In this document: in pieces, positions 1-64,000 of the stretch
Layout: the number at the start of each line of letters is the position of its first letter
Position numbering within the stretch: the stretch's first letter is position 1
NCBI GenBank assembly: GCA_028875875.1
Contig: JAGWUV010000006.1
Span: 1 to 64,000 of the forward strand
Length of the DNA: 64,000 nucleotides
Direction of reading: 5' to 3'
DNA from: Bacteroidota bacterium
Lineage (GTDB): Bacteria > Bacteroidota > Bacteroidia > Chitinophagales > Chitinophagaceae
Made by a program: the position numbers and the translations under genes
The notes under the pieces: model-generated
The model's database searches: none
Told to the model about the DNA's origin: nothing
The model's input: the letters and a program-made list of their open reading frames with translations, nothing else

Positions 1-1824
1 GGGAATATATTTAGCCATTACTCCCGAAAGCGTACAGGCATAATCGTAGGTAACAGCATCCTTGGGTTTGTAGCTTTTTACATTGCCATAGGTAACACGC
101 ATGGTAAAATTAGCATCGGGGTAAGTACCCTTCATTTTAGCTGGATTCATTTCAAATAAACCTTTCATGTACAGCCTGCCCAGGTCATTATTTTTGTTAA
201 TGAAAGCCATGTTTTTAGAAGCATAGTTGTTGTTCCAGTTCCTGAGAAAAGCCATTACAGTTGCATAAGCCGGATCTTTTTCTAATGCTTCAACCGTAGG
301 ATGTGCCGTAAAAGCATTCCATTTAGCAGCATCAAAAGCCATAGTATTCTCAACAACATCAGCGGCAAAACGCTTGTATGGGCTTTCTTCTATGCTATTA
401 AATTTCTTAAACAGCTCATCGTAAAATCCTTGCGGTTGCTGTTCCCTCGGAATATCGGTATTGTACAGCATCATCACAGATGCCAATATTTCCTGGTCAC
501 TCTTTTTATTTTCTTCTTTCAGGAAATTTTCTCTTGCCTCAGTGGCAGCAGTAATGGCTTTTGTAATTTCTTCCTGGCTGGCCTCTTTCTTCATCAATAA
601 TTGCTCAAGTGAGCCCCAGCCGGCTGCGTAAGCCAGCAATGGCGAACCCATAATGCCCTCCCTCATGTACATGGCATGCATAGCGTATGGTTTCCATGCC
701 ATATAGTTCTTTTCATAGTCGGAGAAGATGTTTTCGTATTCCGTTTTGCCTTTGGCCCAGCTGATAAAATCGGCCTCCGCTTTTTTCTTTTGCCCGTAGA
801 TATCATACTTGAGCAATTGCTTGGTTTCACCATCATAAAACTTCCAGTAGTTAGCAATAGAAGCGTAAGAGGAAGCGAGTTGCAATTTAACAGCAGGATC
901 TTTCTTCATTTCTTCGAACATATACTGCAAACGCATCTCCCGCAATTTTACCAGTGTAGGGTTGTTGATGGAAGTGCTCAGTTCAACACCGAAAGAAGTT
1001 TCATAGCGGTTAGTTCCACCGGGGTAACCAAAGATCATACTGTAATCTCCATCTTTAAATCCTTTTAAACTTACCGGTAAAAAGTACTTAGGTTTAAGGG
1101 CCACATTGTTCTTGTTATAATTGGCAGGCTTGCCATCGGCACTCATGTACACCCGGAACACTGAAAAATCACCCGTATGCCTTGGCCATTCCCAGTTATC
1201 AGTATCTCCGCCAAACTTACCAATGCTTTCAGGCGGATTACCTACAAGGCGAACATCCCTGTATACATCATATACATATAAGAAGTATTGATTCCCTTTG
1301 AACATGCTGGCTACCACAGCGGCTTTAAACTCGTCACCGGCAGTGGTTTCTTTTACAATGGCAGACTGAATGTTGATGAGCTTTTGAGCTCTTTCCATTC
1401 CTTCTGAATTACCCAGTGCCTCCATTACTTTTTTAGTAACATCTTCAATCCTGTTTAAAAAGCGAACGGTGATTTTGGAGGGAATTTCTTTGCTTGGGTC
1501 GGCAGCCCAAAAACCATCATGTAAATAATTATGTTCAACAGTAGAAGCAGTAGCAATGGCATCGTAGCCGCAATGGTGATTGGTAAAGATCAACCCCTTA
1601 TCACTTACAATTTCCCCGGTACATCCACCACCAAAAATGATGATTGCATCTTTTAACGAGGAATGATTAATGCTGTACAGCTGGTCGGCTTTCAGTTTCA
1701 GGCCTTTCTTCACCATATCTTTATATACTTGTTCTCCCAGTAGCATAGGAATCCACATGCCTTCATCGGCATAGGTTTTGGCAAAAAGCAATACAAAGGC
1801 AATCGCCAGGAATGATTTTCTCAT
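1..1824 (-). CDS. S46 family dipeptidyl-peptidase (DPP7/DPP11 type), 3' end cut by window edge
   Basis: Exported serine peptidase that removes dipeptides from the N-terminus of oligopeptides in the periplasm of Bacteroidota. The frame is open for all 608 codons from the ATG at 1822-1824 to the left edge, so the C-terminus is outside the window. A signal peptide covers about residues 1-19. The S46 motif TNHHCGYD (residues 81-88) holds the catalytic His, and the WPRHTGDFSVFRVY segment further on carries the expected catalytic Asp. The catalytic Ser (in a GNSGSP-type motif) would lie beyond the edge. It is transcribed divergently from the sigma-factor operon. Family assignment is firm; DPP7 versus DPP11 specificity cannot be decided from this part. 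Confidence 0.9.
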   Translation of the reverse strand, partial: MRKSFLAIAFVLLFAKTYADEGMWIPMLLGEQVYKDMVKKGLKLKADQLYSINHSSLKDAIIIFGGGCTGEIVSDKGLIFTNHHCGYDAIATASTVEHNYLHDGFWAADPSKEIPSKITVRFLNRIEDVTKKVMEALGNSEGMERAQKLINIQSAIVKETTAGDEFKAAVVASMFKGNQYFLYVYDVYRDVRLVGNPPESIGKFGGDTDNWEWPRHTGDFSVFRVYMSADGKPANYNKNNVALKPKYFLPVSLKGFKDGDYSMIFGYPGGTNRYETSFGVELSTSINNPTLVKLREMRLQYMFEEMKKDPAVKLQLASSYASIANYWKFYDGETKQLLKYDIYGQKKKAEADFISWAKGKTEYENIFSDYEKNYMAWKPYAMHAMYMREGIMGSPLLAYAAGWGSLEQLLMKKEASQEEITKAITAATEARENFLKEENKKSDQEILASVMMLYNTDIPREQQPQGFYDELFKKFNSIEESPYKRFAADVVENTMAFDAAKWNAFTAHPTVEALEKDPAYATVMAFLRNWNNNYASKNMAFINKNNDLGRLYMKGLFEMNPAKMKGTYPDANFTMRVTYGNVKSYKPKDAVTYDYACTLSGVMAKYIP

Positions 1825-1954
1825 GAGTAAAAAATTTAGTCTAAGCAAATCTACTTCTTCTCTGTGTATGGAAATACTCTTGAAAACCAATTAAACTTTT
1901 TAGGTTTACTCCCGTCTTTACTGCCATTAACCGAACTTTTATTAATTTCCCTGC

Positions 1955-2500
1955 ATGCAAACAGATGATAAAGTTTTACTTCATCAATTTAAAGAAGCTG
2001 CTACCAAAGAAAGGGCCTTTACTAGCATTATTAAAAAATACCAGGAGAAGCTTTACTGGCATGTGCGAAGAATGGTAGTAGACCACGATGATGCAAATGA
2101 TGTATTGCAAAACACGTTTATAAAGGTGTGGAACGGACTTGAAAATTTTAGGGAAGATAGCCAGCTGTATACGTGGTTGTATCGAATTGCAACAAACGAA
2201 AGCCTCACTTTTTTGGAACAACAAAAAAAGAAGAGCGCTATTAGTTTAGATGAGGTTGAAAGCGGACTTAGCAATAAAGTAAAGGCTTCTGAAAATTTTG
2301 ATGTGAACAAGCTGGAATGGAAGTTACAACTGGCCATACAACAACTTCCGGAGAAACAAAGGCTGGTTTTTAACCTGAGATATTACGATGAAATGCCTTA
2401 CGAAGAAATGAGCCGGATACTCGAAACCAGTGAAGGTGCATTAAAGGCCAGTTACCATCATGCTGCAAAAAAAATAGAGGAATTTATAAAAAATCATTAA
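1955..2500 (+). CDS. ECF-type RNA polymerase sigma factor
   Basis: A 181-residue sigma-70 family protein of the extracytoplasmic-function type. Region 2 lies at about residues 20-95, with the -10-recognition stretch DDANDVLQNTFIKVWNGL. Region 4 lies at about 115-178 (LPEKQRLVFNLRYYDEMPYE, then the helix-turn-helix ending in KKIEEF). Regions 3 and 1.1 are absent, as usual for ECF factors. It is followed after 44 nt by a membrane protein (2545-3270) and a secreted protein (3290-3709) on the same strand, which probably form one regulon module. Its target promoters cannot be read from the window. Confidence 0.9.
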   Translation: MQTDDKVLLHQFKEAATKERAFTSIIKKYQEKLYWHVRRMVVDHDDANDVLQNTFIKVWNGLENFREDSQLYTWLYRIATNESLTFLEQQKKKSAISLDEVESGLSNKVKASENFDVNKLEWKLQLAIQQLPEKQRLVFNLRYYDEMPYEEMSRILETSEGALKASYHHAAKKIEEFIKNH

Positions 2501-2544
2501 AACCATTAAACATTTACCATTTTGGGTAGTCTTATCAAGCATTA

Positions 2545-3270
2545 ATGGAAAACAGAGAAATGATATTGAGTGAATTGAAGGAGTTAAGCCCATTACTGGC
2601 GGGGATTCCTGCCCAAGTGCCTTATACTTTGCCCCATAACTATTTTGAGCAATTTCCGGATCTGGTGGTTGAAAAAATTTTTATAGCAGAAAGAACCTCT
2701 GTTTCTAATTTATATCCAGTTCCACGAAATTACTTTGAACAACTCCCTGAAAATATTATGCTGCGCATCAAAACGCAGGACGGTGGGAAAAACGAGGTTT
2801 TTGAAGAATTGGAAGAAGTTGCTCCGTTTTTAAATACCATTCCTAAAACAACACCCTATTCAGTTCCCGGAAATTATTTTTCTACTTTAGTACCTACAGC
2901 TGAAGCAAATGCGCAGCCTGCAGCAAGGATCGTTAGTTTCAGAAAAACGCGTAAATTCATCACTTATTTTGCAGCCGCTGTTATGGCCGGTGTATTGGTT
3001 ACAGGAGCTTATTTGTATACAGGAAACAGTCGCGAAACTTTTGATTTCAATAAAGAAGTGAACAATTTGAGTGATGATGAATTGGAGAGTTATTTAGATA
3101 CTTCTTTTCGTACCAGTTCCTATACAGCAGATACTGCCAATTTATCGGAAGTAGAGCTGCCTGATATGCAGGAGAATCTGCAAATGATTAGTGATGAAGA
3201 ATTACAAAAATATGTAACCGATAATGAAGAGCCTACCGAGAAGAGCCAGTCAGACGGATCTGGTAGTTAG
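2545..3270 (+). CDS. putative membrane partner (anti-sigma-like) of the ECF sigma factor, with repeated NYF motifs
   Basis: A 241-residue protein with one membrane segment at about residues 139-158. The N-terminal part before the membrane holds three degenerate copies of a motif [LV]P-x-NYF (NYF at 32-34, 62-64 and 110-112). Two copies are preceded by an acidic helix of the type ELxELxPxLxxIP. The C-terminal part carries two further short repeats of the form SD[DE]ELxxY[LV] (about 173-181 and 216-223). Position directly behind the sigma gene and the single-membrane-span layout suggest an anti-sigma role. No zinc-binding anti-sigma motif or FecR domain is visible, so that function is inferred from context only. 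Confidence 0.6.
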   Translation: MENREMILSELKELSPLLAGIPAQVPYTLPHNYFEQFPDLVVEKIFIAERTSVSNLYPVPRNYFEQLPENIMLRIKTQDGGKNEVFEELEEVAPFLNTIPKTTPYSVPGNYFSTLVPTAEANAQPAARIVSFRKTRKFITYFAAAVMAGVLVTGAYLYTGNSRETFDFNKEVNNLSDDELESYLDTSFRTSSYTADTANLSEVELPDMQENLQMISDEELQKYVTDNEEPTEKSQSDGSGS

Positions 3271-3289
3271 TTAGTAACCCTTAAGTAAT

Positions 3290-3709
3290 ATGAAAAAAAT
3301 ATTTGTTGTACTTGTTTTGGTTTTCTCAATACCATTGTTAACCATTGCTCAGAATCAAAAGCCCGGGCAAACGCAAAGACCTGGAGTTTTGGCTAATGTG
3401 CAAGGATTGAAAATTGCTTATATTACCCGTGAGCTTAACTTAAGTACTGATGAGGCACAGAAATTCTGGCCCGTGTATTATGGTTTTAATGATGAGATGA
3501 AAGCCGTTCGGCAAAAGTATAAGGACGATGTGCTTGGCTTTGATGAGGCAAGTCTTTCGGTAAAGAAAAAATATTACAACGAGTTTAAAAAGGTATTGGG
3601 GTCTGACGAAAGAGCCAATAAGGTGTTCATGGTTGACAGGAACTTTGGAGCAGCACTAAAACGCGAACTGGATAAGCGAAAAGAATTACGCAAGGAAAGA
3701 AAAAGATAA
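3290..3709 (+). CDS. secreted helical protein, Spy/CpxP-like
   Basis: A 139-residue exported protein with a clear signal peptide (residues 1-20, ending TIAQ). The rest is predicted helical and charged. It contains the segment YITRELNLSTDEAQKFWPVY, which resembles the LTxxQ-like helices of periplasmic Spy/CpxP/heavy-metal-sensor proteins, and a very basic C-terminus (KRKELRKERKR). It is the third gene of the sigma-factor cluster and ends in a strong terminator. A role in envelope-stress sensing or chaperoning is plausible but inferred; the fold assignment rests on a short motif. Confidence 0.55.
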   Translation: MKKIFVVLVLVFSIPLLTIAQNQKPGQTQRPGVLANVQGLKIAYITRELNLSTDEAQKFWPVYYGFNDEMKAVRQKYKDDVLGFDEASLSVKKKYYNEFKKVLGSDERANKVFMVDRNFGAALKRELDKRKELRKERKR

Positions 3710-3730
3710 TATTGATTTGCGATTGTAGAA

Positions 3731-3766
3731 AAGCTATCCCGATAAATTATTGGGATAGCTTTTTTT
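3731..3766 (+). terminator. Rho-independent terminator after the sigma-factor cluster
   Basis: A 10-bp perfect stem (AAGCTATCCC 3731-3740 with GGGATAGCTT 3752-3761), an 11-nt loop and a T-run. It lies between the convergent genes ending at 3709 and 3768. The upstream A-rich side suggests partial use from the minus strand too. Confidence 0.85.
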
Positions 3767-3767
3767 A

Positions 3768-4505
3768 TTAGCCCGGATAAACCGGCGATTTGATGTCGTG
3801 ATAGAATAAGAAAGTCCATTCTTCTGCCTGCCCTTGCTGCCACCATTTTTGTCTTAGTTCCATGCATTTCTTACCATCAAAATCATATTTGGCAATGAAC
3901 TTATTCTTCATTTGCTGGAGTTGTGGGGCATCATCTCCTCCAAAAAATATTTTCTTTCCATCTTCCATGATCCAGAATACCTGGTGGTAAGGGCTGTGTG
4001 CCGCCGTTATCTCATGTTGAATATACCCATCAATGATTCCATCTCCATCCAGCCAAATTACCTGCGGATTATTTTCAAGCACAGATAATTCTTCAGGCAT
4101 GAAAGATGGGAATCCTGTTTCCATGGCAAAAGCATATTCTTTACGCTGTACATAATAAGTAGCCTTAGGAAAGGATAAATGATAGTTGCCTACATAATCT
4201 CTTTTACTCAATCCTCCTGCATGATCTTTATGCAAATGGCTCATCAGCACTTTGGTTACCTGTTCCGGCTCTATACCATTGGAACGAAGATTGGCGTGTA
4301 ACTGTAAACCACCATCCTTGCTAAAGCCCAGGCCGGTATCAATGAGTAAAATATCTGTATTGGTGATGATGGCAAAGGGTTGTACTTCCACCAACAAACT
4401 ACCCACCGGTCTTTGCTGCAGATCATCTTCATCCAAATTGAAAGGCACAAAAATTTTAGTCTTATCAATAGTAAACGAACCTTCTGAAAGGGGAATGATT
4501 TTCAT
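3768..4505 (-). CDS. metallo-beta-lactamase-fold hydrolase
   Basis: A 245-residue cytoplasmic protein (no signal peptide) with the zinc-binding motif SHLHKDHAGG (H90, H92, D94, H95). A later His lies in AAHSPYH, and an Asp ligand in FFGGDDA. The N-terminal GSLLVEVQPFAIITN and LLIDTGLG strands are typical of lactonase/hydrolase MBL proteins. The substrate is not identifiable; quorum-quenching lactonases, phosphodiesterases and generic hydrolases share this layout. It stands alone between the sigma cluster and rodA, 77 nt downstream of the rodA stop codon. Confidence 0.8.
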   Translation of the reverse strand: MKIIPLSEGSFTIDKTKIFVPFNLDEDDLQQRPVGSLLVEVQPFAIITNTDILLIDTGLGFSKDGGLQLHANLRSNGIEPEQVTKVLMSHLHKDHAGGLSKRDYVGNYHLSFPKATYYVQRKEYAFAMETGFPSFMPEELSVLENNPQVIWLDGDGIIDGYIQHEITAAHSPYHQVFWIMEDGKKIFFGGDDAPQLQQMKNKFIAKYDFDGKKCMELRQKWWQQGQAEEWTFLFYHDIKSPVYPG

Positions 4506-4582
4506 GCTGCAAATGTCTGTTATTATCAGGATTAGAGCATAAAATGGAGACTCGCTGCTCCACTAAATTTCGTAACTCATAA

Positions 4583-5923
4583 TTATCGAAGTACCATTTG
4601 TCTGTCTGCATCCAGTCTTACCATGATGAATATAAGAATGGTAAAGGTGAGCAAGGATGATCCCCCATAACTGATCAGGGGCAACGGAATACCGATAATA
4701 GGGAAGAGGCCTATCGTCATACATACGTTCACCGTTATATGGAAGAAGATAATACTGGCTACGCTGTAGGCATATACTCGGCTGAAAGTGCTTCGTTGCC
4801 TTTCGGCAATTCGTACAATCCTGAATAGAAGGAACAGGTAAATGCTTAGAAAAAGAAAACTACCCACAAAACCAAAGGCTTCGCCAATGGAAGTAAAAAT
4901 GAAATCGGTATGCTGTTCAGGCACATACTTGCCTCTCGTTTGTGTGCCTTTTAAAAATCCCTGTCCCATCACGCCACCCGAGCCGATCGCAATTTTACTC
5001 TGGCGAACGTTATAATCATCAGGCTTTTTAGCAGGTTTGGTATCAGTAGATTTTCCCCTATGATGGTTTTGCGAACAATCATAATCTTTTCCCACCATGC
5101 TGTAAATACGTGTACTCTGGTAGCACTGAAAAACATTGTTGAAAATGTAAGGAACGGCGAAGCGTTGTACCCCAACACAAACGGCCCATAAGGCAATGAT
5201 GAGGGTAAGTACCCTTTTCTTTTTCTTGATCTGCTTTTTGAGGATGTAAATACAGAGTGCAGCAATGCCTGTAAGTGTTGCAGCCAGAATATTGGGCTCC
5301 ACTACCAGTGTAGCAACTACCAGAACACCAAAAGAAAATCCAATGATCAGTAACCCTGGCGGAAGACCTTCCCTGTACATGACAATAAAAAAAGAAAAAT
5401 AAACCAGTGCCAGTCCTGTTTCATTTTGAAATACGGATAAAGCGGCCGGTGCCAAAGCAATAATACCTCCGATTACCTGCGACTTTACTTTTGTAAAATC
5501 TGTTTCCTGGCGTGACAGGAATTTGGCCAACGCCAAAGCTGTAAAGATCTTACACAGTTCTGCGGGCTGTAAATTAAAACCTCCACCCAATGGAATCCAG
5601 CTCTTGGAGCCATTAATGGTTTTACCTACCACAAATGTGGCCATCATGAGCAAAATACCAAAAGCATACATGAGATTGGCAAAGGCTGTAAATAATTTAC
5701 TATCTGCCAGCAGTATAAAAGTGGCCATCACTACACAAATACCCGTGAACATAAGTTGCTTGCTGTAATTGGTTTTCCCGCCGATAAATGAAGCGGCCCA
5801 ATCTGTTCCCTGCCTGTATTCAACCATAAAGATGCACAGGATACCTATGCCCACCAGTATGGCATATAACCAGACAACCAGCCAATCAACGCCTTGCGAT
5901 ATATTGTTATTCCTGTTATTCAT
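4583..5923 (-). CDS. rodA: rod shape-determining protein RodA (SEDS glycosyltransferase)
   Basis: Peptidoglycan glycosyltransferase of the SEDS family that works with PBP2 in cell elongation. 446 residues with about ten membrane segments. Family motifs: GSKSWIPLGGGFNLQPAELCKI (in parts), QSKIAIGSGGVMGQGFLKGTQT, PEQHTDFIF, and the final PLISYGGSSLLT. It is longer than E. coli RodA because of a charged loop at about residues 225-310 that contains two Cys and a His pair. The start is 3 nt downstream of the PBP2 stop, so the two genes are translationally close, matching their joint function. Confidence 0.95.
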   Translation of the reverse strand: MNNRNNNISQGVDWLVVWLYAILVGIGILCIFMVEYRQGTDWAASFIGGKTNYSKQLMFTGICVVMATFILLADSKLFTAFANLMYAFGILLMMATFVVGKTINGSKSWIPLGGGFNLQPAELCKIFTALALAKFLSRQETDFTKVKSQVIGGIIALAPAALSVFQNETGLALVYFSFFIVMYREGLPPGLLIIGFSFGVLVVATLVVEPNILAATLTGIAALCIYILKKQIKKKKRVLTLIIALWAVCVGVQRFAVPYIFNNVFQCYQSTRIYSMVGKDYDCSQNHHRGKSTDTKPAKKPDDYNVRQSKIAIGSGGVMGQGFLKGTQTRGKYVPEQHTDFIFTSIGEAFGFVGSFLFLSIYLFLLFRIVRIAERQRSTFSRVYAYSVASIIFFHITVNVCMTIGLFPIIGIPLPLISYGGSSLLTFTILIFIMVRLDADRQMVLR

Positions 5924-5926
5924 GGG

Positions 5927-8047
5927 TTAGGCCTTAATGTTTTTCTTTCTCTTTTCCTCATCAGTTGTTAATGCTGCCAGGTTGCGGATATTTTTCTTTT
6001 TAGAAGTATCTTTTTTAGGCACCGGAACAGTTGGTTGGGCTTGTTGTGGTACCGTATTTTTTATTTCAGGAGCTAGTTCTTCTTCAGCTGCAGTATCAAC
6101 CGGCTCTTCTACTTTTTTCTGCAATGATTGTAACTCTCTTGCCTGTTTAATAGAATCTCTCTTCGCCATAGCCACTCGCATCAAATAAGGGATCAGGTTT
6201 TTATTGGCAAACTCTTCCATCTTGGCTTTACGCTCAGGTCCTGCAATAGAATCACGTAAATATTTTTCAACGATAAAACTGGCAATAGGTGCAGCAGCCC
6301 AGGCACCTTGTCCGGCATTCTCACAAATCACCGCTATGGCAATTTTAGGATTATCCCTGGGAGCAAAAGCACCAAAGAAGGAGTGGTCTTGCTGTTTTTC
6401 CACTTTCCCATTCACCTTGGCATAGTTCTCTACCGTTCCTGTTTTTCCGCACATAATAATACCCGGTATTTTCGATCCTGCTGCCGTACCATATTCTACC
6501 ACGGCCTGCATACCATCCTGAACGGCATCAAAAATGGAATCGGGGATTCGTTTATCCGTGAAATGTTTTTCTTTAAAAGCATCTAATAAGTGCAGTTCAT
6601 CACCACCATCAATTGAATCTACCACATGCGGAGTATAATACCATCCCTTATTGGCAATGATAGCCATTACATTGGCTAACTGGATCATGGTGGTTTGAAC
6701 TTCACCCTGGCCTATGGCATTGGAAATGATATTGCAGGAATACCACTTCGGTCCAAATATTTTCCTGTAATATTTTGAAACGGGCAGGTTACCATTCTTC
6801 TCTGAAGGAAGGTCTACACCCAGCCTATGCCCCAACCCAAATGTATAGGCATACTCGTTAAAAGCCGATAAGGCACTGTCGGCACCACCAAACTTCGGCT
6901 GGTCTAAAAACCTTTTGTACACAGTGGAGAAATAAGTGTTATCGCTATGTGCTACAGCATCTTTAAAATTAAAAACCCCTTTGTCTAAACATTTAGGTTT
7001 CCCGGTTCCGCAACCAGTAAAATAACCCGGGCAGGCAATGGTGGTTTGCTCGGTGATCACTCCTTCGGTTAAACCAATGATACCGGATACCGTTTTAAAC
7101 GTAGAACCCGGAGAATATTTATTGCCCAAAGCCCTGTTATTGAATGGTAAACGCGGATCAAGCAATAATTCTGAAAAATGCTTTCTTCGCTGGCTTCCTG
7201 TTAAATAGTTGGGGTTATAGGTTGGAGCACTTACCATGCATAATATACCACCTGTTCTGGGGTCGATGGCTACAATACTGCCCACTTTATTCTGCATCAG
7301 TTTTTCACCCAGTTGCTGAAGATCTATATCAAGACTCGTATATAAATTTTTTCCGGCGATGGCCGCAGTATCATAAGCACCGTTCTCATAAGGCCCCTGG
7401 ATACGGCTTTTATTGTCTTTAATAAAACGTTGCACCCCTCTTTGCCCCATCAGTACCTTTTCATAGGTTCTTTCCAACCCGGTCATACCTGCATAATCCC
7501 CCATTTCATAACCTTCCTCTTTATGCCTTCTAAGAAAGCTGGTATCTACTTCGGCAATATATCCAAGCACACTGGCTCCGATATTGTAGGGATAGGTGCG
7601 GGCTTTTCTTTCGCTTAAAATGAATCCGGGAAATCTATACATATTCTCATTCAGCCGGGCATACATTTCATCTGAAAGTAAAGGCTCAAAAACGCTGGGT
7701 CGAACGGAAGTATTCTTAAAAATGATCTCCTTCATTCGCTTCCTGTATTCTGAAGTATCAATACCCAATAAGCTGCATAAGCCTACGGTATCCGTTCCTT
7801 TGGTTTCGGAAGGGGTAACTACTAAATCGAACATCACCGTATTTTGAAGAAGGCTTCTTTTTTTTCTGTCGAAAATGATACCCCTGTCCGGGTAAACCAC
7901 TTTTCTGAAAATAGCGTTACTCTCTGCCGCAATTTTATATTTCGGAGAGAACATTTGCAAGTGTATTAACTGGCCAATAATAATAACAAATACACTGGTA
8001 AAGATGATCTGGATAACTCTGCTCCTGCTTTGATTGAATACCGGCAT
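5927..8047 (-). CDS. mrdA: penicillin-binding protein 2 (elongasome transpeptidase)
   Basis: DD-transpeptidase that cross-links peptidoglycan during elongation. 706 residues: one N-terminal membrane anchor (about 9-28), a PBP dimerisation/pedestal domain, then the transpeptidase domain with the SxxK motif (S315-TFK), an SxN motif (HSDN) and the KTG triad (K535-TG). The C-terminal tail of roughly 70 residues is Lys/Glu/Pro rich and low-complexity. It is flanked by rodA (3 nt) and mreD (155 nt), completing a mreBCD-mrdA-rodA gene order. Confidence 0.95.
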   Translation of the reverse strand: MPVFNQSRSRVIQIIFTSVFVIIIGQLIHLQMFSPKYKIAAESNAIFRKVVYPDRGIIFDRKKRSLLQNTVMFDLVVTPSETKGTDTVGLCSLLGIDTSEYRKRMKEIIFKNTSVRPSVFEPLLSDEMYARLNENMYRFPGFILSERKARTYPYNIGASVLGYIAEVDTSFLRRHKEEGYEMGDYAGMTGLERTYEKVLMGQRGVQRFIKDNKSRIQGPYENGAYDTAAIAGKNLYTSLDIDLQQLGEKLMQNKVGSIVAIDPRTGGILCMVSAPTYNPNYLTGSQRRKHFSELLLDPRLPFNNRALGNKYSPGSTFKTVSGIIGLTEGVITEQTTIACPGYFTGCGTGKPKCLDKGVFNFKDAVAHSDNTYFSTVYKRFLDQPKFGGADSALSAFNEYAYTFGLGHRLGVDLPSEKNGNLPVSKYYRKIFGPKWYSCNIISNAIGQGEVQTTMIQLANVMAIIANKGWYYTPHVVDSIDGGDELHLLDAFKEKHFTDKRIPDSIFDAVQDGMQAVVEYGTAAGSKIPGIIMCGKTGTVENYAKVNGKVEKQQDHSFFGAFAPRDNPKIAIAVICENAGQGAWAAAPIASFIVEKYLRDSIAGPERKAKMEEFANKNLIPYLMRVAMAKRDSIKQARELQSLQKKVEEPVDTAAEEELAPEIKNTVPQQAQPTVPVPKKDTSKKKNIRNLAALTTDEEKRKKNIKA

Positions 8048-8202
8048 ATTGTTGGGTGTAACAGTTTAGATATACGGAGTAATGTACACGATGTACAAAA
8101 TTGCTGATAGTTGGCTGATGTAACAATAATGTTTTGCAAAAACTTATACAGTTATGTGAACATATGATACAACCTTGCTTTAATTAGTGATGTAAAATTA
8201 GA

Positions 8203-8736
8203 TCAGGCTGCGTTGGTTTTGAATTTTGCTTTTCTGAAAAAAAGGATCTCTGTAATAAAGATCAATAAGAGGCTGATACCTGTGGTAGCTGCTACCTTGG
8301 TAATGAAGTAAAGGAAATTGCCAAATTGCAGCCATTCAATCAATACAAGATAAAAATGATGTATGAAGGTAAAGAGTGTTACGTATAAAGCATAGGGCGC
8401 TGCTCCCATACTTTTGATGGATGGTTCAATATAGCTCTGCTCCGTTGTTTCCTGTGGTATCAGCAGGTTTAACAGGAATGGTCTTAGAAAAGCAATAAGC
8501 GTACAGCAGGCGGCATGTAGTCCCGGGGTTCCTGAAAAATAATCAAGTGATAAACCGAATAAAAATCCTACCAGCAATAAAACAAACCTGTTGATATTGA
8601 AAGGGAGCCAGAGGATATACAGGAAATACACATAAGGAACGATGAATTGGTGCAAAGGCGGTACCTTATCCAGTACAAATACCTGTACCAGGATGAAAAG
8701 AATAAAGCGTATGATATTTTTTACAATGCTACTCAT
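8203..8736 (-). CDS. mreD: rod shape-determining protein MreD
   Basis: A 177-residue inner-membrane protein with about five hydrophobic segments and few charged residues. It was assigned mainly by size, topology and position between mreC and mrdA; the sequence itself is weakly conserved in this family. Its start codon lies within the last codons of mreC (8-nt overlap), which supports translational coupling. Part of the elongasome scaffold linking MreB to PBP2/RodA. Confidence 0.85.
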   Translation of the reverse strand: MSSIVKNIIRFILFILVQVFVLDKVPPLHQFIVPYVYFLYILWLPFNINRFVLLLVGFLFGLSLDYFSGTPGLHAACCTLIAFLRPFLLNLLIPQETTEQSYIEPSIKSMGAAPYALYVTLFTFIHHFYLVLIEWLQFGNFLYFITKVAATTGISLLLIFITEILFFRKAKFKTNAA

Positions 8737-9586
8737 TCGCTTTGGGCTTTATGGCTTCCAATTTCATTTGTTCTTCGTAACGTGTGTTCTCCACAAGGTC
8801 AACGTACTGAAGTGTAAAGAAATCGGTTGCGGTTTTTATTTTAAGCGTATAAAAATTAGAGGAAGCATCTGAACTGATGGCAGCTACTGTTCCAATCACA
8901 AAACCGGGCGGAAAGTTAGCTGAATAGGTGCTCGTTACCACCGTATCGCCTTTGGCTACTTTAGCACCTTTTGAAATATTTTTCAGAGTAAGGTAGTAGG
9001 GGCTTGTTCCATCCCATTCAATACTGCCAAAGTTGTTGTCTTTCTTCAGCATGGCGCTTACCTTACTGCTGCGGTGCAACAAACTCATGGCTCTACTGAA
9101 ATTATCGCTTACATCTATTACTACACCTGCTATACCATTCGGGCCAATCACCGCCATTCCTTTTTTTACACCTTGTTTTGATCCTCTTTCCAGTATGATG
9201 TAGTTGGTTTGAGAGCTGATAGAATTACCAACCACATAAGCCGGAAGGAACCTGAATTTGCGGTAAGTGCGTGCCGATGAATCTTTTTGTAAAGAATCTA
9301 TATATGTTTTGAAAGAAGAATCAGGTGCTGCATAATCCTGTTTCAGGAGGTTGCGTAAATGGCTGTTTTCTTCGGCCAGCAAACGGTTATTTTCTTTCAG
9401 TGAGAAATAGGTACTGAAATTACTGTATTGCTGGTTTACTCTTCCTGTAACCTCGTTCACCGAATTGGTAAAGAATGCTTCATGTGTTTTACTCGACCTG
9501 CTCAACATTACAATACACAATACCTGTAATGCCACAAAGCATAAAAAGGTAAAGTATCTTCTAATGAACAGGAAAATATTACGCAT
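8729..9586 (-). CDS. mreC: rod shape-determining protein MreC
   Basis: A 285-residue periplasmic scaffold protein that binds PBP2. It has an N-terminal membrane anchor (about 9-27), a coiled-coil stretch (about 55-85, with FSLKENNRLLAEENSHLRNLL) and the two beta-barrel domains, with the family segments NYIILERGSKQGVKKGMAV and GPNGIAGVV. Overlaps mreD by 8 nt. A strong inverted repeat lies between it and mreB. Confidence 0.93.
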   Translation of the reverse strand: MRNIFLFIRRYFTFLCFVALQVLCIVMLSRSSKTHEAFFTNSVNEVTGRVNQQYSNFSTYFSLKENNRLLAEENSHLRNLLKQDYAAPDSSFKTYIDSLQKDSSARTYRKFRFLPAYVVGNSISSQTNYIILERGSKQGVKKGMAVIGPNGIAGVVIDVSDNFSRAMSLLHRSSKVSAMLKKDNNFGSIEWDGTSPYYLTLKNISKGAKVAKGDTVVTSTYSANFPPGFVIGTVAAISSDASSNFYTLKIKTATDFFTLQYVDLVENTRYEEQMKLEAIKPKANE

Positions 9587-9609
9587 CGGTTACTTGCTGG
9601 TAAAGTAAA

Positions 9610-9655
9610 GCACTAAAAACCAAACGAAATAGCTACAGGGTTTAGTTTTTAGTGC
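9610..9655 (-). terminator. long inverted repeat between mreB and mreC (possible attenuator)
   Basis: A 16-bp stem with one mismatch: left arm 9610-9625 starts GCACTAAAAAC and right arm 9640-9655 ends GTTTTTAGTGC, with a 14-nt loop. On the minus strand it is followed by TTTACTTTACC, a weak T-rich tract. It could be a partial terminator or a processing/stability hairpin reducing mreCD expression relative to mreB. Confidence 0.55.
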
Positions 9656-9673
9656 CCGGTATTCTCGAAAAAA

Positions 9674-10699
9674 TTATCTCATGATAAATGGAAAGCGCTG
9701 GTAGTTTTTCAGTGCCAGTCCTGTACCTCTTACCACACTTTTCAGCGGATCATCCGCTACATGAACAGGCAACTTAATTTTAGCACTCAAACGCTTATCC
9801 AGGCCGCGTAAAAGGGCGCCGCCGCCTGTTAAATACAGGCCTCTCCTGTAAATATCTGCTGCCAGTTCGGGGGGAGTGGTTTCGAGGGCTTTTAAGATGG
9901 CTTCTTCTATTTTGAAGATACTTTTATCCAAAGCTTCTGCGATTTCCTGGTAGCTGACCATAATTTGTTTGGGGATACCTGTTACCAGGTCACGGCCATT
10001 TACAGGTATATCATCCGGTGGATTATCAAGGTCTTTCATTGCTGCGCCTACATTGATCTTGATCTGTTCTGCTGTTCTTTCACCAATGAGTAAGCTATGA
10101 TAGCGGCGAAGTGCTTCCATAATATCAGCAGTGAATTCATCTCCGGCAATACGGATCGATTGGTCGCACACAATACCTGCCAGTGCAATTACGGTAATAC
10201 CGGTTGTACCACCACCAATATCAATGATCATGTTTCCAACAGGTTCTTCCACATCTATACCAATACCCAGGGCCGCTGCCATTGGTTCATGTATCATGTA
10301 CACTTCTTTCGCTCCGGCCTGTTCTGCACTATCCCTTACGGCACGTTTTTCTACCTCAGTAATGGAAGATGGAATACAAATCACCATTCTCCAGCTGGGG
10401 GGGAACAAAGGTTTTTTAGGGTATACCAATTTGATCAGTTCCCTGATCATCAGTTCAGCGGCGTTAAAATCTGCAATTACACCGTCTTTCAGAGGCCTTA
10501 CGGTGCGAATACTTTCATGCGTTTTTTCATGCATGAGCAACGCTTTTTTGCCTACAGCTAAAACTTCTTTGGGGTTATTTCTATTGAGGGCCACAATACT
10601 GGGCTCGTTTACAACAATCTCATCGTTATGTATAATCAGCGTGTTTGCTGTACCCAGGTCCATTGCAATTTCCTGGGTTAAAAAATTAAATAATGCCAT
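9674..10699 (-). CDS. mreB: rod shape-determining protein MreB (bacterial actin)
   Basis: A 341-residue actin-fold ATPase that guides elongation. Visible motifs: phosphate 1 (MDLGTANTLI), connecting/adenosine motifs (IHEPMAAALGIGI, DIGGGTTGITVIAL) and the C-terminal LTGGGALLRGLDKRL. Length is normal. It is the first gene of the leftward shape cluster. About 50 nt upstream of the ATG the minus strand reads CACCTTTG, close to the TAnnTTTG promoter element of Bacteroidota. Confidence 0.97.
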   Translation of the reverse strand: MALFNFLTQEIAMDLGTANTLIIHNDEIVVNEPSIVALNRNNPKEVLAVGKKALLMHEKTHESIRTVRPLKDGVIADFNAAELMIRELIKLVYPKKPLFPPSWRMVICIPSSITEVEKRAVRDSAEQAGAKEVYMIHEPMAAALGIGIDVEEPVGNMIIDIGGGTTGITVIALAGIVCDQSIRIAGDEFTADIMEALRRYHSLLIGERTAEQIKINVGAAMKDLDNPPDDIPVNGRDLVTGIPKQIMVSYQEIAEALDKSIFKIEEAILKALETTPPELAADIYRRGLYLTGGGALLRGLDKRLSAKIKLPVHVADDPLKSVVRGTGLALKNYQRFPFIMR

Positions 10700-10966
10700 G
10701 TATATCTTGTTCTCTGAATGTTAAAAATTAGGGTATGCGCAAAGGTGAACGAAATTAATTGAAATGCAAAGCCCAAAAGGTTGATTTTTCAGGACTTTTA
10801 AGCCCTTATGCACAGTGCAGCCGGCTTTTTGGTAAAAGATTGTATTTGGCTGTATGCGGTTAATTGTTTAATCAATCCATTTTACGAAAAGGAACCCATT
10901 GTTATTCATTTCAAGAAACCCGCAGCATTTTCCCGCCGCTATTCAGAAAGAATCATGCCAAAAAGA

Positions 10967-12259
10967 TCAGGCAAACTCATACCCAATATCCTTGCGGAAG
11001 TACATGCCTTCAAAATGAATCTGCTCCAATCCGGCTTTTGATTGTAAAACTGCTTCGGTAATGCTATTGCCCGGGGAAGTAACTGTTAGTACTCTACCGC
11101 CATTGGTAAGGAGGGTTCCATCTGTTGCCATTTTTGTACCGGCATGAAATAAGAGACTTTCTTTAGGGAGGGGGGCTTGTACTTCAATGGGTTTATTCTT
11201 TTCATAATCACCGGGATAACCGCCGCTTACCGCCATCACTGTAGCAAAGTAGTTGTCATGGTAAGAAATATTAGCATCGGCTAATGTGCCGTTATCCATG
11301 GCAGCAAATAATCCCACCAGGTCTGTTTGTAAACGGGGCATCACTACTTCTGTTTCAGGATCACCCATACGACAATTGTATTCAATTACCAACGGTGTTC
11401 CATTTACGTTCATTAATCCGAAAAAAATAAAACCATTATATACTAAGTTTTCCTTCGTTAATCCGGCTACCGTTGGTTTAATAATCGTCTCTTCTACTTT
11501 TTGCATGAAAGCATCATCCATAAAAGGAACGGGGCTTACACAGCCCATCCCGCCTGTGTTCAAACCGGTATCTCCTTCACCGATACGCTTATAATCTTTA
11601 GCATGCCCAATTACCTGATAATCTTTTCCATCAGTTAAAACGAATACACTTACTTCAATGCCGCTTAAAAATTCTTCTATTACTACTTTGCTCGAAGCGC
11701 TGCCGAATTGCTTGTTAATGATCATTTCTTCAAACACCTGTAATGCCTCTGCATGGGTGTTACTGATAACTACTCCCTTGCCTGCGGCTAAACCATCCGC
11801 CTTTAATACAATAGGAAGTGAATGGTGTGCGATGTACGCTTTCCCTTCTTCAAAATTATCTACTGTAAATTCTGCATAGCCGGCGGTGGGAATAGTATGC
11901 CTTTGCATGAATTTTTTGGAGAAAGCTTTACTGCCTTCCAGTTGAGCTGCTTCTTTGGATGGACCTACCACAAAGAAGAAGGGCTTCTTTGCTTTGATGG
12001 ATGTGGAGGCCATCAGGTAATCGTAAATGCCGTTTACCAAAGGCTCTTCCGGTCCAACTACCACGATGTCTATGGCATTGTCAACACAAAATTGCTCGAT
12101 GGACTGAAAATCTGCCAATGCAAGCGAAACATTGGTACCACATTCGGCTGTACCAGGATTGCCCGGTGCGATGTATAATTGACTGCAATGATAACTTTTT
12201 GAAATTTTCCAGGCCAGTGCATGCTCACGGCCACCGGATCCGAGCAATAATATGTTCAT
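10967..12259 (-). CDS. purD: phosphoribosylamine-glycine ligase PurD
   Basis: ATP-grasp enzyme joining glycine to 5-phosphoribosylamine in purine synthesis. 430 residues from the ATG at 12257-12259, which directly begins the conserved MNILLLGSGGREHALAWKI; the frame is open 26 codons further upstream but that part shows no family similarity. Other motifs: VVGPEEPLVNGI, LKADGLAAGKGV, EEFLSGIEVSVFVLTDG, NTGGMGCVSP and EYNCRMGDPETEVVMPRL. It stands alone, divergent from the POT transporter gene with 95 nt between them. Confidence 0.96.
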   Translation of the reverse strand: MNILLLGSGGREHALAWKISKSYHCSQLYIAPGNPGTAECGTNVSLALADFQSIEQFCVDNAIDIVVVGPEEPLVNGIYDYLMASTSIKAKKPFFFVVGPSKEAAQLEGSKAFSKKFMQRHTIPTAGYAEFTVDNFEEGKAYIAHHSLPIVLKADGLAAGKGVVISNTHAEALQVFEEMIINKQFGSASSKVVIEEFLSGIEVSVFVLTDGKDYQVIGHAKDYKRIGEGDTGLNTGGMGCVSPVPFMDDAFMQKVEETIIKPTVAGLTKENLVYNGFIFFGLMNVNGTPLVIEYNCRMGDPETEVVMPRLQTDLVGLFAAMDNGTLADANISYHDNYFATVMAVSGGYPGDYEKNKPIEVQAPLPKESLLFHAGTKMATDGTLLTNGGRVLTVTSPGNSITEAVLQSKAGLEQIHFEGMYFRKDIGYEFA

Positions 12260-12354
12260 ATTGGTTGTATTCGGCTGCGAAAGTAAAATGTAATTTCCAA
12301 TTTCGGATTTATCGCTATTTTGTCGTCTTAAATACACTAACGAAAATCAACTAT

Positions 12355-13857
12355 ATGGATCAAACCCCTCCCCGAAAATCCCATCCCAAAGGATTGTATG
12401 TTTTATTTGCAACGGAAATGTGGGAGCGCTTTAACTACTATGGTATGCGTGCCATTTTGGTTTTATTCATGACCAAAGCGCTTTTATTCGATAAAGCTTT
12501 TGCTTCTAATTTATACGGCAGTTATACCAGCCTTGTTTATCTTACTCCTCTGTTGGGGGGCTACATTGCAGACCGTTACTGGGGTAACCGGCGATCCATC
12601 ATTATTGGAGGAATTGTAATGGCGCTTGGAGAGTTCGTTTTATTTTTTTGTGGCTCCACATATGCTGCTTCTCCCCAGTTTTCTTCTGTTTTGTTTTATT
12701 CAGGATTAGGGTTAATGATCGCAGGTAATGGTTTCTTCAAACCCAATATATCTTCTTTGGTTGGGCAGTTATATCCGAAGGGTGACAGACGTATTGATGC
12801 TGCTTATACTATCTTTTACATGGGTATTAATGTAGGCGGAGCCATTGGCCCTTTTATTTGCGGACTGGTGGGTGATACCGGTAATCCTGCCGATTTTAAA
12901 TGGGCTTTTTTAGCAGGTGGAATTGGAATGTTGTTAGGCGTTTTGGTGCAACAGTTCTTTCATAAAAAATATGTGACTGATCCCGATAATAAAGTATTAG
13001 GCTTAACGCCGGAAACTTCTTCAGCAAAATGGATCAACCCGGTATCTGTAGTTATTGGTTTGGTATTGTTATCCGGTGCTATGATCGGTTTGCTGTACAT
13101 TGATCTTAAAGTGGTCAGCTATTTAACTTACTTACTCATTGCTTCTGTGCTGCTGATAGCTTTTGTTGTTTTCTCAGATACATCTTTAAGTAAAATTGAC
13201 AAGCAAAAGATAGCCGTCATTTTTATCGTTGCTTTTTTCGTGATCTTCTTCTGGAGTGCTTTTGAGCAGGCCGGTGCTTCTTTAACATTCTTCGCTGAAG
13301 AGCAAACGAAAAGAGACCTTGGATTTTATGTGGTGCCTGCCAGCTTTTTCCAGTCGCTTAATTCCATCTTCGTTGTTTCATTTGCACCCTTATTTGCATG
13401 GCTCTGGCTAAAAATGGGCAAGCATGAACCTTCTTCTCCATTTAAGATGGCAATGGGTTTATTTTTATTGGCTTTGGGTTATTTATGGATCGCCTTTGGT
13501 GTGAAGAATGTACAACCCGGCATTAAAGTAAGTATGATATGGTTAATAGGGATGTATGCCTTGCATACCTGGGGAGAGTTGTGTTTATCGCCGATAGGAT
13601 TATCATTGGTAAATAAATTGGCTCCATTAAAATTCGCATCATTACTTATGGCTGTTTGGTTCCTGGCCAATGCTGCCGCCAATAAACTGGCAGGTGTATT
13701 AAGTGCTTTATATCCTGATAGCGGCCACACTACCGTATTTCTTGGTTACCACATGAGCAACCTCTACGATTTCTTTATGTTGTTTGTATTTATGGCGGGA
13801 TTGGCTTCTCTCATATTATTTTTTATTTCAGGTAAATTGAAGAAGATGATGAATTAA
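12355..13857 (+). CDS. POT/PTR family proton-coupled di-/tripeptide transporter
   Basis: A 500-residue major-facilitator protein with about 12-14 membrane segments, taking up short peptides with protons. The family signature E-x-W-E-R-F-x-Y-Y-G appears near the start (TEMWERFNYYGMRAIL), followed by GGYIADRYWGNRRSI and the PTR2 region NGFFKPNISSLVGQLY. The ATG at 12355 is chosen because the transporter similarity begins there; a longer open frame runs back into the purD region. It is followed by a terminator and then by a second peptide transporter of the OPT family. Confidence 0.92.
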   Translation: MDQTPPRKSHPKGLYVLFATEMWERFNYYGMRAILVLFMTKALLFDKAFASNLYGSYTSLVYLTPLLGGYIADRYWGNRRSIIIGGIVMALGEFVLFFCGSTYAASPQFSSVLFYSGLGLMIAGNGFFKPNISSLVGQLYPKGDRRIDAAYTIFYMGINVGGAIGPFICGLVGDTGNPADFKWAFLAGGIGMLLGVLVQQFFHKKYVTDPDNKVLGLTPETSSAKWINPVSVVIGLVLLSGAMIGLLYIDLKVVSYLTYLLIASVLLIAFVVFSDTSLSKIDKQKIAVIFIVAFFVIFFWSAFEQAGASLTFFAEEQTKRDLGFYVVPASFFQSLNSIFVVSFAPLFAWLWLKMGKHEPSSPFKMAMGLFLLALGYLWIAFGVKNVQPGIKVSMIWLIGMYALHTWGELCLSPIGLSLVNKLAPLKFASLLMAVWFLANAAANKLAGVLSALYPDSGHTTVFLGYHMSNLYDFFMLFVFMAGLASLILFFISGKLKKMMN

Positions 13858-13878
13858 TTGTATCGTTATGCAAATGAT

Positions 13879-13907
13879 AAAAGCGATGTAATGCACATCG
13901 CTTTTTT
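13879..13907 (+). terminator. Rho-independent terminator after the POT gene
   Basis: Stem AAAGCGATGT / ACATCGCTTT with a 5-nt loop and a T-run, 22 nt after the stop codon. Confidence 0.85.
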
Positions 13908-13937
13908 ATTATATTAGCTCACTGAAAAAAATTATCT

Positions 13938-15983
13938 ATGGCTGAGAAATCCTTTCAACCTTTCGTGGCGCCGGAAGCCAAGATGAAAGAACTAACCTTC
14001 AAATCTATCTTAGTAGGAAGTTTATTTGGTGTGATCTTTGGTGCTGCCACGGTTTACCTGGCTTTAAAAGCAGGATTAACAGTATCTGCATCTATTCCTA
14101 TTGCTGTTATTGCAATAACGCTGGGAAGAAAGTTTTTAAAGACTACCATTCTTGAGAATAATATCATTCAAACAACAGGTTCTGCAGGAGAAAGTATTGC
14201 AGCCGGTGTTGCATTTACGCTGCCCGGTTTTTTATTTTTATCATCACCTTCCAGCGCTGAGTATTTCAATTACCTCACCATCCTTATACTTGCTATAGTG
14301 GGTGGTTTACTCGGTACCTTACTGATGGTGCCTTTACGAAGAGCATTGATCGTTAAAGAACATGATAACTTACCATATCCTGAAGGAACCGCTTGCGGCG
14401 ATGTGCTGAAAGCCGGTGAGAAAGGAGGTGCTTTTGCCCGTACCGCCTTCTGGGGATTAGGCGTATCACTGGTGTATGCACTATTGCAAAAAGTATTGCA
14501 TGTAATATCCGAAGTGCCTGTATATGCTACTAAACAGGCCAATAAGTTTTTCCCTTCCGCAACCATCAGCGGTGAGATCACACCCGAGTACCTGGGTGTG
14601 GGTTATATCATCGGTCCACGTATTGCAGGAGTATTAGTGGCCGGTGGTGTATTGAGCTGGTTGGTATTTATACCCTTACTGGCTTCTATTGTTCCCCCCG
14701 ATACCATTGCCCTTCAATTGGTAAAGCTGGGTTATTTAAAAGCTTTTACTGTAGCGGGTGGCAAAGGCAACTGGAATCCTGTTACTCATACATTCTCTGA
14801 TTACTCCGCTGCGATTTATTATGCTTTTATCAGGCAGATCGGTGCAGGGGCAGTAGCAGCCGGCGGTATCATTACTTTGGTAAAAACCATCCCCACTATT
14901 ATTAAATCAGTAAAGGAGAGTATCGCTTCTATAAAAAGTAATAAGGGCAGTGGTGTATCTTCTGTGCTGCGTACGGAAAAGGACCTGAGTATGAAGATCG
15001 TTGGCCTGGGTAGTATTGGCCTGATTTTATTAATCACCTTATTACCACAGGTACCGGGTAATGGCTTTCTCGAGAAATTACTGATCGGTATTTTGGTGGT
15101 TTTATTCGGTGCTTTATTTGTTACTGTTTCTTCACGTATTGTTGGTTTGATAGGCTCCTCTAATAACCCGATCAGCGGAATGACCATCGCTACTGTGATG
15201 GGTACCAGCCTGATCTTTTTAAGCGTGGGGTGGACAGGTGTTTCATTCGAACCCTTAGTGCTTGTGGTGGGAGGGATGATCTGCATCGCAGCAGCCAATG
15301 CAGGAGGCACATCGCAAGACCTGAAAAGCGGTTATATAGTAGGGGCCACGCCACGTAACCAGCAGATCGCACTGTTTGTTGGTGCCATTGTTTCTTCTAT
15401 CGTAATAGGTATTACCGTTAGGTTCCTGGATAAACCTTCTGCTGAGATGTTGCAACAAGGTATTCAACATGCCATAGGAACTGAAAAATACCCGGCACCA
15501 CAAGCTACCTTGATGGCTACGCTGATCAAGGGGATATTATCACAAAACCTCGACTGGCAATATGTTTTCGTAGGTGTATTTGTTGCTTTGGTGGTTGAGC
15601 TATGTGGTATCAAAGCACTGAGTTTTGCTGTTGGTGCTTACCTTCCGTTGAGTACCACGTTACCCATTTTTATTGGCGGCGCTATCAGGGGATTGATAGA
15701 ACATAAACAGCAAAAAACGGATGAGCAGCAACTTATACAGGAAGAAGAATTGGGTAGAGGCAACCTGTTTGCAACAGGACTTGTAGCCGGTGGTGCCGTT
15801 GCCGGTGTATTGATTGCCTTTATTGCAGGAAGCAGTGGTGGTGAGCGTTTCCTTGATGCCGTAACCCAGGAAGACAGGCTTACAGCTTTTTTATCGGCTG
15901 GGGGTTATGATCTGCTGGGGGTACTGTTCTTTGCCATGATGAGTATCATACTCTACCGTGTAGCTTTGAAAAAGCATAGCTGA
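13938..15983 (+). CDS. OPT family oligopeptide transporter
   Basis: A 681-residue membrane protein with about 14-16 hydrophobic segments. Family features: the N-terminal ELTFKSILVGSLFGVIFGAA, the LPYPEGTACGDVLKAGE segment, and NPISGMTIATVMGTS. Bacterial OPT proteins import peptides or metal chelates; the substrate cannot be read here. The following gene is convergent. Together with the POT gene and the S46 peptidase it fits a peptide-feeding lifestyle. Confidence 0.93.
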   Translation: MAEKSFQPFVAPEAKMKELTFKSILVGSLFGVIFGAATVYLALKAGLTVSASIPIAVIAITLGRKFLKTTILENNIIQTTGSAGESIAAGVAFTLPGFLFLSSPSSAEYFNYLTILILAIVGGLLGTLLMVPLRRALIVKEHDNLPYPEGTACGDVLKAGEKGGAFARTAFWGLGVSLVYALLQKVLHVISEVPVYATKQANKFFPSATISGEITPEYLGVGYIIGPRIAGVLVAGGVLSWLVFIPLLASIVPPDTIALQLVKLGYLKAFTVAGGKGNWNPVTHTFSDYSAAIYYAFIRQIGAGAVAAGGIITLVKTIPTIIKSVKESIASIKSNKGSGVSSVLRTEKDLSMKIVGLGSIGLILLITLLPQVPGNGFLEKLLIGILVVLFGALFVTVSSRIVGLIGSSNNPISGMTIATVMGTSLIFLSVGWTGVSFEPLVLVVGGMICIAAANAGGTSQDLKSGYIVGATPRNQQIALFVGAIVSSIVIGITVRFLDKPSAEMLQQGIQHAIGTEKYPAPQATLMATLIKGILSQNLDWQYVFVGVFVALVVELCGIKALSFAVGAYLPLSTTLPIFIGGAIRGLIEHKQQKTDEQQLIQEEELGRGNLFATGLVAGGAVAGVLIAFIAGSSGGERFLDAVTQEDRLTAFLSAGGYDLLGVLFFAMMSIILYRVALKKHS

Positions 15984-16011
15984 TGAGAAGAGATCTGCGG
16001 AGAAGTAAATA

Positions 16012-17106
16012 TTATTTACTGTATAATGCCAGTCCCTTAGTATAAATATCAAGGCACTTTTTATAATACGCTTCAGCACTGTAATACTTTTCGTATACGG
16101 CCAGTAAACGTTGCTTCAATACTGTTTTATCTAATTGCTCTACCTGTTGAATGCGGTTGCTCCATGCCTCCGTTTCAAAATTAGATAAGATCAATTCAGG
16201 TAACTCTGTTATTACCTGGTGTACTACTTCCCCTGTTTGGTAGGAGAGAAAAGGAAGTTGTTGTGCCATGTATTCTATCAATACCAAAGGGCCACTTTCC
16301 GAGGTGGCAGTATGTAAGGCCATATCGTATTGATACAATATTTGCTGTACGTCGTCACAATGATGTATGATGGTAATGGCAGCTTCTAATTTTTTTTCTT
16401 TGATCAGTTGTTTTATTTCCTCACAATAAGTCGTGTCTGCTTCCTGGCCGATAATGGTTAAATGCACATCCCTATTTTTTCGAAGTATTTCTATTAATAC
16501 AACGGCAAATTCAATATGCTTGGCTCTTCTGAAATTAGCGGTGAGCAGCAGTTGCAAAATGGGATCTGTATTCCTTATATGTTGTTGGGGTATCTCTTTT
16601 TTTACAACGATATTCGATAATTGGTATATCCTGTTTTCCGGCATTTTCAAATCGTTTAGCGCCCATGCAGCTATCTTTCTCGACACAGCAATTAGTATTG
16701 TTGAAGGAAAGATCAAACGCTGACTCCAGTGAACACTTCTGTCGGTTTCTATATTCCCAAAATGATGATGGAAGAAAATGGGTTTGCGGAGAAAAAAAAT
16801 TTTGAAAGCAAAAAAAACATAACGGAGATTATGTGTGGAATGTACGTGTACAAGACCAAAATGCTTGCAGGCTTTCACTAACTTGTACATGGTGCCCGGA
16901 TTCCATTTGCTTTTACGATACAGGGATTCTACTTCAATACCTTTATGCAACTGTTCAGCAAGTGGTCCGGGTGCAAGGGTAGTAAGCACCTTTACCCGGT
17001 GACCATGCATATACAAAATATTTGAAAGATCTATCAGAACTCTTTCTGCACCACCGGGTGCTAACGTATCAATCACTTGTATAACAGATGGTTTTGCTTC
17101 ACTCAT
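16012..17106 (-). CDS. glycosyltransferase, GT4-like
   Basis: A 364-residue cytoplasmic glycosyltransferase with the N-terminal VIDTLAPGGAERVLIDLSNIL typical of GT4 enzymes (quoted in part) and a C-terminal domain with SESGPLVLIEYMAQQLP, where the usual E-x7-E donor-binding motif is recognisable. I prefer the ATG at 17104-17106 over the one at 17130, because 17130 lies inside the stem of a terminator belonging to the upstream gene. No other cell-surface sugar genes are adjacent, so the acceptor is unknown. Confidence 0.85.
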   Translation of the reverse strand: MSEAKPSVIQVIDTLAPGGAERVLIDLSNILYMHGHRVKVLTTLAPGPLAEQLHKGIEVESLYRKSKWNPGTMYKLVKACKHFGLVHVHSTHNLRYVFFAFKIFFLRKPIFFHHHFGNIETDRSVHWSQRLIFPSTILIAVSRKIAAWALNDLKMPENRIYQLSNIVVKKEIPQQHIRNTDPILQLLLTANFRRAKHIEFAVVLIEILRKNRDVHLTIIGQEADTTYCEEIKQLIKEKKLEAAITIIHHCDDVQQILYQYDMALHTATSESGPLVLIEYMAQQLPFLSYQTGEVVHQVITELPELILSNFETEAWSNRIQQVEQLDKTVLKQRLLAVYEKYYSAEAYYKKCLDIYTKGLALYSK

Positions 17107-17121
17107 GCTGCCTAATAAACG

Positions 17122-17154
17122 AAAAAACAATGGGTGTATTGCCCATTGTTTTTT
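17122..17154 (-). terminator. bidirectional-looking terminator downstream of the YqgE-family gene
   Basis: A 13-bp perfect stem (17122-17134 with 17142-17154), a 7-nt loop and T-runs on both strands. It ends transcription of the gene at 17168-17680 before the glycosyltransferase start. Confidence 0.8.
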
Positions 17155-17167
17155 ACTATTGTTATGA

Positions 17168-17680
17168 TCAGCTTGGTACTTTTAGCGACTGGTATAAAAG
17201 TGTCCAAAGATATTCCGTATCTGTGGAGAAAACAGTTTGTAATGGTGTATCCACCGGTATCCAGGTGCCTTCAGCTATCTCATCTTCCAATTCATGATCA
17301 TCCCACCCGCAGTAGCCGATAAATAATTTAACATCGTTTCCTTTCAAAGTTTTGTCATTCATGTACTGAACGGCTTGTTGAAAGTTGCCTCCGAAATAAA
17401 CATTGCCTGTAACAGGCTTACCGTTGGCTACCAAATCAGGTCTTTGATGCAAAAAGAAAAGTTCTTCTTTTTTTACGGGGCCCCCCATCCATAATGGGAA
17501 AGCAATACTGTTCTTAAACTCTACCAATTCATTAAACTTCCTGTGAAAGGGTTTATTGATGATGAATCCCAAAGCGCCCTTCTCATTATGTTCTGCCACG
17601 ATAATTACGGCCCTGTCAAAAGTAGGGTCGCCATGCATGGTAGTGTTACTAATTAGTATGGAACCAGGTGTAAGTATCAT
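17168..17680 (-). CDS. YqgE/AlgH family protein
   Basis: A 170-residue protein of the YqgE/AlgH family (molecular role unclear; AlgH was linked to alginate regulation in Pseudomonas). Motifs: the start MILTPGSILISNTTM, FDRAVIIVAEHNEKGALGFI, NKPF, LWMGGPVKKEELFFLH and FIGYCGWDDHELEDEI. The start at 17678-17680 matches the usual family N-terminus; the frame extends 41 codons further but those show no family similarity. It is preceded by a PepSY-like gene on the same strand, 82 nt away. Confidence 0.9.
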   Translation of the reverse strand: MILTPGSILISNTTMHGDPTFDRAVIIVAEHNEKGALGFIINKPFHRKFNELVEFKNSIAFPLWMGGPVKKEELFFLHQRPDLVANGKPVTGNVYFGGNFQQAVQYMNDKTLKGNDVKLFIGYCGWDDHELEDEIAEGTWIPVDTPLQTVFSTDTEYLWTLLYQSLKVPS

Positions 17681-17762
17681 AAGAATAGTGTAAGATACAG
17701 CTTGCTGCTGTAGTTCAAAAGTAGGAAAATGAAGTACTGCGTAAATTGATGCTATACTTAAG

Positions 17763-18254
17763 TTATTCAGTCTTCCATATTTTATTGATCTCGTTGATCT
17801 CACCTTCTTCTATGCTCACTGAATAATAATATTTCAGGGCTTCCAGGTTAACCACCCAAATATCCCTGCCATCACCCTTTAAGTTAATGGCTCTTGTGAT
17901 GGTACAATCTTTATAGGCTGAATGAACCTGGTCTTTTATTTCATCAGGAAGGTTATGTTCATGGCCAAAACTGATATCATATTTCATATACCCGTTCTTA
18001 GTGAACAAGGCGTTATGGTCCATGTCTTTGAGGATGAACTTAGCCAGGAAATCCTTATCCAACTGATACCAGCGAAGTTGTGTGGCTTCAGGGAAAGCTG
18101 TTTTAAAGGCTTTATCAATTTGTTTGTTCACCATGGCTTTAGAAGTGATGGTAACACCCGGCAGGGTTACCGCACTTGTGTCTTTATCCTGCGCCAGCAA
18201 CAGGCTGCCGGAAAACAGTGTGATACACAATAACAGGATGAATTGCTTTTTCAT
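17763..18254 (-). CDS. secreted PepSY-like protein
   Basis: A 163-residue exported protein with signal peptide MKKQFILLLCITLFSGSLLL ending before AQDKD. The body contains the pattern FPEATQLRWYQLDKDFLAKF, typical of the Bacteroidota PepSY-like/beta-lactamase-inhibitor-like proteins. The start at 18252-18254 is chosen because it begins the signal peptide. Function unknown; it probably acts in the periplasm. Confidence 0.65.
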   Translation of the reverse strand: MKKQFILLLCITLFSGSLLLAQDKDTSAVTLPGVTITSKAMVNKQIDKAFKTAFPEATQLRWYQLDKDFLAKFILKDMDHNALFTKNGYMKYDISFGHEHNLPDEIKDQVHSAYKDCTITRAINLKGDGRDIWVVNLEALKYYYSVSIEEGEINEINKIWKTE

Positions 18255-18360
18255 AAATACTATTTTTTGGTAAGAAGATTGCTTGGTTACCCTAACTAAA
18301 AGGCTTTCTTGTGGGGTATCATTGAAAATCCGTTGCAAGGTAGAACAAGCGAAATGGCAG

Positions 18361-18406
18361 AAAAATGATGCTGATCAAAGCAAGTATTGATTGTGATCAG
18401 CATCAT
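18361..18406 (-). terminator. terminator for the 39-codon ORF on the minus strand
   Basis: A 13-bp perfect inverted repeat (18365-18377 and 18394-18406, core GATGCTGATCA) with a 16-nt loop. On the minus strand the stem is followed by TTTTTC. The only ORF upstream of it in that direction is 18484-18603. Confidence 0.7.
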
Positions 18407-18483
18407 ACATGGAAGAGGCGGGAGGCTCTTCTATGACTTTAATCTTGTTGTTTAAACGACTAATTAAATAACTAAAAGGGGCA

Positions 18484-18603
18484 CTAAGCAGTAACAGGTC
18501 CCCGGTAGTTGGCAAACTGCTGGTATCCTTGTATAGGAAACGTAGGATTGGAGCCTACCTCCTTTATGGGAATGGATCTGAAATAAAAAATGGAATAATT
18601 CAT
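18484..18603 (-). CDS. possible small protein, 39 residues
   Basis: A short ORF not resembling any protein I recognise: it begins MNYSIFYFRSIP and ends FANYRGPVTA. The reasons to list it: its base composition is clearly less AT-rich than the adjoining desert, its codons look normal for this genome, and a strong minus-strand terminator lies 78 nt after its stop. Upstream the same frame stays open for 15 more codons to a TGA, and before that stop the frame reads MQIPLL. It may therefore be the intact tail of a decayed longer gene rather than a complete one. Low to moderate confidence. Confidence 0.35.
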   Translation of the reverse strand: MNYSIFYFRSIPIKEVGSNPTFPIQGYQQFANYRGPVTA

Positions 18604-19651
18604 ATTGGCTAAATCTAAGTTCCTACTGACTCCCTTGGGCGTATTTCTTCAAAGCAATGGGATCTGCATTTTAAAATAGCTCAATCTATTATCGTTATTG
18701 TTTTGAAAAATGAAAGAATAATAGCGATAACATAATAGGTATTTCGAAATAGGGAGTAGAAATATCAATAGGATGCTGAAATTTTATTTGTAATGAAATC
18801 CGCTAAAAATAATATCGAAACAGTGTATTTATATAAAACAAATTAGCGTAAGAATTTTTCGGTTGAGTGACTTTCCTTCTTGGAGGGAAGATGATTTTCA
18901 AATACTTTAAAATAAAAAAAAACTGATATTATTTTATAACCATTTAAAAAACGTACAAATTTTTATGAAAAATATTTACATAAATAAATAAACAGAAATA
19001 AGCTTAAAATGAAGACATATAAACCGATAAATTGAGTGTTTATCCTAAACTAGGATGGCTTAAAATATAATCATATCAATGATTAGTGTAAAAATCAAAC
19101 TAGAAAAATTTTCAAAAATATTTTTTAGAGTTGATATGTGAATAAATTATAAATAAAACAATGTTTTATAAATACATATAAAATTAAAAATAGTAGTAAA
19201 GAATTTATAATTAGGTAAATGCTTACCTCTTAAATTAAATTTTTTGTGATCAAACTTAGTAGAGAAGCAGTTATTTATAGTATATTATCTGCATGTATAA
19301 GCCAGGTATTGAAAAAACGAATCTCTGGACATTTTATTGTGTTTGAGGTAATGAAAATTGTAGGAAGATTCCTCTTTTTATGGCTGTTGAAGAGATAATT
19401 TTAATCGATTATTCAATATTTTCAATCGGGCGACTTCCGGCTTTTTAGGGAGCAGAGTACACAATCATCCCACCTGACTTAACGCATTGTTTGGCAAAGG
19501 CAGGGGTAGTAGGAACTATGCGGAATGAATGTAGAGAGCGTTAGGCAGGGATGGGTATATTGGTTTCAGTTTGTTCTTTTGGTATTAATACCGAAACCTA
19601 AGCATTGTAAAATTGTATCTGTAAGTCTTGTTGCCCGCCATGGAGTGTTGC
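18604..19651. other. about 1 kb without genes; very AT-rich from about 18660 to 19400
   Basis: No convincing ORF on either strand. From about 18660 to 19400 the sequence is mostly A/T with homopolymer runs, clearly more AT-rich than the flanking genes. A small stem AGGTAA/TTACCT lies near 19215. From about 19430 to 19650 composition returns to normal, but only short frames are present. No tRNA, att-like repeat or origin motif was recognised. Confidence 0.6.
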
Positions 19652-20368
19652 TTATTGCAATCTACCCATCGCTAAAATGGCTGCCGGTAACCATTCCTGC
19701 TGCTCAAGAACTTTACCAGCGGCAGCTATAAACTCGAGTGAAGCCACCACGATAGCTATGTTGTTATCCGGGTGGGATACTGAAAAGAGCATATCAACGG
19801 GAGCTAACTGGCTGTTGGTATAGTTGAATGAATACCGCTGATGGTAGTCGAGCGGGGCACCCGTTTTTTCACCGAAGGGAGAGGTAATAACGGTTAAATT
19901 CAGTTGCACTTGACGTGTACCAGCCGGGGCTTTCATACTTTTTAACGGGGAAAAAGCAGGTATGGAAACTTTTATTTCCCCGTTTCCCATATCAATAACA
20001 GAGATGGGAAGAAACAAAAAATTACGCAGGTCTGCTTTTTTATTTAACTGGCACATATGGCTTCCCTGTGCTTCAAGAGGCCAGGTTGTATCTGCACAAT
20101 AGGCTTTGTATTGTTTCAGTATCCAGCCACGCATACTGTTATAACCGTACCGGCCTAAGGAGAAGCTGATATGCTTTTTCAACAGTGCTGCTATTGGCGA
20201 GGTATGTGTTGATACCTGCCCGAATGAACGGGTATTAGGGTTTTTCCGTTTCTTCCGTTTTTGGCTCCCCTTACCCGGTTTTAACCGTAAATAGGTTTCA
20301 CCATTTACCTTATAAAATACGATGTTCCCTAAACTTCCGGAGAATCCGTCTCCTGATAATCTTGCCAT
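19652..20368 (-). CDS. hypothetical protein, DUF6266-like
   Basis: A 238-residue protein without signal peptide or membrane segment. The N-terminus (GFSGSLGNIVFYKVNGETYL, then RLKPGKG and a basic KRKKRKNPNTRSF stretch) resembles a family of Bacteroidota proteins, often annotated DUF6266, that begin with a short GxxGxxVxY region followed by a basic patch. The remainder has a beta-rich look with segments such as KVSIPAFSPL. Function unknown. It stands alone, between the AT-rich desert and the response regulator. Confidence 0.55.
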   Translation of the reverse strand: MARLSGDGFSGSLGNIVFYKVNGETYLRLKPGKGSQKRKKRKNPNTRSFGQVSTHTSPIAALLKKHISFSLGRYGYNSMRGWILKQYKAYCADTTWPLEAQGSHMCQLNKKADLRNFLFLPISVIDMGNGEIKVSIPAFSPLKSMKAPAGTRQVQLNLTVITSPFGEKTGAPLDYHQRYSFNYTNSQLAPVDMLFSVSHPDNNIAIVVASLEFIAAAGKVLEQQEWLPAAILAMGRLQ

Positions 20369-20864
20369 AGAATGTAGGTTTAAAAGTTAATAATAATCGT
20401 CTCTGTATACCTATACCGGCGCCGGGTAAGCAAGCATACAAATTCATATTAAACATACATTAAAAATACATTATAACACATTTTATGTGACTTGATGTGC
20501 TGTTGATGTGGATTTGATGCAGTAATGCATTGAGGACAAGTAGATTAGGGAAAAGGTAAAAATGTAGTAATAAGATCAGCTATACAGTTAAATGCAGGCA
20601 TTGGATAGCCTTTTACGTGTGGGTATTGTTTGTTAGAGGCTTTAGGTGAATTATTAGTTTGAGCGAGATGATTAGATAAATACAGCAGAATAGAGAGAAG
20701 TAGAACTGTATAAAGAGGATAAGAGTACAGGCAGCATAAAGAGAGTAATTTCCTGTATTATAAGACTTTGAATGTATATCAGAATGTTTCTTATTTGTAT
20801 CTATAATACCAATAGCCAAACTGTATCATAGAATTTCAGTAGAGGCTCCGGCATTCAACTACTT
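20369..20864. other. intergenic stretch without recognisable genes
   Basis: About 500 nt between the DUF6266-like gene and the response regulator. It has AT-rich, partly repetitive text (several ATACATT repeats near 20440-20480). A 68-codon minus-strand frame at 20613-20819 is not convincing. No terminator is clear for the regulator. Confidence 0.5.
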
Positions 20865-21494
20865 TTATAAAGCTGAGCCCGTTAAACCGTTGTTTAACGA
20901 AAAAATAATCAGGCTGGTTCGGGAATTGACATTGAATTTTCTAAAAATTTCATCTCTGTGTCTGTCCACTGTTTTTATACTAATGTTGAGTTGCTCTGCG
21001 ATTTGACCATAGGTTAGATCCCTGCATAAAAATTGAAAAATTTCATTTTCTTTTAAAGTGAGTTTTGGCAAATGTTTTAGTTTTCTTTTAGCCTCTCTCA
21101 CCCATTTATTAATGTGAAAACCCTTTTCGTACACATCCGTAATAGCAAGGTACATATCTTCCGGCTCATCATTTTTCGAGATAAAGGTATCTGCTCCTTT
21201 TTCAAGTACCATATTGATGGCATACTCATTATCATAACCTGACAGAGCAATAATTTTTGTATCAGGGAAATGTTGTTTAAGGTAAGTAATTGTTTCATAG
21301 CCATCCATACCAGGCATCCTGATATCGACGATAATTATGTGAGGAGGATTAGTACTAATTTTAAAAATTAGTTCTTTCCCGTTTTGAGCTTCTGTAAGCA
21401 GGGAGAGCTGTTTAAAATTTAATAAGGTGGCAATAAGCGTTTTCCTGAATAAAGTATGGTCATCACATACAGCAAAGGTGATTGTTGCGTTCAT
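20865..21494 (-). CDS. NarL/FixJ-type response regulator (REC + LuxR HTH)
   Basis: A 209-residue two-component regulator. The receiver domain has the acidic pair in AVCDDHTLFRKTL, the phospho-Asp in IIIVDIRMPGMDG, and a conserved Lys (ISKNDEPEDMY). The LuxR-type DNA-binding domain lies at the C-terminus (LTLKENEIFQFLCRDLTYGQ, then ISIKTVDRHRDEIFRKFNV). The start at 21492-21494 is preferred to 21530, because a TATGTTTG promoter-like element (21524-21531, minus strand) overlaps the upstream ATG. No histidine kinase is adjacent. It is transcribed divergently from the bacteriocin-like locus, so it may control it; this is inference. Confidence 0.88.
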   Translation of the reverse strand: MNATITFAVCDDHTLFRKTLIATLLNFKQLSLLTEAQNGKELIFKISTNPPHIIIVDIRMPGMDGYETITYLKQHFPDTKIIALSGYDNEYAINMVLEKGADTFISKNDEPEDMYLAITDVYEKGFHINKWVREAKRKLKHLPKLTLKENEIFQFLCRDLTYGQIAEQLNISIKTVDRHRDEIFRKFNVNSRTSLIIFSLNNGLTGSAL

Positions 21495-21583
21495 AAACGA
21501 ATAGTATTCATGCAAAGGAGTTACAAACATAACTAATACTTGTTTGAATGAAGATGATTTTTATTTAATGTTAATTTAATATA

Positions 21584-21605
21584 AAATGGGGTAAAATCCC
21601 CATTT
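21584..21605. promoter_or_regulatory. palindrome overlapping the putative promoter of the first precursor; candidate operator
   Basis: A perfect 8-bp inverted repeat AAATGGGG / CCCCATTT with a 6-nt centre. Its right arm overlaps the TTTG at 21603-21606 that I read as the -33 element. Position between the divergent regulator and precursor genes suggests an operator. A terminator is less likely, as no T-run follows. Confidence 0.4.
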
Positions 21606-21632
21606 GTGTAATTGAGTTGTATTATAGTTTTG
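21603..21632 (+). promoter_or_regulatory. putative promoter of the first precursor transcript
   Basis: TTTG at 21603-21606, an 18-nt spacer, and TAGTTTTG at 21625-21632, an exact TAnnTTTG match of the Bacteroidota -7 element. The start site would fall near 21640, about 60 nt before the structured leader. Confidence 0.45.
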
Positions 21633-21656
21633 GTCTATACCGGTATGCAGTTTTAT

Positions 21657-21668
21657 TCCTTAATTAAC
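21657..21668 (+). promoter_or_regulatory. 12-nt element TCCTTAATTAAC shared upstream of both leaders (copy 1)
   Basis: Identical to 22996-23007. It lies 30 nt before the leader here and 39 nt before it in the second copy. It contains the palindrome TTAATTAA. It may be a promoter or regulator site common to both precursor units. Confidence 0.35.
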
Positions 21669-21698
21669 CTGATTTGCTAGCAGATTGTTTAAAAAAAA

Positions 21699-21827
21699 GA
21701 CGTTGACAGTTAACGAAACTGTTACGGGATTAGTAATGAACAGCCGTGCATAAAAGCAACTGTAAACCTTGCAGTACAAGCAAGTAAATAAACCGCTGAG
21801 CATTAACGAACCATGGCGTTAGACAGG
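21699..21827 (+). promoter_or_regulatory. structured 5' leader RNA, copy A, ahead of the first precursor
   Basis: Related to copy B at 23047-23212. Helices: P2 ACAG 21706-21709 with CTGT 21719-21722; P3 ACGG 21724-21727 with CCGT 21744-21747; P4 CTTGC 21768-21772 with GCAAG 21780-21784. In copy B the outer pairs of P2 and P3 change together (A-T to G-C). The 3' part (21792-21827) is a 36-nt block that is 34/36 identical to copy B and ends 25 nt before the start codon. TAACG in the P2 loop (21711-21715) is complementary to CGTTA at 21817-21821, a possible pseudoknot. I match it to no known riboswitch class. Confidence 0.7.
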
Positions 21828-21839
21828 ACTTTAAAATAA
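21813..21839 (+). other. 8-codon mini-ORF inside leader A (MALDRTLK)
   Basis: ATG inside the conserved 36-nt block, stop TAA at 21837-21839, 13 nt before the precursor ATG. Copy B encodes MALDRGKT with the same length. No clear ribosome-binding site; the conservation could reflect RNA structure alone. Confidence 0.25.
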
Positions 21840-21852
21840 AATTTTTAAAAAA

Positions 21853-22041
21853 ATGAATGTTTTATCTTTAAATCAAATGGAACAAATTGAAGGCGGTTTC
21901 CATTGGAAATGCCTACTTGGGATCATTGGAGGGGCTTTATTGGGAGCATCGGCAGTTTTATCTGGCGGATCTTCATTAGCAATTGTAGGAGGAACTGTAG
22001 GTGGTGGATTAGCTGGTGCCGCTGCTTCATGTTTTAATTAA
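21853..22041 (+). CDS. double-glycine leader peptide, bacteriocin-like precursor 1
   Basis: A 62-residue precursor. The leader MNVLSLNQMEQIEGG (15 residues) has the hydrophobic spacing and terminal Gly-Gly cut site recognised by C39 peptidases. The 47-residue core is very hydrophobic and Gly/Ala-rich, with GxxxG-type patterns (GIIGGALLGA, GGTVGGGLAGA), and has exactly two Cys, at core positions 5 and 45. This fits a small pore-forming class II bacteriocin, possibly with one disulfide joining its ends. The second precursor at 23237 shares the leader but not the core. The exporter with a C39 domain lies at 24960. A peptide signal instead of a toxin is possible. Confidence 0.8.
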   Translation: MNVLSLNQMEQIEGGFHWKCLLGIIGGALLGASAVLSGGSSLAIVGGTVGGGLAGAAASCFN

Positions 22042-22222
22042 AATTACCCAAAATATATCTGTAGCTAGCCAAAGAGAAATATAATGCGTAGTTCTCTAAT
22101 CATGCAAATTAACTATTTTATAATGATATAGATAAAAAGTTTAATACATATAAGCCAGCTTCAGGTATTAAAAAGTGACAGGTAGAGGTAGTGTTTATAA
22201 TTTAAAATAAAATATTTTAAGT

Positions 22223-22846
22223 ATGAAAAAGTTGACATTTTTTTTAGTCTGTATATTTTTAGTGAATAGAGTAATGCCTCAATTAAATCCTGCTACTACT
22301 ATTTTCCTTATTACACATAATCCTGAAAATAAAAGTTACATAGGAAACATAATCTTGGCAAATGGAGATACATTAAAAAATAAAATAATTAAATTAAATT
22401 ATTCTAAGAAAAATAAAAAGGGAGTTTTATTAACAGGGCATAACGCTAATTTTATTTCTACTGAAAAGATAAAAGAAGTACAGATGGCAAATCTGTCAGA
22501 TAGCTGTAGGTTGGAAGAATCAGGGTTTAAATACACAAAAATTTTTACTCTTAAAAATACCAAAGGGGAGGAAAGAATGTGGAGGATGTTATTTACCGGA
22601 AAGGCAAACATCTATGACGATTTGTTAATTCCGTTAAATAGTTCTAATCAATTAGGTGAGACTTTTTTAATTATGAAAAAAAGTATTCCACTTAATACAC
22701 AATACAGCTTTATTGCTACAGGTCTGTCTTTATCTAAAAAAGAAAGATTTGTAAATTATATAAACAAAACATATCAAACGAATTTTAAGAAAAGTGATTT
22801 TAAAAACAAAGAAGCTGCATTGAAATACATTGCTGAAAACGGGTAA
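22223..22846 (+). CDS. hypothetical secreted protein between the two precursors
   Basis: A 207-residue protein with an N-terminal signal sequence (MKKLTFFLVCIFLVNRVMPQ) and a basic, Lys/Asn-rich body without further membrane segments. No family is recognised. The C-terminal third (KKERFVNYINKTYQTNFKKS and following) is helical. Its codons are as AT-rich as those of the precursor genes. Position 182 nt after precursor 1 suggests a role in this locus, such as self-protection or peptide handling, but nothing in the sequence proves it. Confidence 0.55.
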   Translation: MKKLTFFLVCIFLVNRVMPQLNPATTIFLITHNPENKSYIGNIILANGDTLKNKIIKLNYSKKNKKGVLLTGHNANFISTEKIKEVQMANLSDSCRLEESGFKYTKIFTLKNTKGEERMWRMLFTGKANIYDDLLIPLNSSNQLGETFLIMKKSIPLNTQYSFIATGLSLSKKERFVNYINKTYQTNFKKSDFKNKEAALKYIAENG

Positions 22847-22995
22847 TATCGACTATTTGTAATGCTAAAAACATTGTAAATCTAATGCTGAACTGTGTTT
22901 TCCCTGCGAAAATGGAAACTGTTGGAGATATAAGTCCATGATATTAAAATCTATGAAATAATTCTTAAAAATATTGCGCATAAAATAGAGTTTAC

Positions 22996-23007
22996 TCCTT
23001 AATTAAC
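22996..23007 (+). promoter_or_regulatory. 12-nt element TCCTTAATTAAC shared upstream of both leaders (copy 2)
   Basis: Second copy of the element at 21657-21668. It is followed by a copy-specific hairpin with arms TGGTTTAT (23011-23018) and ATAAACCA (23026-23033). Confidence 0.35.
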
Positions 23008-23046
23008 TCTTGGTTTATTACGCGTATAAACCATAAATAAAAAAAG

Positions 23047-23212
23047 GACGTTGGCAGATAACGTTACTGCTGCGGGTTTAGCTATTACAGCCGCTTAGAA
23101 ATATAAAACTGAAAACCTTGCAGTAAAGCAAGTCGTACCATTTATGGTATGATGCCGATTTTTCGGTATAAATAAAACCGCTGAACATTAACAAACCATG
23201 GCGTTAGACAGG
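23047..23212 (+). promoter_or_regulatory. structured 5' leader RNA, copy B, ahead of the second precursor
   Basis: Same architecture as copy A: P2 GCAG 23054-23057 with CTGC 23067-23070 (9-nt loop in both copies), one T, then P3 GCGG 23072-23075 with CCGC 23091-23094, then P4 CTTGC 23117-23121 with GCAAG 23128-23132. Where copy A has a short linker, copy B carries two extra hairpins: TACCA/TGGTA (23136-23149) and TGCCGA/TCGGTA (23153-23168). The 36-nt 3' block is 23177-23212, ending 24 nt before the start codon. Possible pseudoknot: TAACG 23059-23063 with CGTTA 23202-23206. Confidence 0.7.
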
Positions 23213-23224
23213 GGAAAAACTTAA
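23198..23224 (+). other. 8-codon mini-ORF inside leader B (MALDRGKT)
   Basis: Same position and length as the mini-ORF in leader A; the first five codons are identical at the nucleotide level. It ends in TAA, 12 nt before the precursor ATG. Confidence 0.25.
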
Positions 23225-23236
23225 AAATTTAATGCA

Positions 23237-23431
23237 ATGAATACTTTATCTTTAAATCAAATGGAAAATTTAACAGGAGGAATGTCTGCAATTCAAAGAG
23301 CTTGTAAAATATATGCTGGAGCTCAAGCTATTTATGGATGGGGTATCTTAGCAGAAGCATGGAATCCAGTTGGTGCAACAGCTACCGGTATTATGTTATT
23401 AGGGGATGCTGCATGTTATTTTTTAAGCTAA
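23237..23431 (+). CDS. double-glycine leader peptide, bacteriocin-like precursor 2
   Basis: A 64-residue precursor with leader MNTLSLNQMENLTGG, 15 residues as in precursor 1. A 22-nt stretch of the leader coding region (23245-23266) is identical to 21861-21882. The 49-residue core is different: it starts MSAIQRACKIYAGAQ, is amphipathic/hydrophobic and aromatic, and again has two Cys, at core positions 8 and 45. Probably a second bacteriocin, or the partner in a two-peptide bacteriocin. A two-helix membrane protein starting at 23452 (or 23413, overlapping this stop) may give immunity. Confidence 0.8.
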   Translation: MNTLSLNQMENLTGGMSAIQRACKIYAGAQAIYGWGILAEAWNPVGATATGIMLLGDAACYFLS

Positions 23432-23451
23432 TTTATCTAAATTTCTTTCGA

Positions 23452-23634
23452 ATGTTTTCTAAAATTTTTATTTTAAAGATAATAATTGCAATACTTCTAT
23501 TATACTCATCAGTTGTGATCGTTTTTTCATTTTTCGTTAATATCGATAAGCGAATGATTTCATCGACTTACATTATTCTCGGTATTGCAATAATTCTGTT
23601 ATCAAAATACGGAAAGAGATTTAAGAATAAATAA
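23452..23634 (+). CDS. candidate bacteriocin immunity protein, 60 residues, two membrane helices
   Basis: A small protein with two hydrophobic segments (about residues 5-28 and 37-52) separated by NIDKRM and ending in the basic tail KYGKRFKNK. Small size, two spans and a basic end are typical of class II bacteriocin immunity proteins, and it lies directly after a precursor. An alternative ATG at 23413 overlaps the precursor stop and would add 13 residues. There is no sequence similarity I can name, so the role is inferred from topology and position. Confidence 0.5.
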   Translation: MFSKIFILKIIIAILLLYSSVVIVFSFFVNIDKRMISSTYIILGIAIILLSKYGKRFKNK

Positions 23635-23675
23635 TTTAGTATCATTTGAGATATATAATTTATTTAAAATTAAAT

Positions 23676-23717
23676 AAGATTAAAGGATATTTTAAAATAT
23701 CCTTTAATCTTTTAAAT
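23676..23717 (+). terminator. 36-nt perfect palindrome plus T-rich tract between precursor and export units
   Basis: 23676-23693 and 23694-23711 are exact reverse complements with no spacer. In RNA this gives a stem of about 16 bp with a 4-nt loop, followed by a T-rich tract. It ends the precursor 2/immunity transcript. Confidence 0.85.
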
Positions 23718-23765
23718 TTTTTCTCCTTGAAAATTGAGAAAGATGTTACATATACATAAATCGTT

Positions 23766-24407
23766 ATGCTAAATATTTATGCTTTTAATAGATTGACAAT
23801 CTATATTCTATTCGTTTGTTTTCTTATATCTCTATCGTGGTTTTCAAACAAATACATACTTAATGATACTTTTTATTATTCCATATTAGAGAATAATTTT
23901 AGCGAAGAACGAGTTAGGAATTTTGTTGAGTTTAATGATAAATATCAATGGCTGAATTATATGATAATTCCGATTATGCTTTTGTTTAAATGGGTAGCAT
24001 TATCTGGCATTCTTTATATAGGGCTATTTTTTTATAATCAAAATGTTGCGTATAAAAATTGTTTTAAAATCATGCAAATGGCAGAATTGGCCATGCTATT
24101 GGCTGCATCTGCCAAATTAATTTATTTTATTTTTAATACTCCCCAAACTATACAAGATGTGCAATATTTTTACCCACTTGCAATAACACAATTCTTTACG
24201 CTTAAACAAATAGCTTCATACTTAGTATATCCTTTGCAGCAGTTTAATCTATTCGAGTTGGGGTATTGGGTTTTGATTACTTCAGGTATTCAAACATTTA
24301 CGCAAAAAAATTTTTGGCAGTCTCTAAAAATTACCGCTTCCAGTTATGGTGTAGCCATGTTTATTTGGTTATTATTTATTGTGTTTATTCAATTACAATT
24401 TAGTTAG
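23766..24407 (+). CDS. multi-pass membrane protein, first gene of the peptide-export operon
   Basis: A 213-residue protein with about five membrane segments (near residues 10-27, 68-90, 100-118, 135-150, 185-210). No family is recognised with confidence; the even spacing of spans loosely recalls Yip1-like or DoxX/MauE-like proteins. It ends 3 nt before the thioredoxin-like gene, so the two are co-expressed. It may be a redox partner of that protein, an accessory factor of the exporter, or an immunity protein. Confidence 0.55.
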   Translation: MLNIYAFNRLTIYILFVCFLISLSWFSNKYILNDTFYYSILENNFSEERVRNFVEFNDKYQWLNYMIIPIMLLFKWVALSGILYIGLFFYNQNVAYKNCFKIMQMAELAMLLAASAKLIYFIFNTPQTIQDVQYFYPLAITQFFTLKQIASYLVYPLQQFNLFELGYWVLITSGIQTFTQKNFWQSLKITASSYGVAMFIWLLFIVFIQLQFS

Positions 24408-24410
24408 GCA

Positions 24411-24944
24411 ATGAAAAAAATAATTGGTTTAAGTATTGCAATTGTATGTTTGGTTTTGTTAGGATACTTAGGTTATAAAGTATTTATCATTATACAGCAA
24501 AAACAAATAGCAGAAAAAAATACAGCACTATTACCCACATTTTCTTTTGTAGCAACAAACAATAAAACATTTAAAAATGCAGATTTAGAAAATGTAAATG
24601 GTAGAATTATCTTTAACTTCTTTAGCCCCACATGCGAGCATTGCCAAAACATGGCAACACAATATTTAAATAATAAAGAGCAAATAAAAGATATAACTAT
24701 TTTAATGGTAACAATTGCAGATAGCATTAGCGTTGCAAAATTTAAGAATGATTACCAACTAAATACTTTACCAAATTTGATCTTACTAAGAGATACTAAG
24801 TTCCAGTTTTATAAAATATTTGGTACAGCAACAGTACCTGCCTTTTTTATTTACGAGCACCAAACATTAGTCAAAAAAATTATTGGTGAAACTAAAATTG
24901 AAAATTTGATAGCCCCTTTTAATTCTCCTGAAGGAGAAAAATAA
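24411..24944 (+). CDS. membrane-anchored thioredoxin-like protein (TlpA/ResA type)
   Basis: A 177-residue protein with one N-terminal membrane anchor (about residues 4-27) and an extracytoplasmic thioredoxin fold. The active site C75-E-H-C78 lies in IIFNFFSPTCEHC, with the later cis-Pro region ATVPAFFIYE. TlpA/ResA-type proteins exchange thiols and disulfides outside the membrane. Lying between a membrane protein and a C39 exporter, it probably acts on the two-cysteine peptides encoded upstream. Whether it makes or breaks the disulfide cannot be told from sequence. Confidence 0.8.
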   Translation: MKKIIGLSIAIVCLVLLGYLGYKVFIIIQQKQIAEKNTALLPTFSFVATNNKTFKNADLENVNGRIIFNFFSPTCEHCQNMATQYLNNKEQIKDITILMVTIADSISVAKFKNDYQLNTLPNLILLRDTKFQFYKIFGTATVPAFFIYEHQTLVKKIIGETKIENLIAPFNSPEGEK

Positions 24945-24959
24945 AATACTACTTCCTAC

Positions 24960-27155
24960 ATGCAAGCTAAAGAACTTCAGCAATCATTTATACTTCAACA
25001 AGGCGAAGCCGATTGTGGTGTTGCTTGCTTATTATCCATCATACGTTATTATGGCGGCAACAATACTTTAGAAAATCTACGCAAATTAAGCGGTACCAAT
25101 ATTACCGGAACAACATTGTTAGGGTTATATCAGGCTGCGAATCAAATTGGTTTTACTGCCGAAGGCTGTGAAGCAGATATAGCTGCATTAATTCAGCATC
25201 CAAGCCCGTTGATATTGCATGTAGTTATTGATAAACAATTACAGCATTATGTGGTTTGTTTCGGTACAAAAACTCAGGGTAATGAATTGAAATTTGTTAT
25301 TGGCGATCCTGCTAAAGGGATTGTTTATTTATCGCGTAACGAACTGGCTGCTATCTGGCAGTCAAAAACATGCTTAACCTTAGAACCCAATAAAGATTTT
25401 AAAAAAGCAGCAGTAATTACCAATCAAAAAAAACAATGGATCAAACAATTGATTAGAGAAGACATTTCGCTTTTATCTATTGCTGCTGCGATAGGTGTGG
25501 GCATTGCGGTATTGGGTATTGTAATGAGTTTGTTCTCCCAGCGTTTAATTGATGACATATTACCAAAGAAGAACTTTGTTAAGTTAAACTTAGGTATTGC
25601 ATTGGTGTTTTTATTGTTGTTGGCAAAAGAAGGTTTATCGGCTTTGAGGCAATATTTTTTATTCAGGCAGGCTAAAGATTTTAATAACCGAATTATCAAC
25701 AGTTTCTATTCGCGGTTATTACGATTGCCAAAGGCTTTTTTTGATACCCGTAAAATTGGGGAATTGACGGCAAGGTTAACAGATACATCAAGAATACAAA
25801 GAGTAATCAGTCAATTGGCTGGCAATGTTGTAATAGACGTATTGGTAACATTAGTAGTATTTGGGTTTTTATTCTTTTACTCATGGAAAATAGCGTTAGC
25901 ATCACTGTTGGCATTGCCGCTTTATTTTATACTCATTTTCAAGCATAACAAAAGTATCATTGATGGTCAAAAAAATATTATGAGCAGTTATGCTATGAGT
26001 GAAGCCAATTATATTTCAACGTTGCAAGGAATAGAACCTATAAAAAATTACAGTAAACAGGCGTTGTTTGCAAACACCAATCATATTATTTATAGCAAGT
26101 TCCAGGATAGTATTTTCTCTTTGGGAAAAATTCAAATTAAGCTTGGTTTTATAGCCAATGGTTTTGGCATTGTTTTTTTATTAGGAATTCTTTTACACAG
26201 CAGCTATCAGGTATTATACGGTCAATTAAAGGTAGGTGAATTGATGGCAATATTAGGAATGTGTTCTACTTTGTTACCAAGTATTGCAAATCTGGCATTG
26301 GTTTCCATCCCTGTAAATGAAGCTAAAATTGCATTCGACAGAATGTTTGAATTTACAGGTATTGAGCCTGAAAAAAATAATGAAGCTATTGAAATAACAC
26401 AGTTTGAATCTTTAAAGGTTGAATATATTTTATTTCGCTTTGCAGGAAGAAGTCCGGTTTTTAATAACGTTTCTTTCGAAGTTAATACGGGTGAAATTGT
26501 TGCTATCATGGGCGAAAACGGTAGTGGTAAGAGTACTATTTCTCAAATCATTCAGAAGCATTACGAATGTGAGAATGGAAATATTATAATTAATCATACC
26601 GATTCTCTAAAAGATATATCATTCAACAGTTGGCGCAAAATTGTGAGTGTAGTTCCCCAGCAGATACACATTTTTAATGCGACTGTTTTAGAAAACATTG
26701 CATTTGATGATGCAGCTACAAAAACACAGGAAGTAATTAAGTTTTTAAATGAATACGGTTTTGGTGTTTTTATGGATAGCTTACCGCAATCGGTTATGAC
26801 ATTAGTGGGTGAAGAAGGTATTAATTTATCTGGCGGACAAAAACAAATGATTGCATTAGCAAGGGCTTTATACCACAGGCCTCAACTTTTAATACTTGAT
26901 GAAGCTACTTCTGCCATGGATAGAAATTCGGAGCAATTTGTTTTAGGGTTATTGAAAAGATTAAAACAAGATATGGCAATTATATTTATTAGCCATAGGC
27001 TCCATGTATTAAAATCAATTTGTGACAGGATATATGTGCTTGATAATGGAACTACTGTTGTATCAGGAAATCATTTAGACTTATTACAATCCACAAATTT
27101 ATACAGCAATTATTGGAACGATTTAATTAGTCAACATTCAAACAGTTCAATATGA
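24960..27155 (+). CDS. peptidase-containing ABC exporter (C39 domain) for double-glycine peptides
   Basis: A 731-residue protein that cuts the leader after Gly-Gly and exports the peptide. The N-terminal C39 domain (1 to about 145) has the oxyanion Gln13, catalytic C19 (GEADCGVAC), H96 (LQHYVV) and D116 (GDP). The transmembrane domain covers about 165-450. The ATPase domain has Walker A GENGSGKST (about 517), signature LSGGQKQ (about 623), Walker B LLILDEATS (about 643) and the switch His in ISHR. All catalytic residues are present, so both activities should be intact. It overlaps the next gene by 4 nt. Confidence 0.95.
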   Translation: MQAKELQQSFILQQGEADCGVACLLSIIRYYGGNNTLENLRKLSGTNITGTTLLGLYQAANQIGFTAEGCEADIAALIQHPSPLILHVVIDKQLQHYVVCFGTKTQGNELKFVIGDPAKGIVYLSRNELAAIWQSKTCLTLEPNKDFKKAAVITNQKKQWIKQLIREDISLLSIAAAIGVGIAVLGIVMSLFSQRLIDDILPKKNFVKLNLGIALVFLLLLAKEGLSALRQYFLFRQAKDFNNRIINSFYSRLLRLPKAFFDTRKIGELTARLTDTSRIQRVISQLAGNVVIDVLVTLVVFGFLFFYSWKIALASLLALPLYFILIFKHNKSIIDGQKNIMSSYAMSEANYISTLQGIEPIKNYSKQALFANTNHIIYSKFQDSIFSLGKIQIKLGFIANGFGIVFLLGILLHSSYQVLYGQLKVGELMAILGMCSTLLPSIANLALVSIPVNEAKIAFDRMFEFTGIEPEKNNEAIEITQFESLKVEYILFRFAGRSPVFNNVSFEVNTGEIVAIMGENGSGKSTISQIIQKHYECENGNIIINHTDSLKDISFNSWRKIVSVVPQQIHIFNATVLENIAFDDAATKTQEVIKFLNEYGFGVFMDSLPQSVMTLVGEEGINLSGGQKQMIALARALYHRPQLLILDEATSAMDRNSEQFVLGLLKRLKQDMAIIFISHRLHVLKSICDRIYVLDNGTTVVSGNHLDLLQSTNLYSNYWNDLISQHSNSSI

Positions 27156-27967
27156 AACAACTCTCTTTTTTATGCTTAGTCTTATTGGTAGGTAATACAG
27201 GTTTTGCACAAAAAATTGCCGTAAGCGCAGGACAAAAAATTCACCAAACTACACAATCAAATGGTGTCATCCACCAGACAGTAGCGGGTAATGACATGGA
27301 AATCAAATCGGATATTACCCTGGATGCTGATATTGTAGTGAAAGCAGTAAGTACCGATATAACCTTAACCAACACGATTACACGTCTGCAATCGAAAACT
27401 GAGATGATGGGTAACAGCAGGAGTTTTGATTCTGATAAAAAGGAGGATATGGATGGACAAATGGGCCAGGTTGTAAAAGATATTATCAATAAACCATCGG
27501 ATGTTGTTTTATCGTATGATGGAAAAGTGAAGAATACAAAGCCAACGAATTCTTCTAAAACAGATATGCTGAGCTCTATTGTAGGTTCTGGTATTGGGGA
27601 GCTGGTTGCACAAAGTTTTTTAGCAGTTCCCGAGAAATTACAGGTAGGAGATACTTTTACAGTGTACAATGAATCAAAAGAAGCAGGGAAAACCCAAAGC
27701 TATACTTATAAAGTAAAATCAATTAATGGAACGGATGCAGTTTTGAGTTTTAGCGGTACAGAAAACACCAAGACAACCAAAACTGTTCAGGGCATGGATG
27801 CTATTGTTACGGGAACCAGTTCAATAACCGGGGAACTAACTGTTAATACTGCTACCGGAATAATACAAAGTAAGAAAGGAACAACAGAAGGTAAAGGCAC
27901 AACGCAAGTGATGGGCCAGGAAATTCCTTTTTCTACAGAGCAGCATTTTGAAATAATCGGTAAGTAG
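27152..27967 (+). CDS. secreted protein of the DUF6263-like type
   Basis: A 271-residue exported protein with a signal peptide (MKQLSFLCLVLLVGNTGFAQ) and a repetitive beta-rich body with many Thr/Ser/Val. It resembles Bacteroidota DUF6263 proteins. Its ATG overlaps the exporter stop (ATGA), so it is translationally coupled and belongs to the operon. Function unknown; an accessory or protective periplasmic role is possible. It is less AT-rich than the exporter. Confidence 0.6.
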   Translation: MKQLSFLCLVLLVGNTGFAQKIAVSAGQKIHQTTQSNGVIHQTVAGNDMEIKSDITLDADIVVKAVSTDITLTNTITRLQSKTEMMGNSRSFDSDKKEDMDGQMGQVVKDIINKPSDVVLSYDGKVKNTKPTNSSKTDMLSSIVGSGIGELVAQSFLAVPEKLQVGDTFTVYNESKEAGKTQSYTYKVKSINGTDAVLSFSGTENTKTTKTVQGMDAIVTGTSSITGELTVNTATGIIQSKKGTTEGKGTTQVMGQEIPFSTEQHFEIIGK

Positions 27968-28093
27968 TTAGTGTAGGTGTTTACTTTTTTTAAGTTAAAA
28001 ATTAAGTTAAGTGTATGCCTTATCAGTGAAATTTATACTACTAAAACTACAGATATAAAACACTAGTATGATGCCGGGTGGCAGTAATAAAAT

Positions 28094-28120
28094 AAAAAAG
28101 AGCACGTTACAACGTGCTCT
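28094..28120 (-). terminator. terminator of acs
   Basis: Stem AGAGCACGT / ACGTGCTCT (28099-28120) followed on the minus strand by TTTTTTATTTTATT. Confidence 0.85.
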
Positions 28121-28149
28121 CCTGGTATAATGTTGATAGCTTTAGAATA

Positions 28150-30087
28150 CTACAATCTTCCATTCTTGATCTCATCTACGATGGCCGGATCTAAAAGAGT
28201 AGTGGTATCGCCAAGATTTTCTACTTCTCCTTCTGCTATCTTTCTTAATATTCGTCTCATGATCTTACCACTGCGGGTTTTGGGTAAGCCACTTACAAAC
28301 TGGATCTTATCGGGTTTGGCAATAGGGCCGATGATACGGGTAACGGTTTGTAAAAGGTCTTTCCGTATCAGGTCTGCCGTACCGTGGGTATTTTGCTGAT
28401 GAGAACCTGTGTATATCACAAAGGCATAAATACCCTGCCCTTTGATCTCATGCGGATAGCCCACCACAGCGCTTTCTACTACACCGGAGTGCATGTTGAT
28501 GGCATTTTCTACTTCGGCTGTTCCAATACGGTGACCACTTACATTCAATACATCATCTACACGGCCTGTAATGCGGTAAAAACCTTGTTCATCTTTCAAA
28601 GCACCGTCGCCTGTGAAATACAGGTTAGGATAAGTAGCAAAATAATTGGTGCGGCATCTTTCATGATCACCATAAGTAGTTCTTAAAATAGAAGGCCATG
28701 GCTGTTTGATACACAGATTGCCTTTATATACACCATCTTCCATGGTAGTAATTTCATCCCCCTTTTCATCTACCAGTACTGGTTCTACGCCAGGTAAGGG
28801 AAGGGTTGCCCAGCTTGCTTTGGCGGGTGTAACACCTGCCAGGTTGGAAATAAGAATGCCACCTGTTTCGGTTTGCCACCAGGTATCTACTATGGGGCAT
28901 TTGCCTTTACCAATATGCTCATGATACCAGTGCCATGCTTCCTCATTAATAGGCTCACCCACAGTTCCCAATATTTTTAAGCTGCTGAGATCATGCCCGT
29001 GTACCGGACCTAATCCAAAACCCATTAAACTCCTAATGGCAGTAGGTGCGGTGTATAAGATATTTACCCTGTACTTATCAATAATATCCCAGAACCTGCC
29101 TGCATCGGGCCAGGTAGGTACACCTTCGAACATGAGGGTGGTGGCACCGGCGCTTAAAGGGCCATAAACAATATAACTGTGCCCGGTGATCCAGCCGATA
29201 TCTGCCGTACAGAAATGAATATCTCCAGGTTGGTATTGGAATACGTTCACAAAAGTGTAGTTGGTGTATAACATGTAGCCTGCGCAACTGTGTACCACCC
29301 CTTTGGGTTTGCCTGTTGACCCTGAAGTGTATAAGATAAACAAGGGGTCTTCTGCTTCCATATCTTCTGCGGCACAATCATTCAATCCGAGGGTCTCAAT
29401 TTTTTTAATTTCATCTTCCCACCACACATCTCTTCCTTTGATCATGGAAACAGGCGTACGGGTACGTGTACAAACGATCACTCTTTTAACGGTTCTGTTG
29501 CCGATCAATGCATCATCAATTACACTTTTTAACGGTATATCCTTTGCACCGCGGTAAGCACCATCACAGGTAATAATGTACTCGGCCTGGGCATCATAGA
29601 GCCTGTCGGCAATACTTTGGGCAGAGAAGCCTCCGAACACAACAGAGTGTATGGCACCAATGCGGGCACAAGCCAGTACGGCAATGGCGAGCTCCGGTAT
29701 CATACCCATATAAATACATACGCGATCACCTTTTTTAACGCCATTGTTTTTTAACACGTTGGCAAACTGGCAAACTTTTTCATGCAATTTTTTATAAGTG
29801 ATGATGCGGTGATGCTCTTCCGGATCATTCGGTTCCCAAATGATCGCAGGGATATCGCCCATTTTTTCAAGATGCCTGTCTAAACAATTTTCCGTGATAT
29901 TAAGGGTAGCGCCTTTGAACCATTCTACTTTAGGTTCTGTAAAGTTCCAATTCAATGGATTGTCCCATTTCTTTTTCCATTGAAAATGCTCAGCAATGTC
30001 AGACCAAAAGCCTGCGGGATCTTCTATACTCCTTTTATAATCTTTCTGGTATTGTTCAAAACTCTTGATCTGGTAAGGATATGACAT
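28150..30087 (-). CDS. acs: acetyl-CoA synthetase (AMP-forming)
   Basis: Activates acetate to acetyl-CoA through acetyl-AMP. 645 residues, the normal length. Motifs: the adenylation P-loop LFILYTSGSTGKPKGVVHS, the acetate-pocket region TWWQTETGGILISN, VSGHRIGTAEVE, and the C-terminal catalytic Lys in PKTRSGKIMRRILR (target of regulatory acetylation in this family). The next gene upstream on the same strand is an acetate transporter, giving an acetate uptake-and-activation pair, though each gene has its own terminator. Confidence 0.97.
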   Translation of the reverse strand: MSYPYQIKSFEQYQKDYKRSIEDPAGFWSDIAEHFQWKKKWDNPLNWNFTEPKVEWFKGATLNITENCLDRHLEKMGDIPAIIWEPNDPEEHHRIITYKKLHEKVCQFANVLKNNGVKKGDRVCIYMGMIPELAIAVLACARIGAIHSVVFGGFSAQSIADRLYDAQAEYIITCDGAYRGAKDIPLKSVIDDALIGNRTVKRVIVCTRTRTPVSMIKGRDVWWEDEIKKIETLGLNDCAAEDMEAEDPLFILYTSGSTGKPKGVVHSCAGYMLYTNYTFVNVFQYQPGDIHFCTADIGWITGHSYIVYGPLSAGATTLMFEGVPTWPDAGRFWDIIDKYRVNILYTAPTAIRSLMGFGLGPVHGHDLSSLKILGTVGEPINEEAWHWYHEHIGKGKCPIVDTWWQTETGGILISNLAGVTPAKASWATLPLPGVEPVLVDEKGDEITTMEDGVYKGNLCIKQPWPSILRTTYGDHERCRTNYFATYPNLYFTGDGALKDEQGFYRITGRVDDVLNVSGHRIGTAEVENAINMHSGVVESAVVGYPHEIKGQGIYAFVIYTGSHQQNTHGTADLIRKDLLQTVTRIIGPIAKPDKIQFVSGLPKTRSGKIMRRILRKIAEGEVENLGDTTTLLDPAIVDEIKNGRL

Positions 30088-30192
30088 GGCAATGTTATTT
30101 TGAATTCAAATTTAAGTACTGAACTAACTAAAGAACAGAAAAGTTATTTAATCTTTTGTTGCATTCAGGCTTCTTCTGATATGCCTGAAAAG

Positions 30193-30227
30193 AAAAATAC
30201 CCTGCGTGTTATAAATACTGCAGGGTA
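30193..30227 (-). terminator. terminator of the acetate transporter gene
   Basis: Stem TACCCTGC / GCAGGGTA (30198-30227) with a 14-nt loop, followed on the minus strand by TTTTTCTTTTC. Confidence 0.8.
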
Positions 30228-30260
30228 CTGGTATGCTTTTAATTAGGTAATTGGTAAGGC

Positions 30261-30842
30261 TTATTTAGCGCCTACCGGAAGGATGGTTTTTCCGTACACT
30301 TCATTCAGCAATCCGGCAATACCTGTATAAATGGCTGAGCCACCGCACACAATTCCCTCCCATCCTGTAAACTGTTTCAACGCAGCGTTACCGGTAGCAT
30401 CGCCGGCTGCTAATAAAAAGAATAAAAGGGTAAGTGTGGCAAATACAAATTGTAATGCTTTGCTCAGCTTTAAGGTACCGATGAAGAGCAGTAGTGTAAA
30501 TATCCCCCACATTACCAGGTAGGCGATCATGCCTGTTTCAGATGTGGCGGTGATCCATCCCAGTTTCGGCATTACGATCAAGGCTACCAATGAAAGCCAG
30601 AAGAACCCGTAAGAGATGAAGGCGGTCATCCCGAAAGTGTTATTCTTCTTCGATTCCATGATGCCTGCAATTACTTGTGCCAGGCCACCGTAGAAAATAC
30701 CCATTCCCAAAATCATGGAATTGAGTTCATAAATGCCTGCATTGTGCAGGTTTAATAAAACAGTAGTCATTCCAAATCCAAATAATCCCAGCGGAGCCGG
30801 GTTGGCTGAGTTGTCTTTGATGAGGATGTTTGTTTGCTCCAT
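30261..30842 (-). CDS. acetate uptake transporter, GPR1/FUN34/YaaH (SatP) family
   Basis: A 193-residue membrane protein with six segments. The family signature [14 protein letters not shown] lies at residues 14-27, and a second typical stretch ([20 protein letters not shown] in part) follows. It moves acetate, and in E. coli SatP also succinate. Neighbouring acs supports acetate as the substrate. The N-terminus precedes the signature by about 13 residues, as usual. Confidence 0.9.
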
Positions 30843-31201
30843 ATGGCGGTTAAGTTTTAATGATTGTACAATATAGCAGTTCCTGTGTTGTATTAAAAAT
30901 AGTTTAAAGAAAAGTTTTGAGAACCATGAGTATTTAGCAATCCACAGAAGACTATGATATAGTAGAAATTATGCGGATGATGCTTAAAAAATGAAATAAA
31001 TCCGGCTTATTTGTTAAGCAAAACTTATCAATTTGTTTTTTATAATTTTTTAAGGCAGGTAGCTGTAGAGGCTTATCTATCTTCAGTTTCAGCGCTTGAG
31101 TCATTACTTAATCGTTAATAACCTGTTAAGTAAAAAATGCAGGCAACGTTTTAATAAAAAATATCATCTGCCCTGAAAAGTAGTTATCAACTATTCCTAT
31201 T
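30843..31201. other. intergenic region between divergent genes
   Basis: About 360 nt, AT-rich, between the acetate transporter (leftward) and the thioredoxin gene (rightward). It must hold both promoters, but I see no element strong enough to name, and no ORF. Confidence 0.5.
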
Positions 31202-31648
31202 ATGAATAAGTTTTTCATCCCCCTGATCTTAGGTTGTTTTGTAATGTTGTCATTCACGGTATGGCACAACAATTTTGAAGAAGCAACGGTTTTAGCCAAA
31301 AAAGAACATAAGCATATCCTATTGAATTTTTCCGGGTCAGACTGGTGCGGTCCCTGTATCAGGTTGCATAAGGAAGTATTGGAATCTGATGCTTTTCAAA
31401 AATTTGCAGATACATCATTGGTAATGGTAAATGCAGATTTTCCACGCATGAAAAAAAATCAATTACCTGCACAACAGCAAAAGGTCAACGATCAGCTCGC
31501 GGATAAATATAATTCCAAAGGAAGTTTCCCTTATACCGTATTGTTAGATACCAATGGTAAAGTATTGAAGGAGTGGGACGGCTTTCCCAAAGAGAGCCTG
31601 GATGAATTTATAGATGAAGTGAAGTCTTTGATCGACGCTGATAAATAA
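31202..31648 (+). CDS. thioredoxin-family protein, exported
   Basis: A 148-residue protein with an N-terminal signal/anchor (residues 1-20) and a thioredoxin-like fold. The active site is WCGPC in NFSGSDWCGPCIRLHKEVL, followed by FPYTVLLDTNGKVL with the expected cis-Pro. Similar to the DUF255/thioredoxin_7 type. It is 7 nt upstream of apbE, so it is part of an operon with apbE, DUF4266 and DUF3570 genes; it may keep Cys residues of that system reduced. Confidence 0.85.
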   Translation: MNKFFIPLILGCFVMLSFTVWHNNFEEATVLAKKEHKHILLNFSGSDWCGPCIRLHKEVLESDAFQKFADTSLVMVNADFPRMKKNQLPAQQQKVNDQLADKYNSKGSFPYTVLLDTNGKVLKEWDGFPKESLDEFIDEVKSLIDADK

Positions 31649-31655
31649 AGGATTG

Positions 31656-32591
31656 ATGCAATTACAAAAAGTATATAAAAAGTCGATGAAGCTGATGGGT
31701 AATCAGTTTGAGATTAGTGTGGTTGCCGATAAAGAGGCATGGGCTTTTGATAAGATTGATAAAGGGGTTGCAGAAATTCAACGGATAGAGCGTTTACTTA
31801 CAACCTATAAGGAAGATAGTGAAACCAATGCCATTAACAGGATGGCGGGTATTGCTCCGGTGAAAGTTAGTACGGAGACCTATCAGCTGGTTGAGCGTTC
31901 CCTGCGTATATCACAGGTTACACAGGGTGCTTTTGACATCACCTATGGTTCGGTAGATAAGCGTTTGTGGAACTTTGATACTACCATGAAAGCCTTACCG
32001 GATAAAGAACTGGCAAAACAAATGGTAAGACTGATCAATTATCGTAATGTGATATTGAACCCGGAAGAGCAAACTGTTTTTTTAAAGGAAGCAGGTATGC
32101 GGATCGGTTTTGGCGGCATAGGAAAAGGGTATGCGGCAGAAATGGCCCGGCGTGTGATGATAGCGGAGGGAGCGGAGAGTGGTATTGTAAATGCATCGGG
32201 TGATTTAACTACCTGGGGACTACAACCTGATGGTTCGCAGTGGACCATTGGTATTGCACATCCTGATGTATCGAATACCGTGTTTTCTTACATGCAGATC
32301 AGCGGACTGGCTGTGGCTACTTCGGGTAATTATGAAAAGTATGTAATGATTAACGGGAAGCGATATTCCCACACAATCAATCCTCGTACAGGCCTCCCCG
32401 TTAGTGGCATTAAAAGTGTAACCATTATTTCTACCAATGCTGAGATCGCAGATGCGATGGCAACACCCGTAACCATTATGGGAGTTGTAGCAGGACTGGA
32501 TATGGTGAACCAGATAAAAGATATAGAAGCTATTATTATTGATGATGATAATCAAGTTTACACTTCCAATAATATTCATATTAAAAAATAA
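31656..32591 (+). CDS. apbE: FAD:protein FMN transferase ApbE
   Basis: Attaches FMN covalently to Thr/Ser of target proteins outside the cytoplasm. 311 residues. Motifs: GFGGIGKGYAAEMARR, NASGDLTTWG, the ATSGNYEKY region and SHTINPRTGLPVSG, with a late metal-binding DAMATPVTIMG. No clear signal peptide is visible in front of the domain. The ATG at 31656 is chosen over an adjacent TTG at 31653. The covalent target is not obvious among its neighbours: no D-x-x-x-x-SGAT-type motif was spotted in the next two genes. Confidence 0.93.
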   Translation: MQLQKVYKKSMKLMGNQFEISVVADKEAWAFDKIDKGVAEIQRIERLLTTYKEDSETNAINRMAGIAPVKVSTETYQLVERSLRISQVTQGAFDITYGSVDKRLWNFDTTMKALPDKELAKQMVRLINYRNVILNPEEQTVFLKEAGMRIGFGGIGKGYAAEMARRVMIAEGAESGIVNASGDLTTWGLQPDGSQWTIGIAHPDVSNTVFSYMQISGLAVATSGNYEKYVMINGKRYSHTINPRTGLPVSGIKSVTIISTNAEIADAMATPVTIMGVVAGLDMVNQIKDIEAIIIDDDNQVYTSNNIHIKK

Positions 32592-32601
32592 ACTTAACCC
32601 C

Positions 32602-32814
32602 ATGCCCACAAAAAAAATCGCTTATGTATTGCTGTTGATGCTCAGTGCATCCTGTGTACATGTGAAAGAATACCAGAAAAGCAGGATCAATGATTCTGAG
32701 ATGCAGTTAACCAGTCGTAAAGTAGAAAAAACAGAATTGAATTTTGAAACCTACCGTGAAGGAGCTGCCGGGGCTAATGGTGGTAAAACAGGTGGTGGTT
32801 GCGGCTGTAACTGA
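32602..32814 (+). CDS. DUF4266 small lipoprotein with Gly/Cys-rich tail
   Basis: A 70-residue lipoprotein: signal sequence with lipobox LSASC (Cys at residue 18), then a charged stretch (NDSEMQLTSRKVEKTELNF) and a Gly-rich end GGKTGGGCGCN. The family is regularly found between apbE and DUF3570 genes, as here. The start at 32602 begins a proper signal sequence; the longer frame is an extension into apbE. The two Cys in the tail could bind a metal or a cofactor, or carry a modification (inference). Confidence 0.85.
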   Translation: MPTKKIAYVLLLMLSASCVHVKEYQKSRINDSEMQLTSRKVEKTELNFETYREGAAGANGGKTGGGCGCN

Positions 32815-32839
32815 ATATAAAAAACTCAAATCATTTTGA

Positions 32840-34081
32840 ATGAAAAAAATCTGTTTAACTGTTATTGGTTTATACCTTACTTTCTTACATGCATTTTCAC
32901 AAACAACTTCTGATGATAGTACCTACCAGGCTAAGCCTTTGAAACTGGAGGAAGTAAATCTTGTGTCTAGTTATTATTCGCAGAATGGTGATCATTCAGC
33001 TATAACGGGGGGGATAGGTACGGAGAAAGTAACCGATATATCCAATGGTATTGAATTGAAATGGGTAGGATACGATTGGTACAAGCGTAAGCACACGGTA
33101 AGTGCCGAACTGGGTATCGATCATCATACTGCAGCTTCTTCTGCGTATGTTTCCAAATCTGGTGCTTCCAAAACCGGGGGTACACGTGTTTATCCGTCTT
33201 TAGACTGGACCGTTGAGAATGAACAGAAGGGAACCACTTTTGGCTTAGGTACTTATCTTTCTTCAGAATATAATTACAGCTCTTTTGGATTAGATATGCA
33301 CGGCTCCGTGAAAACAAAAAACAATGGGGAATTCAATGGTAAGTTCTCTGCTTTTTTTGACAAGGTTAAACTTATCTATCCATCTGAATTAATACCTAAT
33401 TCTTCCAATTCAAGTGGTCCTACTTATATCACCACAGCCAGCGGCAGCACTGTGGGCCTTAGTTCCGGCGGTGGTCATAACATTCCTTCAGCGCAGCGCT
33501 TTACTTACACTGCCTCTCTTGCTTTTGCACAGGTTGTTAATAAGAGAATGCAGGTTTCTGTAATGACAGATCTTGTTGGGCAAAGTGGTTACCTGGGTTT
33601 GCCTTTCCACAGGGTATATTTTTCAGACGGAACAGTACATGTAGAGAACCTTCCTGATATTCGTTTGAAACTACCCATTGGTTTTCGTTTAAATTATTTT
33701 GCGGGGGATAAAGTGGTAATTAGAACTTATTACCGTTTTTATACTGATGACTGGGGATTAACAGCGCATACCGCTGATGTGGAAGTACCTTTTAAAGTTA
33801 CACCCTTCTTCTCCATATCTCCTTTCTACCGGTATTATATTCAAACAGCGGCAAAGTATTTTGCTCCTTATGCCGCACATACTTCAGCAGATCAGTATTA
33901 TACCAGTAACTACGCTTATTCTGCATTAACCAGTCATTTTTTTGGAACAGGCATGCGTTTGTCGCCTCCGGATGGCATTATGGGTACAAAGCTGAGCACA
34001 CTTGAACTAAGGTTCGGGCACTATATTCAATCTACCAACCTGGTATCGAATGTGGTGTCTGTAAATATGCAGTTTAAATAA
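32840..34081 (+). CDS. DUF3570 outer-membrane beta-barrel-like protein
   Basis: A 413-residue exported protein (signal peptide MKKICLTVIGLYLTFLHAFS, cleaved near QTT). Its body is rich in alternating aromatic beta-strand segments and ends in VNMQFK with a terminal aromatic strand, as for outer-membrane barrels. Member of the DUF3570 family, which accompanies ApbE and DUF4266. Last gene of the operon starting at 31202. Function unknown; the gene set suggests a surface flavin- or redox-linked system. Confidence 0.85.
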   Translation: MKKICLTVIGLYLTFLHAFSQTTSDDSTYQAKPLKLEEVNLVSSYYSQNGDHSAITGGIGTEKVTDISNGIELKWVGYDWYKRKHTVSAELGIDHHTAASSAYVSKSGASKTGGTRVYPSLDWTVENEQKGTTFGLGTYLSSEYNYSSFGLDMHGSVKTKNNGEFNGKFSAFFDKVKLIYPSELIPNSSNSSGPTYITTASGSTVGLSSGGGHNIPSAQRFTYTASLAFAQVVNKRMQVSVMTDLVGQSGYLGLPFHRVYFSDGTVHVENLPDIRLKLPIGFRLNYFAGDKVVIRTYYRFYTDDWGLTAHTADVEVPFKVTPFFSISPFYRYYIQTAAKYFAPYAAHTSADQYYTSNYAYSALTSHFFGTGMRLSPPDGIMGTKLSTLELRFGHYIQSTNLVSNVVSVNMQFK

Positions 34082-34177
34082 ACAAGCTTACATTGGGCAA
34101 TTGGGTTGAAGACATTATGTTAATGTATTCAGCCCATTTTGCATTATATAGTATTTTCGGGCAAATAAAGTGATGGT

Positions 34178-35107
34178 ATGTCTATTGAAGTAACGCAATT
34201 AACGAAGCAATATGGGGAACAGAAAGCCGTGAATAATATTTCTTTTTCACTTCGTAAAGGCGAGATCGTTGGATTCCTGGGGCCGAATGGTGCAGGGAAA
34301 AGTACAACAATGAAAATGATCACCGGCTACCTTCTTCCCGATAAGGGTAATATTACCATCGCAGGTGTTGATGTGCAGCAACAGCCGCTGCAAGCCAAGC
34401 GAAAAATAGGTTACCTGCCTGAATCGAATGCTTTGTACTACGATATGTATGTGAAGGAATATTTAAGTTTTGTTGCAGGTATTCATCAAATACAGGGTGT
34501 TGCCAAACGCATTGCTGATATTATTGAATTAACCGGGCTTCAGGTGGAACAGCGTAAAAAAATAGGACAACTTTCCAAAGGATATAAGCAAAGGGTAGGC
34601 TTAGCCGCCGCTCTGATACACGATCCGGAGGTGCTGATACTGGACGAACCCACCAGCGGCTTAGACCCGAATCAAATCATTGAGATCAGGAATGTGATTC
34701 AGCAGCAGGGACAGCACAAAACCGTTTTGTTTTCATCTCATATTCTCCAGGAAGTAGAGGCTATTTGCAGCCGGGCCATCATCATTCATAAGGGTGTAAT
34801 CGTAGCCGATGCCCCGTTGTCCACACTGCAAAAAGGTACTGCGGAGAAACATTTGCTTACCATTCAGTTCGAGGCTGTACCCAATGAAGTATTAATCTTG
34901 TTGCGGCGAATAGAAGGCGTTGAGAATATTTCGGTTATTCCCATGCAGGGTTCTGCGGTAATGCTGCAGGTGCATACATCCCATCCCGAACAGGTACGTA
35001 AAGAGGTATTAGCCCTTTCTTTGCAACATAACCTGAATATTGTTTCTTTGCAATCCGAAGTGCAGAAGCTGGAAGATGTGTTTAGATCGTTAACCGTTAA
35101 AGCCTGA
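34178..35107 (+). CDS. gldA: ABC transporter ATP-binding protein GldA (gliding-motility type)
   Basis: A 309-residue ATPase with Walker A GPNGAGKST, Q-loop region YLPESNALYYDMYVKEYL, signature LSKGYKQRVGLA, Walker B LILDEPTSGLDPNQ and the switch His in FSSHILQEV. The LSKGY[KR]QR signature and C-terminal extension match GldA, which works with GldF and GldG. Those partners are not next to it in this window, so gldA is unlinked here. Other Bacteroidota ABC-2-type ATPases look similar; motility itself is not shown. Confidence 0.82.
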   Translation: MSIEVTQLTKQYGEQKAVNNISFSLRKGEIVGFLGPNGAGKSTTMKMITGYLLPDKGNITIAGVDVQQQPLQAKRKIGYLPESNALYYDMYVKEYLSFVAGIHQIQGVAKRIADIIELTGLQVEQRKKIGQLSKGYKQRVGLAAALIHDPEVLILDEPTSGLDPNQIIEIRNVIQQQGQHKTVLFSSHILQEVEAICSRAIIIHKGVIVADAPLSTLQKGTAEKHLLTIQFEAVPNEVLILLRRIEGVENISVIPMQGSAVMLQVHTSHPEQVRKEVLALSLQHNLNIVSLQSEVQKLEDVFRSLTVKA

Positions 35108-35141
35108 TAATTATCATTTATATTACAAAGCCCATCTTTTT

Positions 35142-35149
35142 TACCTTTG
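35142..35149 (+). promoter_or_regulatory. putative -7 promoter element of eno
   Basis: TACCTTTG, an exact TAnnTTTG match, 66 nt before the enolase ATG. No clear -33 TTG at the expected spacing. Confidence 0.45.
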
Positions 35150-35202
35150 CGCTGCAAAAAAAGAAGCGCTTGCTAAAAGAACTTAACTATCAATTAAACT
35201 AA

Positions 35203-36504
<1,302 letters not shown>

Positions 36505-36600
36505 TTCCGCCGGATATTATAACGTTCATAGTTAGTGGTTTGCACAGGTGTTGGTAACCTTTGTGTATGGCCATTAGCTATGAACTTTTATTTTTGGGTT

Positions 36601-36903
36601 ATGAAGAAAATTTCATCTGTACTTTTTAACAGGTATTTCTTGGCTACTGCATTCTTTGTAGTATGGATGCTATTTTTCGACCAGCGCGATTTTTTTTATG
36701 TACTGGAACAAAAAAGGCAGCTGAAAAACCTGGAAAATAAAAAACACTATTACGAGCAGGAAATAGAAAAAGCTAAGAAGGACCTTTCAGACTTACAGAA
36801 CAACCCGGCTGCACTAGAAAAGTTTGCCCGTGAGCATTATATGATGAAAAAAGACGGAGAAGATATCTATATCATTGAAGATAGCACTACCGCAAAAAAA
36901 TAA
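36601..36903 (+). CDS. septum-formation initiator, FtsB/DivIC family
   Basis: A 100-residue bitopic protein: one membrane span (about residues 11-26), then a coiled coil (about 32-66, with repeated K/E/L heptads) and the family-typical FAREHYMMKKDGEDIYII. It takes part in the divisome, linking to FtsL/FtsQ-like partners. The ATG at 36601 is chosen because it begins the conserved part; the upstream frame runs into non-conserved sequence. Located after eno as in many genomes. Confidence 0.88.
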   Translation: MKKISSVLFNRYFLATAFFVVWMLFFDQRDFFYVLEQKRQLKNLENKKHYYEQEIEKAKKDLSDLQNNPAALEKFAREHYMMKKDGEDIYIIEDSTTAKK

Positions 36904-37000
36904 ATACTCCGCAATAATTCTTTTCATCTTCCGTTTAAGAAACAGACCGTGTTTTACCCTCCGAAAGCAGTATATTTACTATTGCAGTTTCAAATTATTT

Positions 37001-37243
37001 ATGCAAAAATTTACACAGGAACAATTGATGCTGTACCTGTATGGCGAAGCATCCCCCATACTTACACTGGCCATAGACAAAGCATTGAAAGATGATGCTG
37101 AACTGGCCAATGAGATTAAGGTATTGAAGCGTATGAAAAAGCAAATGGAAGACCTAAAAAAGCAAAATAATACGCCCAGCGATACTACCATCGATGCGAT
37201 TTTGAAATACGCGAAAACACAAGCGGATAAAAAACAAGAATAG
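37001..37243 (+). CDS. hypothetical small helical protein
   Basis: An 80-residue acidic/basic helical protein (MQKFTQEQLMLYLYGEASPI at the start, then long K/E-rich helices). The N-terminal pattern, QLMLYLYGE followed by a run of helix, recalls the short N-terminal segment of anti-sigma/zinc-finger-like proteins, but no Cys or His cluster is present. No function is assigned. It lies between the FtsB-like gene and nth. Confidence 0.6.
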   Translation: MQKFTQEQLMLYLYGEASPILTLAIDKALKDDAELANEIKVLKRMKKQMEDLKKQNNTPSDTTIDAILKYAKTQADKKQE

Positions 37244-37362
37244 AATTTATCCTCGCTGCACGCTTTCGGGAAAATATAATTACAGCATCTATTTAGGTTC
37301 TGGTCGCTTCAACTATTAATCCACTAAGATGTTACCTATCTTTATCGAATTAGTATTGAAGT

Positions 37363-38010
37363 ATGACCAAAAAAGAACGCTACAAATTTGTAATTGATTA
37401 CTTCCAGCAACATTCTCCGAATGCTGAAACAGAACTAATCTACGATAATCCTTTTCAATTACTGGTGGCTGTTATATTATCGGCGCAATGCACCGATGTG
37501 AGGGTTAATTTAACTACGCCTAAGTTGTTCGAAAATTATCCTGATCCATCTTCCCTTGCTCAAGCAAGCTTTGAGGAGTTGTTCCCACTTATCAAAAGCA
37601 TCTCTTACCCTAACAATAAAACCAAGCACCTGATCGGTATGGCTAATATGTTATTAGCCAAATTCAACGGAGAGGTGCCTATGACAGTAGATGAGTTGGT
37701 ACAGCTTCCGGGTGTTGGGAGAAAAACGGCTAACGTGATAACCAGCGTAATCGACCAACAACCTAATATGGCCGTTGATACCCACGTATTTAGAGTAAGT
37801 AAGCGATTGGGGTTGGTAACACAAACAGCTAATACGCCTTTAGCTGTAGAGAAACAACTAATTAAAGAAATCCCGGAAGGGCTAGTTCATAAAGCGCATC
37901 ATTGGCTGATATTGCATGGACGGTACACTTGCCTGGCACGTAGCCCCAAGTGTGATGAATGCGGATTGAAAGAAGTGTGCGTTTATTATACCCGGAAGGG
38001 TAAAAAATAA
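37363..38010 (+). CDS. nth: endonuclease III
   Basis: DNA glycosylase/AP lyase for oxidised pyrimidines. 215 residues. Helix-hairpin-helix LPGVGRKTANVI with the catalytic Lys, catalytic Asp in AVDTHVFRVS, and the C-terminal 4Fe-4S cluster ligands in the spacing C-x6-C-x2-C-x5-C (CLARSPKCDECGLKEVC). Complete and typical. It ends 2 nt from the convergent MmcQ/YjbR gene. Confidence 0.96.
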   Translation: MTKKERYKFVIDYFQQHSPNAETELIYDNPFQLLVAVILSAQCTDVRVNLTTPKLFENYPDPSSLAQASFEELFPLIKSISYPNNKTKHLIGMANMLLAKFNGEVPMTVDELVQLPGVGRKTANVITSVIDQQPNMAVDTHVFRVSKRLGLVTQTANTPLAVEKQLIKEIPEGLVHKAHHWLILHGRYTCLARSPKCDECGLKEVCVYYTRKGKK

Positions 38011-38012
38011 GT

Positions 38013-38339
38013 TTATTTTTTACCTCGTACCAAAGCATACGAGTCATCAATCATTTGTAAGATTTGTTTTTTGGCAAGCATACCATTAACCAAGATTGTA
38101 TTCCAGTGCTTTTTATTCATGTGATAACCTGGGAGAATACAATCCGGATAACGTTCTCTTAACTCTATGGCCATGGCAGGATCACATTTCAGGTTCAACT
38201 GAAGCGGAAATGTATCGAGTGACACCAGTATAAACATTTTCCCCAATACTTTACAAACCCATACATCGGGTCCAAAGGGAAGTGCTTCTTCCGCATCATC
38301 TTTCTGCAAAGCATATGTTCTCAATTCTTCTACATCCAT
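38013..38339 (-). CDS. MmcQ/YjbR family protein
   Basis: A 108-residue protein of the MmcQ/YjbR (DNA-binding-like, CyaY-like fold) family. Motifs: EALPFGPDVWVCKVLGKMF, the PLQLNLKCDP region, and PGYHMNKKHWNTILVNG near the end. Biological role not established for the family. Convergent with nth, with no room for a separate terminator between them. Confidence 0.88.
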   Translation of the reverse strand: MDVEELRTYALQKDDAEEALPFGPDVWVCKVLGKMFILVSLDTFPLQLNLKCDPAMAIELRERYPDCILPGYHMNKKHWNTILVNGMLAKKQILQMIDDSYALVRGKK

Positions 38340-38416
38340 ACATTGAAAGTATATAAAAAGTTACTGAACAGCATTCATCTATACATTGAAATTGAAAGTA
38401 TCTTTATCAACATAAG

Positions 38417-40651
38417 ATGGATTACATTAAAGAATATAAAAGCTTTATCAGTAGTTATTATTTAGCTGAGGGTGTTAGGAAAACAGTGGGTATACTGCTG
38501 CCTGCATTGGTGTTTGGTTATTTTAATGCTTTGCAGATTGGGATAGTTATAGCTATTGGTGCATTGTGTGTAAGCATTACTGATAATCCCGGTCCTATAC
38601 TGCATCGGATGAATGGTTTTGTAGTATGTGCCTTTCTTGTGTTTTTATTTTCTATTATTACCGGTTTTGCACATACGATCCCCTGGTTATGGCTCATTTT
38701 GCTGCCCCTTTTTTGCTTTTTCTTTTCACTCATTACTGTATATGGGGCCAGATCTGCAGCCATTGGTGTGGCAGTACTACTTGTAATTGTTTTGGAAACA
38801 CAATACCAGTACACGGGCTGGAAAGTATTAAGCAATGCAGCTTACTTATTGGCCGGCGGAGTTTGGTATATATTATTAAGCTTGCTATTGTACAAGATGC
38901 GGCCCTATAAACTTGCGCAACAGGCATTGGGAGATTATGTGCTCTCTATTGCAGATTATCTCAGGGTAAAAGCTGCTTTGTATGATAATGATGTAGATTA
39001 TGAAAAGATGAAGCAGCAACTGGTGAGCACACAGATTGCGATACAGGAGAAGCAAAACCTTGTTACAGAATTAATTTTTAAAACGAGAAGTATTGTCCAG
39101 GAATCTACTCATATCGGGCGGGTACTGGTGATGGCTTTTTTAGATGTGACCGATCTCTTCGAGATAACGATGGCTTCTCACCAGGATTATGAAAAGTTAC
39201 ATGAACATTTTGAACAAACGGCTATTCTTACAGAATACGGCGAATTGATCCGTTCGCTGGCCAAAGAATTAGATGCGATTGGTTGGGCATTACAGAGTGG
39301 GAAGAAATCAGTGTTCGACGAAACGATTACCATTCAGCTTGTAAAAGAAAGAGAACGTTTGGAGGCATTGCGTAAAACGATCTTATCTCCCGGCAATGTA
39401 GAAATGTTTATCAGCCTCAAACATATTCTGGATACGATGGATGATATCTCAAGAAGAATCCAAACATTGCACCACTATACTACTTACGATAGAAAACTTC
39501 GCCGTAAAAAAGTACAGATGCCTGATCCGGAAGATTTTATTTCTCACCAGGCCATCGATCTCAAATTATTATGGGATAATCTCTCTTTTCAGTCCAACAT
39601 TTTCCGTCACTCTCTGCGTATCGCGATGGCCGCTGCCGCCGGTTATTTAATTGCAAGGCTTTTCATTGTGGGGCATAGTTATTGGATTTTACTCACCGTT
39701 GTTGTGATCTTAAAGCCTGGTTATAGTCTTACCAAAGAAAGAAACATACAACGTATATCCGGTACCGTTTCAGGTGTAATACTTACAGCTTTGTTGTTAT
39801 GGTTTATTAAAGATAATACAGTGATATTGGTTACGCTTGCCATTTGTATGATCATTGCATTCAGTTTTATACGGAGGCATTATTTTGTTGGGGTATTTAT
39901 GATCACGGTGTATGTGTTACTGATGTTTCATCTGATCGGAACAGGTAATTTTTCAACTATTATGAAAGACAGGCTCATGGATACGCTTATTGGTTCAGTG
40001 CTGGCATGGTTGTTTAATTATCTTATTCCGCCGATATGGGAGCAGAACAATATCAAAGCCCTGATGGAACATATGCTGCAAAGCAGTATTGCTTATTATA
40101 AGATCGTTGCAGATACTTTTACCGGGAAAAATTTTGTAAAAGCAGCGGTGAGGGTAGAACGCAAAAACAGCCTCGTTGCTTTAGCTAACCTTTCGGATAC
40201 ATTTAACCGTATGTTATCTGAACCTAAGAGCAAGCAGGAACATATTGAGCAGATACACCAGTTTGTTGTGTCTGTGCATATGCTCACCTCTCATATTGCC
40301 ACGCTAACCCACTATGCTCATTCGGTAGAAGAAGAATTTATTGTGGAGGATTATAAACCTTTGATCACATTAACGCAGGCTCATTTGCACGAAGCCAGGA
40401 ACCTTCTGAAACAGGGAGAGCAGGAAGGTAAAGCATCGATTGCAGAAACTGATGCGAATATTAAAATGCTGGATGAGAGAATTGGCCGTTTATTGCAGCA
40501 AAGAAAGACTGAATTGGAAGAAGGTAAAATAGAAAGCAGTACCCGGAAAAAATTGTCACAGTTTAAATCGATTGCAGACCAGTTCTATTTTATTTATAAG
40601 ATCACTGTTGACATTAATAAGATCGCAGATAAAATAAAAGTTGTTGCATAA
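38417..40651 (+). CDS. FUSC-family membrane protein (YccS/YhfK-like)
   Basis: A 744-residue protein with two blocks of membrane segments (about 20-165 and 400-540) separated and followed by long cytoplasmic helical regions, the layout of FUSC/YccS/YhfK and aromatic-acid-exporter-like proteins. The second block contains LLTVVVILKPGYSLTKERNI, a typical FUSC motif. Exported substrate unknown. It ends in a terminator shared with the convergent amidohydrolase gene. Confidence 0.85.
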   Translation: MDYIKEYKSFISSYYLAEGVRKTVGILLPALVFGYFNALQIGIVIAIGALCVSITDNPGPILHRMNGFVVCAFLVFLFSIITGFAHTIPWLWLILLPLFCFFFSLITVYGARSAAIGVAVLLVIVLETQYQYTGWKVLSNAAYLLAGGVWYILLSLLLYKMRPYKLAQQALGDYVLSIADYLRVKAALYDNDVDYEKMKQQLVSTQIAIQEKQNLVTELIFKTRSIVQESTHIGRVLVMAFLDVTDLFEITMASHQDYEKLHEHFEQTAILTEYGELIRSLAKELDAIGWALQSGKKSVFDETITIQLVKERERLEALRKTILSPGNVEMFISLKHILDTMDDISRRIQTLHHYTTYDRKLRRKKVQMPDPEDFISHQAIDLKLLWDNLSFQSNIFRHSLRIAMAAAAGYLIARLFIVGHSYWILLTVVVILKPGYSLTKERNIQRISGTVSGVILTALLLWFIKDNTVILVTLAICMIIAFSFIRRHYFVGVFMITVYVLLMFHLIGTGNFSTIMKDRLMDTLIGSVLAWLFNYLIPPIWEQNNIKALMEHMLQSSIAYYKIVADTFTGKNFVKAAVRVERKNSLVALANLSDTFNRMLSEPKSKQEHIEQIHQFVVSVHMLTSHIATLTHYAHSVEEEFIVEDYKPLITLTQAHLHEARNLLKQGEQEGKASIAETDANIKMLDERIGRLLQQRKTELEEGKIESSTRKKLSQFKSIADQFYFIYKITVDINKIADKIKVVA

Positions 40652-40684
40652 AAAAGAGCTACAGCAAAACGCTGCAACTCTTTT
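40652..40684. terminator. bidirectional terminator between FUSC and amidohydrolase genes
   Basis: Stem AAAAGAG / CTCTTTT with an inner CAGC/GCTG part and two mismatches; poly-A and poly-T flank it, so it works for both convergent genes. Confidence 0.75.
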
Positions 40685-40703
40685 ATAAGATAAAGTAAGC
40701 TGT

Positions 40704-41915
40704 TTACTCACAGTTATTGCTTACCCAGTTACCATCAATCATCACTTTGCACACTTTTGTGAGGTATTCAAATGGATCTCCGTTGTATAACACAAGATCT
40801 GCATCCTTCCCTTTTTCAATACTGCCAACATGGTTATCAATGCCTAATAATTTTGCAGGATTGATAGTGATCGCTTTCAGTCCATCTTCAAAAGGCAGGC
40901 CGTTAGCCACTGCTATAGCGGCTTCCCAAAGAATTACCCTTGTTTTAGGAACATACGCTTCATAACCGCTTTCTATAGAAATGGGAATACCTGCTTTGGT
41001 TAAAATAGCAGCGCTTTCTCTTGTCATGTTTATCATATCGCCGCCGTTTCTTGCCATAGTTGCATGTAAAATCACTTCTGCATGAGCAGCTTTAATTTCA
41101 TCGGTCAAACGGTAAGCTTCTGCAGCACCATCAATTACCAATTGAAAGTTGAATTCTTTTGCCAGGCGAATGGCATTCATAATATCATTCGTTGTATTTA
41201 CGGTAATCAATGCCTTCATATCATGCGTTAATAATTTTCCCAGCATCTCCAGTTTAAGGTCTTCGGCGGGCCTCTTTGTAGAATCTTTGGCATTCATTTT
41301 TTTAAGGTAGTCCTGTGCTTTGATCAACTCCGTACGCAGCATGGCAATTTGCTTGGCCTTGGTTCCGGGAGATGGGAAATTTCCCTGCACAGCCGGGCCG
41401 ATGGTCATGGCCAGCATTGCAGCGGGTATGATAGTTACATGATCCACGGTGCCAGGTTTGGTTTTTACTACCATGGTTTGTCCACTTACCAGTGCCCCTA
41501 TGCCATGACCTGTGTGCAATGTAGTTACGCCATTATCCCGCACATATTTTACCAGTTTATCTTCCGTGTTGTACGCATCAATAGCCCGCAGGTCGGGTTG
41601 GATGGGAGATGATTTTTCCAGTTGATCCTGGTCGGAGGGAATGTTTAGTGGTCCGGATAATCCTACCACACTTCTTGCATCAATTAATCCGGGTGTTACC
41701 ACTTTTGCTTCCACTACTGTATAGTTGGAAGGGATCTTTATGTCTCCTTCTTTGCCGATCTTTTCTATTTTCCCGTCTTTTACAAGGATCACTCCATTCT
41801 GAATAGCACCTGCGGTAACGGTGTACACTTTTTCAGCTTTGATAGCCGTTTGGGCTAGTGTAAAGGAAGGTAATGACAGCAGAAGAAAGAAGTTTAAAAT
41901 AGTAGTTGCTTTCAT
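40704..41915 (-). CDS. secreted amidohydrolase-family protein lacking the metal-binding residues
   Basis: A 403-residue exported protein (signal peptide to about residue 21) with the amidohydrolase fold: N-terminal composite strands, GLIDARSVVGLSGP, and the C-terminal HVGSIEKGKDADLVLYNGDP. Compared with its neighbour 41937-43244 it has lost the HxH motif (R81 and V83 instead of His), the second His cluster (TVNTTND instead of HFHTHKEND), the LHH motif (IDG) and the catalytic HTDDG Asp. It is therefore probably catalytically inactive, likely a partner subunit or binding protein of the active neighbour. The start codon follows the neighbour stop by 21 nt. Confidence 0.85.
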   Translation of the reverse strand: MKATTILNFFLLLSLPSFTLAQTAIKAEKVYTVTAGAIQNGVILVKDGKIEKIGKEGDIKIPSNYTVVEAKVVTPGLIDARSVVGLSGPLNIPSDQDQLEKSSPIQPDLRAIDAYNTEDKLVKYVRDNGVTTLHTGHGIGALVSGQTMVVKTKPGTVDHVTIIPAAMLAMTIGPAVQGNFPSPGTKAKQIAMLRTELIKAQDYLKKMNAKDSTKRPAEDLKLEMLGKLLTHDMKALITVNTTNDIMNAIRLAKEFNFQLVIDGAAEAYRLTDEIKAAHAEVILHATMARNGGDMINMTRESAAILTKAGIPISIESGYEAYVPKTRVILWEAAIAVANGLPFEDGLKAITINPAKLLGIDNHVGSIEKGKDADLVLYNGDPFEYLTKVCKVMIDGNWVSNNCE

Positions 41916-41936
41916 TATAAATTAGTTTGAATGAGT

Positions 41937-43244
41937 TTATTGATTTTCTTCATCGTCGTGATGATGGGTAAATTCTGCTCGGTCACTTGAGTACACATGA
42001 TAGCCGCCTACCGCAAAAGCTTTATCGGCGGGATTGGAAAGATCGAATCGTTTTTTTCCTTCTACCCATGTTTGCTCCACTTTTGTGTACACACTAAACG
42101 GATCACCGGATAAAATGATAAAATCTGCATCCTTCCCAATTTCCAGCGAACCGATCCTGCTGGAGAGATCTAACATTTTAGCACCGGCAATGGTCAAAGC
42201 TTCCAGGGCTTTTTGTTTAGACATGCCTGATTTAACCGCCAATGCTGCTCCCCGAATGAGTAACCTTGAGTCGGTGATACCATCATCGGTATGAAAAGCG
42301 GTTAGAACGCCGGCTTTTTCCAGCACGGCACCGGTGGTAAAAGAGTAATCCATGGCTTCCAGTTTACCGCCTGGAGCATCGATCACAATAACAGAACAGG
42401 GCACATTGGCTTTGGCTATTTCATCTGCAACTTTCCAACCTTCAGAAACGTGGTGTAATACTACCCTGAAGCCAAATTCCTTACTTAGTCTTATGGCCGT
42501 TAAAATATCGTTTTCCTTATGTGTATGAAAATGAACAATACGTTTGCCATTCAGCACTTCTACCAAAGGCTCTAATCGCAGGTCGCGTTCAGGCATTTTA
42601 GTAGAGTCTTTTGCAGCAGCCTCTAATTTCTTTTTATATTCCTGTGCCTTTACAAACAATTCTCTCACCATCGCAGCACTTTTGGCTCTTGTGCCGGGAA
42701 ACCCTGCTGTACCCCGCATGGGATTGGTTCCGTTGGCCATTTTCATTCCACCATATACTCCTTTTTCATTGGTGATGATGATATCTTCCATCACTTTTCC
42801 TTCCCTCATTTTTACGTACACGGTTTGTCCGCTCATAAGATGACCGCTACCCGGCATGATGTTGATCGTGGTAATGCCACCTGCCAGTGCTTTTTTAAAG
42901 CCATCACTGGTAGGATTGATTGCATCAAATGCCCTTGCATCGGGATTCAGTGCTGCGGAGTTATCGCCACCTTCCGGTCCGCCCAGGTGAGAGTGTGTGT
43001 CAATGATCCCGGGCATCATCACTTTCCCTTTCACTTCAGTTACAATAGCATTTTCGGGAATTTTCAACGAAGCATCGCCAATAGCAATGATCTTTCCTTT
43101 TTGAACAATCAATGTTCCATTTTCAATCGGAGCTCCCGTAATGGGGTAAATGAGGGCGCCTGTAAAGGCCATCGGCTGTTCCTGTGCAGAGAGCTGCAAG
43201 CACAGGAAAAAAGCAGCAGCAATGGCCACCAATTTTTTTCTCAT
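41937..43244 (-). CDS. secreted amidohydrolase (imidazolonepropionase-like)
   Basis: A 435-residue exported amidohydrolase (signal peptide about 1-21). Full metal site: H84-S-H86 in GIIDTHSHLGG, H240/H242 (HFHTHKEND), H264/H265 (LHHVSEG) and D320 (FHTDDGITD). The usual C-terminal SLEIGKDADFIILSGDP motif is present, followed by a His/Asp/Glu-rich tail (HHHDDEENQ). The substrate is unknown; related enzymes cleave cyclic amides or dipeptides. It forms an operon with the inactive paralogue downstream. Confidence 0.9.
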   Translation of the reverse strand: MRKKLVAIAAAFFLCLQLSAQEQPMAFTGALIYPITGAPIENGTLIVQKGKIIAIGDASLKIPENAIVTEVKGKVMMPGIIDTHSHLGGPEGGDNSAALNPDARAFDAINPTSDGFKKALAGGITTINIMPGSGHLMSGQTVYVKMREGKVMEDIIITNEKGVYGGMKMANGTNPMRGTAGFPGTRAKSAAMVRELFVKAQEYKKKLEAAAKDSTKMPERDLRLEPLVEVLNGKRIVHFHTHKENDILTAIRLSKEFGFRVVLHHVSEGWKVADEIAKANVPCSVIVIDAPGGKLEAMDYSFTTGAVLEKAGVLTAFHTDDGITDSRLLIRGAALAVKSGMSKQKALEALTIAGAKMLDLSSRIGSLEIGKDADFIILSGDPFSVYTKVEQTWVEGKKRFDLSNPADKAFAVGGYHVYSSDRAEFTHHHDDEENQ

Positions 43245-43339
43245 AAGTAATAGTTGTGGTGTTTATATATGTGATGAATATACAAAACACTTGCTTAATA
43301 CAGAAGCTTGTTACGAGTTGTTGCAGTAGTTACCGCAAT

Positions 43340-43369
43340 AAAAAAGAGCCACCTTAACAGGTAGCTCTT
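43340..43369 (-). terminator. terminator of the korA-like gene
   Basis: Stem AAGAGC-ACCT / AGGT-GCTCTT with one bulged mismatch, followed on the minus strand by TTTTTTATTG. Confidence 0.8.
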
Positions 43370-43388
43370 AACGTTTATAGAAAAAAAA

Positions 43389-45236
43389 TTAAAGCATTTT
43401 CTTAATGGCCTCTACCAGTTCACCTTTGGTGATAGGTATGCCCATGATCTTATTGTATCCTTTGGCATCTACCAGGAATTCATCACGAATGATTTTGATG
43501 AGCTGACCATTGTTGATCTCCGGGATCAGCACTTTTTCAAAGTTCTTGATGATATCACCTAAGTTTTTAGGGAAAGGACGCAGGTAACGGATATGTGCAT
43601 GGCTTACAGAATGGCCTTCTGCCTGTAATTCCAGTACGGCACTCTTGATGGCTCCGTAGGTAGAACCCCAGCCTAATACCAGTACTTTTCCTTTTTCTGC
43701 GCCGCTATCAATTTTTTGTAAAGGAATATAATCGGCGATCATATCTACCTTAGCCTGTCTTGTTTTCACCATATGCTGGTGATTATCGGCGTCATAGCTA
43801 ACGTTACCGGTGATATCCTGTTTTTCTAATCCTCCAATACGGTGTTCTAAACCGGCAGTACCGGGAACTGCCCAGGGACGAACCAGTTTTTCATCACGTT
43901 TGTAAGGCTGGTATTTTTCTTCTCCTTCCGCTAATTCTTTTTTGAATTCAACTTTAATGGGTTGCAGGTCTGCTGAAGATGGGAAACGCCAGGGTTCAGC
44001 ACCATTGGCAATGTATCCATCACTCAGTAACATAACCGGCGTCATATGCTGCACTGCAATTCTTACGGCTTCATAAGCTACATCAAAACAATCGCTTGGA
44101 GTAGAAGAAGCGATCACCGGCATAGGGCATTCGCCGTTTCTTCCATAATATGCCTGTAATAAATCACTCTGTTCCGTTTTGGTAGGCAAACCTGTAGAAG
44201 GGCCACCACGCTGGATATTTATTACTAACAATGGAATTTCAAGCATCACTGCCAAGCCCATAGCTTCTGTTTTTAAAGCTACACCCGGACCTGAAGTTGT
44301 AGTGATACCCAATGAGCCGCCATAGCTTGCGCCGATTGCAGAAGCGATACCTGCAATTTCATCTTCTGCCTGGAAAGTTTTTATTCCAAAAGCTTTATGC
44401 TTACTAAGCTCATGCAAGATATCTGAGGCTGGAGTGATAGGGTAAGTACCGAGGAAAATAGGTAAACCGCTTTTTTCAGAAGCAGCTATCAAGCCATAAG
44501 ATAATGCCTGGTTACCCATGATGCTTCTGTATACACCTGCGGGTAATTTGGCTTTTTCAACTTTATAACGAGTAGTGAACGTTTCGGTAGTATCGCCATA
44601 GTTATAACCTGCCTGTAATACTTTGATATTACTTTGAAGGATCACATCTTTCTTGCCAAATTTCTCTTTCAGGAAGTCGATAGTGTTATCCAGGTTACGG
44701 TTATACATCCAATAAATAAAACCAAGAACAAACATGTTTTTGGCACGGTCTCTTTCCTTCACCCCCAGTTCGGCAAAATCTTTCAATGCTTCACGGGTAA
44801 GCTTGGTAACATCTATTTTTATTACTTCATAGCTATCGAGGCTACCATCTTCCAAAGGATTCACTCCATCGGGATAATTAGCCAATCGAAGGTTCTTCGT
44901 ATCGAAGCCATCAATATTGGCAATAATTTTTCCACCGGCTTTTAAACTTTTCAGGTTAGCTTTTAAGGCCGCAGCGTTCATGGCTACAAGCACATCACAA
45001 AGGTCACCTGGTGTAAAAACCTTATTGGAAGAAAAGTGGATCTGGAAACCGCTCACACCGGCTAAAGTACCTTGTGGAGCACGTATTTCTGCGGGGAAGT
45101 CGGGGAAGGTGGCAAGATCGATTCCTAAGAGGGCGGTGTTATTGGTAAACTGCTGTCCAGTTAGCTGCATACCATCACCACTGTCGCCTGCAAACTTGAT
45201 TACCACATCCTGAAGCAATTGTTCTTGTCTACTCAT
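43389..45236 (-). CDS. korA: 2-oxoacid:ferredoxin oxidoreductase subunit alpha (KorA type, fused gamma-alpha)
   Basis: A 615-residue subunit: N-terminal gamma domain (about 1-190, with KFAGDSGDGMQLTGQQF) joined to the alpha (pyrimidine-binding) domain starting near YRSIMGNQALSYGLIAASEK. Motifs TYPITPASDILHEL, GISASGAGVAL-like region (TTTSGPGVALKTEAMGLAV) and NIQRGGPSTGLPTK are typical of 2-oxoglutarate:ferredoxin oxidoreductase alpha chains. The TPP-binding beta subunit (korB) normally follows directly, but here the next gene downstream is an amidohydrolase behind a terminator, so the partner must lie elsewhere. Confidence 0.9.
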   Translation of the reverse strand: MSRQEQLLQDVVIKFAGDSGDGMQLTGQQFTNNTALLGIDLATFPDFPAEIRAPQGTLAGVSGFQIHFSSNKVFTPGDLCDVLVAMNAAALKANLKSLKAGGKIIANIDGFDTKNLRLANYPDGVNPLEDGSLDSYEVIKIDVTKLTREALKDFAELGVKERDRAKNMFVLGFIYWMYNRNLDNTIDFLKEKFGKKDVILQSNIKVLQAGYNYGDTTETFTTRYKVEKAKLPAGVYRSIMGNQALSYGLIAASEKSGLPIFLGTYPITPASDILHELSKHKAFGIKTFQAEDEIAGIASAIGASYGGSLGITTTSGPGVALKTEAMGLAVMLEIPLLVINIQRGGPSTGLPTKTEQSDLLQAYYGRNGECPMPVIASSTPSDCFDVAYEAVRIAVQHMTPVMLLSDGYIANGAEPWRFPSSADLQPIKVEFKKELAEGEEKYQPYKRDEKLVRPWAVPGTAGLEHRIGGLEKQDITGNVSYDADNHQHMVKTRQAKVDMIADYIPLQKIDSGAEKGKVLVLGWGSTYGAIKSAVLELQAEGHSVSHAHIRYLRPFPKNLGDIIKNFEKVLIPEINNGQLIKIIRDEFLVDAKGYNKIMGIPITKGELVEAIKKML

Positions 45237-45367
45237 TGGAATAAAAAATTGGGTGCTAAGTTAAGTATATTAAAAACTCCAGAAGGGTGATATTTCGCAT
45301 TTTTTTGAACATTTAAACGCCATCGATTGCGTTAAGGCATATATCTTGCATCTTCCTTGCTTTAATA

Positions 45368-46216
45368 ATGGGCTATATGGGGCACTGTAAAAAAAGAAGT
45401 ATGATTAGTTTTTTCTGGTGGATGCTGCTGAGCGGCCTTTTCAGTTGTAATACAATCAATGGCAACAATGCTTTACCTGTTTCGGCTAAGATAGTAACAG
45501 ATACTGCAAACAGGTTTGCGTGGAAACCTGTTCACTACGATAGTTCTAAAACATATATCTACCTCACTTTTGATGATGGTCCGCAACATGGTACCATGGC
45601 TTGTTTTGACCTGTGCCGTCAGATGGGTGTTAAGGCCACTTTTTTTATGGTGGGCCTGCATGAGCAAAAGAAAAGCGATGGAAACACCATTGTGGGGAAA
45701 ATAAGAGATGCCTACCCTCAGATTTTATTGGCGAATCACAGTTTTACACATGCCAATGATAAGTACATCTTTTTTTATAAACATCCGCAGATGGCAGAAG
45801 AGGATTTTTACCAGGCCCAGCAATCATTGCATGTTCCATATAAAATTGCCCGATTGCCGGGTAACAGTGCCTGGGTAAGCAAGGGGAGGATAAAAGCGTC
45901 CGGACTGGTGAAACCCGTGTGTAATTTATTGGATAGTGCAGGCTATAATGTGATTGGATGGGATTTGGAATGGAATTTCAATCATAAAACAGCTAATCCT
46001 ATCCAGAGCCCTGAAAAGATGATGGCGCTGGTAGATACCGCTCTGGTGCACAACAGAATGCATACAGCAAAGCACTTGGTAATTTTATCTCACGACAGGA
46101 TGTTCAGAAATCCTCAGTACACCGATTCACTGGCAAAGTTTATCAGCTTACTGAAACAAAGGCAGGATTTTATATTTGAAACAGTGGATCATTATCCGGG
46201 CTTAAAGCCTTTTTAA
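45368..46216 (+). CDS. polysaccharide deacetylase family (NodB) lipoprotein
   Basis: A 282-residue exported protein with the NodB domain: YLTFDDGPQHGT (catalytic Asp and metal Asp), the metal-binding HxxxH in ANHSFTHAND, a catalytic-region RLPGNSAW, and a C-terminal LSHD. The N-terminus looks like a lipoprotein signal (KKRSMISFF then LLSGLFSC). The start at 45368 supplies a positively charged n-region; an inner ATG at 45401 would give a shorter signal. Substrate (chitin/peptidoglycan/polysaccharide) unknown. Confidence 0.85.
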   Translation: MGYMGHCKKRSMISFFWWMLLSGLFSCNTINGNNALPVSAKIVTDTANRFAWKPVHYDSSKTYIYLTFDDGPQHGTMACFDLCRQMGVKATFFMVGLHEQKKSDGNTIVGKIRDAYPQILLANHSFTHANDKYIFFYKHPQMAEEDFYQAQQSLHVPYKIARLPGNSAWVSKGRIKASGLVKPVCNLLDSAGYNVIGWDLEWNFNHKTANPIQSPEKMMALVDTALVHNRMHTAKHLVILSHDRMFRNPQYTDSLAKFISLLKQRQDFIFETVDHYPGLKPF

Positions 46217-46274
46217 TTTTAACGATGTATATTTTGCTAAGTCTATTAACTTTATCATTGCAAAAAATTTAATT

Positions 46275-47042
46275 ATGGCATTATTTGAATCAGGAAATCC
46301 AACCCTTTCTCAAAAATTTTTTAACAAAACAGCCAATGCTTCTTTACAGGCACAAGGCATTATGAGTGTTCGCGGTACACTGAATAAATTCGGTTTTTTA
46401 ATGATGATGGTGATCGGTGGTGCTGTATACACCTGGCATTTGTATGATACCGGTAATCCTACTTTAATGAGTACCCTAATGATGGTGGGCATCTTCGGTG
46501 GCCTGATCGCAGCCCTGGGTATTACATTCAAACCTACCTGGGCAGGTTATTTAGCCCCCGCTTACGGTATACTGGAAGGTTTCTTCATCGGCGGCCTTTC
46601 TGCTGTTATGAACGATGCTTTCAAAGAAAAATATCCCGGCCTGATCATGCAGGCAGTGGGTTTAACCTTTGGTGTTGCCATCGCTATGTTCCTGCTGTAC
46701 AATTTCAGGATCATTAAGGCCACTGAAAAATTCAAGAGCATCATTATCACAGCTACTATGGGTATTGCAATTTTCTACCTGTTGTCAATGGTGGTTCGCA
46801 TGTTTGGCGTGAATATGCCTTTCCTGTACGATGCAAGTCCGCTTGGTATTGGTATCAGCTTATTTGTAGTAGCCATTGCTGCTTTGAATCTGATCATCGA
46901 TTTTGATATGATCGAACGTGGTTCCGAAATGGGTGCTCCCCGTTATATGGAATGGTACGGTGCTTTTGGTTTGCTCGTAACGCTGGTGTGGTTGTACATT
47001 GAAATTCTAAAATTATTAAGCCGTTTCGCTAAGAGAGACTAG
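46275..47042 (+). CDS. Bax inhibitor-1/YccA family membrane protein
   Basis: A 255-residue protein with seven membrane segments of the Bax-inhibitor-1-like (BI-1/YccA/YetJ) family, with the typical late segment LIIDFDMIERGSEMGAPRYM (conserved Asp pair of the calcium-leak pore) and YMEWYGAFGLLVTLVWLYIE. Bacterial members act as pH-dependent calcium leak channels or FtsH modulators; which applies here is unknown. Followed by a terminator. Confidence 0.9.
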   Translation: MALFESGNPTLSQKFFNKTANASLQAQGIMSVRGTLNKFGFLMMMVIGGAVYTWHLYDTGNPTLMSTLMMVGIFGGLIAALGITFKPTWAGYLAPAYGILEGFFIGGLSAVMNDAFKEKYPGLIMQAVGLTFGVAIAMFLLYNFRIIKATEKFKSIIITATMGIAIFYLLSMVVRMFGVNMPFLYDASPLGIGISLFVVAIAALNLIIDFDMIERGSEMGAPRYMEWYGAFGLLVTLVWLYIEILKLLSRFAKRD

Positions 47043-47069
47043 CTATAACAGTTGACAATTAAAATCACG

Positions 47070-47101
47070 AAAGCCATTGCCTTTGCAGTGGCTTTTGTTT
47101 T
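47070..47101 (+). terminator. terminator after the BI-1-like gene
   Basis: Stem AAAGCCA-TGC / GCA-TGGCTTT with a G-T pair and a CTTT loop, followed by TGTTTT. Confidence 0.8.
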
Positions 47102-47165
47102 GGTGCAAAACTCCGTTTTCGTGCATCTTGCATTACAAGTAACTTAGATGAATATTCTTTCAACC

Positions 47166-49157
47166 ATGCAATTCAACAGAGTAGGTTTATCGGACCAGGA
47201 ATTAATCGATGTATATAAACATTTGCTGTTGCCAAGAATGATCGAAGAGAAAATGTTAGTGCTGCTGCGGCAGGGAAAGATCAGTAAATGGTTTAGCGGC
47301 ATTGGGCAGGAGGCTATTGCTGTAGGGGCCACACTGGCTTTGCATTCCGATGAGTGGGTGATGCCTTTGCACAGGAACCTGGGGGTGTTTACCACCCGTA
47401 AGATGCCACTGCATCAATTATTCATGCAATGGCAGGGAAATAAAGAGGGATATTCAAAAGGGCGGGAAAGAAGTTTTCATTTTGGGAGCCAAGAACATTT
47501 TATCTGCGGAATGATCTCGCATTTAGGACCACAGCTGGCAGTTGCTGATGGAGTAGCCTTAGCATATCAACTAAAGAAGGAAAATAAAGTAGCGTTGGCT
47601 TTCAGCGGGGATGGAGGCACCAGTGAAGGTGATTTTCATGAAGCATTGAATGTGGCGGCAGTATGGGATCTGCCTGTGATCTTTTTGATTGAAAATAATG
47701 GCTATGGATTGAGTACACCGGTGAATGAACAATATCGTTGTGCCAGTCTGGTAGATAAAGCGAAAGGCTATGGAATGGAAGGTGTGCAGATAGATGGAAA
47801 CAACGTACTGAGCGTTTATGATACGGTGAAAGGCGTAAGGGAATACTGCATAAGAGAACAGAAACCTTATTTGATAGAATGCATGACTTTCCGGATGCGT
47901 GGCCATGAGGAAGCCAGCGGTACCAAATATGTTCCGCAGGAATTGTTTGAGGAATGGGGAGAAAAAGATCCTATCCGGAATTATGAGAGCTGGTTGATGG
48001 AGCAAAATGTTTTTCAACAGGAAGAAATCGATATAATTAAAAATGAGTTCAGGCAATATATCGAGACGGAACTATTGCTGGCCAACCAGTTTAAAAAACT
48101 GGAACCTGATACTGAAGAAGAACTGAAAGATGTATATGCTCCATTACCTGATGCTGTAAAACGTTTACCAGTACTACATGAAAATAAAGGAACCGAGGAG
48201 ACCCGTTTCATTAATGCGATACAGCAAGCACTTCGTCAAGCCATGGATCGTTATGATAATCTGGTATTGATGGGGCAGGATATTGCTGCATATGGCGGTG
48301 CCTTTAAAATAACGGAGGGATTGGTTGGTATTTTCGGAAAGCAGAGGGTTCGCAATACGCCACTCTGCGAAAGTGCAATAATTGGTTCAGCTTTAGGACT
48401 TAGTCTTGAGGGCTTTAAGAGTATGGTAGAAATGCAGTTCGCTGATTTTGTAAGTGTTGGGTTTAACCAGATCGTAAATAACCTGGCAAAGATTCATTAC
48501 CGCTGGGGCCAACATGCTGATGTGGTTATTCGTATGCCTACAGGGGCCGGTGTTGGTGCAGGGCCATTTCATTCTCAAAGTAATGAGGCCTGGTTTACAC
48601 ATGTGCCGGGCTTGAAAGTGGTGTATCCTTCTAATCCCTTCGATGCAAAAGGATTATTACTCGCAGCGTTTGAAGACCCTAATCCTGTTTTGTTTTTTGA
48701 ACATAAAGCATTGTACAGGAGCACCAGCGGTATGGTTCCGGAAGAGATGTACACCGTGGAAATCGGGAAATCTGCTATTGTTTCAGAAGGAACGGATATC
48801 AGTATCATCACTTATGGGATGGGCGTACATTGGGCCATAGAATATGCAAAGGAGCATACTGATATTTCCTTCGACATTACCGATCTCAGAACGCTGCAAC
48901 CGTTGGATTATAAAATGATTTCCCAATCCGTTCAACGTACCGGGAAAGTATTGATTTTGCATGAAGACACGTTAACAGGAGGGATAGGTGCAGAGATCAG
49001 TGCCTGGATCAGTGAACACTGTTTCGAAAGCCTGGATGCACCTGTTTTGCGTTGTGCCAGCCTGGATACGCCTGTACCGTTCAATAGCGAACTGGAGAAG
49101 AATTTTCTTGCCAAAGCAAGATTAGATGCTTGTGTAAAAAAACTAATACAATACTAA
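47166..49157 (+). CDS. 2-oxoacid dehydrogenase E1 component, fused alpha-beta (branched-chain type)
   Basis: A 663-residue E1 with both subunits in one chain. Alpha part: WFSGIGQEAIAVGATLAL, the thiamine-diphosphate motif GDGGTSEGDFHEALN ... IENNGYGLSTP, and FRMRGHEEASG. Beta part from about residue 340: GQDIAAYGGAFKITEGL, NTPLCESAIIGSALG, MEMQFADF-like MVEMQFADFVSVGFNQ and RMPTGAGVGAGPFHSQSNE. Such fused chains are usual for branched-chain 2-oxoacid dehydrogenases in Bacteroidota. E2 and E3 are not in the window. An ATG 18 nt upstream (47148) is an alternative start. Confidence 0.92.
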   Translation: MQFNRVGLSDQELIDVYKHLLLPRMIEEKMLVLLRQGKISKWFSGIGQEAIAVGATLALHSDEWVMPLHRNLGVFTTRKMPLHQLFMQWQGNKEGYSKGRERSFHFGSQEHFICGMISHLGPQLAVADGVALAYQLKKENKVALAFSGDGGTSEGDFHEALNVAAVWDLPVIFLIENNGYGLSTPVNEQYRCASLVDKAKGYGMEGVQIDGNNVLSVYDTVKGVREYCIREQKPYLIECMTFRMRGHEEASGTKYVPQELFEEWGEKDPIRNYESWLMEQNVFQQEEIDIIKNEFRQYIETELLLANQFKKLEPDTEEELKDVYAPLPDAVKRLPVLHENKGTEETRFINAIQQALRQAMDRYDNLVLMGQDIAAYGGAFKITEGLVGIFGKQRVRNTPLCESAIIGSALGLSLEGFKSMVEMQFADFVSVGFNQIVNNLAKIHYRWGQHADVVIRMPTGAGVGAGPFHSQSNEAWFTHVPGLKVVYPSNPFDAKGLLLAAFEDPNPVLFFEHKALYRSTSGMVPEEMYTVEIGKSAIVSEGTDISIITYGMGVHWAIEYAKEHTDISFDITDLRTLQPLDYKMISQSVQRTGKVLILHEDTLTGGIGAEISAWISEHCFESLDAPVLRCASLDTPVPFNSELEKNFLAKARLDACVKKLIQY

Positions 49158-49230
49158 TCAGGCCCGTACTGGAATAAGGCTAATTTATTCACTGCAAACA
49201 TTTGCAGAAATGGTTATGTAATATTTAGCT

Positions 49231-49238
49231 TACATTTG
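49231..49238 (+). promoter_or_regulatory. putative -7 promoter element of the 49298 gene
   Basis: TACATTTG, an exact TAnnTTTG match, 59 nt before the ATG; -33 element not clear. Confidence 0.4.
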
Positions 49239-49297
49239 CCGCGATTTAGGCTTGCTTGCCATATTATTTCACCAGTGTATTATTAAACATTAACTGT

Positions 49298-49552
49298 ATG
49301 GCAAACGAAAAATTAAGAAATGCTTGTTTTAAAGCTTTCGAAACCTTTAAAAAAATCAATGACCCTGCCTATTCCGATATCCAGTCTAAACTGGAATTTG
49401 TAGTGGGTAGTTACGACTACGACCAGAACCCGGTTGGGTTATACGAGTTCGGGAATGCGGCGTTACCCCTCTTAAAAGAGATCAAAGAAGCGAATCCAAG
49501 AAAAGTAACCAAGCAATTATTGACAGATCTGGAAAAAGCATTAGCGAATTAA
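49298..49552 (+). CDS. conserved-looking small protein, function unknown
   Basis: An 84-residue soluble protein, mostly helical, with an aromatic/acidic centre (VVGSYDYDQNPVGLYEFG) and a basic C-terminal helix. No domain recognised. The ATG at 49298 follows a promoter-like element and starts a normal coding segment (MANEKLRNACFKAFETF); the upstream part of the frame is not coding-like. A strong hairpin right behind it ends the transcript. Confidence 0.65.
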   Translation: MANEKLRNACFKAFETFKKINDPAYSDIQSKLEFVVGSYDYDQNPVGLYEFGNAALPLLKEIKEANPRKVTKQLLTDLEKALAN

Positions 49553-49560
49553 TACAATAT

Positions 49561-49594
49561 AGGACTTATCATTCCCCGGGATGGTAAGTCCTTT
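49561..49594 (+). terminator. terminator hairpin overlapping the end of the convergent acylase gene
   Basis: A long stem (AGGACTTA / TAAGTCCT plus inner CAT/ATG and CCC/GGG with G-T pairs) followed by TTTC. The stop codon of the minus-strand acylase gene (49569-49571) lies inside the stem, so the hairpin also belongs to that gene's coding end. Confidence 0.75.
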
Positions 49595-51779
49595 CTGCAT
49601 GCTGTAAAACATCTTCCTTGTAAAAGCATACGGGTTTAAGCAGCCCTTTACTGTACATCAGCGCCTGGTCTGTAAAGTGCTTAGAATCTATGTGCCCGCT
49701 TTCACCACCTGCCAATAAAGATTTGGCTGTAATCCTTTTACCAAATTCAACGGCACAGATAAAGCTGTTCCCATTTACGCCGTATAATTTTCTTGTATTG
49801 GGGTAAGTGCGGCTGGTATAAGAAGGGATTTGCCCCCATTGCGAGGATGTAAAACCAACAGGGATGCTGGGTTGCTGATCATCGAAGGATGGGTCTACAG
49901 TATTACTGATCCTTTGAAAACGGTTGATCTCTCCCCATTCCTTATTCCATGTGCCGTATCGGCTGATCAGATCATTTACAGCTTTGGAAAATTGTTCCAA
50001 TAACGCATGGCCGTTAGAAGAATTACCTGCGAATGAATTTATTCTTGTAACAATATCATACCCTTTATCATCTACCAAAGTGCTAAGGCTAATAATATTT
50101 CTTAATTGCATTCCCCATGTTACTGCCAGTGTTGTGGCAACGGATGATTCCCCTGAATGCAAATTCCATTGCCTCATTACTTCAATGGGAGCTTTCAATG
50201 TTGCAAATGAATCGTAACCGGAAGATTGATCATATGCTTTGAGTAAGGCAGGGATTAATTTTTCAAAGAAGGCAAGGTAGGTATCGTAGCCAGTGTTGAT
50301 CACTTTATCCAGTGTATAATTTTTTTCTTTATCCAAAATTCTTACTGCGTTAACACCTCTGAAATTTTCACCATCAGGTGCCATGTATGCAGGATAGCTT
50401 TCTTTTTTAGGACTTGTTATGCCTGTAACGGAAAAGGGTGTAGAGTTGCAATTCTGGATCCAGCCGTTAGCGGGATTGATTACATGCACTATTTCATTTG
50501 TTGTATGTAAACCTTTCCATTCGGTAGCTGTAATAGTGCCATCTACAGGTTTGTTCCAATCGAATTGCTTGTCTCTTACAGGAACATAATTTCCATGCCA
50601 GTATGCAATATTTCCCTCTGCATCCGCATACACGGTATTATTGGAAGTATTGCCTCGCATATCGAGTACTTTTTTGAAAGCAGCAAAGCTGTTCGCTTTT
50701 GTTCTGAGCCAGCTTTGTTCGAGGCTGATGATAGAGCGGTTGAAAGAACGAACACTGAGCCATTGCCCGTTTTTCCTGGCCATTACCGGTCCATGATGGG
50801 TGAATAATGTTGTGAAACCTTTTTCAAGAAGCCTGTTGTTTTCTTTGTAATGAATAGTAATGTTTTTTTCTGTTACTGGTTTTTGGGTATGCTCATATTC
50901 ATATATCCACCTACCGTTGAGATTTTTTATTCTTTCAATATAAGCATCTGAAACATCTACCTGGCTGGAGGTATGCATCCAGCCGCAATGTTCATTGAAG
51001 CCCTGGTATACAAAAAACTGTCCCCAGGTGACAGCGCCATAAGTATTCAATCCTTCTTCACTGATCATATGTACTTCCGGCCGAAAATAAAAAGTTACAT
51101 GCGGATTGATGTATAAAATTGCATGGTGGTTTTGTGTGATGGAAGGCGCAAAGGCAAAGCCATTAGAACCGGTAGGGTTTTCTTCTCTGCTAAAACTCAG
51201 TGTACCTGTTTTAGTAGTTTTAATATCTTTTTGAGATGTTGAAAGCGGATTACCATAGAGGTTTTCGAGATCCTTATCCGTTAATCCTGCCGTACTGATA
51301 GCTCCAATGCTACCGTCAGTCCATAATAAAGGATACCAGGGTTTGAAATGATGTAATAATGCAGGATGTGTTTCAGGATGTTTGTATAAGTAAAAATTGA
51401 TACCATCTGCAAAAGCATCCAATAAACGGTGCAGCCATAGCGGGCTATTTTGATAATCTTTTACTGCATCTGCAGAATCAATCACAAGGCGGGTTAACAG
51501 GTCATTGTAAATATCTTTTGAGCCATTCACTTCAGCGAGCCTGCCAAGCTTCTCGATATAATTCATTTCTACACGGTTGAAATCATCCTCACACTGTGCA
51601 TACATCAACCCAAAAACCGCATCTGCATCTGTTTTGCCGTATATATGTGGAATGCCCCAATTGTCGCGAATAATCGTTACATACTTCGCTTCATTTTCAC
51701 AACGTTGTATATCCTTGCCTGTAAAATGTTGTGCGGTTAGTTGTAGGGGGAACAATAAAATGAGGATCATTTTTTTCAT
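49569..51779 (-). CDS. penicillin acylase family protein (S45, Ntn hydrolase)
   Basis: A 736-residue exported acylase precursor (signal peptide about 1-16, ending LTAQ). It begins the S45 pattern IIRDNWGIPHIYGKTDADAV and carries the self-cleavage site and new N-terminal Ser in NPTGSNGFAFAP. The beta chain shows ILYINPHVTFYFR and the YADAEGNIAYWHGN segment. Members cleave acyl side chains from penicillins, acyl-homoserine lactones or N-acyl amino acids. It is 6 nt downstream of a D-aminoacylase gene, so the pair probably de-acylates related compounds. Confidence 0.88.
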   Translation of the reverse strand: MKKMILILLFPLQLTAQHFTGKDIQRCENEAKYVTIIRDNWGIPHIYGKTDADAVFGLMYAQCEDDFNRVEMNYIEKLGRLAEVNGSKDIYNDLLTRLVIDSADAVKDYQNSPLWLHRLLDAFADGINFYLYKHPETHPALLHHFKPWYPLLWTDGSIGAISTAGLTDKDLENLYGNPLSTSQKDIKTTKTGTLSFSREENPTGSNGFAFAPSITQNHHAILYINPHVTFYFRPEVHMISEEGLNTYGAVTWGQFFVYQGFNEHCGWMHTSSQVDVSDAYIERIKNLNGRWIYEYEHTQKPVTEKNITIHYKENNRLLEKGFTTLFTHHGPVMARKNGQWLSVRSFNRSIISLEQSWLRTKANSFAAFKKVLDMRGNTSNNTVYADAEGNIAYWHGNYVPVRDKQFDWNKPVDGTITATEWKGLHTTNEIVHVINPANGWIQNCNSTPFSVTGITSPKKESYPAYMAPDGENFRGVNAVRILDKEKNYTLDKVINTGYDTYLAFFEKLIPALLKAYDQSSGYDSFATLKAPIEVMRQWNLHSGESSVATTLAVTWGMQLRNIISLSTLVDDKGYDIVTRINSFAGNSSNGHALLEQFSKAVNDLISRYGTWNKEWGEINRFQRISNTVDPSFDDQQPSIPVGFTSSQWGQIPSYTSRTYPNTRKLYGVNGNSFICAVEFGKRITAKSLLAGGESGHIDSKHFTDQALMYSKGLLKPVCFYKEDVLQHAERTYHPGE

Positions 51780-51785
51780 AGCTTA

Positions 51786-53348
51786 TCATTCTTTTCTTAA
51801 AGCTTTCCCGTTGCGGGCGCCATTGTGTTTTCCATTATCGATGGTTACCTGTCCGTTTACTAACACATATTTGAAGCCGGTGCTGTACTGGTGAGGTTTC
51901 TCATAAGTAGATAAATCTTTTACGGTAGCGGCATCAAATACAAGAATATCAGCTGCAAAGCCTTCACGTAACAATCCACGGTCTTTTAACTGAAATTTCA
52001 GTGCAGGCAAAGAGGTCATTCGTCGGATGGCTTCTTCTAAACTAAATAGGTGTTTTTCTCTAACGTATTCACTAAGTATTCTTGCAATGGTGCCGTATCC
52101 TCTTGGGTGCGGGGCACCTTGTCCAAAAACCCGTATACCTGCATCGCTGGCAAACATATTGAAGGGGTATTGCATAATTCTTTCTACATCTTCTTCTCCC
52201 ATACCATGAAATACCATTGCAGCACCACCTTGTTTGATCATTTCCATTACGGTAAGAGTTTCCTGTTGGGCATTGTGTTTTCTTCCTTTCAGCATATTAA
52301 TGGCTTCGATACTTTTCCCGTTGTAAGTAGTATCTGCTTTAAAGTAAGCGACTACCGGATAGTTGAAATGTTTCAACTTTCTTTTCTTCAGTTTGGCAAG
52401 CATGTAGCGGGTTACCTGTTTTTGTATGGCAGGATCATTAAGCCTGGCGTTCACAGAATCCTGGCTATCGGCTAAAACCCAGTCAGGCAGTAATGTTCCA
52501 AGATTGGTACTGCTGGCGGTATAAGGGTATTGATCGATTGTAACATCAATCCCTTCTTCCCTGGCCTTGATAATCATTGGTAAGGTTTCCTTGCTTCTTC
52601 CCCAGTTTTGCTGGCCGCTTAATTTAAAATGCGAAATTTCTACGGGCATCTTTGCCTCTTTTCCAATATACAGCGCTTCATTAATGGCTTGCGTTACGCT
52701 GTCGCCTTCATCCCGCATATGACTTGCATATACGCCATTATACTTAGCCGCTGCTTTAGCCAAACGAAGCACTTCTTCCGTTGTACTGTAAGTGCCTGGT
52801 ATATAGATGAGCCCTGTTGAAAAACCTACAGCACCATCTTTCATAGCCTGTTCAACGATTGTTTCCATCTGCTGCATTTCCTGTTCTGTTGGCGCTCTCA
52901 TGGCAGTGCCCATCACGGCTTTACGAACATCATTATGACCGATCAGGGAGGCTGTATTGATGGAAAGATGAATACTGTCGAGCGTTTTGAAATACTGCCC
53001 GATATTGGTGTACGATGATCCGCAGTTACCGGTGATCACCGTAGTAACGCCATCATATAAAAAATTTTCTGCCAATGGATTTTTCTTCTCATCTCCCTCG
53101 CAATGCGTATGCACATCAATGAACCCTGGAGCAACAATAAGGCCGGTAGCATCAATTTGAGTGTTTGCCTGCCAGGTTTCTAATTTGCCCATAGCTAAAA
53201 TTTTTCCATCTTTTACGGCTATATCACCATAAAACCAGTTATTTCCCGTTCCATCGATAATCTTTCCGTGAAGAATCAATATATCTGCTTTTTGCGAATA
53301 ACTATGCAGGTATAATAATGTGAGGATGCACAGTATCGATTTTCTCAT
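51786..53348 (-). CDS. N-acyl-D-amino-acid deacylase (D-aminoacylase family)
   Basis: A 520-residue exported amidohydrolase (signal peptide about 1-18). Metal site: H80-x-H82 in APGFIDVHTHCEGD, the bridging Cys C109 in ITGNCGSS, and later His/Asp motifs (VEISHFKLSG; ASDAGIRVFG; HPRGYGTIARIL). This arrangement, with the bridging Cys, is the D-aminoacylase type rather than the dihydroorotase type. It removes acyl groups from N-acyl-D-amino acids or acts on D-containing dipeptides. Operon with the S45 acylase. Confidence 0.9.
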   Translation of the reverse strand: MRKSILCILTLLYLHSYSQKADILILHGKIIDGTGNNWFYGDIAVKDGKILAMGKLETWQANTQIDATGLIVAPGFIDVHTHCEGDEKKNPLAENFLYDGVTTVITGNCGSSYTNIGQYFKTLDSIHLSINTASLIGHNDVRKAVMGTAMRAPTEQEMQQMETIVEQAMKDGAVGFSTGLIYIPGTYSTTEEVLRLAKAAAKYNGVYASHMRDEGDSVTQAINEALYIGKEAKMPVEISHFKLSGQQNWGRSKETLPMIIKAREEGIDVTIDQYPYTASSTNLGTLLPDWVLADSQDSVNARLNDPAIQKQVTRYMLAKLKKRKLKHFNYPVVAYFKADTTYNGKSIEAINMLKGRKHNAQQETLTVMEMIKQGGAAMVFHGMGEEDVERIMQYPFNMFASDAGIRVFGQGAPHPRGYGTIARILSEYVREKHLFSLEEAIRRMTSLPALKFQLKDRGLLREGFAADILVFDAATVKDLSTYEKPHQYSTGFKYVLVNGQVTIDNGKHNGARNGKALRKE

Positions 53349-53415
53349 AAAAGTGTTTGTAATGCATCAAATTAAGGAATCATTGGCGTAATGCCAACCA
53401 TCCATAATAAAACTA

Positions 53416-53423
53416 TACTTTTG
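53416..53423 (+). promoter_or_regulatory. putative -7 promoter element of prfA
   Basis: TACTTTTG, an exact TAnnTTTG match, 20 nt before the ATG. A small inverted repeat TTGGC/GCCAA (53383-53397) lies upstream. Confidence 0.4.
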
Positions 53424-53443
53424 CCAACTGAAAATTTTGAGGA

Positions 53444-54508
53444 ATGTTAGATAAGCTTGAAGCTATAAAAGCCCGTTTCGACCAGGTAGGTGTTGCCCTT
53501 ACCAACCCTGAAATCATTAATAACCAGAAAGAGTTTGGTAAACTGAGCAAGGAATACCGTTCTCTGGAAAAGATAGTGAAGCCTTTTGAGGAATATAAAA
53601 AAGTGCTGGATGACTATTCATTTGCCAAAGAAAGCCTGAATGGCACTGATGAAGAGATGAAGGAGCTGGCCAAGATGGAATTGCCGGAGCTGGAAACCAA
53701 AAAGGATGAACTGGAGAAAGAACTTACCAAATTACTAATACCCAAAGATCCGCAGGATGATAAGAATGCGATCCTTGAGATCAGGGCGGGCACAGGTGGT
53801 GATGAAGCGTCTTTGTTTGCCGGCGATCTGCTGGGTATGTATTTGCGGTATTGTGCCAAGAAGGGTTGGAAAACGGCAATCGTTAGTGAAAGTGAAGGAA
53901 CCGTTGGTGGCTATAAAGAGGTAGTGGTGGAGATTACGGGTGAAGATGTGTACGGCACACTGAAATTCGAAAGCGGCGTTCATCGTGTGCAGCGTGTGCC
54001 CAATACTGAAACACAGGGCCGTGTACATACTTCTGCTGCAACAGTAGCGGTGATACCGGAAGCAGAAGAAGTGGATTTTGAGTTGAAGGAAAGCGATGTG
54101 AAAATGGAAACTGCCAGAAGTGGTGGTGCTGGTGGACAGAACGTAAACAAAGTAGAAACAAAGGTTTTCCTAACGCATATTCCTACGGGAACGGTGGTGG
54201 TTTGTCAAACTGAGCGTACGCAGTTGGGCAACCGTGAAAAAGCAATGCAGATGCTGCGTACCAAGTTGTATGAAGAACAGGTACGTAAGCAGGAAGAAGA
54301 GATTGCCAGGCAACGTAAAACCCTGGTAAGTACAGGCGACCGAAGTGCGAAGATCAGAACCTATAACTGGCCACAGGGAAGGGTTACAGACCATCGTATA
54401 GGATTGACTTCTTATAATCTTGATGCTGTTATCAATGGTGATATAGAAGAATTTATAGAGGCGTTGCAATTAGCAGAAAACACCGAGAAAATGGCAAACC
54501 AACAATAA
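53444..54508 (+). CDS. prfA: peptide chain release factor 1
   Basis: Terminates translation at UAA and UAG. 354 residues. The GGQ motif lies in [16 protein letters not shown], and the codon-reading P-x-T motif is PNT in [19 protein letters not shown], which marks RF1 rather than RF2 (SPF). The N-terminal coiled region and the C-terminal [16 protein letters not shown] are typical. No frameshift, as expected for RF1. Confidence 0.97.
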
Positions 54509-54531
54509 GTTTTCATCTTTTCATAGAAATA

Positions 54532-54560
54532 AAAAGCCTCAAATAACTTGAGGCTTTTTT
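54532..54560. terminator. bidirectional terminator between prfA and galE
   Basis: An 11-bp stem AAAAGCCTCAA / TTGAGGCTTTT with a 5-nt loop; A-run before and T-run after, serving both convergent genes. Confidence 0.88.
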
Positions 54561-54575
54561 GTTTAGATTAATTTT

Positions 54576-55610
54576 TTATTTCGTTAGATCGGTCGCGGTC
54601 TTTAGTTTCTTTTCCCATTCCCATGCAGAACGCATCATTTCTCGTAAATCGTATTTTGTTTTCCATCCCAGCGATTCAACAGCATAATTATTGTTCGCAT
54701 AAATGGCTACCACATCACCGGGCCTGCGTGGGCCTATCTCGTAATTCAACTTAATACCGCTCACTTCTTCAAACATCCTGATCGCTTCCAAAACGGTAAC
54801 ACCGTTACCGCTACCTAAGTTGAAAGTATCACACTTGGTTTTGTTGCGGCCATCGATCAAATATTGTAATGCTAGTGTATGTGCATGCGCAATATCGGAA
54901 ACATGAATATAGTCGCGTACACAACTGCCATCTCTTGTGTCATAATCAGTTCCGTACACCAGCATCTTAGGCAATTTGCCAATGGCTGTTTGTGTAATAG
55001 CAGGAACAAGGTTCATGGGTTTACCCAACGGCAGTTCTCCGATTTCTATAGAAGGATGAGCACCTACAGGATTGAAATAGCGAAGTAAAATGGTATTTAC
55101 TTTCTCTGCTTTACTAATGTCTTCGATCATGCGTTCACCCATTTGCTTGGTAGCACCGTAGGGAGATTCTGCAGGTTTTGTAGGAGATTGTTCAGTTACG
55201 GGAATGATATCCGGACTGCCATACACGGTACAGGAAGAGGAGAAAACAAAATAAGGTATATTGAATTCTTTTACGCAGTTAAGAAGATTGATCAGGGAGA
55301 ACATGTTGTTCTCATAATACATCAAAGGTTTTTCTACTGATTCCCCAACTGCTTTAAAGGCTGCGAAATGGATGATACCGGTGATATCAGTATTCTCGCT
55401 GAACACAGACCTGGTAGCATGGTAATCCTTCAGATCGATGGTATAGTTCTTAATTTTTTTTCCTGTAATTTTTTCTATTCCCTTTATGGCATAGTCAGTA
55501 GAACGGGAATTGTCATCAATTGAGATAACATCAAATCCATTTTCAATCAGGTCAACTATGGTGTGTGAACCAATGTAGCCGCAGCCACCAGTTACCAATA
55601 TTTTTTTCAT
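54576..55610 (-). CDS. galE: UDP-glucose 4-epimerase
   Basis: Interconverts UDP-glucose and UDP-galactose. 344 residues from the ATG at 55608-55610, which begins MKKILVTGGCGYIGSHT with the Rossmann GxxGxxG motif. Catalytic Ser in FSSSCTVYG and the YxxxK pair in SPYGATKQMGE. Later family motifs: RYFNPVGAHPSIEIGE, GSCVRDYIHVSDIAHAH and FNLGSGNGVTVLE. The upstream extension of the frame (28 codons) lacks family similarity. Confidence 0.95.
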   Translation of the reverse strand: MKKILVTGGCGYIGSHTIVDLIENGFDVISIDDNSRSTDYAIKGIEKITGKKIKNYTIDLKDYHATRSVFSENTDITGIIHFAAFKAVGESVEKPLMYYENNMFSLINLLNCVKEFNIPYFVFSSSCTVYGSPDIIPVTEQSPTKPAESPYGATKQMGERMIEDISKAEKVNTILLRYFNPVGAHPSIEIGELPLGKPMNLVPAITQTAIGKLPKMLVYGTDYDTRDGSCVRDYIHVSDIAHAHTLALQYLIDGRNKTKCDTFNLGSGNGVTVLEAIRMFEEVSGIKLNYEIGPRRPGDVVAIYANNNYAVESLGWKTKYDLREMMRSAWEWEKKLKTATDLTK

Positions 55611-55685
55611 TTGCAATTGTATTGTTCCAGGCATATTCTTTTTTAAGAAGCCATGCAAGGATAAAGTGATGTATAAAAATAAATA

Positions 55686-55713
55686 CGGCAGCAAAGTAAC
55701 GTATTTGCTGCCG
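55686..55713 (-). terminator. terminator of the phosphate transporter gene
   Basis: A 10-bp perfect stem CGGCAGCAAA / TTTGCTGCCG with an 8-nt loop, followed on the minus strand by TATTTATTTTT. Confidence 0.8.
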
Positions 55714-55741
55714 ATAAAATACTGATTTTAATTATATCTAT

Positions 55742-56731
55742 TTATATAAAAAGCTTGATGATGTAATAGATGCCGCCTGCTAACAGCGCCGATACCGGAA
55801 TGGTTAAAACCCATGCCCATAAAAGGTTTACGGTAACGCCCCATCTTACGGCACTTAATCTTTTGGTTGCACCTACACCAATAATACAACCGCTGATGGT
55901 ATGCGTAGTGCTTACCGGTATGCCCATTCCTTCTGTAAGGATGAGTGTACAGGCGCCTGCTGTTTCTGCTGCAACGCCTTCCAGCGGCGTTACTTTGGTA
56001 ATTCGGGTTCCCATGGTTTTAACGATCTTCCAGCCTCCACTCATCGTTCCTAATGCGATGGCGGTATAGCAGGCTATCGGTACCCAATCAGGCATTGCTT
56101 TTACATTAGGAATAATATTTTCCGAAACCAATGCAACAGAGATCAATCCCATCACCTTTTGGGCATCGTTTCCTCCATGGCCCAAACTGAAGGCCGCAGA
56201 AGAAAACAATTGCAATTTTTTGAACCATTTTTCTGCTTTATAGGGGTTTGCTTTTTTACAGGAATGAACAATGATTATGGTTATGAAAAATGCCAATATC
56301 ATACCAATGACCGGTGAAAGGAATAAGAACAATACTGTTTTGGTAAGATTGGATAATACAATCACATTCAGTGTACCCACTTTTGCTATGGCCGCCCCTA
56401 TAAACCCTCCGATTAATGTATGTGATGAACTTGATGGAATACCAAACCACCAGGTAAAAAGGTTCCAGCAAATAGCGGCTATAATACCTGCAAGGATGAC
56501 ATAGAGATCAATAAATTCTGGATAAATGGTTTTGGCGATGGTGTTGGCTACTTTGTGGTCTTTAAAAATAAAAAAGGCTACAAAGTTGAAGAATGCCGCC
56601 CAAAGCACTGCCTGAAAAGGAGTAAGTACTTTAGTAGAAACGATGGTTGCTATTGAATTGGCAGCATCATGAAAGCCATTTATAAAATCGAATACGAGCG
56701 CCAGCGCAATAATCGTAATCAGTAAAATCAT
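55742..56731 (-). CDS. inorganic phosphate transporter, PiT family
   Basis: A 329-residue membrane protein with about ten segments. The two PiT repeats each carry a signature: FDFINGFHDAANSIATIVST near the start and SLGHGGNDAQKVMGLISVAL in the second half; FGIPSSSSHTLIGGFIGAA and GIPVSTTHTISGCIIGVG are the paired loop motifs. It imports phosphate with cations. The DUF47 gene lies 58 nt upstream on the same strand, a common pairing. Confidence 0.94.
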   Translation of the reverse strand: MILLITIIALALVFDFINGFHDAANSIATIVSTKVLTPFQAVLWAAFFNFVAFFIFKDHKVANTIAKTIYPEFIDLYVILAGIIAAICWNLFTWWFGIPSSSSHTLIGGFIGAAIAKVGTLNVIVLSNLTKTVLFLFLSPVIGMILAFFITIIIVHSCKKANPYKAEKWFKKLQLFSSAAFSLGHGGNDAQKVMGLISVALVSENIIPNVKAMPDWVPIACYTAIALGTMSGGWKIVKTMGTRITKVTPLEGVAAETAGACTLILTEGMGIPVSTTHTISGCIIGVGATKRLSAVRWGVTVNLLWAWVLTIPVSALLAGGIYYIIKLFI

Positions 56732-56789
56732 AATTGAGTTATCTGGATTTGAAATAAAAAATCAACATGCACTTTAGTACGAAAGCGTA

Positions 56790-57437
56790 TTATGCATATT
56801 TGATAATGATTGACTCAATTACATTGGCTGCATCTTCACATTTATCGGTAGCAATTTCAAGTACCTGGTAGATCTCTCTTTTCTTGATCACTTCCTTGAA
56901 ATCATTTTCCTGTTGGAATAGTTTTTCAATGCTCATATCAAAAACGTCGTCGGCCTGGTTTTCAATGCTGTTCACTTTTACCAATGCCTCTGTCATTTTT
57001 CTAAGATTCTTCATATCACGTAATCCATGTACGGCAATCTTAATTTCGCTACACCCTTGTTCAATAAGGTCGGCCATTTTTTGAATACCGCTATCGTTAG
57101 GATTTACTTTGTAGAAGTTGATTTTTTTTGCTGAAGCGAAGATGTAATCGGCAATATCATCTAAAGAGGTGGCCAGGTAGTGGATGTCTTCCCGGTCGAA
57201 AGGAGTAATGAAGTTTCTGCCTAACTCGGTAAATATCTTGTGGGTATGGTCGTCATTCTTATGCTCGAGGTCCTCAATTTGTTTGATCAGTGGAAGTCTT
57301 TTATCATGCTCCGGTTCGGCTACTACTTTTTTCAGCATTTGTCCCATTTCACCAACCGTTTCTGCTACTTGTTCAAACAATTCGTAAAACACCTTGTTCT
57401 TTGGCATGAAGATTCGGCCAATTGTGTTGATACCCAT
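56790..57437 (-). CDS. DUF47/PhoU-like protein, putative regulator of the PiT transporter
   Basis: A 215-residue all-helical cytoplasmic protein of the DUF47 (PhoU-like) family. It begins GRIFMPKNKVFYELFEQ, typical of the family, and carries the metal-binding E-x-x-x-D-type helices (LEHKNDDHTHKIF; FDREDIHYLATSLDDIADYI). DUF47 genes usually accompany PiT transporters and are thought to tune their activity. The start at 57437 gives the normal family N-terminus. Confidence 0.9.
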   Translation of the reverse strand: MGINTIGRIFMPKNKVFYELFEQVAETVGEMGQMLKKVVAEPEHDKRLPLIKQIEDLEHKNDDHTHKIFTELGRNFITPFDREDIHYLATSLDDIADYIFASAKKINFYKVNPNDSGIQKMADLIEQGCSEIKIAVHGLRDMKNLRKMTEALVKVNSIENQADDVFDMSIEKLFQQENDFKEVIKKREIYQVLEIATDKCEDAANVIESIIIKYA

Positions 57438-57616
57438 TTTTTCTGAATTTTTGTCAAAAGTAAAGTTATCTTTTCGTTATTTTTTGTGAACTGAAAATTA
57501 ATATTTTGGTCACGTTCATTCAACGGTTTGAATTGCTGTAGTTATTGGCTACCGGGTTTGAGTTCTTTAGGTGTATTTGTTAGCGAAAAAAAGTGAGCAG
57601 CCTTGTTAACGGGCTT

Positions 57617-58663
57617 TTAATCTTTACGTGCATCCAATGTAAATCCAACAGTGGTTCCCACATCCAGTTTACTTCTAACGTGGATGGTTTGTTGATGTGC
57701 TTCAATAATATGTTTGCAAATGGCTAATCCCAAACCGGTACCGCCAACATTCCGGCTTCTGCCTCTGTCGGTTCTGTAAAAACGTTCAAAAATCCGGGGC
57801 AGGTGTTCTTCCGCTATTCCAATACCATCGTCGCTGATTTCTATTAAAACATGTTTACCATCGGTATTATATACACTGGCTACAATACTTCCATTTTCCT
57901 TACCGTATTTGGTGGCATTTACTACAAGATTATTTAATACCTGTCTTATTTTTTCTTTATCGGCAAAAACAGTAATGGGAGGTTCACATCCTTTTTTAAT
58001 ACTGCATTTAATATGTTTTGCCCCTATTTTAATAGAGAGTGTTTCAAATACTTCTTTTATAAGATCCTGAATAATGAAGTTTTCTTTGTACAAAGGTTGT
58101 TCGCCGCTTTCCAGTTTTGATATTTCATCAAGATCTTCTACCAGGTTTACCATCCTTGTAACATTACGAGCCGTATTCTCCAGAAATTTTTTACTGATCT
58201 CGGGGCTTTCCATTGCACCGTTCAATAAAGTGTCTACATAACCTTGTATGGCAAAAATGGGTGTTTTGAATTCGTGTGCCAGGTTTTGTAAAAATTCTTT
58301 GCGGTATGCTTCGTTTTGTTTAAGTAATTCGATCTCGGCACTTCTTTGTTCTGCCCATTTTTCAACATCTTCTCTTACTTCATCGATACCTTTTTGGGGA
58401 AGGATGTACTTGTAATAAGTTTCTTCCCTTTTGGTAGCTTTTGTTTGATAAATGAATTTATAAATGAGCTTTATTTTCCTGTAGATAAACCATTCGAGAA
58501 CGAAACGGATTAAAAAATAAGAGCCTGAAAAAATGATAACCCAGGCAATAAGCCCAAACCACCAGTTTTCAACAATTGAATACCCCAGGGCTATTGGTGA
58601 GGCTAAAAACAGTGCAGTTAATAAAGAGAGCTGTTGCGGAGAAAGGTTTTTTGTTTTGAACAT
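57617..58663 (-). CDS. sensor histidine kinase, PhoR-like
   Basis: A 348-residue kinase with two N-terminal membrane segments (about 13-32 and 36-58) and almost no periplasmic loop, a linker, then HisKA with the phospho-His in NLAHEFKTPIFAIQGYVDTL, and the HATPase domain with N-box VLNNLVVNATKYGK, G1 EISDDGIGIA, F-box RIFERFYRTD and G2 VGGTGLGLAICK. Layout and partner regulator match PhoR. Lack of a sensing domain suggests signalling through another protein, as PhoR does through PhoU/transporter. No PAS domain is evident. Confidence 0.9.
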   Translation of the reverse strand: MFKTKNLSPQQLSLLTALFLASPIALGYSIVENWWFGLIAWVIIFSGSYFLIRFVLEWFIYRKIKLIYKFIYQTKATKREETYYKYILPQKGIDEVREDVEKWAEQRSAEIELLKQNEAYRKEFLQNLAHEFKTPIFAIQGYVDTLLNGAMESPEISKKFLENTARNVTRMVNLVEDLDEISKLESGEQPLYKENFIIQDLIKEVFETLSIKIGAKHIKCSIKKGCEPPITVFADKEKIRQVLNNLVVNATKYGKENGSIVASVYNTDGKHVLIEISDDGIGIAEEHLPRIFERFYRTDRGRSRNVGGTGLGLAICKHIIEAHQQTIHVRSKLDVGTTVGFTLDARKD

Positions 58664-58718
58664 TAATCTAATTTACAACTAAGTTTTTTTGACGTGCAAC
58701 ATTACTTCCGGCATTATT

Positions 58719-59399
58719 TTACAGATCGAATTTATAGCCTACGCCTTTAACAGTGGTAATACAGTCGATGCCCAGTTTTTGCCTTATTTTACGAATGTGT
58801 ACATCTATGGTCCGGTCGCCTACAATTACATCGGTTCCCCAAACCTGGGAAAGAATTTCGTTGCGTAAAAAAACACGGCCCGGTTTAGATGCCAGCAGGT
58901 ACAATAGTTCAAACTCTTTTTTAGCCAGCATAACTTCTTCTCCGTTGATCTCTACGATAAAGCGAATAGGATCGATACTGATATTGCCTATTTTCAGTGT
59001 TTTGCCATCTGTTTCTTTGTGTGTTCTTCGAAACAATGCATTTACGCGGCTGATAAGTACTTTGGGGCTGATGGGTTTGCTTACGTAATCATCGGCACCC
59101 ATTTCCAATCCTTTGATATGCGACGACTCATCACTCAAAGCGGTTAAGAATATGATCAATGTATTTTCGAACAAAGGCATAGAACGTAATATCTCACATA
59201 CCTCAAGTCCCGTTTTATAAGGCATCATAATATCCAGGATGATCAAATCCGGGTTTAATTGCTTTGCTCTTTCAATAGCTTCATTTCCATCTTTAGCAGT
59301 GTAGGTTTCATATCCTTCCTTGATCAAATTATAGCTAATGATCTCTAAAATATCCGGCTCATCATCTGCAATTAAAATTCTTTTAGCCTTTGTTTCCAT
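58719..59399 (-). CDS. response regulator, PhoB-like (OmpR family)
   Basis: A 226-residue regulator: receiver domain with the acidic pair in LIADDEPDILEI, phospho-Asp in LIILDIMMPYKTG, Thr in IIFLTALSD and Lys in VSKPISPK; then a winged-helix OmpR-type domain ending in TIDVHIRKIRQKLG and TVKGVGYKF. The start at 59397-59399 gives the standard METKAKRILIADDEPD N-terminus. It lies upstream of the kinase gene on the same strand and near the PiT/DUF47 genes, consistent with phosphate control. Confidence 0.93.
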   Translation of the reverse strand: METKAKRILIADDEPDILEIISYNLIKEGYETYTAKDGNEAIERAKQLNPDLIILDIMMPYKTGLEVCEILRSMPLFENTLIIFLTALSDESSHIKGLEMGADDYVSKPISPKVLISRVNALFRRTHKETDGKTLKIGNISIDPIRFIVEINGEEVMLAKKEFELLYLLASKPGRVFLRNEILSQVWGTDVIVGDRTIDVHIRKIRQKLGIDCITTVKGVGYKFDL

Positions 59400-59528
59400 G
59401 ATATTGATAACATTATGTTTACACAAATTTAACATCAAGCCACTGCAATTCCTTTTTTTTAACGGGTTATCTAATTGTTAACTCATTTGCAAAGCCTTAA
59501 CTGAATTGGCAGTATTTTTGATTTTTCA

Positions 59529-61724
59529 ATGAAGATGAAGAAATTATACTCAGTTTTTATTTGTTGTGCTTTTTACTGGAATGCGATCGGACAATCTGAA
59601 ATTCCTATGCCCGCTATTCCGCAAATGCGGCAGCTTTTTCATGAAAAAATTGACCAGTCTCAAAATGCTATTCTTTCCATGTTGGGGAAAAATGGTGTTT
59701 TGAGAGTAAGCGATGATATAGATGTAAACCTGCAAATAACACAAATGCTCAAAGTACGTGTAAATAACCTGCAGGCTTCTATTGAAAGAGATAGTACGAT
59801 TAGTGAGAATGATAAATACATTTGGTTAAGAAGTGTGAATGATCTGCTGAGCGATTTTATAACTGCTTATAAAAAGCAGGAAATAAAGGGGTTAGATCTG
59901 GGTGATCTATTAGAAGCCTACGAGCAGGCAATGCAGGCAGAGTTGAAACATCAATCTATTGCATCTATTGTTGAGGCTCATGGTTTAGATGTAGGAAACG
60001 TATTACTTTCAAACAGTGTGTTTCAAAAAAATAATGGATTGCACCAGGCAAACGATTTGTTGGTTTTAAAAACCTGTGAGCGGTATCCAGAAAAAATATT
60101 GCCCATTCTTTCCCAGCACATTAATAACCCATTTGTAGATAGTCTTGTTACTGCCGTAGCGCATCGTAATCCCGAGGACGTATATAACTATGCAGGTGCC
60201 GGCAATGTATTCAGTTATCGTATCGCAGCTATTAAAGATCCCCTGGTAAGAAGTATTTGCAAAATGGCGGCAACCTCTTCCGGAAGATTTTATTTCCCTT
60301 TTTTAGATGAAATCTATCACAATAAAATCAGTATCGATTCTATTGCAAAAATCAGGGATGATGATGATGCATATTACAGGCTGCTTGTAAAAACAGAAAT
60401 AGAATATGCCGGGAGGCGAAGAAGAGGTGATACGCCTTATGTAATGAATGTACTCACAGAAAAACTTCAGTCAAAAGCAGTAGAAGTATATATCAACGAG
60501 ATCAATGCCCTTCATGATGAAAAATCAGAAGCGGTTCGTTTCAGAAGGATAGAAAACCTAACGCCACAGGAACTTTATTATTTATGCGTATTGGGCGAAG
60601 AAGATATTTACACAAGCAGCTACATGGGTGTGTATGCAAGGATATTTCAGCGTATGAAAGTGCAGCGCTCCGATAGTTTGCTGGAAATGGTGAATTATGA
60701 TTTTTATAAAAAATTCATCCGAATGGCCGCTGCATACAATGAACTGGATGATTTTTTAAAGAAAATGGATACACAAAAATCGGAGCAGGTAATGAAAAGT
60801 TTCGTGGATGGGCTTGATACAAAAAATTCTCTGGAAGATGCAGTGGACGTAGCCGATTCTTATGCCAGTATAAACAATCCCGAACTAAAAAAATTAATGA
60901 TTAATGAAGTGCGGGTGAACCTGGCGAAATGCAACAGGGAAGATAACCGCCGGGGACAAACGATTTATGGATTACTGAATACTATTTTCGATTCGAAAGA
61001 GGAGCAAGGAGGTGCTAAAGATGCTTCTGCGTCATTAGGTATATCAACAGTTTACCGTATGCCGATAGCAGAGCTGAAAGATGCTTCCGGTAAGATCATC
61101 ATTCAGCAATTTTTTTATGGAGATAAAGACGGTAAGAATGTGTTTAATTCATTTTTAGCCGCTTTCAGTAATGCCTATTGGAAAACAATCGTAAAGCCTG
61201 AGTGGGTGGAGGTTCGTTCAACAAGAGGAGTACCCATAGTTATCTATGCCAATAAGCCTTTGGATGAAACGAAAGATTTAGATGCCCATGCACAGGCCCA
61301 TCTGGCAGAATATTTGGATTCTCTCAATATTCGCCCTACTGTGGTTATTCATCGTGGGCATAGTTATTATGTAAAATCAACCATCAGTCAATTGGTACCT
61401 TCTGCCAAAGTAATACTCCTGGGTAGTTGTGGCGGTTATCATAGTTTGAATGATGTGCTGAATATTTGTCCTGGTGCACATATCATTGCTTCCAAACAAG
61501 TGGGTACCGGGGTTGTGAACATTACATTGATTGATATGATCACCGAAACCCTGCGTTCGGGTAAAGACCTCGATTGGCCATTACTTTGGAAATCATTGCA
61601 GCCCCGTTTCAGCGGAGACTATAAAGAGAAATTTGATGATTATGTTCCTCCGCATAAAAACCTGGGAGCCATCTTTATCATGGCTTATAACAAGGCTATG
61701 CTAACTTCAAAAAGTAAATCCTGA
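59529..61724 (+). CDS. large exported protein with a possible caspase/CHAT-like C-terminal domain
   Basis: A 731-residue protein with a signal peptide (to about residue 22, ending AIGQ). Most of it is helical and unfamiliar. The last roughly 130 residues contain a strand-His-Gly pattern PTVVIHRGHSYY (H608/H611), a helix, then a strand ending in Cys, AKVILLGSCGGYH (C634), and a further strand IIASKQVGTG. This order (beta3-His, helix, beta4-Cys) is that of clan CD cysteine peptidases such as CHAT/separase/caspase. Peptidase activity is a hypothesis. The gene ends directly against the convergent 61725 gene. Confidence 0.55.
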   Translation: MKMKKLYSVFICCAFYWNAIGQSEIPMPAIPQMRQLFHEKIDQSQNAILSMLGKNGVLRVSDDIDVNLQITQMLKVRVNNLQASIERDSTISENDKYIWLRSVNDLLSDFITAYKKQEIKGLDLGDLLEAYEQAMQAELKHQSIASIVEAHGLDVGNVLLSNSVFQKNNGLHQANDLLVLKTCERYPEKILPILSQHINNPFVDSLVTAVAHRNPEDVYNYAGAGNVFSYRIAAIKDPLVRSICKMAATSSGRFYFPFLDEIYHNKISIDSIAKIRDDDDAYYRLLVKTEIEYAGRRRRGDTPYVMNVLTEKLQSKAVEVYINEINALHDEKSEAVRFRRIENLTPQELYYLCVLGEEDIYTSSYMGVYARIFQRMKVQRSDSLLEMVNYDFYKKFIRMAAAYNELDDFLKKMDTQKSEQVMKSFVDGLDTKNSLEDAVDVADSYASINNPELKKLMINEVRVNLAKCNREDNRRGQTIYGLLNTIFDSKEEQGGAKDASASLGISTVYRMPIAELKDASGKIIIQQFFYGDKDGKNVFNSFLAAFSNAYWKTIVKPEWVEVRSTRGVPIVIYANKPLDETKDLDAHAQAHLAEYLDSLNIRPTVVIHRGHSYYVKSTISQLVPSAKVILLGSCGGYHSLNDVLNICPGAHIIASKQVGTGVVNITLIDMITETLRSGKDLDWPLLWKSLQPRFSGDYKEKFDDYVPPHKNLGAIFIMAYNKAMLTSKSKS

Positions 61725-62366
61725 TCAGTTATTTAAAAAAGGGTTGTTTTCTTTTTCATAGCCAATTGTAGTAGTAGGCCCATGGCCCGGATATACAACT
61801 GTTTCATCTGGCAATACAAATAGTTTTTGCCGGATATTGCGAAGGAGTGTTGCATGATCACCGCCGGGCAGATCTGTTCTTCCAATACTATCCCTGAACA
61901 AAACATCGCCTCCAATAACAAATTGTTGACTACGGCAGTAAAAGCAAATGCTGCCGGGAGAATGCCCCGGTGCTTCTATAATTTCCAAAGCATCATTATC
62001 AAGATAAACCGTATCTCCTTCTTTAAGAAAATGTAAGCGGCCAGTGTAGTTATCGAACGGTAAACCCCAGCGAGCACCAGATGCAGGGGCAACCTGCAAA
62101 ACCTGTTCTTCGTTTGGATGAATATATGGTTCCAGGTTAAATTGTTCATGTATCCATTTATTACCAAACACGTGATCTAAATGGCAATGGGTATTTAAAA
62201 GTTGTACTGCTTGCAAACCGTTCAGTGAAAGAAAAGTTTGTAAGGTTTCTCTTTCTGCAGGAAAATAACATCCGGGGTCGATAATAATCGCTTTTCCCTG
62301 GTTGTTATAAAGGATATACGTATTTTCCTGGATAGGGCTGAAAGTAAAAGATTTGATGTGTAACAT
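61725..62366 (-). CDS. metallo-beta-lactamase-fold hydrolase, glyoxalase II-like
   Basis: A 213-residue cytoplasmic protein with the dinuclear zinc motif THCHLDHVFG, the Asp/His ligands further on (APGHSPGSICFY, FIGGDVLFRDSIGR) and the terminal YPGHGPTTTIGYEK, as in glyoxalase-II-like (YcbL-type) hydrolases. It hydrolyses thioesters such as S-lactoylglutathione-type compounds in relatives. The start at 62364-62366 matches the usual MLHIKSFTFSPIQENTYIL N-terminus; an in-frame ATG 18 nt upstream is possible. Stop codon abuts the + strand gene stop with no spacer. Confidence 0.9.
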   Translation of the reverse strand: MLHIKSFTFSPIQENTYILYNNQGKAIIIDPGCYFPAERETLQTFLSLNGLQAVQLLNTHCHLDHVFGNKWIHEQFNLEPYIHPNEEQVLQVAPASGARWGLPFDNYTGRLHFLKEGDTVYLDNDALEIIEAPGHSPGSICFYCRSQQFVIGGDVLFRDSIGRTDLPGGDHATLLRNIRQKLFVLPDETVVYPGHGPTTTIGYEKENNPFLNN

Positions 62367-62510
62367 GGCCTCTTTTTTAAACAATGATTTACGTTAATTA
62401 CTTAATTTTAACAAGTATTGATAAGATGTAAATGAATTCAACTATAACTTCACTTTTTCGTTAAAGGAACATCTTTTCAAACTTCAAATATTTATAAATC
62501 CTCTGAGGAT

Positions 62511-64000
62511 ATGCAAATGAACAGAATTAATTATAAATGGCTGGTGGCGGTGATTGCTTTTTTACCTGTGCTGGCATTGGCTCAGGTAAATACGGTTGAG
62601 TTTGGAAAGAACAGGCTGCAGTTTAAAAAGTTCAAATGGAAATTCTATCAATCTCCTAATTTCAACACTTATGTATCCCAGGGTGGAACTGAACTGGGCA
62701 AATTTGTTGCGCAGGTTGCGGAAACAGAATTGCCGCCACTTGAATCATTTACTGAATATTCATTGCAGCGTCGGGCAAATATTGTGGTGTATACTACTTA
62801 TGATGACTATAAACAAAGCAATATTGGCTTAGGCATCGATTGGCAAAATGCAGGTGGATTAACCAAACTGGTGAACAATAAAATTGTAGTGTATTTTGAT
62901 GGCAACCATGAGCATTTAAAAAAACAGATCAAAGAAGGCATTGCCAAAGTACTTACAGATAACTTATTGTTTGGAGATGATATAGGTGAGTTTGCCAGCA
63001 ATCAGGCTTTACTCGATTTACCTAAATGGTTGACCGATGGTTATATTTCATACGCTGCAGAAAACTGGAGCACACAGAAAGATGATGAGTTGAAGAGTGC
63101 TATGCTGAGTGGTGATTATAATAATTTTTACCAGTTTGCATTTGCAAAGCCTCTTCTGGCCGGGCATGGGTTTTGGTATTATATTGCCGAGAAGTATAAA
63201 AAAGAAAATGTTACTTACTTTTTATACCTGGCCCGTATTTACAAAAATCTGAATAGCGCCGCTTTGAAAATCTGTAAAAAGAAATTTAAAGAAGTACTTG
63301 CTGATTTCATGCAGTATGAGCAGGACAAGTATTTCAAAGATATTCGCCAGCGCCGCAATGCTCCCAAAGGCACTTTAAGTGTGAGTGAAGATGTAAGTAA
63401 GAATGATTATTTCCGTTTCCAGGCTAACCCTAACCCACGTAATAATAACTATGCAGTTGTTGAGTTTAGCAAAGGTGTTTATAAGGTGAAGTATGTTGAA
63501 AATTTCTGGGACACGAAGATCCTTCTAAATAAAGGCGTAAAAACACGGCAGGGAGATATCAATCCCAATTATCCCATTCTGGCATGGGATGTAAAAGGAA
63601 CAAGATTGCTGGTAATTTATTGGGAAGAAGGGAAAACGAAAATGTTTATTTACGATGCGATAGCGAAGTATAAGCGTTTTAAACAAAATATTGAAGGCTT
63701 CGATCAGATCCTAGATGCCTCCTTTATGTTAGATGCGAATACTCTAGTGTTAAGTGCTGTAAAAAATGGCCATTCTGATATTTTCATTTATAAAATTGAA
63801 GAACAGAAAATAGAACAGGTTACCAATGATGTGTATGATGATTTGAACCCAACTTTCGTTTCTTTTCCTAACAGAAGTGGAATTTTATTTTCATCCAACC
63901 GGCCTTCACCAACTGCGCCGGGCGGAGATACTGTTCTGCCCAGTAAATATAGGTTCAATATTTTCATGGTTGATATCCTGAATAAATCAGCCAACAAGCA
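62511..64000 (+). CDS. exported TolB-like beta-propeller protein, 3' end cut by window edge
   Basis: The frame is open from the ATG at 62511 to the right edge (496 codons). Signal peptide about residues 1-25 (ending LALAQ). The N-terminal half resembles peptidase-MA/gluzincin-like folds in layout (PKWLTDGYISYAAENW) but has no HExxH motif, so it is likely not an active peptidase. The later part shows WD40/PD40-type propeller blades (HSDIFIYKIEEQKIEQVTND; GILFSSNRPSPTAPGG), as in TolB-like proteins of Bacteroidota. Complete length and C-terminus unknown. Confidence 0.75.
   Translation, partial: MQMNRINYKWLVAVIAFLPVLALAQVNTVEFGKNRLQFKKFKWKFYQSPNFNTYVSQGGTELGKFVAQVAETELPPLESFTEYSLQRRANIVVYTTYDDYKQSNIGLGIDWQNAGGLTKLVNNKIVVYFDGNHEHLKKQIKEGIAKVLTDNLLFGDDIGEFASNQALLDLPKWLTDGYISYAAENWSTQKDDELKSAMLSGDYNNFYQFAFAKPLLAGHGFWYYIAEKYKKENVTYFLYLARIYKNLNSAALKICKKKFKEVLADFMQYEQDKYFKDIRQRRNAPKGTLSVSEDVSKNDYFRFQANPNPRNNNYAVVEFSKGVYKVKYVENFWDTKILLNKGVKTRQGDINPNYPILAWDVKGTRLLVIYWEEGKTKMFIYDAIAKYKRFKQNIEGFDQILDASFMLDANTLVLSAVKNGHSDIFIYKIEEQKIEQVTNDVYDDLNPTFVSFPNRSGILFSSNRPSPTAPGGDTVLPSKYRFNIFMVDILNKSANK

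What the first reader, a model, noticed from the sequence alone, without database searches (positions are those of the whole stretch)
21699..23212. Two copies of an undescribed, covarying leader RNA precede the two double-glycine peptides
The text before 21853 and before 23237 shares one architecture: P2 (ACAG/CTGT versus GCAG/CTGC), a single T, P3 (ACGG/CCGT versus GCGG/CCGC), P4 (CTTGC/GCAAG), then a 36-nt block with 34 identical positions ending 24-25 nt from the start codon. The A-T to G-C changes in the outer pairs of P2 and P3 keep pairing in both helices. Copy B has two additional hairpins exactly where copy A has a short linker, as real structured RNAs do. A conserved TAACG/CGTTA match suggests a pseudoknot joining the P2 loop to the 3' block. 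I cannot match it to a known riboswitch, and the coupling to bacteriocin precursors would be a new type of control.
Basis: partly seen in the sequence, partly recalled or inferred. Interest (0 to 1): 0.9.

Follow-up and report, generated by a model that had tools for sequence, protein, structure and literature searches.

The report
New structured leader RNA before exported-peptide genes
A folded RNA that seems to be undescribed sits in front of genes for bacteriocin-like and other exported small proteins in one family of bacteria, and its paired bases have changed together during evolution, so it is probably a real control device whose trigger is unknown.

Summary
Two similar leaders (75% and 93% identity in the two aligned pieces) precede the two double-glycine peptides; no other copy was found in the genome. 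A covariance model finds the element in 22 of 394 genomes sampled from the same family, own included (Chitinophagaceae by the named hits). In a class-wide sample of 395 it finds three: own, one family member and one marginal match. With a second model and a pattern search I count 36 elements.

The larger alignment confirms P2 and P3 with tree-aware covariation. The proposed TAACG/CGTTA pseudoknot is not conserved (2 of 12).

No Rfam match was found at the elements scanned. Downstream genes, read by eye, are double-glycine peptides (15 of 36) or other exported proteins (17 of 36).

Best reading: a new class of cis-acting mRNA leader controlling exported peptides, most likely at translation start. 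Its trigger is unknown.

The parts
21645..21827 (+). Copy A of the leader RNA (conserved part, P1 to P5)
   Evidence: R3 match 21645-21768, 87 bits; R2 match 21767-21831, 78.9 bits; copies A and B were among the sequences both models were built from
22984..23212 (+). Copy B of the leader RNA (conserved part, P1 to P5)
   Evidence: R3 match 22984-23117, 97.1 bits; R2 match 23116-23216, 54.6 bits; built into both models
21648..21671 (+). Copy A P1 (CAG/CTG) with conserved loop TTTTATTCCTTAATTAAC
   Evidence: sequence; P1 83.3% paired cells over 24 elements, 3 of 4 pairs with both-side changes
22987..23010 (+). Copy B P1 (AGAG/CTCT) with conserved loop
   Evidence: sequence
22996..23048 (+). Copy B pseudoknot PK1: TCCTT 22996-23000 with AAGGA 23044-23048 (copy A: 21657-21661 with 21696-21700, one of five pairs a C-A mismatch)
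   Evidence: found by RNAalifold without being asked for; 94.7% paired, both-side changes at 3 of 5 pairs; helix score reached by 1/600 and 0/600 nulls
21705..21723 (+). Copy A P2 (GACAG/CTGTT)
23053..23071 (+). Copy B P2 (GGCAG/CTGCT)
21724..21747 (+). Copy A P3 (ACGG/CCGT)
23072..23094 (+). Copy B P3 (GCGG/CCGC)
21768..21784 (+). Copy A P4 (CTTGC/GCAAG)
   Evidence: P4 covaries, e.g. ACTGC/GCAGT in Hydrotalea sandarakina (L020)
23117..23132 (+). Copy B P4 (CTTGC/GCAAG)
23134..23169 (+). Copy B extra hairpins (TACCATTTATGGTA; GCCGATTTTTCGGT); a homologous insert is present in L092
   Evidence: by eye
21793..21831 (+). Copy A 3' block CCGCTGAGCAT and P5 (essentially CC/GG here, loop ATGGCGTTAGACA)
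   Evidence: P5 is up to 6 bp in relatives
23178..23216 (+). Copy B 3' block CCGCTGAACAT and P5 (CC/GG here, loop ATGGCGTTAGACA)
21604..21632 (+). Candidate Bacteroidota promoter of copy A: TTG 21604-21606, 18 nt, TAGTTTTG 21625-21632 (consensus recalled); TAnnTTTG not found upstream of copy B
   Evidence: sequence; no transcript data
21853..22041 (+). Double-glycine peptide 1, MNVLSLNQMEQIEGG...
   Evidence: Pfam Bacteriocin_IIc 6e-6, just below cut-off
23237..23431 (+). Double-glycine peptide 2, MNTLSLNQMENLTGG...
   Evidence: Pfam Bacteriocin_IIc 0.011, below cut-off
23766..24407 (+). Hydrophobic protein (by eye) with a homologue at the corresponding place in L078
24411..24944 (+). Thioredoxin-like thiol oxidoreductase
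   Evidence: PF00085, 1e-10
24960..27155 (+). ABC exporter with C39 leader peptidase, the only C39 match in the genome
20865..21530 (-). LuxR-type response regulator, divergent from copy A
   Evidence: PF00072, PF00196; similar neighbours in several relatives

Best explanation
The two leaders are copies of a new class of cis-acting structured RNA, made as the 5' part of the mRNA of exported peptides.

Shown by sequence comparison: a conserved architecture of P1 whose loop can pair (PK1) with the AAGGA in front of P2, then P2, P3, a variable P4 module, and P5, which ends 18-27 nt before the start codon in 20 of 22 cases measured. Stems covary and loops are conserved. 32 of 36 elements point towards a gene for an exported protein.

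Inferred: the element is transcribed; transcription is switched by a neighbouring LuxR-type response regulator. The RNA then sets how well the mRNA is translated, with P5 at the upstream edge of the ribosome's landing site as the output and P1/PK1 as the core. A small molecule or protein binding the conserved loops would shift the RNA between a translated and an untranslated form, so that peptide toxins and surface lipoproteins are made only in one state. The ligand or partner is unknown.
For: Relatives: R3 finds 22 of 394 family genomes and 13 of 101 genera, own included in both.

Covariation: 24 elements give 93.3% paired cells and a covariation score of 0.475 against 0.164 +/- 0.015 in shuffles (0/500) and at most 0.106 when partners are slid (the alignment was fitted to P1-P3). 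A tree-aware null with 600 simulated alignments of 23 elements puts three P2/P3 pairs first among 6,328 pairs, at E 0 to 0.0017. At helix level P1, P2 and P3 are reached by 0/600 nulls and PK1 by 1/600; without near-duplicates (20 rows) all four by 0/600. P5, aligned by hand: 22 rows, 26 both-side-changed cells against 9.7 in shuffles, 0/2000 (not tree-aware).

PK1 came from an unconstrained RNAalifold run and was not part of R3.

Position: 18-27 nt from the end of P5 to ATG in 20 of 22.

Downstream genes, read by eye: 15 double-glycine peptides and 17 other exported proteins of 36 elements. In 6 of 7 genomes checked, all chosen because their elements precede GG peptides, a C39 exporter gene lies 1.6-2.4 kb from an element.

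No terminator-like site follows P5 in the window stretch scanned. The start region is predicted more open than the rest of the leader in 16 of 19.
Against: No transcript, probing or ligand data. The leaders are not unusually stable: mean MFE z is -0.65, and only 4 of 19 lie below -1.5.

P5 has only 3 and 2 of 6 positions paired in the window's own copies, and 9 elements have no P5 that I could place (L023, L024, L079, L080 twice, L082, L094, L111, L116). Short forms lack P2-P4. If P5 is the output, copies without it must work differently.

In the two window copies and one L080 copy the start region is not more open than the rest (0.32 against 0.48; 0.44 against 0.47; 0.50 against 0.53). The recalled promoter consensus TAnnTTTG is seen in 2 of 8 leaders scanned (A and L013).

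Most single pairs of P1 and PK1 are not significant alone in the tree-aware test. C39 genes elsewhere in G215, G137, G066 and G145 have no R3 match beside them, so the RNA does not mark every such locus.
Confidence: 0.6

Rival explanations
1. The RNA is a ligand-sensing riboswitch in the strict sense: the conserved loops form an aptamer for a metabolite or signalling nucleotide tied to competition or envelope stress.
For: About 180-260 nt from P1 to ATG in 17 of 19 leaders measured, several conserved loop motifs on covarying stems, a supported pseudoknot, separate operons with a shared theme of export.
Against: No biosynthesis or transport gene was noticed that would name a ligand; no clear expression platform; modules P2-P4 can be absent (L113, L114, L115, by eye).
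Confidence: 0.3
2. The RNA is a binding platform for an RNA-binding protein or a trans-acting small RNA that controls mRNA stability or translation.
For: The near restriction to one bacterial family in the samples searched fits a lineage-specific protein or sRNA partner; the conserved loops would be contacts.
Against: The only regulator gene I saw repeatedly beside the element is the response regulator, which carries a LuxR-type DNA-binding domain; neighbours were not surveyed for RNA-binding proteins.
Confidence: 0.3
3. The conserved region acts as DNA: the response regulator's operator and promoter, or a mobile or recombination site (attC-like), with pairing a by-product.
For: A LuxR-type regulator gene is often near; several draft contigs end beside elements; GTTAGAC resembles the recalled attC R' box.
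Against: Stem-specific covariation with conserved loops fits single-stranded structure; same orientation towards an exported-protein gene in 32 of 36 and similar spacing to ATG in 20 of 22; GTTRRRY in only 8 of 22 P5 loops; no clear excess of inverted repeats upstream (5 of 23 against 2.6 in shuffles, maximum 7).
Confidence: 0.08
4. The similarity of A and B is only a recent duplication of a promoter region without function as RNA.
For: A and B lie about 1.35 kb apart with similar peptides; L080 also holds a duplicated pair that shares upstream sequence.
Against: Homologues in 13 genera, own included, with compensatory changes.
Confidence: 0.02

Closest known systems
Bacteroidetocin loci (Coyne et al. 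2019, PMC6671954; passages seen, not the whole text)
   Same: GG-leader peptide with 15-16 leader residues, TM protein, thiol oxidoreductase and C39 ABC exporter; the window has a GG peptide with a 15-residue leader, a hydrophobic protein, a thioredoxin-like protein and a C39 exporter in a row.
   Different: The words riboswitch and untranslated do not occur in that text and the passages shown (12 of 17 and 12 of 19 places) mention no leader RNA; the words Chitinophag and Niastella do not occur; the order listed there starts with the TM protein; bacteroidetocins A and B have four cysteines, the window's mature peptides two each.
Riboswitches and orphan cis-regulatory RNAs of bacteria (Rfam 15)
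   Same: Structured 5' leader with conserved loops, covarying stems and a pseudoknot, upstream of genes with a common theme.
   Different: No family matches at the elements scanned; no ligand known; linked to exported peptides and lipoproteins.
Integron attC sites (recalled)
   Same: GTTAGAC-like box, structured, found between genes.
   Different: The box is in only 8 of 22 copies; several helices with conserved loops. Integrases were not searched for.

Membership tests
Any described RNA family (Rfam 15) | Score at or above a family's gathering threshold | tested here: not met
   Window: 0 matches; window region at E<=10: 8 weak matches, all below gathering; 10 relative loci: one tRNA away from the element; 5 loci at E<=0.5: none at the element. 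L019, L020, L023, L024, L027 and the Hydrotalea loci were not scanned
Structured cis-regulatory leader RNA (as a kind) | Covarying secondary structure beyond phylogeny | tested here: met
   P2 and P3 at pair level, P1 and PK1 at helix level; P4 and P5 only against simple shuffles
Structured cis-regulatory leader RNA (as a kind) | Consistent position and orientation before genes of a common theme | tested here: met
   32 of 36 elements precede a GG peptide or other exported protein, by eye; 4 unclear or cut off; spacing 18-27 nt in 20 of 22
Structured cis-regulatory leader RNA (as a kind) | Transcribed as part of the mRNA | not testable with these tools
   No RNA-seq available; recalled promoter consensus in 2 of 8 leaders scanned
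Riboswitch | Direct ligand binding that changes expression | not testable with these tools
   Needs in-line probing and reporters
Riboswitch | Expression platform (terminator or sequestered start) | tested here: inconclusive
   No terminator-like site after P5 in the window stretch; start region predicted more open than the leader in 16 of 19, but not in the two window copies
Integron attC site | GTTRRRY box (recalled) | tested here: not met
   8 of 22 P5 loops
Integron attC site | Integron integrase in the genome | not tested
   No search made
Bacteroidetocin locus | GG peptide, TM protein, thiol oxidoreductase, C39 ABC exporter together | tested here: met
   against the passage; the number of TM regions was not tested
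Bacteroidetocin peptide | Four cysteines in A and B (at least two in weaker relatives) | tested here: inconclusive
   Two cysteines in each mature window peptide

The most novel reading that the evidence does not exclude
A new ligand-responsive RNA class, built around a P1/PK1 core and a P5 output hairpin with an exchangeable P2-P3-P4 module, senses a signal of competition or envelope state and coordinately licenses translation of bacteriocin-type peptides, secreted proteins and surface lipoproteins in Chitinophagaceae. To my knowledge it would be the first riboswitch-like control of peptide warfare in Bacteroidota.
Probability: 0.3. Interest if true: 0.88.

Novelty: new variant of a known kind. 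Interest (0 to 1): 0.75.

Why it matters
A structured leader RNA that marks exported-peptide genes gives a sequence handle for finding unannotated bacteriocin-like and secreted peptides in a family of environmental bacteria. It also raises a testable question: what does the RNA read before these peptides are made? Control of bacteriocin genes by a structured leader RNA of this kind did not turn up in the listings of the paper searches made (open-licence papers only).

Tried and rejected
TAACG/CGTTA pseudoknot: present in A and B, no five-base match in the other 10 of 12 elements examined.

Upstream ORF starting at the CCATGG of the 3' block: the ATG shifts frame against the conserved GCGTTAG between window and Hydrotalea copies and has no stop before the gene in L017 (by eye).

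attC site: GTTRRRY in 8 of 22.

Variable palindrome upstream of P1: inverted repeats not clearly more than chance by my test (5 of 23 against mean 2.6, maximum 7). A roughly conserved TATT-13 nt-TTGCGGG spacing with TAGCTA, TGCGCA or TGGCCA in the middle remains unexplained.

Terminator: three terminator-like matches in the region against 0.6 expected. One lies in copy B's extra hairpins before P5; in L092 the homologous hairpin has no U run (by eye). The other two lie upstream of copy A and on the minus strand. None follows P5.

Phage or plasmid origin: no match to two patterns in viral contigs and none for copy A in plasmids. Phage records were not searched.

Chance matches discarded by eye: L004, L005, L008, L009, L011, L015, L016, L095, L020:5695, and R2 matches above E 1e-4. 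L121 (another family, E 0.0034) lacks the PK1 partner and is probably chance. The large searches used Infernal's stricter filters, which lose some weak matches, so the genome counts are lower bounds.

Rows dropped before counts: A9 left out L092, L094 and the second L080 copy, and six rows began after the P1 5' strand. One search kept matches at E<=0.0005, so L094 is not in A10. Searches left out L110, and the second run left out three near-duplicates. The P5 table (22 rows, aligned by hand) holds one row for the two L085 copies and one for the two L019 copies, and left out L023, L024, L079, L080 (two), L082, L111, L116 and L094 (no clear P5) and L087 (two) and L089 (similar to kept rows). The P4 table used 13 elements and the type-II table 6, both aligned by hand; type-II P4 had 91/2000 shuffles as well paired and 13/2000 with as many both-side changes. 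PK2 rests on one compensatory change and is not significant (333/2000). One search measured 22 cases of 36; L086, L087 (two), L089 and L090 and the nine without P5 are not in it. From, L089 is 46 nt and the second L087 copy 122 nt from ATG.

Full report
What is there. Copy A (21645-21827) and copy B (22984-23212) precede two double-glycine peptide ORFs at 21853 and 23237. In the 3.5-Mb own genome copy B finds itself and copy A, and nothing else above chance. The peptides resemble Bacteriocin_IIc below Pfam's cut-off. They are followed by a hydrophobic protein, a thioredoxin-like protein and a C39-peptidase ABC exporter, the only C39 match in the genome. That is the gene set described for bacteroidetocin loci (PMC6671954, passages seen). 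A LuxR-type response regulator is divergent from copy A.

Relatives. A DNA search of 195 family genomes gave matches in 7, own included, three of them chance by eye. A short pattern of the 3' block matched 5 of 394 genomes, own included, against 1 of 394 for the reversed control (two of the five are chance, by eye). A similar pattern in the genome-contig collection hit Hydrotalea flava (two stretches), Hydrotalea sandarakina and a Chitinophagaceae MAG. I then built covariance models R1 (P2-P3), R2 (P4 and 3' block) and R3 (P1-P2-P3 from 14 sequences). R3 found 22 of 394 family genomes at E<=0.01, in 13 of 101 genera, own included. In a class-wide sample of 395 genomes it found 3: own, one family member, and one marginal match in another family (E 0.0034). 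R2 gave 10 of 294 genomes at E<=1e-4, own included, among them several Hydrotalea-genus genomes (42 of 294 at E<=0.1, mostly weak). I count 36 elements: 25 from R3 and 11 seen only with R2 or the pattern.

Structure. On 24 elements (A10, fitted to R3, so P1-P3 counts lean towards the model), 93.3% of cells pair, 14 of 18 pairs have both-side changes, and the covariation score is 0.475 against 0.164 +/- 0.015 in shuffles and at most 0.106 for slid partners. The P3 outer pair occurs as UA, CG, GC and AU. PK1, which was not part of R3, was predicted by RNAalifold on its own: 94.7% paired, covariation score 0.205 against 0.102 in shuffles, and at most 0.091 for slid partners. A tree-aware null (600 alignments simulated on a FastTree tree, G-test with APC; my own script in the manner of R-scape, not R-scape itself) puts three P2/P3 pairs first among 6,328, at E 0 to 0.0017. 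Helix sums for P1, P2 and P3 are never reached by the null, and PK1 once in 600 (0 in 600 without near-duplicates). Most single pairs of P1 and PK1 are not significant alone.

P5 and P4. P5 forms six pairs in L078 (CAATCC/GGATTG), L084 (CGACCC/GGGTCG), L091, L093, L102 (TACATC/GATGTA), L110 (TTCGTC/GACGAA) and L115. It has only 3 and 2 of 6 positions paired in the window copies; in many copies its loop is close to ATGGCGNNAGACA. Over 22 hand-aligned rows it shows 26 both-side-changed cells against 9.7 in shuffles (0/2000). P4 comes as CTTGC/GCAAG-type hairpins (13 rows, 1/2000) or, in L023, L081, L084, L100, L102 and L110, as a stem whose loop can form a second pseudoknot TCACG/CGTGA (TCATG/CATGA in L102). 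That second pseudoknot is not significant alone. L113, L114 and L115 are short forms that go from P1/PK1 to P5 (read by eye). The 19 leaders folded are on average hardly more stable than shuffles (mean z -0.65), so the case rests on covariation, not energy.

Genes. Read by eye (for L023): 15 of 36 elements precede a double-glycine peptide (in L102 with an apparent frameshift near the start), 17 precede another protein with a signal peptide or lipobox (one interrupted by a stop in L023), and 4 are unclear or run into a contig end. In 6 of 7 genomes checked, chosen because their elements precede GG peptides, a C39 exporter gene lies 1.6-2.4 kb from an element; the seventh, G235, has only a broken C39 remnant there, and some of these genomes have further C39 genes without an R3 match beside them. 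In L019, L023, L027, L087 and L110 a GLPGLI-like protein and an outer-membrane protein lie downstream (similarity search against the Hydrotalea proteins; the names are recalled). Response-regulator homologues lie beside or within a few kilobases of the element in the window and in L019, L023, L080, L082, L085, L086, L088, L089, L090, L100 and L115; five of these loci (L019, L086, L088, L089, L090) are from one genus.

Function. The consistent orientation, the distance of 18-27 nt from P5 to the start codon in 20 of 22 cases (exceptions L100 with 12 and L088 with 123), and conserved loops on covarying stems fit a cis-acting mRNA leader. I infer translational control because no terminator-like site follows P5 in the window stretch scanned and the start region is predicted relatively open in 16 of 19 leaders. 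This is weak: the two window copies do not show it. Which signal is read is unknown. Transcription is probably set by the neighbouring response regulator (inference from adjacency).

Novelty. No Rfam family matches at the elements scanned. Searches of the paper library for structured RNA or leader terms with bacteriocin, Bacteroidetes or Chitinophagaceae (listings only) showed no description. The kind, a structured mRNA leader, is known; this class and its link to exported peptides appear new.

Noticed in passing
L079, L081, L084, L085, L102, L111, L115, L116 upstream of P1; also L078, L091, L113: A roughly conserved stretch upstream of P1: TATT, about 13 nt, then TTGCGGG or similar, with TAGCTA, TGCGCA or TGGCCA in the middle (by eye). 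Could be a promoter or regulator site; inverted repeats are not clearly enriched by my test.
   Followed up: partly
window 20865-21530 and L019, L082, L085, L086, L088, L089, L090, L100, L115: LuxR-type response-regulator genes next to the element, mostly divergent, suggesting a regulon of exported peptides.
   Followed up: partly
window 22223-22846: A 207-aa protein with an apparent signal peptide between the two leaders, with a weak match to TIGR04450, putative immunity/bacteriocin fusion (E 0.008, below cut-off).
   Followed up: no
L086, L087, L088, L090, L084 (contig ends): In some draft genomes contigs end beside the element, as if near-identical copies broke the assembly; two Hydrotalea genomes hold three and four R2 matches.
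   Followed up: no
G235:C118:2681-2974: A broken C39 peptidase remnant with a stop overlaps the upstream part of a leader copy.
   Followed up: no
PK1: The P1 loop TACTCCTTAATT resembles the recalled 16S rRNA 3' end and its partner AAGGA a Shine-Dalgarno site; possibly coincidence.
   Followed up: no
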